From the NCBI GenBank assembly GCA_009668925.1, contig SBEK01000102.1, positions 1-14,811 of the forward strand: DNA of 14,811 bases, given 5' to 3'. A program made the translations under genes and the position numbers. Numbering within the stretch: position 1 is the stretch's first letter; each line of letters opens with the position of its first letter. This DNA comes from Deltaproteobacteria bacterium (GTDB lineage: Bacteria > Desulfobacterota > Syntrophia > Syntrophales > Smithellaceae). Below, piece after piece: positions 1 to 14,811 of the stretch. Below the pieces are notes generated by a model, which had not been told where the DNA came from, searched no databases, and was given only the letters and a program-made list of their open reading frames with translations.

Positions 1-444
1 CGTCACGACGGGCAGCGAGGTGTCGGAACGCACCCTGACGCCCCGAAACACGCCCTCAGCCGTGACCCTGATCAGCTTGAATTTCCCCCCTCCCTCCGCG
101 TTCTCCCCCCTTTCGCTGTTGTTCGCCCCGGCCCGCCCCGTGATGATGCCCTTAACCGAGCTCTGCAAATTGGCGCAAGCGACGGCGGCGGTCGGGGCGG
201 CAACCATTTTGTGCTCCTCATTCTTCCGCGTCTGCTTGAGATCGGCAATCTTTTTTTCCCAGGCGGGTTTGCGCGCAATCAATGCCGAGTATTTTGCCAG
301 AAGCTTCAGCTTCGCATCCTGCTCGTCACCGAGTTCCTGCGCCTGCCGATAAATGTCGGCAATGCCATACTGGTAGACGGCAAGAGCCGCCATCACGATG
401 ATCAGCGGAATGGATATCGCGAGGAGCTTACTTTTTCTTTTCAT
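1..444 (-). CDS. gspM: Type II secretion inner-membrane protein GspM (3' part missing)
   Basis: This gene starts with ATG at 444 and stays open to the left edge of the window, so only the first 148 residues are visible. GspM is a bitopic inner-membrane protein that pairs with GspL and forms part of the T2SS assembly platform. The visible part has a short basic cytoplasmic start (MKRKSK), one membrane segment at about residues 6-24, and then a charged helical, probably coiled-coil stretch at about 30-80. A Gly/Asn/Glu-rich linker near residues 103-118 precedes the start of a beta-rich periplasmic domain. The start lies 17 bases inside the end of gspL in another frame, which suggests translational coupling. 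Similarity to GspM is weak at sequence level, as is usual for this family. The call rests on the topology and on the position directly after gspL. The window does not show whether gspN, gspC or gspD follows. Confidence 0.85.
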   Translation of the reverse strand, partial: MKRKSKLLAISIPLIIVMAALAVYQYGIADIYRQAQELGDEQDAKLKLLAKYSALIARKPAWEKKIADLKQTRKNEEHKMVAAPTAAVACANLQSSVKGIITGRAGANNSERGENAEGGGKFKLIRVTAEGVFRGVRVRSDTSLPVVT

Positions 445-1978
445 AACTCATCTCCTTCTTCGGTTCCTTCTTTCCCGCCTCCTTCCTTTCGGGCTCTTTC
501 TTCTCCCCCGCATTTTTCAGTTCCATCTTGATGACGAACCGTTCGGTATTTTGCCGCGGATCACGAAACGTGGGCGACGAAAACTCGGCCTTTTGAAAAT
601 ACCTGGAGTTCTCCAGTTTGAGGATGATCTCGGTCGCCGATGTGGAATAGCCTTCGATTTCCGCAATTTTGTCGGTAATATGCAGACGGGTCAGCCAGGT
701 CTTCGGCGGTAATGCGGCCGTCATATCTTTTATGATGTTCATCGCCAGGTCGCTGTGCGTCCGGAAAGCGTTAATGGCTTGGATATCGTTTTCCAGCGCC
801 GCGGCTTCACTGTGCAGCGCCTCGGCCTTTCTCACCTGCGGCCTGAGCGCCTGGATTTGCTGATCCAGCGCGTCGAGAGTCTGCCGCTGCAAATAGACAG
901 GCGCGATGAAATAATATACAGCCGACGCCGCAATCATCACGAGCAAGACCGCGGACAAGAGCCAGGGCGTCCGGGGAGCGCCGTGATTATTTTTGGCAAG
1001 CAGGTTCACGGCATCCGGCCGGCTGCGCGCGGCATCCAGAGCGCCGCTTACGGCAACGGCCGACAGTTCCGCGGCCGGCTTGGGCAGGGTCGTTTTCAGG
1101 TCCTTATTCAAGTGGGAAACGGTCACGGTCCGAAAGGCCTCACGGATCCGGCCGTAATCTTTCTCATCCGCGTCTACGACAATCCTGGGCGGACTGCCGC
1201 TCTTCATGAGTTCATTCATCGCGTCGCCTGTCTGCCGGATGGCTGCGTCAGCCCCGTCCGGGTCTCCCGGCATTGCGCCCCCGGTGAAGGGCTGGGCGAT
1301 CAGGCCCTGCACCAGCGACCCGCCTTCATAAGCGTCACCCCGGAGCGACAGGAACACCGCATTCGTATGGGGATAGGTTTGCCCGATGATAAATCGGATC
1401 AGAAAGACGTTCAGACTGATTTTATCAACCGAAATGCCTTTCCCTTTAAACGTTTCCAGACAGGCATTGATCTGATCAGCCCGGGCAACGGTCAAGAGGA
1501 TCCTGATATTCCGATCATCCTCGCCAACCGCAGTATAGTCATAGCAGGCATTGTCCCGGGACAGCGGCGTCAGCCGATCCAGTTCAAATTCGATGACTCG
1601 GGGCAGATCCTCTTTGGCGGCCAGCGGAAATTCGGCTTCGCGGACAATTACCCAGGAGCGCGGCCAGCCCAGGACAAACCGGGCATCGGTAATTTGGAAA
1701 TCCCGGACAAAGGCCGCTGCCGCTTGCGCCGCAAACTCGGGACTGACCGCCTGGCCTTGAGGCAGCGGGCAGCGCCTCACCCGGCGGATGTTGACCCGCC
1801 AGAGCATCTTTTCGACATAGGCCAGGCAGACGCCGTCGGCTTCGAACGATACGCAGACGATCTTCGCAAATGAAAACGCCGGGTCGGCCAGACTGAAGGA
1901 CAGGACCCGCCACAGCGCGCGGCCCGCCCGGTTAAGCGGCGGATAGATTTTATTGAAGGCGTTCTTGTAAGGCATCAT
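428..1978 (-). CDS. gspL: Type II secretion platform protein GspL
   Basis: GspL links the cytoplasmic ATPase GspE to the membrane platform and pairs with GspM in the periplasm. From the chosen start the protein has 516 residues. Residues 1 to about 320 form the cytoplasmic actin-like (PilM-like) domain, including the typical stretch around VIEFELDRLTPL. A single membrane segment follows at about 338-359, then a coiled-coil stretch at about 363-402, and then a small PilN/ferredoxin-like periplasmic domain at about 415-488. The last 28 residues are an unusual Lys/Glu-rich tail. I chose the ATG at 1978 because a GGAG lies about 10 bases upstream. The frame can be opened further to a TTG at 2020, but that would overlap gspK by 71 bases; the chosen start overlaps it by 29. 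The ATG at 1975 is also possible. Length and domain order fit GspL of T2SS rather than the separate PilM and PilN proteins of type IV pili. Confidence 0.93.
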   Translation of the reverse strand: MMPYKNAFNKIYPPLNRAGRALWRVLSFSLADPAFSFAKIVCVSFEADGVCLAYVEKMLWRVNIRRVRRCPLPQGQAVSPEFAAQAAAAFVRDFQITDARFVLGWPRSWVIVREAEFPLAAKEDLPRVIEFELDRLTPLSRDNACYDYTAVGEDDRNIRILLTVARADQINACLETFKGKGISVDKISLNVFLIRFIIGQTYPHTNAVFLSLRGDAYEGGSLVQGLIAQPFTGGAMPGDPDGADAAIRQTGDAMNELMKSGSPPRIVVDADEKDYGRIREAFRTVTVSHLNKDLKTTLPKPAAELSAVAVSGALDAARSRPDAVNLLAKNNHGAPRTPWLLSAVLLVMIAASAVYYFIAPVYLQRQTLDALDQQIQALRPQVRKAEALHSEAAALENDIQAINAFRTHSDLAMNIIKDMTAALPPKTWLTRLHITDKIAEIEGYSTSATEIILKLENSRYFQKAEFSSPTFRDPRQNTERFVIKMELKNAGEKKEPERKEAGKKEPKKEMSYEKKK

Positions 1979-2993
1979 CTCTTGGAATCTCCATATGCGC
2001 GGGACTTTGATAAAAAGCAATCCGGCACCGGTCCATCCCTCCCGCTACCAGGACCGCTTTGAGCGGATAGCCGCCGGTTCTCTCCGGCTTGAAGCCGATG
2101 ACTTCAACGGAGTAGACGTTGGAATCAGTTGTCGTGACATATTGCGTCATGGAGGCAAAATTGGCTGCCGATACCAGAGATTGCAGGTCCGGCCCGTCTT
2201 TTCTGGTGTTGTCCGATCTTCGGTACGTAATGACTGCCTGGACGATTTCATCCGTCATCCCCGGTATGGCTGCCAGCACTTCCGGCCGCGCCGCCTGGAT
2301 ATTGATTCTGTCCGCGGAGGTGTACACCGTCAAAAACCGGATCAGACCCGGTTTTTCTCCTGTTCCGTAGAGGATATCCTGGGTCATGCCGCGCACCAGC
2401 AGCAGCTCTTCCAGGTTATCAAAATTGGCGTCCCTGGCTTTATAAGGATTGGGCAGGCCCATATAGTAGTTGCTTTCCGCACCGTGGAGCCGGTGCAAGT
2501 CATCCGTATCCTTCCAGTCCAGCACGGAATCAACAATGGTGTCGGCTTGCTCTTTTTCCACCCCCAGATTCACGAGCAGGTTATTCAAAATGATCCCCGA
2601 TGCGTCGGTCAGCAGATTGATGTTGATCTTTCCCCCCTCATCGGTCAGGGCCAGCCGGTAACGCCCGTCTTCCAGAGCGCCTTCGCGGGTGGTTCCATCG
2701 ATCGGGATGACCGATCGGGCGTTATTTTCCGCTGCGGTCGTCTTATTGGCGTTGCGGTAAAGGATCTCCAGCATCGCCCGCTCAAGCCCCGCTTCCGCCA
2801 GATATTTATTTTCCAGCTGATCCCGGAAAGTTAAAGTCGAAAACGCCTCCGTTCTGACCGTCACGGAGAAGGCGAGCGTCATCACGATCAGCAGCATCAT
2901 GATCCACAGCACAATGATCAGCATAATCCCTCTTTCCCTTCCGGCGACGGCTATTCCCGAAGTTCTATTTATCTTTTGTTCAATCTCGTTCAT
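1950..2993 (-). CDS. gspK: Minor pseudopilin GspK (tip of the T2SS pseudopilus)
   Basis: GspK caps the T2SS pseudopilus together with GspI and GspJ and is the largest minor pseudopilin; 347 residues is a normal length. The leader has an RERG|IMLIIVLW processing site with cleavage expected after Gly22. The mature protein lacks the Glu at position +5 found in other pseudopilins, which is a known feature of GspK because it sits at the tip. After the hydrophobic helix come the large helical insert and hallmarks such as GKININLL (about residue 120), the DLHRLHGAESNYYMGLPNPY stretch, an NLEELLLVRGM element and a second SADRINIQAARPEVLAAIPGM element. The start is an ATG with only a weak TGGTGA ribosome-binding site. 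It lies 25 bases after the gspJ stop, the only real gap within the operon. The gene end overlaps the start of gspL by about 29 bases. Confidence 0.95.
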   Translation of the reverse strand: MNEIEQKINRTSGIAVAGRERGIMLIIVLWIMMLLIVMTLAFSVTVRTEAFSTLTFRDQLENKYLAEAGLERAMLEILYRNANKTTAAENNARSVIPIDGTTREGALEDGRYRLALTDEGGKININLLTDASGIILNNLLVNLGVEKEQADTIVDSVLDWKDTDDLHRLHGAESNYYMGLPNPYKARDANFDNLEELLLVRGMTQDILYGTGEKPGLIRFLTVYTSADRINIQAARPEVLAAIPGMTDEIVQAVITYRRSDNTRKDGPDLQSLVSAANFASMTQYVTTTDSNVYSVEVIGFKPERTGGYPLKAVLVAGGMDRCRIAFYQSPAHMEIPRDDALQERLQ

Positions 2994-3018
2994 CAGGCGT
3001 TCACCATTTGCGCCCCGG

Positions 3019-3642
3019 TTACCTGGTCACCACAGGTTTCGCTGTCACAGCCGCCGCGGCCGACATCGCTTGCGTCATGATCCGCGCCGTTAAGACCCTG
3101 TCGCTTTCCCCGCGGGTAAAATGGATCTGCAGCTTTTGCGGCATACCGGGGGCATCCTTCGGCCACTCATCAACCCACCGCCCCTCCCCGGCGGCCTCCT
3201 CATAATAATACTCAAACCGGATCGAATCGAAGTGGGTCGCAAGCGACTTTTCCTGCCTCACGCCCGTTCCGATCAGCTCTTCTTCAATGTGAAAAATGCA
3301 TTTCTGGCGACCGGCGGCTTCAATGCGATACGTCACCAGGCAGTTGCCTTTTGTTCCGCGCCACAGCGAATAATTGCTGGGAAAGGTCACTTTGTCCTTC
3401 ACACCGGCAAACCGGTTCTTCGTCTCGCCCTGTTCGACCGCAGCGCTGAAAAAAGCCGACTGGATCTGGGATTCGATAAGCGAAAAGATCACCTTCTTTC
3501 GTTCCAGAGCGTTGATCTTCTTCTCGCCTGTCTCCGATGTCCGGCAGGCCGAAGACAAGGCACCGCCCATGATGCCGATCATCATAGCCAGCATCGTCAC
3601 GGCCATGAGCAGTTCAATCAGTGTAAAGCCTTGCCTGCTCAA
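3019..3642 (-). CDS. gspJ: Minor pseudopilin GspJ
   Basis: GspJ is a minor pseudopilin that forms the GspI-J-K tip complex of the T2SS pseudopilus. The 207-residue protein has a very short leader, MSRQG, followed by FTLIELLMAVTML. Cleavage is therefore expected after Gly5, with Glu at mature position +5. The C-terminal part has the GspJ-type strand pattern, including RWVDEWPKD and LQIHFTRG near residues 155-180. The start codon is TTG: its last two bases are the first two of the TGA stop of gspI, giving the string TTGA. It is supported by a strong GGGGAGGGG ribosome-binding site about 8 bases upstream, inside the last codons of gspI, and by the exact position of the processing site. No ATG would preserve the leader. 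Confidence 0.94.
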   Translation of the reverse strand: MSRQGFTLIELLMAVTMLAMMIGIMGGALSSACRTSETGEKKINALERKKVIFSLIESQIQSAFFSAAVEQGETKNRFAGVKDKVTFPSNYSLWRGTKGNCLVTYRIEAAGRQKCIFHIEEELIGTGVRQEKSLATHFDSIRFEYYYEEAAGEGRWVDEWPKDAPGMPQKLQIHFTRGESDRVLTARIMTQAMSAAAAVTAKPVVTR

Positions 3643-4085
3643 TGGGCAGCCCCTCCCCGGACCGTATCTGTGAGAGTGCCGCCGAGAACATCGGCTCTGG
3701 AAGACATTCTGGACGTCTTAAGCGACGCCGCCCGAATGTATTGCCGTCCGGCCGCCCTGGCCTTGACCGTGATCTGCAAGAGCCTCACCGGCAGGAATTC
3801 CGACCGTTCCTTTTCGATCTCCTGAACCGCGATCTCATAGACATAACCGTCCTGGTCAGTCTCGGTCCAGGTCTTCTCCGCGAATCTTTCAAGCTCCAGC
3901 ACACCGCGCATTTTGGCGTTGGCCCTCGTCAGGAGTTCGGCGCATTCATCGGATTTGGCCAAATTGCGCAGATTGGCGGATGACAATTCCATCAGCGATA
4001 CGGCGACAAGGCCAATCAACACCAGGGCAATCATGATTTCCATGAGCGTAAATCCCTTTTGCCCCGGCCCGTCGGATTTAATCAT
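3639..4085 (-). CDS. gspI: Minor pseudopilin GspI
   Basis: GspI is a minor pseudopilin of the T2SS tip complex and is thought to nucleate it with GspJ and GspK. From the ATG at 4085 the product has 148 residues. The leader MIKSDGPGQKG is followed by FTLMEIMIALVLIGLVAVSL, so cleavage is expected after Gly11 with Glu at mature +5. The mature part is short and ends in a beta-strand domain typical of GspI (residues about 60-120). I chose this ATG because it overlaps the last codons of gspH in the string ATGATTAA and has an AGGA about 9 bases upstream. Longer forms would start at an ATG at 4106 or a TTG at 4112 and would add only seven to nine leader residues. The stop codon overlaps the TTG start of gspJ. 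Confidence 0.94.
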   Translation of the reverse strand: MIKSDGPGQKGFTLMEIMIALVLIGLVAVSLMELSSANLRNLAKSDECAELLTRANAKMRGVLELERFAEKTWTETDQDGYVYEIAVQEIEKERSEFLPVRLLQITVKARAAGRQYIRAASLKTSRMSSRADVLGGTLTDTVRGGAAH

Positions 4086-4566
4086 GGCGTTTATCCTGCT
4101 CGTCATCGGCAATAACCGCGGTTAAAATGGGATCGGCCACAATCCGGATGATGCGATCGCCTTGAATCAGATGGATCCGGCCCCAGGTGTTGGTGCCCGT
4201 TGCATCGTAGTAAAGACTGTATTGACCTTTGCGAACCGGACCGGTATTCGCCTCGGTTCCGTCAATGGCCAGACGCATCTCATCCGGGATCGCTTTCCCC
4301 GTCCGGCCTTTGATGCCGTATTTTCCGGTGTCCAGATCGAATGTCACGACTTGCCGCTCCTGGGTGGAGGCAGCCAGAGTTCTGGCGTACTTTATCGTTG
4401 AGACAATTTCCCGGGCTTGCGCTCTTTGCTTGGCTTTCGGCAGGGTGCCCGCAAAAAATACCGTGCTGATCCCCGCAATCAGCGACATCAGTATCAGCAC
4501 GACCAGAATTTCGATCAGCGTAAAACCCGGCGGCACCAAAGGGTGATTTCTCTCTCTGTCGTTCAT
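4078..4566 (-). CDS. gspH: Minor pseudopilin GspH
   Basis: GspH is a minor pseudopilin thought to link the GspI-J-K tip to the GspG shaft. From the ATG at 4566 the protein has 162 residues. The leader ends in VPPG and is followed by FTLIEILVVLILMSLIAGIS, giving cleavage after Gly14 and Glu at +5. The first mature residues continue as an amphipathic helix ending near KYARTLAAS, which matches the usual GspH pattern in which a helix with a KARSLA-like motif precedes the beta domain. I preferred the ATG at 4566, with AGGA about 10 bases upstream. The alternative is a TTG at 4587 that overlaps the gspF stop (TTGA) but has no visible ribosome-binding site and adds seven residues. The gene ends 8 bases inside gspI. 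Confidence 0.92.
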   Translation of the reverse strand: MNDRERNHPLVPPGFTLIEILVVLILMSLIAGISTVFFAGTLPKAKQRAQAREIVSTIKYARTLAASTQERQVVTFDLDTGKYGIKGRTGKAIPDEMRLAIDGTEANTGPVRKGQYSLYYDATGTNTWGRIHLIQGDRIIRIVADPILTAVIADDEQDKRHD

Positions 4567-4583
4567 ACCGGCATCTATCCTGT

Positions 4584-5780
4584 TCAAAAAGGAATATCGG
4601 TGATGCTGAATATCGCCGTCAGCAGGGAGATGACGATGAACCCCACAATCAAGCCCATGGCGATGATCAGGGAAGGCTCCATGATGCTGATGAATCTCCT
4701 GATCGATATCTTCAGACTTTTTTCATAGGTGTCCGCTATTTTGATCAGCATGCCGTCGAGCCGGCCGGTTTCTTCACCCACTTGAATCATCGACATGGCC
4801 AGTTCCGGGAAGATACCGGCGTCGGACAGCGGTTTGGCGATGCCTTTGCCTTCCTTGATCTCCTTCGTCACCCGATCCAGCGACGATGACACGACGAAAT
4901 TGCCGATGATGTCTTTGGCGTTCTTTACCGCCTGCAAAAGGGGCACGCCGCTTTTCAATAAAGCACCCAGCGTCCGGCAGAAGCGCGCGGTCTCGAGCTT
5001 TAAAATCACATCGCCCAGTATCTTGAGTTTCATTTTGTCCCAGGTGTAACGCCCGGCGTCCGTCTTCAGATAACTCTTCAGGAAAACTGATCCGAAAACG
5101 ATACCAAGCCCAATGATCCACCAGGAGGCCAGAAGGAAATTGCTTAAGCCGATCAGTATCTGCGTGGAAAAAGGCAGCTTCGTCCCCATATCGGCAAAGA
5201 TATTGGTAAATTTGGGCAGGACAAATGTCACCAGAACCAGGATGGAAATCGCACCCGTCATGACCAGAATCACCGGATAAATCATCGCGGAGAAGATATG
5301 GTTTTTCAACTCCTCCGAGGATTCCAGAAATTCGATGAGCTTTTCCAGAACCATCTCCATGGCGCCGGAGGTTTCGCCGGCGCGAATCATATTCACGTAA
5401 AGAGGAGAGAAGACTTTGGGATGCCTGGCGAGGGCGTCGGAGAACGTGCCCCCTTCACGGATGGACTTGAGGACGGCAAAGATAACATCCTTCATCTTCT
5501 TGTTTTGAGTGATGCCAAGCAGGACGTTTAAACTGCGATCCAGCGGCAGACCGGCATTGATGAGCGTATACAGCTCCGTCGTAAATACCAGCAGCTCGCC
5601 TTTTGCCGATCGAAGTGTAAACGCGTCTTTTTGGCTTCCCGCCGGCACCTCTTTCATCCGCAACGGAATGACATTGGAATTTTTCAAAATAGATTCCGCT
5701 TCGTATTCGTTGCGGGCTTCGATCAAGCCTTCGGAAACACTCCCGTCCGGGCCGATCGAACGATGCGAAAAACTGGGCAT
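4584..5780 (-). CDS. gspF: Type II secretion inner-membrane platform protein GspF
   Basis: GspF is the polytopic inner-membrane protein at the base of the pseudopilus. It works with the ATPase GspE to extract and add pseudopilin subunits. The 398-residue protein has a short N-terminal domain and two T2SSF repeats. The repeats can be seen by comparing LINAGLPLDRSLNVLL (about 73-88) with LLKSGVPLLQAVKNAK (about 274-289), and MIRAGETSGAMEMVL (about 131-145) with MIQVGEETGRLDGML (about 331-345). Membrane segments lie at about 166-188, 209-233 and 369-391. The ATG shares one base with the gspE stop (TAATG) and has an AGGAG 5-6 bases upstream, a clear coupling signal. The family also includes PilC of type IV pili. 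The linked gspH-M genes decide for T2SS. Confidence 0.96.
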   Translation of the reverse strand: MPSFSHRSIGPDGSVSEGLIEARNEYEAESILKNSNVIPLRMKEVPAGSQKDAFTLRSAKGELLVFTTELYTLINAGLPLDRSLNVLLGITQNKKMKDVIFAVLKSIREGGTFSDALARHPKVFSPLYVNMIRAGETSGAMEMVLEKLIEFLESSEELKNHIFSAMIYPVILVMTGAISILVLVTFVLPKFTNIFADMGTKLPFSTQILIGLSNFLLASWWIIGLGIVFGSVFLKSYLKTDAGRYTWDKMKLKILGDVILKLETARFCRTLGALLKSGVPLLQAVKNAKDIIGNFVVSSSLDRVTKEIKEGKGIAKPLSDAGIFPELAMSMIQVGEETGRLDGMLIKIADTYEKSLKISIRRFISIMEPSLIIAMGLIVGFIVISLLTAIFSITDIPF

Positions 5781-7300
5781 TAGATCTCCTGCGTCGCTCT
5801 GAAGATTTCGTTCACCGTGGTATCGCCCGCTTTGGCTTTTGATAATCCGTCTTCCATCAGCGTGCGCATACCGCTCTTTCTGGCCGCCTCCCGGATTTGC
5901 CGGGCATCGGCATTCCGGATAATCAACTGATGCATGGAGCTGTCGATGGCAAATAGTTCAAATATCCCGGACCGCCCGTAAAATCCCGTTTGAGCGCATT
6001 TTTCGCAGCCCCTGCCTTTGTAAAGGGAGACGCTGTTGCCGGGAAATATATTTTGCGCCCGTTCTTCTTTCATGGCGTCATGATCGATCGTCCGGCACTC
6101 GGGGCAGATCACGCGGACAAGACGCTGCGCCAGTACGCCGCGGATCGTCGCGGCCAGAAGAAAATTAGGCACGCCGATATCCAGAAGACGCGTGATGGCC
6201 GTAGGGGCATCGTTCGTATGCAGGGTGGAAAACACCAGATGCCCCGTAAGCGCCGACTGAATGGCAATCTCCGCGGTTTCCAGATCGCGGATCTCGCCGA
6301 TCATGATAATATCCGGGTCCTGCCTCACGATGTGGCGCAGGATACTGGGAAAGTCCAAACCGATTTGCGGCATGACCTGTATTTGATTGATGCCTTTGAG
6401 GTGGTATTCAATCGGATCTTCCACCGTGATTATTTTTTTATCCGGCGAATTGATCTTGTCCAGCGCACCGTACAGCGTGGTCGTCTTGCCGCTGCCGGTG
6501 GGCCCCGTAACCAGAATAATGCCGTTGGAATTCTTGATGATTGTATTGAACGTTGCAAGCGTATCGCGGGGAAATCCCAACTGTTCCATGTCAATCTTGA
6601 TGCCCTTCTGGCCGAGCAGGCGCATCACCAGGCTTTCGCCATAGAGGACCGGAATGCTGGAGACGCGCACGTCAATTTCCGCCTGGCCGACTTTGAGCTT
6701 GATCCTTCCGTCCTGGGGCAGGCGCCGCTCCGCAATATTCAACTTGGCCATGATTTTGATGCGCGAGAAAATGGCGGCCTGGAGCTTTTTGGGGATGACC
6801 TCGATATCGTGCAGCACGCCGTCAATGCGATAGCGGACTTTGACTTCATCATCGAAGGGTTCGATGTGGATGTCACTGGCCCGGCTTTCCACGGCGCGGG
6901 TGATAATGATGTTAACGAGCTTGATCACCGGCGCCTCGGAGGCCAGGTCCTGAAGATGTCCGACGTCGTCCTCCTCTTCGCGTACGTAATGGATGGACTC
7001 ATCTTCAATGTTTTCGATGATCTTATTGATGTCCTGTGTTTCCTGAGCGTAAAATTTTTCCAGGTGCTCATCGATGACCTGGCTGTCGCCGGTATAGATT
7101 TCCAGGATATAAGGAACGGCCACGCGGATCGCTTCGATCGCGGCCTTATTATCCGGATCGGCCATGATGATTTTCAGCGTGTCCTGCTTGAACTCCAGCG
7201 GCACAATTCTGTTTTCGCGCAGAAAACGGACGGAGAGCGTTTCCATGACAAATGGAACCTTGGGGAAACTGTCCGCATCAAGATAAGGCACGTCCTGCAC
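5780..7300 (-). CDS. gspE: Type II secretion ATPase GspE
   Basis: GspE is the cytoplasmic hexameric ATPase that powers pseudopilus assembly while docked on GspL and GspF. The 506-residue protein has an N-terminal GspE/MshEN-like domain (about 15-100) followed by the nucleotide-binding core. Visible motifs are the Walker A GPTGSGKT at 266-273, the Asp box ITVEDPIEY at 291-299, the Walker B-type DPDIIMIGEIRDLE near 328-341, and the His box HLVFSTLHTNDA at 354-365. A tetracysteine zinc site is formed by Cys399, Cys402, Cys432 and Cys435. All catalytic motifs are intact. The start is GTG with a GGAAGGA ribosome-binding site about 9-10 bases upstream; no ATG lies upstream before an in-frame stop. 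PilB is the closest alternative, but gene order makes GspE far more likely. Confidence 0.97.
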   Translation of the reverse strand: MQDVPYLDADSFPKVPFVMETLSVRFLRENRIVPLEFKQDTLKIIMADPDNKAAIEAIRVAVPYILEIYTGDSQVIDEHLEKFYAQETQDINKIIENIEDESIHYVREEEDDVGHLQDLASEAPVIKLVNIIITRAVESRASDIHIEPFDDEVKVRYRIDGVLHDIEVIPKKLQAAIFSRIKIMAKLNIAERRLPQDGRIKLKVGQAEIDVRVSSIPVLYGESLVMRLLGQKGIKIDMEQLGFPRDTLATFNTIIKNSNGIILVTGPTGSGKTTTLYGALDKINSPDKKIITVEDPIEYHLKGINQIQVMPQIGLDFPSILRHIVRQDPDIIMIGEIRDLETAEIAIQSALTGHLVFSTLHTNDAPTAITRLLDIGVPNFLLAATIRGVLAQRLVRVICPECRTIDHDAMKEERAQNIFPGNSVSLYKGRGCEKCAQTGFYGRSGIFELFAIDSSMHQLIIRNADARQIREAARKSGMRTLMEDGLSKAKAGDTTVNEIFRATQEI

Positions 7301-7349
7301 CGTCGTTGATTCCTTCCCTGGTGATGCAATAAATGGGGGTGATTTGACT

Positions 7350-7373
7350 TTGAAATTATCACGAATATTTCAA
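7350..7373. promoter_or_regulatory. Inverted repeat upstream of gspE, possible operator
   Basis: TTGAAAT and ATTTCAA form a perfect 7-bp inverted repeat with a 10-bp spacer, about 50 bases upstream of the gspE start. Read toward gspE, the spacer and right arm contain TGATAAT, which resembles an extended -10 element, but no convincing -35 lies 16-18 bases before it. The site sits in an AT-rich stretch (about 7345-7395). It has the size of a dimeric regulator site. The regulator is unknown and the promoter assignment is a guess. Confidence 0.35.
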
Positions 7374-7486
7374 GTTTTCCATAATTTTTTCACTTTTGCC
7401 CGGATCTGGCGAATCTATTGTTGTTCTTTGGAGAAGATATCCGATCTGTGCACGATACCGGACCGCAATCCCCGACACCCACTTTC

Positions 7487-7501
7487 CCTGTTGACAACAG
7501 G
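7487..7501. promoter_or_regulatory. Perfect palindrome overlapping a TTGACA -35 box
   Basis: CCTGTTG-A-CAACAGG is a perfect 7-bp palindrome around a single A. The TTGACA of the putative gspG promoter (7491-7496) lies wholly inside it, an arrangement expected of a repressor operator. As RNA it could instead fold into a 6-bp stem with a 3-base loop, followed after CCCG by a run of T, so a weak terminator on the plus strand is the alternative reading. Confidence 0.35.
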
Positions 7502-7517
7502 CCCGTTTTTGTTTAGT
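7491..7517 (+). promoter_or_regulatory. Candidate sigma70-type promoter for gspG
   Basis: A perfect TTGACA at 7491-7496 is followed after 15 bases by TTTAGT (7512-7517), a four-of-six match to TATAAT. The spacing is short and the -10 weak, so the call is tentative. It would give a transcript with a leader of about 60 bases before the gspG start, and it overlaps the palindrome at 7487-7501. Confidence 0.3.
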
Positions 7518-7582
7518 TGAATTCATCGACCTCAGTCTTCCAGAAACATAAACCAATATGATGAAAATCAAGGATGATTTTT

Positions 7583-8017
7583 ATGAAGAACAGGCAATGT
7601 GATCAGCCCCGGATAAATCGAAAAGGGTTCACGCTCATCGAAATTCTGGTCGTCATGGTGATGATCGCTCTTCTGGCCTCTCTCGTCGGTCCGAAGCTCT
7701 TTCCTAAACTCGGCAAGGGAAAACAATCGGCGGCCAAGGCACAAATTTCGCTCATCGAACAGGCGCTGGATCAATTTCGACTGGATGTGGGCCGGTACCC
7801 CACAACCCAGGAAGGATTGAACGCCCTTGTCACAAATCCGGGCGCTCCCAAATGGGAAGGCAGTTATCTCAAGAAAGGACTGCCGGCAGACCCCTGGGGC
7901 ACAGCTTACCAGTATACGGCACCCGGCAGTCACGGCGAATTTGATTTACTCTCGTACGGAAGAGACGGCAAACCCGGCGGTGAAGGGGAAGATGCGGATG
8001 TCGTCAACTGGCAATAA
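7583..8017 (+). CDS. gspG: Major pseudopilin GspG
   Basis: GspG is the main subunit of the T2SS pseudopilus. From the ATG at 7583 it has 144 residues: a 15-residue leader ending in NRKG, then FTLIEILVVMVMIALLASLV. Cleavage is expected after Gly15, with Glu at mature +5. The mature 129 residues carry the family hallmarks GRYPTTQEGLNALV (about 55-68), LPADPWGTAYQY (85-96), and a C-terminal Asp/Glu-rich loop ending in EDADVVNW that matches the calcium-binding region of GspG. I chose this ATG because AAGGA (7570-7574) lies 8 bases upstream; the ATG at 7574 overlaps that ribosome-binding site. The gene is divergent from gspE instead of lying between gspF and gspH, so shaft-protein dosage can be set separately from the rest of the machine. 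It converges with the GT-C/TPR gene to its right. Confidence 0.97.
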   Translation: MKNRQCDQPRINRKGFTLIEILVVMVMIALLASLVGPKLFPKLGKGKQSAAKAQISLIEQALDQFRLDVGRYPTTQEGLNALVTNPGAPKWEGSYLKKGLPADPWGTAYQYTAPGSHGEFDLLSYGRDGKPGGEGEDADVVNWQ

Positions 8018-8082
8018 TCTTTCGCAACTTCCGTCCATACGGGATAAATTCAATAACTGCAATTAACGCAGGATCACTTAAA

Positions 8083-8096
8083 CGGGGTCTGCCCCG
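8083..8096 (-). terminator. Short GC-rich hairpin in a convergent gap, weak terminator
   Basis: CGGGG-TCTG-CCCCG forms a 5-bp GC stem with a 4-base loop between the converging gspG and GT-C/TPR gene ends. Read on the minus strand it is followed by only TTT, so it would be a weak terminator for the gene ending at 8136. The rest of the 118-bp gap (8018-8135) shows nothing I recognise. Confidence 0.35.
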
Positions 8097-8135
8097 CCGG
8101 TAACATCGACGCGGAACCTTTCCTGAGCGGTTCAA

Positions 8136-10217
8136 TCATCGGCAGTATCCCTTGCCGTTGGCCCACTGTAACGTTTTGCACGCTCCCAGTTCGCAGGCTT
8201 TTTTAGCATCACGACAGCCGCTCTGAAAATCGCCGCGCATCAGGTAGTAGTTCCCGCGGCTGTTGTAGGCGTCGGCATAATCCGGTTTCAGGCGGATGGC
8301 TTCATTGTAATCTTCAATTTCACGCTCGGGCCGACTGAGTTTGCCGTAAGCAATTCCCCGGTCGCCATAGGCTATATAATCATCCGGCTTCAAACGGATG
8401 GTCTGATTGTAGTCATCAACGGCCCGTTGATATTGACCCAGTTTGCCGTAGGCGAACCCTCTGTTGTAATAACCGTTGGCATCGCGCGGTTTCAGGACGA
8501 TGGCCCGGCTGGAGTGTTCGATGGCTTTCTGATACTGTCCAACCTTCAGATACGTGAACCCCAGGTTGATATAGGCCTCCGCAAAATTCGCTCTTAGACG
8601 GATGGCCGATTGGAAGTCTCCGATCGCCCGCTCGGGCTGCCCCAAATCATTGTATGCGATGCCCCGGTTGTAGTACGCGCCGGGATGCTTTGGGTCTAGT
8701 CGAATCGCCTGACTGTAATCATCAATCGCGCGTTGATACTGGCCAAGTTTCGCATAGGCCGCTCCCCGATTGTTGTAGAAAAAGATAAAATTAGGGCTCA
8801 GGCGGATGGCCTTATTGAAATATTCGATAGCCTCGGCGGTTCTTCCTTCGGCAAACAAAACGAGTCCGAAATTATTGTTCGGCCTGGCTTTGTTCGGAGA
8901 TTTTTCCAGGACATCAGCCCAGAAGGTATGCTCGTTTTTCCAGATCTTATTTCGTTGATACGTTAAGAAGGTATTTACGGCCGCGATGATGCAAAGAATC
9001 ACGATCGCAATCTTGAAATACCGGTCCTTGAAAAAATAGAAGGCAGCGCCGGTCAGCGCCAGAAAAAAACCGAAAGCCGGCAGATAGGTGCGGTGCTCGA
9101 AAATCACATTTTGAGAAATGGGCAAAAAGCTGGACTCCACGGATATCGTCAAGAAAAACCAGAATACTCCGAACGATATCAGCCGGTATTTCTTGAATAA
9201 CAAGACGCCCGCCGCCAGAATTCCGAGTAAGAATGAAAAACTTAAAAATGTTTTCAGCTCAAAGAAGCTCGATGCGATGGGATAATCATAATCAAAATTC
9301 TGGTAAATCGGCAGGATGAAAAGGCGAAGATAGGTGGAGAGGACGCTGAACTGGGTGAGTAAATACTCCTTCGCCGATATGGAATAGGCGTATCCCTGAA
9401 TCGGCGGTATCGTACCGAAGTGCTTTACGGAAACAATTTTCAAGGTCCAGAAAAGAAAGATGATGAATATCGCGCCCGCAACAATGAGGCTTTCGTCCTT
9501 GAACGACACCTTCCAAGGCGCCGCCTTCAGAAAACAATAATCGAAGAGAAGGATGGCGAAAGGCAGTGTAAAGACGATTTCCTTGGAAAGCATGCCCAGT
9601 ATGGCGCAGAGGACCGAACCGCTGAATAATAACCACGGGATCTTTCGCTGGCCCTGCCAGAGCCTGCCCTCGGCGAAGAGAATCACGGACAAAAGATAAA
9701 ACAGCGTCGCCAGCGAGGCAAAACGCTGGACAATGTATGTGACCGATTGTGTAGCCAGCGGATGGGTCACGAAAAGTAAACCGGTCAAAAAAGCCATCAC
9801 TGGCTTATGTCTGCTGATCTCGGTGTCCTTCATGACCGGGGTGGAGAGGATCAGCCAAGTCAGCCACCAGACCAGAAACGCATTGGTCAGGTGAATAATC
9901 AGGTTCACCAAATGGTATCCCCGGACCTCGAGGCCATGAAAATGGAAATTAAGAAAAAATGTCATTATGCCGATTGGGCGGTTCGGGAACAGACGAATCC
10001 AGTCGCCGAGGGTCGCCTGGCCTTCCGTGATGCTGCTGTGAAAAACGTTGCCGTCATCGAAATGGAATGAACAATCAAAGGAGTTGGAATAGGCGATAAT
10101 ACCGGCGATGAAGATAACTGCAATCAACAGAAGATTATATTTTTTGTCCATATACAGGGCATCCGCTGGAACAGAGGGCTTTTTCTTCAGAGGTGCGAAA
10201 ATCAATTTTGCTTTCAT
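8136..10217 (-). CDS. GT-C-like membrane protein with seven C-terminal TPRs (putative glycosyltransferase, 1)
   Basis: A 693-residue protein with a multi-spanning membrane half (about residues 28-420) and a TPR half. Motifs placed as in GT-C/TMTC-type transferases are: FHFDDGNVF with Asp54-Asp55 in the first extracytoplasmic loop; GYHLVNLIIHL (100-110); THPLATQSVTYIVQR (151-165); MLSKEIVFTLP (209-219); and EHRTYLPAFGF (374-384). Seven 34-residue TPRs fill residues 443-680. The last one and the tail carry four Cys (from GCRDAKKACELGAC and the final YCR). If the topology follows TMTC, the TPRs face the periplasm, where these Cys could form disulfides. The start is ATG with AGGA about 10 bases upstream. 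I infer a polyprenyl-sugar-dependent transferase or a related membrane function. The substrate is unknown and no enzyme activity can be read from the sequence. The gene is convergent with gspG and divergent from the next gene. Confidence 0.85.
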   Translation of the reverse strand: MKAKLIFAPLKKKPSVPADALYMDKKYNLLLIAVIFIAGIIAYSNSFDCSFHFDDGNVFHSSITEGQATLGDWIRLFPNRPIGIMTFFLNFHFHGLEVRGYHLVNLIIHLTNAFLVWWLTWLILSTPVMKDTEISRHKPVMAFLTGLLFVTHPLATQSVTYIVQRFASLATLFYLLSVILFAEGRLWQGQRKIPWLLFSGSVLCAILGMLSKEIVFTLPFAILLFDYCFLKAAPWKVSFKDESLIVAGAIFIIFLFWTLKIVSVKHFGTIPPIQGYAYSISAKEYLLTQFSVLSTYLRLFILPIYQNFDYDYPIASSFFELKTFLSFSFLLGILAAGVLLFKKYRLISFGVFWFFLTISVESSFLPISQNVIFEHRTYLPAFGFFLALTGAAFYFFKDRYFKIAIVILCIIAAVNTFLTYQRNKIWKNEHTFWADVLEKSPNKARPNNNFGLVLFAEGRTAEAIEYFNKAIRLSPNFIFFYNNRGAAYAKLGQYQRAIDDYSQAIRLDPKHPGAYYNRGIAYNDLGQPERAIGDFQSAIRLRANFAEAYINLGFTYLKVGQYQKAIEHSSRAIVLKPRDANGYYNRGFAYGKLGQYQRAVDDYNQTIRLKPDDYIAYGDRGIAYGKLSRPEREIEDYNEAIRLKPDYADAYNSRGNYYLMRGDFQSGCRDAKKACELGACKTLQWANGKGYCR
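8178..8891 (-). repeat. Seven tandem TPR units, about 102 bp each
   Basis: The 3' third of the gene consists of seven consecutive 102-bp units, each coding a 34-residue TPR with the pattern Y-x-N-R-G-x-A-Y-x-x-L-G-Q-Y-x-x-A-I-x-D-Y-x-x-A-I-R-L-x-P. Units two, three, five and six are the most alike; for example YNNRGAAYAKLGQYQRAIDD and YNRGFAYGKLGQYQRAVDD. Similarity is visible in the DNA too, so copy-number change by recombination is possible. Confidence 0.85.
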
Positions 10218-10396
10218 ATATCATCTTTCCTGAAAAATACCCAGTCCCCACCCGTTTAAAGATCATTTGCCGAGCCGCTTATTCTTCAGTCTTCAAATAT
10301 CCATCGTTAATTATTAAACAATCGGGAAACCGTTAAGAGGTCAGTTCGATCAAAAAATTATTGGACAAACCTCCCGTATTTCCAGTAATAAAATAC

Positions 10397-11989
10397 ATGC
10401 CTTTGAAAAAATATTTTCCGCATGTATTCATCATCCTGCTGGTCATGATCGTTTATTGGCCGTCGCTTTCGGGGGATTTTATCTTCGATGACAACGGTCT
10501 GATTAAGAACAATCCTTACGTAAAACAGCTGCACAGTGTTTCTTCTTATCTTGCGCAGGAAGACGGTATCACGGATAAAACAGACACCCCCGGCCATCTC
10601 CATACCGGCTATTACCGGCCGCTTCTGAACTTCTCCTATTATATTGATTACAAAATATGGGGGATGAAAGCATTCGGCTTCCGCTTGACCAATATCATTC
10701 TGCATCTCATCTGCTGCCTGCTGATTTTTCAACTATTGATTGCTTTGAAAATAGACAGAAACGCCGCTTTCCTGGGATCGCTCTTTTTTGCGCTTCACCC
10801 CACGGATACAGAATCTATTTCAATGATCGTCAGCCGCAATAATCTGCTCGTCACAATCTTTTCCCTGCTTTCTTTCATGCTTTACGTGAAAAGCCGGCAG
10901 GGACGATTGGTCTACCTGTTCACGTCCACCGTGTTTTTCGGTCTGGCTCTCTTATCCAAAGAAAACGCCCTTATGATGCTGCCGGTACTTTTCCTTTGGA
11001 ACAGATTTACGGTAACCGAGAATAAAGGGCTGGTTAAAGAAATTGGCGGTTATTTACCTTTTCTGTTTCTCGCGGCGGCTTACCTGATTCTGCGCTCGCA
11101 AGTGATCGGCGTCTTCACTTCTCCTATTCCATTGACGAATTTTATGACCCGCCTGTATTTCGTACCGTATATTATCGCATCTGATTTTCTTCTGATTTTT
11201 TTTCCTTTCGGTCTGCACAGCTTCTATGTGACATATCCCGGGTCGTACCTCGGGTATCAGGCGATCATCTCTTATATTTTCTTGCTGTCCATGGTGATCG
11301 CTCTGTGGAAATTGCGCAAGGAGAGGCTGCTGATTTTTTCCATCGCCGCATTCGTCGTCATCCTGTTTCCCGTTTTGAATCTCGTTCCTTTCGCCTCCCC
11401 ATCGATCGTTACCATGAGATGGCTGTATTTCCCGCTGGCCCTGCTTTCCGTTGGCATCGCTTATTCTATCCAGATACTGATCTCCCATGAAAGAATAAAA
11501 TTTGTCGGTTTATCGGTCCTGTCGATCCTCTTGTTGTATTTTGCCGTTTATACTTATACTTTGAATGGTACCCTATGGAAGAATCAGCGATCATTCCTGA
11601 ACATTGAGGTGCTTCAATTTCATAATGTGCTCTTCGCGGACGCACTGGCTGAAGCATTGCACAGTGAAAACAAATATCACGAGTCGGAAAAATTGTATTT
11701 AGCCTCCTTAAACGCCTTTCCGGACAAAGCAGACACCTACATTAACTATTCGGCTCTGTTGATTGATACCGGACGCCCTGAAGAAGCAAAAAAATACCTG
11801 AACCGCGCGCGGCCTCTGACTATGTCCACGTCTAAACGATGTGAATGGCTGAACAACATGGGTGTGGCCTGCGGACGCCTGAACCAGAAGCAATGCGCCC
11901 TGGAAAACCTGAGTTTGGCCGTGCAATATTGCCCCGGCAACTCCGGTTTTAAAGCCAACCTGGAAACCATCAAAGCATCCATTCCCTAG
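10397..11989 (+). CDS. GT-C-like membrane protein with short TPR tail (putative glycosyltransferase, 2)
   Basis: From the ATG at 10397 the protein has 530 residues. It shares the layout of its two larger neighbours: FIFDDNGLIKNNPYV with Asp31-Asp32 in the first extracytoplasmic loop; YYRPLLNFSYYID (72-84); RLTNIILHLICC (96-107); LHPTDTESISMIVSR (133-147); LLSKENALMMLP (185-196); and RWLYFPLALL (341-350). Membrane segments run from about residue 8 to 390. The soluble tail (about 408-520) is shorter, with about three degenerate TPRs and Cys residues at about 482, 492, 500 and 512. A TTG at 10361 would add 12 residues, but neither start has a clear ribosome-binding site, so the start is uncertain. 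It is the only one of the three on the plus strand. Function is inferred as an extracytoplasmic glycosyltransferase of unknown substrate. Confidence 0.82.
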   Translation: MPLKKYFPHVFIILLVMIVYWPSLSGDFIFDDNGLIKNNPYVKQLHSVSSYLAQEDGITDKTDTPGHLHTGYYRPLLNFSYYIDYKIWGMKAFGFRLTNIILHLICCLLIFQLLIALKIDRNAAFLGSLFFALHPTDTESISMIVSRNNLLVTIFSLLSFMLYVKSRQGRLVYLFTSTVFFGLALLSKENALMMLPVLFLWNRFTVTENKGLVKEIGGYLPFLFLAAAYLILRSQVIGVFTSPIPLTNFMTRLYFVPYIIASDFLLIFFPFGLHSFYVTYPGSYLGYQAIISYIFLLSMVIALWKLRKERLLIFSIAAFVVILFPVLNLVPFASPSIVTMRWLYFPLALLSVGIAYSIQILISHERIKFVGLSVLSILLLYFAVYTYTLNGTLWKNQRSFLNIEVLQFHNVLFADALAEALHSENKYHESEKLYLASLNAFPDKADTYINYSALLIDTGRPEEAKKYLNRARPLTMSTSKRCEWLNNMGVACGRLNQKQCALENLSLAVQYCPGNSGFKANLETIKASIP

Positions 11990-11997
11990 TTTTTTGC

Positions 11998-12025
11998 CGG
12001 ATTCGGTCTCGTTTCCCTGAATCCG
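11998..12025. repeat. Inverted repeat in the convergent gap
   Basis: CGGATTC and GAATCCG form a perfect 7-bp inverted repeat with a 14-base loop, starting 9 bases after the stop of the plus-strand gene. It has no T-run on its downstream side on either strand, so it may stabilise the transcript end rather than terminate it. Confidence 0.4.
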
Positions 12026-12101
12026 CAATTGATTCGCGCGGAAAGATTCTCGTCTGAATTGATACAGGGCTGAATTCCCGCACCTGCCGATAAACGGCAA
12101 G

Positions 12102-12141
12102 AAAGCTGCCCCAGTGAGAAAAGCGCAGCGACAGCTTTTTT
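12102..12141 (+). terminator. Intrinsic terminator of the second GT-C/TPR gene
   Basis: AAAGCTG (12102-12108) pairs with CAGCTTT (12132-12138), and the right arm runs into six T (12136-12141). The loop is long (23 bases). A smaller TGCCG-ATAAA-CGGCA hairpin lies just upstream at 12085-12099. It is placed in the gap between converging genes, where a plus-strand terminator is expected about 110 bases after the stop at 11989. On the minus strand the T-run after the hairpin is only three bases. Confidence 0.55.
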
Positions 12142-12167
12142 CCGCCGCACCGTCAGGGAATCCCGGG

Positions 12168-14249
12168 TTACGGCATGCTCCTCCGGAGCTTTCCGATTTC
12201 CTGCACCCTGCTCTGAGCATTGCGGTCTTCGGGGTTGATCAGTAGTATTTTTTGATACTGAGCGGACGCTTCCTCATATCGTTTCATTTGAAACAGCAAA
12301 TCAGCCAGGCCATGGAGCGCCTGAAGATGATTCGCATTGCTATTTAAGGCGCTCCGAAGGTCGCTTGCAGCGCTTTCATTCTTTCCGAGAGCGGCAAAAG
12401 ACAGCCCGCGGAAGAAATAAGAATCCGCGAACCGGGGCTTGATCTTCAATGCCTCCGTGAAATTGGCAATGGCGGGCAAATACTGCGCATGCATGTAAAA
12501 AACGACCCCCTTGTTAAAATAGGATTCCGCGTTTTTGCGATTGATGCTCAATGCACTCGTGAAATCGGCAAAGGCTTTTTCATACTGTCCCTGCATACGA
12601 TAAGCGACGCCCCTGTTATTAAAAGCATCCGCCATGGTGGAATCGATCTTCAGCGCTTCAGTGAAATCATAAACCGCCTTGTCAAAGGCGCCCAAAGACA
12701 AATACAAATTGCCCCGGTTGAAATACGCATCGGCATATTTCGGGTTGATGGAAATCAGTTTTGCATAGTCCGCAAGCGCCAGGTCATTTTGTCCGGTCGC
12801 CGCATAGGCATTCGCCCGATTGTTTAAAGCATCTCCGAAGTTACCGCTGATCTTCAATGCGGTATTGTAATCGTCAATGGCCTGCCGGTAACGGCCATGT
12901 TCGGCATGGCCCATTCCCCTGAAGTTATAGGCAAAAGCGTTTCTTTGATTTTCCTTAGTGCGGTTGATGCCGGAGAGGTCGTATTTTTTTAGCACATCGT
13001 CCCACAATAAAAAGTTGTCGCCCCACAACTGGCATCGCTGCCAGCTCAAAAACGAAAATACGGCAATGAGCAATATTGCCCCGATGCCAAGAAATGTTTT
13101 TGCCTGGGGAAGTCGGGAAACCTTGTCCGGAATACCCCAGGCCAGCATGATAAAGAGACCGATGATCGGGATATAGGTGTAACGGTCCGCTATCGCGGAC
13201 GGACCGACCTGGATTAAACCGATCACAGGAACCAGCGTTCCCAGGTACCAAAGCCACCCCACAATGAGATACGGATAGCGGCCGCTCTTGCGAAGAACCC
13301 AGAGGGTGAATAAGACCAGAATGCCGGCAGCGATGATCACCTGCCATACCGGCCAAAGGCCGGGATGAGGGTAATAAATTGACAGATTATCAGGCAATAA
13401 TGTTTTCCCGATATATCGGACGTAAGAAATAATGGCATTCCCGATACGTACGTTCAATGGAAAGGATTCCAGGGTCGGTAATGCGCCAAACTTCCCCTCT
13501 GCGAAAAACGTCACAAAACTGATGGGTATAACCAACAGGAAAAGCGGAACTTTTTCCCCGATGAGCCGCCCAATGGACGTTTTATTCGATATCCCGGCAC
13601 TCTTTGCAGCCTTATTGCCGGAGAATGGGAAAGATATCCGGGCCAGAGGCCAGTAATCCATGAGCAGCATCACAAACGGCAGGGTGACCAGCATCGGCTT
13701 CGACATTAGACCCAATAAGAAAGCGATCAGAACAAGCAGATACCGTTTTACTCCCGGTTGCTTTACATAGTAACCATAGGTACATAATGTGATCATGCCC
13801 CAGAAGGCGCTCAGGACATCCTTTCGTTCCCCTATCCAGGCAACGGATTCAACATGCAGGGGATGGAGAGCAAATAAAGCAGCCACAAACCCGCTTCTCC
13901 AGAAGGAACCGGTCATTTCCCGCAAAAAGGCAAAAAGCAGGAGACTGCTGACTATATGCAGCAAAAGATTCGTCAAATGGTAGCCACCCGCCCAAGCCCC
14001 ATAAATCTGTGCGTCCAGCATCAGAGATAGCCAGGTCAGGGGATGCCAGAATCCCGCGAACGTAGACGTTAAAGCCCACTTCAGATTCTCAATAGAGAGT
14101 CCGCCTAACACATGAGGGTTTTGTGTGACATAAACGCTGTCGTCAATGTTGGCGAATCCGAAGTGAAGCACCTGAGCATAAACCAGAAAGCTCAACCCTG
14201 TAACAGTGACAATCGCCGTTAATTTCTGCCAGGGTATATTTCTCGTCAT
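12168..14249 (-). CDS. GT-C-like membrane protein with seven C-terminal TPRs (putative glycosyltransferase, 3)
   Basis: From the ATG at 14249 the protein has 693 residues; GGAG lies about 7 bases upstream. A TTG start at 14264 would add five residues. Motifs in order are: FANIDDSVYVTQNPHV with Asp36-Asp37; FWHPLTWLSLMLDAQIYG (67-84); HLTNLLLHI (91-99); LHPLHVESVAWIGERKDVLS (128-147); GLMSKPMLVTLPFVMLLMDYW (180-200); and ADRYTYIPIIGL (354-365). Membrane segments fill residues 10 to about 405, and seven 34-residue TPRs fill residues 437-674. This variant, with SKP where its two neighbours have SKE, is a widespread uncharacterised bacterial group resembling eukaryotic TMTC O-mannosyltransferases. 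Its role here is inferred only. It lies directly downstream of the pilin gene on the same strand, but a terminator and a separate promoter lie between them, so the two are probably transcribed separately. Confidence 0.87.
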   Translation of the reverse strand: MTRNIPWQKLTAIVTVTGLSFLVYAQVLHFGFANIDDSVYVTQNPHVLGGLSIENLKWALTSTFAGFWHPLTWLSLMLDAQIYGAWAGGYHLTNLLLHIVSSLLLFAFLREMTGSFWRSGFVAALFALHPLHVESVAWIGERKDVLSAFWGMITLCTYGYYVKQPGVKRYLLVLIAFLLGLMSKPMLVTLPFVMLLMDYWPLARISFPFSGNKAAKSAGISNKTSIGRLIGEKVPLFLLVIPISFVTFFAEGKFGALPTLESFPLNVRIGNAIISYVRYIGKTLLPDNLSIYYPHPGLWPVWQVIIAAGILVLFTLWVLRKSGRYPYLIVGWLWYLGTLVPVIGLIQVGPSAIADRYTYIPIIGLFIMLAWGIPDKVSRLPQAKTFLGIGAILLIAVFSFLSWQRCQLWGDNFLLWDDVLKKYDLSGINRTKENQRNAFAYNFRGMGHAEHGRYRQAIDDYNTALKISGNFGDALNNRANAYAATGQNDLALADYAKLISINPKYADAYFNRGNLYLSLGAFDKAVYDFTEALKIDSTMADAFNNRGVAYRMQGQYEKAFADFTSALSINRKNAESYFNKGVVFYMHAQYLPAIANFTEALKIKPRFADSYFFRGLSFAALGKNESAASDLRSALNSNANHLQALHGLADLLFQMKRYEEASAQYQKILLINPEDRNAQSRVQEIGKLRRSMP
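12228..12941 (-). repeat. Seven tandem TPR units, about 102 bp each
   Basis: Seven uninterrupted 34-residue TPRs (protein residues 437-674) follow the membrane domain. Examples are YADAYFNRGNLYLSLGAFDK and MADAFNNRGVAYRMQGQYEK. They are more diverged from one another than the repeats of the gene ending at 8136. A 19-residue basic tail closes the protein. Confidence 0.8.
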
Positions 14250-14287
14250 CTTACACTCCAACAAAGGAAGCCCATTTAAATAAGACC

Positions 14288-14315
14288 ATCATACAAAAAA
14301 GAGACACATTGTAAA
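14288..14315 (-). promoter_or_regulatory. Sigma70-type promoter of the third GT-C/TPR gene
   Basis: Read on the minus strand, TTTACA (14315-14310) and TATGAT (14293-14288) are each five-of-six matches to the consensus -35 and -10 and are separated by 16 bases. Transcription would start near 14281, about 30 bases before the ATG at 14249. The promoter begins immediately after the pilin terminator. Confidence 0.6.
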
Positions 14316-14316
14316 A

Positions 14317-14358
14317 CATAAAAAAGGAAGGCCGGGTAACATAATCCCGCCTTCCTTA
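14317..14358 (-). terminator. Strong intrinsic terminator of the pilin gene
   Basis: On the minus strand AAGGAAGG-CGGG pairs with CCCG-(G)-CCTTCCTT around a 9-base loop: 12 base pairs with one bulged base. The right arm is followed by a run of T (CCTTCCTTTTTTATG). It starts 24 bases after the pilin stop codon and is the best terminator in the window. Confidence 0.88.
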
Positions 14359-14381
14359 AAGAAAATGTTCGTCGTTGAAAA

Positions 14382-14747
14382 TTACGGAGTAATATTGCCG
14401 CCCGAACCAACCGTATACGTTGATGTGCCGGCCGCATGATATGCTGTAGCACCGATCATCGCCTGACCGGGCGCTGAGGCAAGCACGATATCATTCGATT
14501 TAATGTAGGTATCGGCCACAGTGCTTTCATCGCAATCGGTTGCCGTATGTGAGGCAAAATAAGCCTGACAGGCCGTGTAATAACTTCTCAATTCAGCCTT
14601 TGCTTTCGTGTTATATCCTTTCTGTCGGTACGAGGTGAACTGGGGGATGGCGATGGCCGCCAGCAGACCGATAATCGCTATTACGATCATCAGTTCGATC
14701 AGCGTGAACCCTCTTTTCCCTTTATTTTTTGAGAAATATTTAAACAT
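14382..14747 (-). CDS. pilA: Type IV pilin, PilA-like
   Basis: This 121-residue prepilin has a 13-residue basic leader ([13 protein letters not shown]), then [20 protein letters not shown], so cleavage by prepilin peptidase is expected after Gly13 with Glu at mature +5. The mature pilin has 108 residues. Its N-terminal part closely resembles the short pilins of Geobacter and Syntrophus, including [14 protein letters not shown]. Eleven Phe/Tyr residues are spread along the mature chain at 1, 24, 27, 32, 43, 44, 50, 51, 68, 90 and 98. Cys47 and Cys59 could form a disulfide. The ATG has a GAGGGAG ribosome-binding site 5 bases upstream. A terminator follows the gene, so it is probably a single-gene unit. 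Only 64 bases of upstream sequence are visible and I see no sigma54 promoter there. A T2SS pseudopilin is unlikely, because the family motifs and the C-terminal domain of GspG-K are absent. Confidence 0.92.
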
Positions 14748-14811
14748 AAATGCTCCCTCTTCACATCTTTTTGGATTAAAGTTTTCTACTGATCGAATTT
14801 TTTAGTTGTTT

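Follow-up and report, generated by a model that had tools for sequence, protein, structure and literature searches.

The kinds of pilin glycosyltransferases described in three sources are TfpO, TfpM, PglS, PglL and TfpW (PMC11841053, PMC12369383, PMC12645811). According to one of them, TfpO, TfpM and PglS are often encoded near their substrates (PMC12645811); in P. aeruginosa, the unrelated pilin glycosyltransferases TfpO and TfpW are among the products of the accessory genes that lie immediately 3' of pilA, past a terminator (PMC11841053), and TfpW is, going by a cited title, a GT-C arabinosyltransferase (PMC12369383). A second term of comparison is provided by the animal proteins TMTC1-4, O-mannosyltransferases of the GT-C/PMT clan, whose motifs are the DD of the first outer loop, [RH]P, KE[TQ]xxT in M4, DW in M5 and R..Y in EL5 (PMC7801869). 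In the open-licence literature, as represented by titles and the beginnings of abstracts, TMTC-like or GT-C/TPR proteins are nowhere tied to pilins, the work on TfpW aside; in the accessible part of PMC5174107 the terms 'TPR', 'tetratricopeptide' and 'glycosyl' are absent. Accessory glycosyltransferase cassettes behind a pilin gene are known; what appears to be new in the locus presented here is the occurrence in such a cassette of TMTC-like, TPR-tailed GT-C enzymes.

The locus lies on a 14.8-kb contig (14,811 nucleotides; this whole stretch is referred to as the window), most of its named relatives being bacteria of the Smithella/Syntrophaceae type. Its features are the following:

1..7300, minus strand: T2SS genes gspM (clipped at the window edge), L, K, J, I, H, F and E (context)
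7574..8017, plus strand: gspG (context), separated from A by 118 bp
8136..10217, minus strand: A, GT-C domain (11 modelled TM helices) plus TPR, 693 aa
10361..11989, plus strand: B, GT-C domain (Pfam PMT_2/PMT) plus short TPR, 542 aa
12168..14264, minus strand: C, GT-C domain plus TPR, immediately 3' of the pilin gene, 698 aa (TTG start) or 693 aa (ATG at 14249)
14288..14315, minus strand: promoter-like TTTACA-16-TATGAT (10/12 match) between hairpin and C, weak, such sites being no commoner than in shuffles
14324..14357, minus strand: hairpin followed by a U run, intrinsic-terminator-like, right behind the pilin gene (coordinates read off the fold)
14382..14747, minus strand: type IV pilin, PilA-like, 121 aa, C-terminus ...GNITP

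At least one of the three proteins A, B and C probably decorates the pilus with a sugar, since in related bacteria the pilus gene is often followed immediately by a gene of this kind. On the analogy of the Pseudomonas TfpO/TfpW cassettes, C is the one most likely to glycosylate PilA; the interpretation favoured here, and held with moderate confidence, is that C is a TMTC-like GT-C accessory enzyme O-glycosylating PilA in a pilin-accessory cassette, of which B and A may be further members, their role on the pilin being less certain.

In all three proteins an N-terminal membrane GT-C domain precedes the TPRs; these are well marked in A and C, and B has a short stretch of them. The preliminary description of the window, made from the sequence alone, had recognized three diverged GT-C/TPR paralogues, and this is borne out: the ORFs are in place, TPRs occur in all three, and the GT-C parts taken alone are 23-28% identical (A-B 28%, E 2.6e-13; A-C 23%, E 1.8e-16; B-C 26%, E 4.1e-16). 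The motifs it named are likewise present, namely the DD of the first loop, HPxxxxS, SKE (A and B) or SKP (C), and the RTY/RYTY/RWLY element, which reads EHRTY / MRWLY / DRYTY in A/B/C. Among the three proteins, only B is matched by a Pfam GT-C model (PMT_2, 31.8 bits; PMT, 28.4 bits). Conservation extends well beyond the window; the residues DD, H103, P135, R147, K189 and Y364 of C are invariant (40/40 rows), and the first-outer-loop DD is shared by A, B, C and all 37 of the 37 pilA-adjacent genes checked, the residue and Pfam checks leaving out 6 of the 43 adjacent genes, which were too short. Of the 38 proteins scanned, TPR_2 is matched in 37 and PMT_2 in 11.

Full-length relatives of all three proteins occur in public databases, so the pattern of ORFs is not due to chance. 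Among the candidates scored, full-length queries matched at E <=0.001 at least 4810 of 7997 (A), at least 654 of 7997 (B) and at least 7996 of 7996 (C); not every such match is a GT-C relative, because the TPRs contribute to the matches. The source annotations of the relatives include 'protein O-mannosyl-transferase', 'tetratricopeptide (TPR) repeat protein' and 'Tfp pilus assembly protein PilF'. Relatives were recovered by an alignment-based genome scan; a single-protein genome scan returned zero relatives and a plasmid search in 'near' mode zero matches. B is the rarer member, with matches at E <=1e-30 in only 5 of the 51 genomes of the family.

GT-C-like folds, for which the preliminary description had suggested structure prediction as a check, are indeed seen in the AlphaFold models of A (pLDDT 88) and C (pLDDT 90): both match STT3, and A additionally Pmt4 and ArnT, over spans of 329-346 residues, with 8-11% identity within the structural alignments with PMT/STT3/ArnT. 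The two features that characterize the GT-C superfamily, the fold of the membrane domain (in the models) and the acidic pair in the first outer loop, are thus both found. The matches of C listed by Foldseek against the PDB (50) are TPR and other helical-repeat chains, so the GT-C structural matches are those of a second aligner alone; a viral fold library returned chiefly TPR and other repeat proteins. At the sequence level, the PDB yielded nothing at E <=1 for the GT-C domains of B and C and, for a 17-row profile, a photosystem protein as the sole match (E 0.96), while the 60 matches listed for full-length A all fall in its TPR part. The count of 11 membrane helices and the assignment of sides were read from the models of A and C, in which the TPRs lie on the same side as the catalytic-type DD and the remaining conserved loops, presumably the periplasm; the K+R balance is 14 in and 5 out for A, and 8 in and 6 out for C, a weak inside-positive signal in the latter.

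As in TMTC1-4, an 11-TM GT-C domain is combined with extracytoplasmic TPRs (in the models of A and C, the charge balance being weak for C), and the first-outer-loop DD, the [RH]P, the M4 Lys and the R..Y element in EL5 are shared; unlike TMTC1-4, A, B and C are bacterial, they lack the EL4 DW, and the M4 Glu is replaced by Pro in C. The M4 position reads KEIVFT in A, KENALM in B and KPMLVT in C, and the TMTC signature of KE[TQ]xxT in M4 and DW in M5 is absent. The Pfam domain TMTC_DUF1736 (PF08409) gave no match at E <=10 in the membrane parts of the three proteins, in a search whose HMMER filters drop most hits above 0.1, and was found in 0 of 51 genomes of relatives, a result of little weight since 14 controls were silent too. 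The architectural match with TMTC proteins claimed in the preliminary description therefore holds for the GT-C domain with 11 TM helices and the same-side TPRs (models of A and C) and does not extend to the Pfam TMTC domain. Two other groups of proteins share one half of this architecture: PMT, STT3 and ArnT have the GT-C fold, by structure comparison, and are not known to carry a TPR tail, and the PilF/PilW TPR pilotins have a TPR superhelix and a type IV pilus setting, and are small lipoproteins not known to have a GT-C domain.

The association with the type IV pilin was examined in two sets of pilA loci, ranked by similarity to the window pilin. With this pilin as query, matches were obtained in 94 of 119 genomes of the order, and the best locus of the first 60 by rank forms set 1; set 2 consists of the first 40 genomes newly met among 82 at phylum level, those met earlier being passed over (including G003, G004, G006, G030 and G063, absent from set 1 too). 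At least 1.5 kb of downstream sequence is available at 49/60 and 36/40 loci, respectively. A GT-C/TPR gene lies 3' on the same strand at 29 of the 60 loci of set 1 with a 60-bit cut within 1 kb, or at 30 with a 40-bit cut within 1.1 kb, and at 13 of the 40 loci of set 2 (40-bit cut, 1.1 kb). Over the 100 loci, within 1.1 kb, such a gene is downstream on the same strand at 43, downstream on the opposite strand at 2, upstream on the same strand at none and upstream on the opposite strand at 1; it is absent at 57 loci, part of which are ended by a contig edge. The linkage with the pilin, for which the preliminary description had only the window itself, is therefore strong and directional in a survey of genome neighbourhoods and, given a family density of only about one match per megabase, beyond chance.

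By best-matching model, the first gene behind pilA at the 43 loci is of C-type in 32 cases, of A-type in 9 and of B-type in 2. On a FastTree phylogeny of 149 domains, the pilA-adjacent label requires a minimum of 20 changes, 13 of which are forced by starred branches, against a mean of 34.8 for shuffled labels (0/500 as low); rows L001-L064 and L072-L084 were labelled 'other' with the pilin checked only in L072 and L083, so that a few labels are wrong (e.g. L056). Adjacency to pilA is clustered on the tree, yet it has repeatedly changed. The arrangement of the window, A(-) B(+) C(-) PilA(-), recurs in a Syntrophaceae MAG (L002, on the same contig as L072), where PMT- and YfhO-type genes adjoin the block at one end and genes for PTPS, FolE2 and NAD synthase at the other. 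Elsewhere the order varies: in G011 (L074), C, B, C' and PilA are all on the same strand, and in G108 pilA is followed by four GT-C/TPR genes. The alternating strands to which attention had been drawn in the preliminary description are thus real in the window and in one relative, and are not general, another relative being one-stranded behind pilA. At L093, L112, L113 and L123, too, pilA is immediately followed by three or four GT-C/TPR genes in tandem. Among the order-level loci without a GT-C/TPR neighbour, of which 10/30 were scanned, the gene behind the pilin is PMT-type in L088 and L139 and GT2 in L099; at the remaining scanned loci integrase, TPR, PilM, enzymes or no Pfam match are found. 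The pilin gene is preceded by PilS/PilR-type genes in L126 and by a PilR-type regulator in L135.

The hairpin between pilA and C has a folding energy of -17.8 kcal/mol and is followed by a T run; the z-score of the whole intergenic stretch is only -1.5, and the hairpin is not among the sites listed by a consensus terminator scan. Hairpins of a similar type (<= -10 kcal/mol, then T) are found behind 34/43 adjacent pilins, 36/55 non-adjacent ones (2 of 57 loci having been dropped as too short) and in 3/98 shuffles, which preserve single-base content only; their presence behind the non-adjacent pilA genes indicates that they mark major pilin genes generally.

The locus therefore resembles the Pseudomonas pilin-accessory cassettes (tfpW in group IV; tfpO/pilO O-oligosaccharyltransferase in group I) in having an accessory gene behind the pilin gene, C in the window and a GT-C/TPR gene at the 43 other pilA loci, with a terminator-like hairpin between. 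It differs from them in that the accessory proteins are TPR-tailed and TMTC-like, often several in a row, and belong to Desulfobacterota-type genomes; the likeness to TfpW is one of gene arrangement and of GT-C designation. Starting from the fold (models of A and C), the architecture, the conserved residues, the order from pilA to the GT-C/TPR gene and the hairpin, an activity, a donor, an acceptor, a task for the TPRs and functions for A and B can be proposed. PilA and C would form a pilin-accessory cassette, perhaps with B and A as additional members. C would be an inner-membrane GT-C glycosyltransferase whose donor, on the periplasmic side, is a sugar linked to polyprenyl phosphate; by means of the catalytic-type Asp pair of its first outer loop, it would transfer this sugar onto Ser/Thr of PilA, the major pilin, as long as the latter is lodged in the inner membrane, the acceptor being held by the periplasmic TPR superhelix. 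The terminator-like hairpin behind pilA would keep C at a fraction of the pilin level, and A and B might add other sugars or act on other acceptors.

The alternative that survives best, although it is considered unlikely, is that A, B and C are GT-C enzymes acting on another target (a lipid, the O-antigen, an exopolysaccharide or another secreted protein), the pilin neighbourhood being a shared surface-structure locus. The family is indeed large, with at least 344 matches in 119 genomes, and mostly away from pilA, only 30 adjacent genes being found at the 60 loci of set 1; in L072, moreover, the YfhO- and PMT-type genes adjoin the block. With A as query, a PilA-like gene was present at only 5 of 64 loci (many contigs being short, and many belonging to Bacteroidota). 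For A taken by itself the association with the pilin is therefore weak; it consists of the block in a few relatives and of the nine A-type first genes at the 43 pilA-adjacent loci. The directional adjacency, with such a gene downstream on the same strand at 43 of 100 loci against none upstream on it, and the absence of such genes from 20 of 20 gspG loci speak against another target. A-type relatives in L008-L058, several of them in tandem pairs, are on Bacteroidota and Latescibacterota contigs with no pilin nearby, which indicates that the family has other contexts.

Somewhat less probable still is the possibility that the proteins are non-glycosylating helpers of pilus assembly, with a TPR superhelix acting like PilF/PilW or as a pilin chaperone and a GT-C part serving as an anchor. 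The resemblance to the TPR pilotins from which this idea draws is generic, since TPR matches of such size are equally given by OGT, APC/C and designed TPRs, and the invariance of the catalytic-type residues in 40 of 40 rows would be unexpected for a mere anchor.

The preliminary description had also extended the linkage to the T2SS, with pseudopilins or T2SS cargo as possible acceptors, and in the window gspG does lie next to A. In the flanks of the window GspG, the GspH-, GspI-, GspJ- and GspK-like pseudopilins and the type IV pilin are encoded; of the six prepilin-peptidase substrates originally proposed, GspG, GspH, GspI, GspJ and the pilin carry a TIGR02532 prepilin domain above cut-off, and GspK gives no TIGR02532 match, while GspH, GspI, GspJ and GspK are below the NCBIfam equivalog cut-offs. 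The 530-aa protein at the GspL position (428-2020) has weak NCBIfam matches, of PilM-type only (Amuc_1101, 34.6 bits; PilM, 18.7 bits). Matches to gspG were found in 40 genomes; no GT-C/TPR gene is present at the 20 loci fetched, within 9 kb or to the contig end, nor at 5 further loci viewed. GspE orthologues of the window type (64-85% identity) occur in 8/51 family genomes, and a GT-C/TPR gene is found at 0/8 of these T2SS loci in the stretches fetched, two of which are only 3.4 and 4.9 kb long; T2SS genes are found at 0/64 A-type loci, with a gene caller that can miss small genes. In four of the eight (L205, L207, L208 and L209) the order on one strand is gspG, a gene of 682-737 aa that may by its position be GspD, gspE, and F on to L/M; in G013 the T2SS set is split over two places, and the other three stretches are incomplete. 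Between 7300 and 8136 of the window the orientation of gspG with respect to gspE is reversed, and the gene of about 700 aa is missing, so that the junction between the T2SS and A is taken to be a local rearrangement or an assembly join; the GC content is 54.8% on the T2SS side versus 46-49% in A-C. In spite of the 118 bp between gspG and A, glycosylation of T2SS pseudopilins or cargo is thus very improbable, the linkage not being conserved.

If C and its relatives do glycosylate the pilin, the pili of many anaerobic syntrophic and sulfate-reducing bacteria would be modified by enzymes that share the design of the animal TMTC proteins, which would bear on pilus function in the communities they form and would offer a bacterial model for the selection of O-glycosylation acceptors by TPRs; a large family, loosely annotated as 'TPR repeat protein' or 'protein O-mannosyl-transferase', would acquire a testable role. 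More tentatively, and with a confidence falling a little short of even, these genes may represent a widespread class of pilin glycosylation, as yet undescribed, in Desulfobacterota and related groups. Each enzyme would unite a GT-C catalyst with a periplasmic TPR module that reads the acceptor, and its gene would follow that of the major pilin; the frequent tandem arrays would allow one pilin to receive several glycans, and the system would be the bacterial equivalent of TMTC-dependent O-mannosylation in animals.

As to the pilins themselves, an enrichment in Ser/Thr beside GT-C/TPR genes was considered and set aside, the content of the 29 pilins with such a neighbour not differing clearly from that of the 23 at other loci (p 0.10; the pilin of L121 being unreadable). 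A C-terminal [ST]P, considered as a possible acceptor signal, is more frequent in pilins encoded next to GT-C/TPR genes, 22/30 versus 8/23 in set 1 and 6/13 versus 1/25 in set 2 (53/60 and 38/40 loci evaluable), an excess whose independence from kinship is not established by the 4 usable pairs. Very short pilin frames, two of them ending ...QKYPY, are found in L193, L201 and L202, with the GT-C/TPR gene about 0.4-0.5 kb further on; we take them to resemble the short Geobacter type. Finally, in Desulfobulbus rhabdoformis DSM 8777 (L056, 9213-12013) a pilin-like gene at 9213-9803 is followed, after a gap of 152 bp, by a GT-C/TPR gene at 9956-12013, and this strain may possibly be usable as a bench model.
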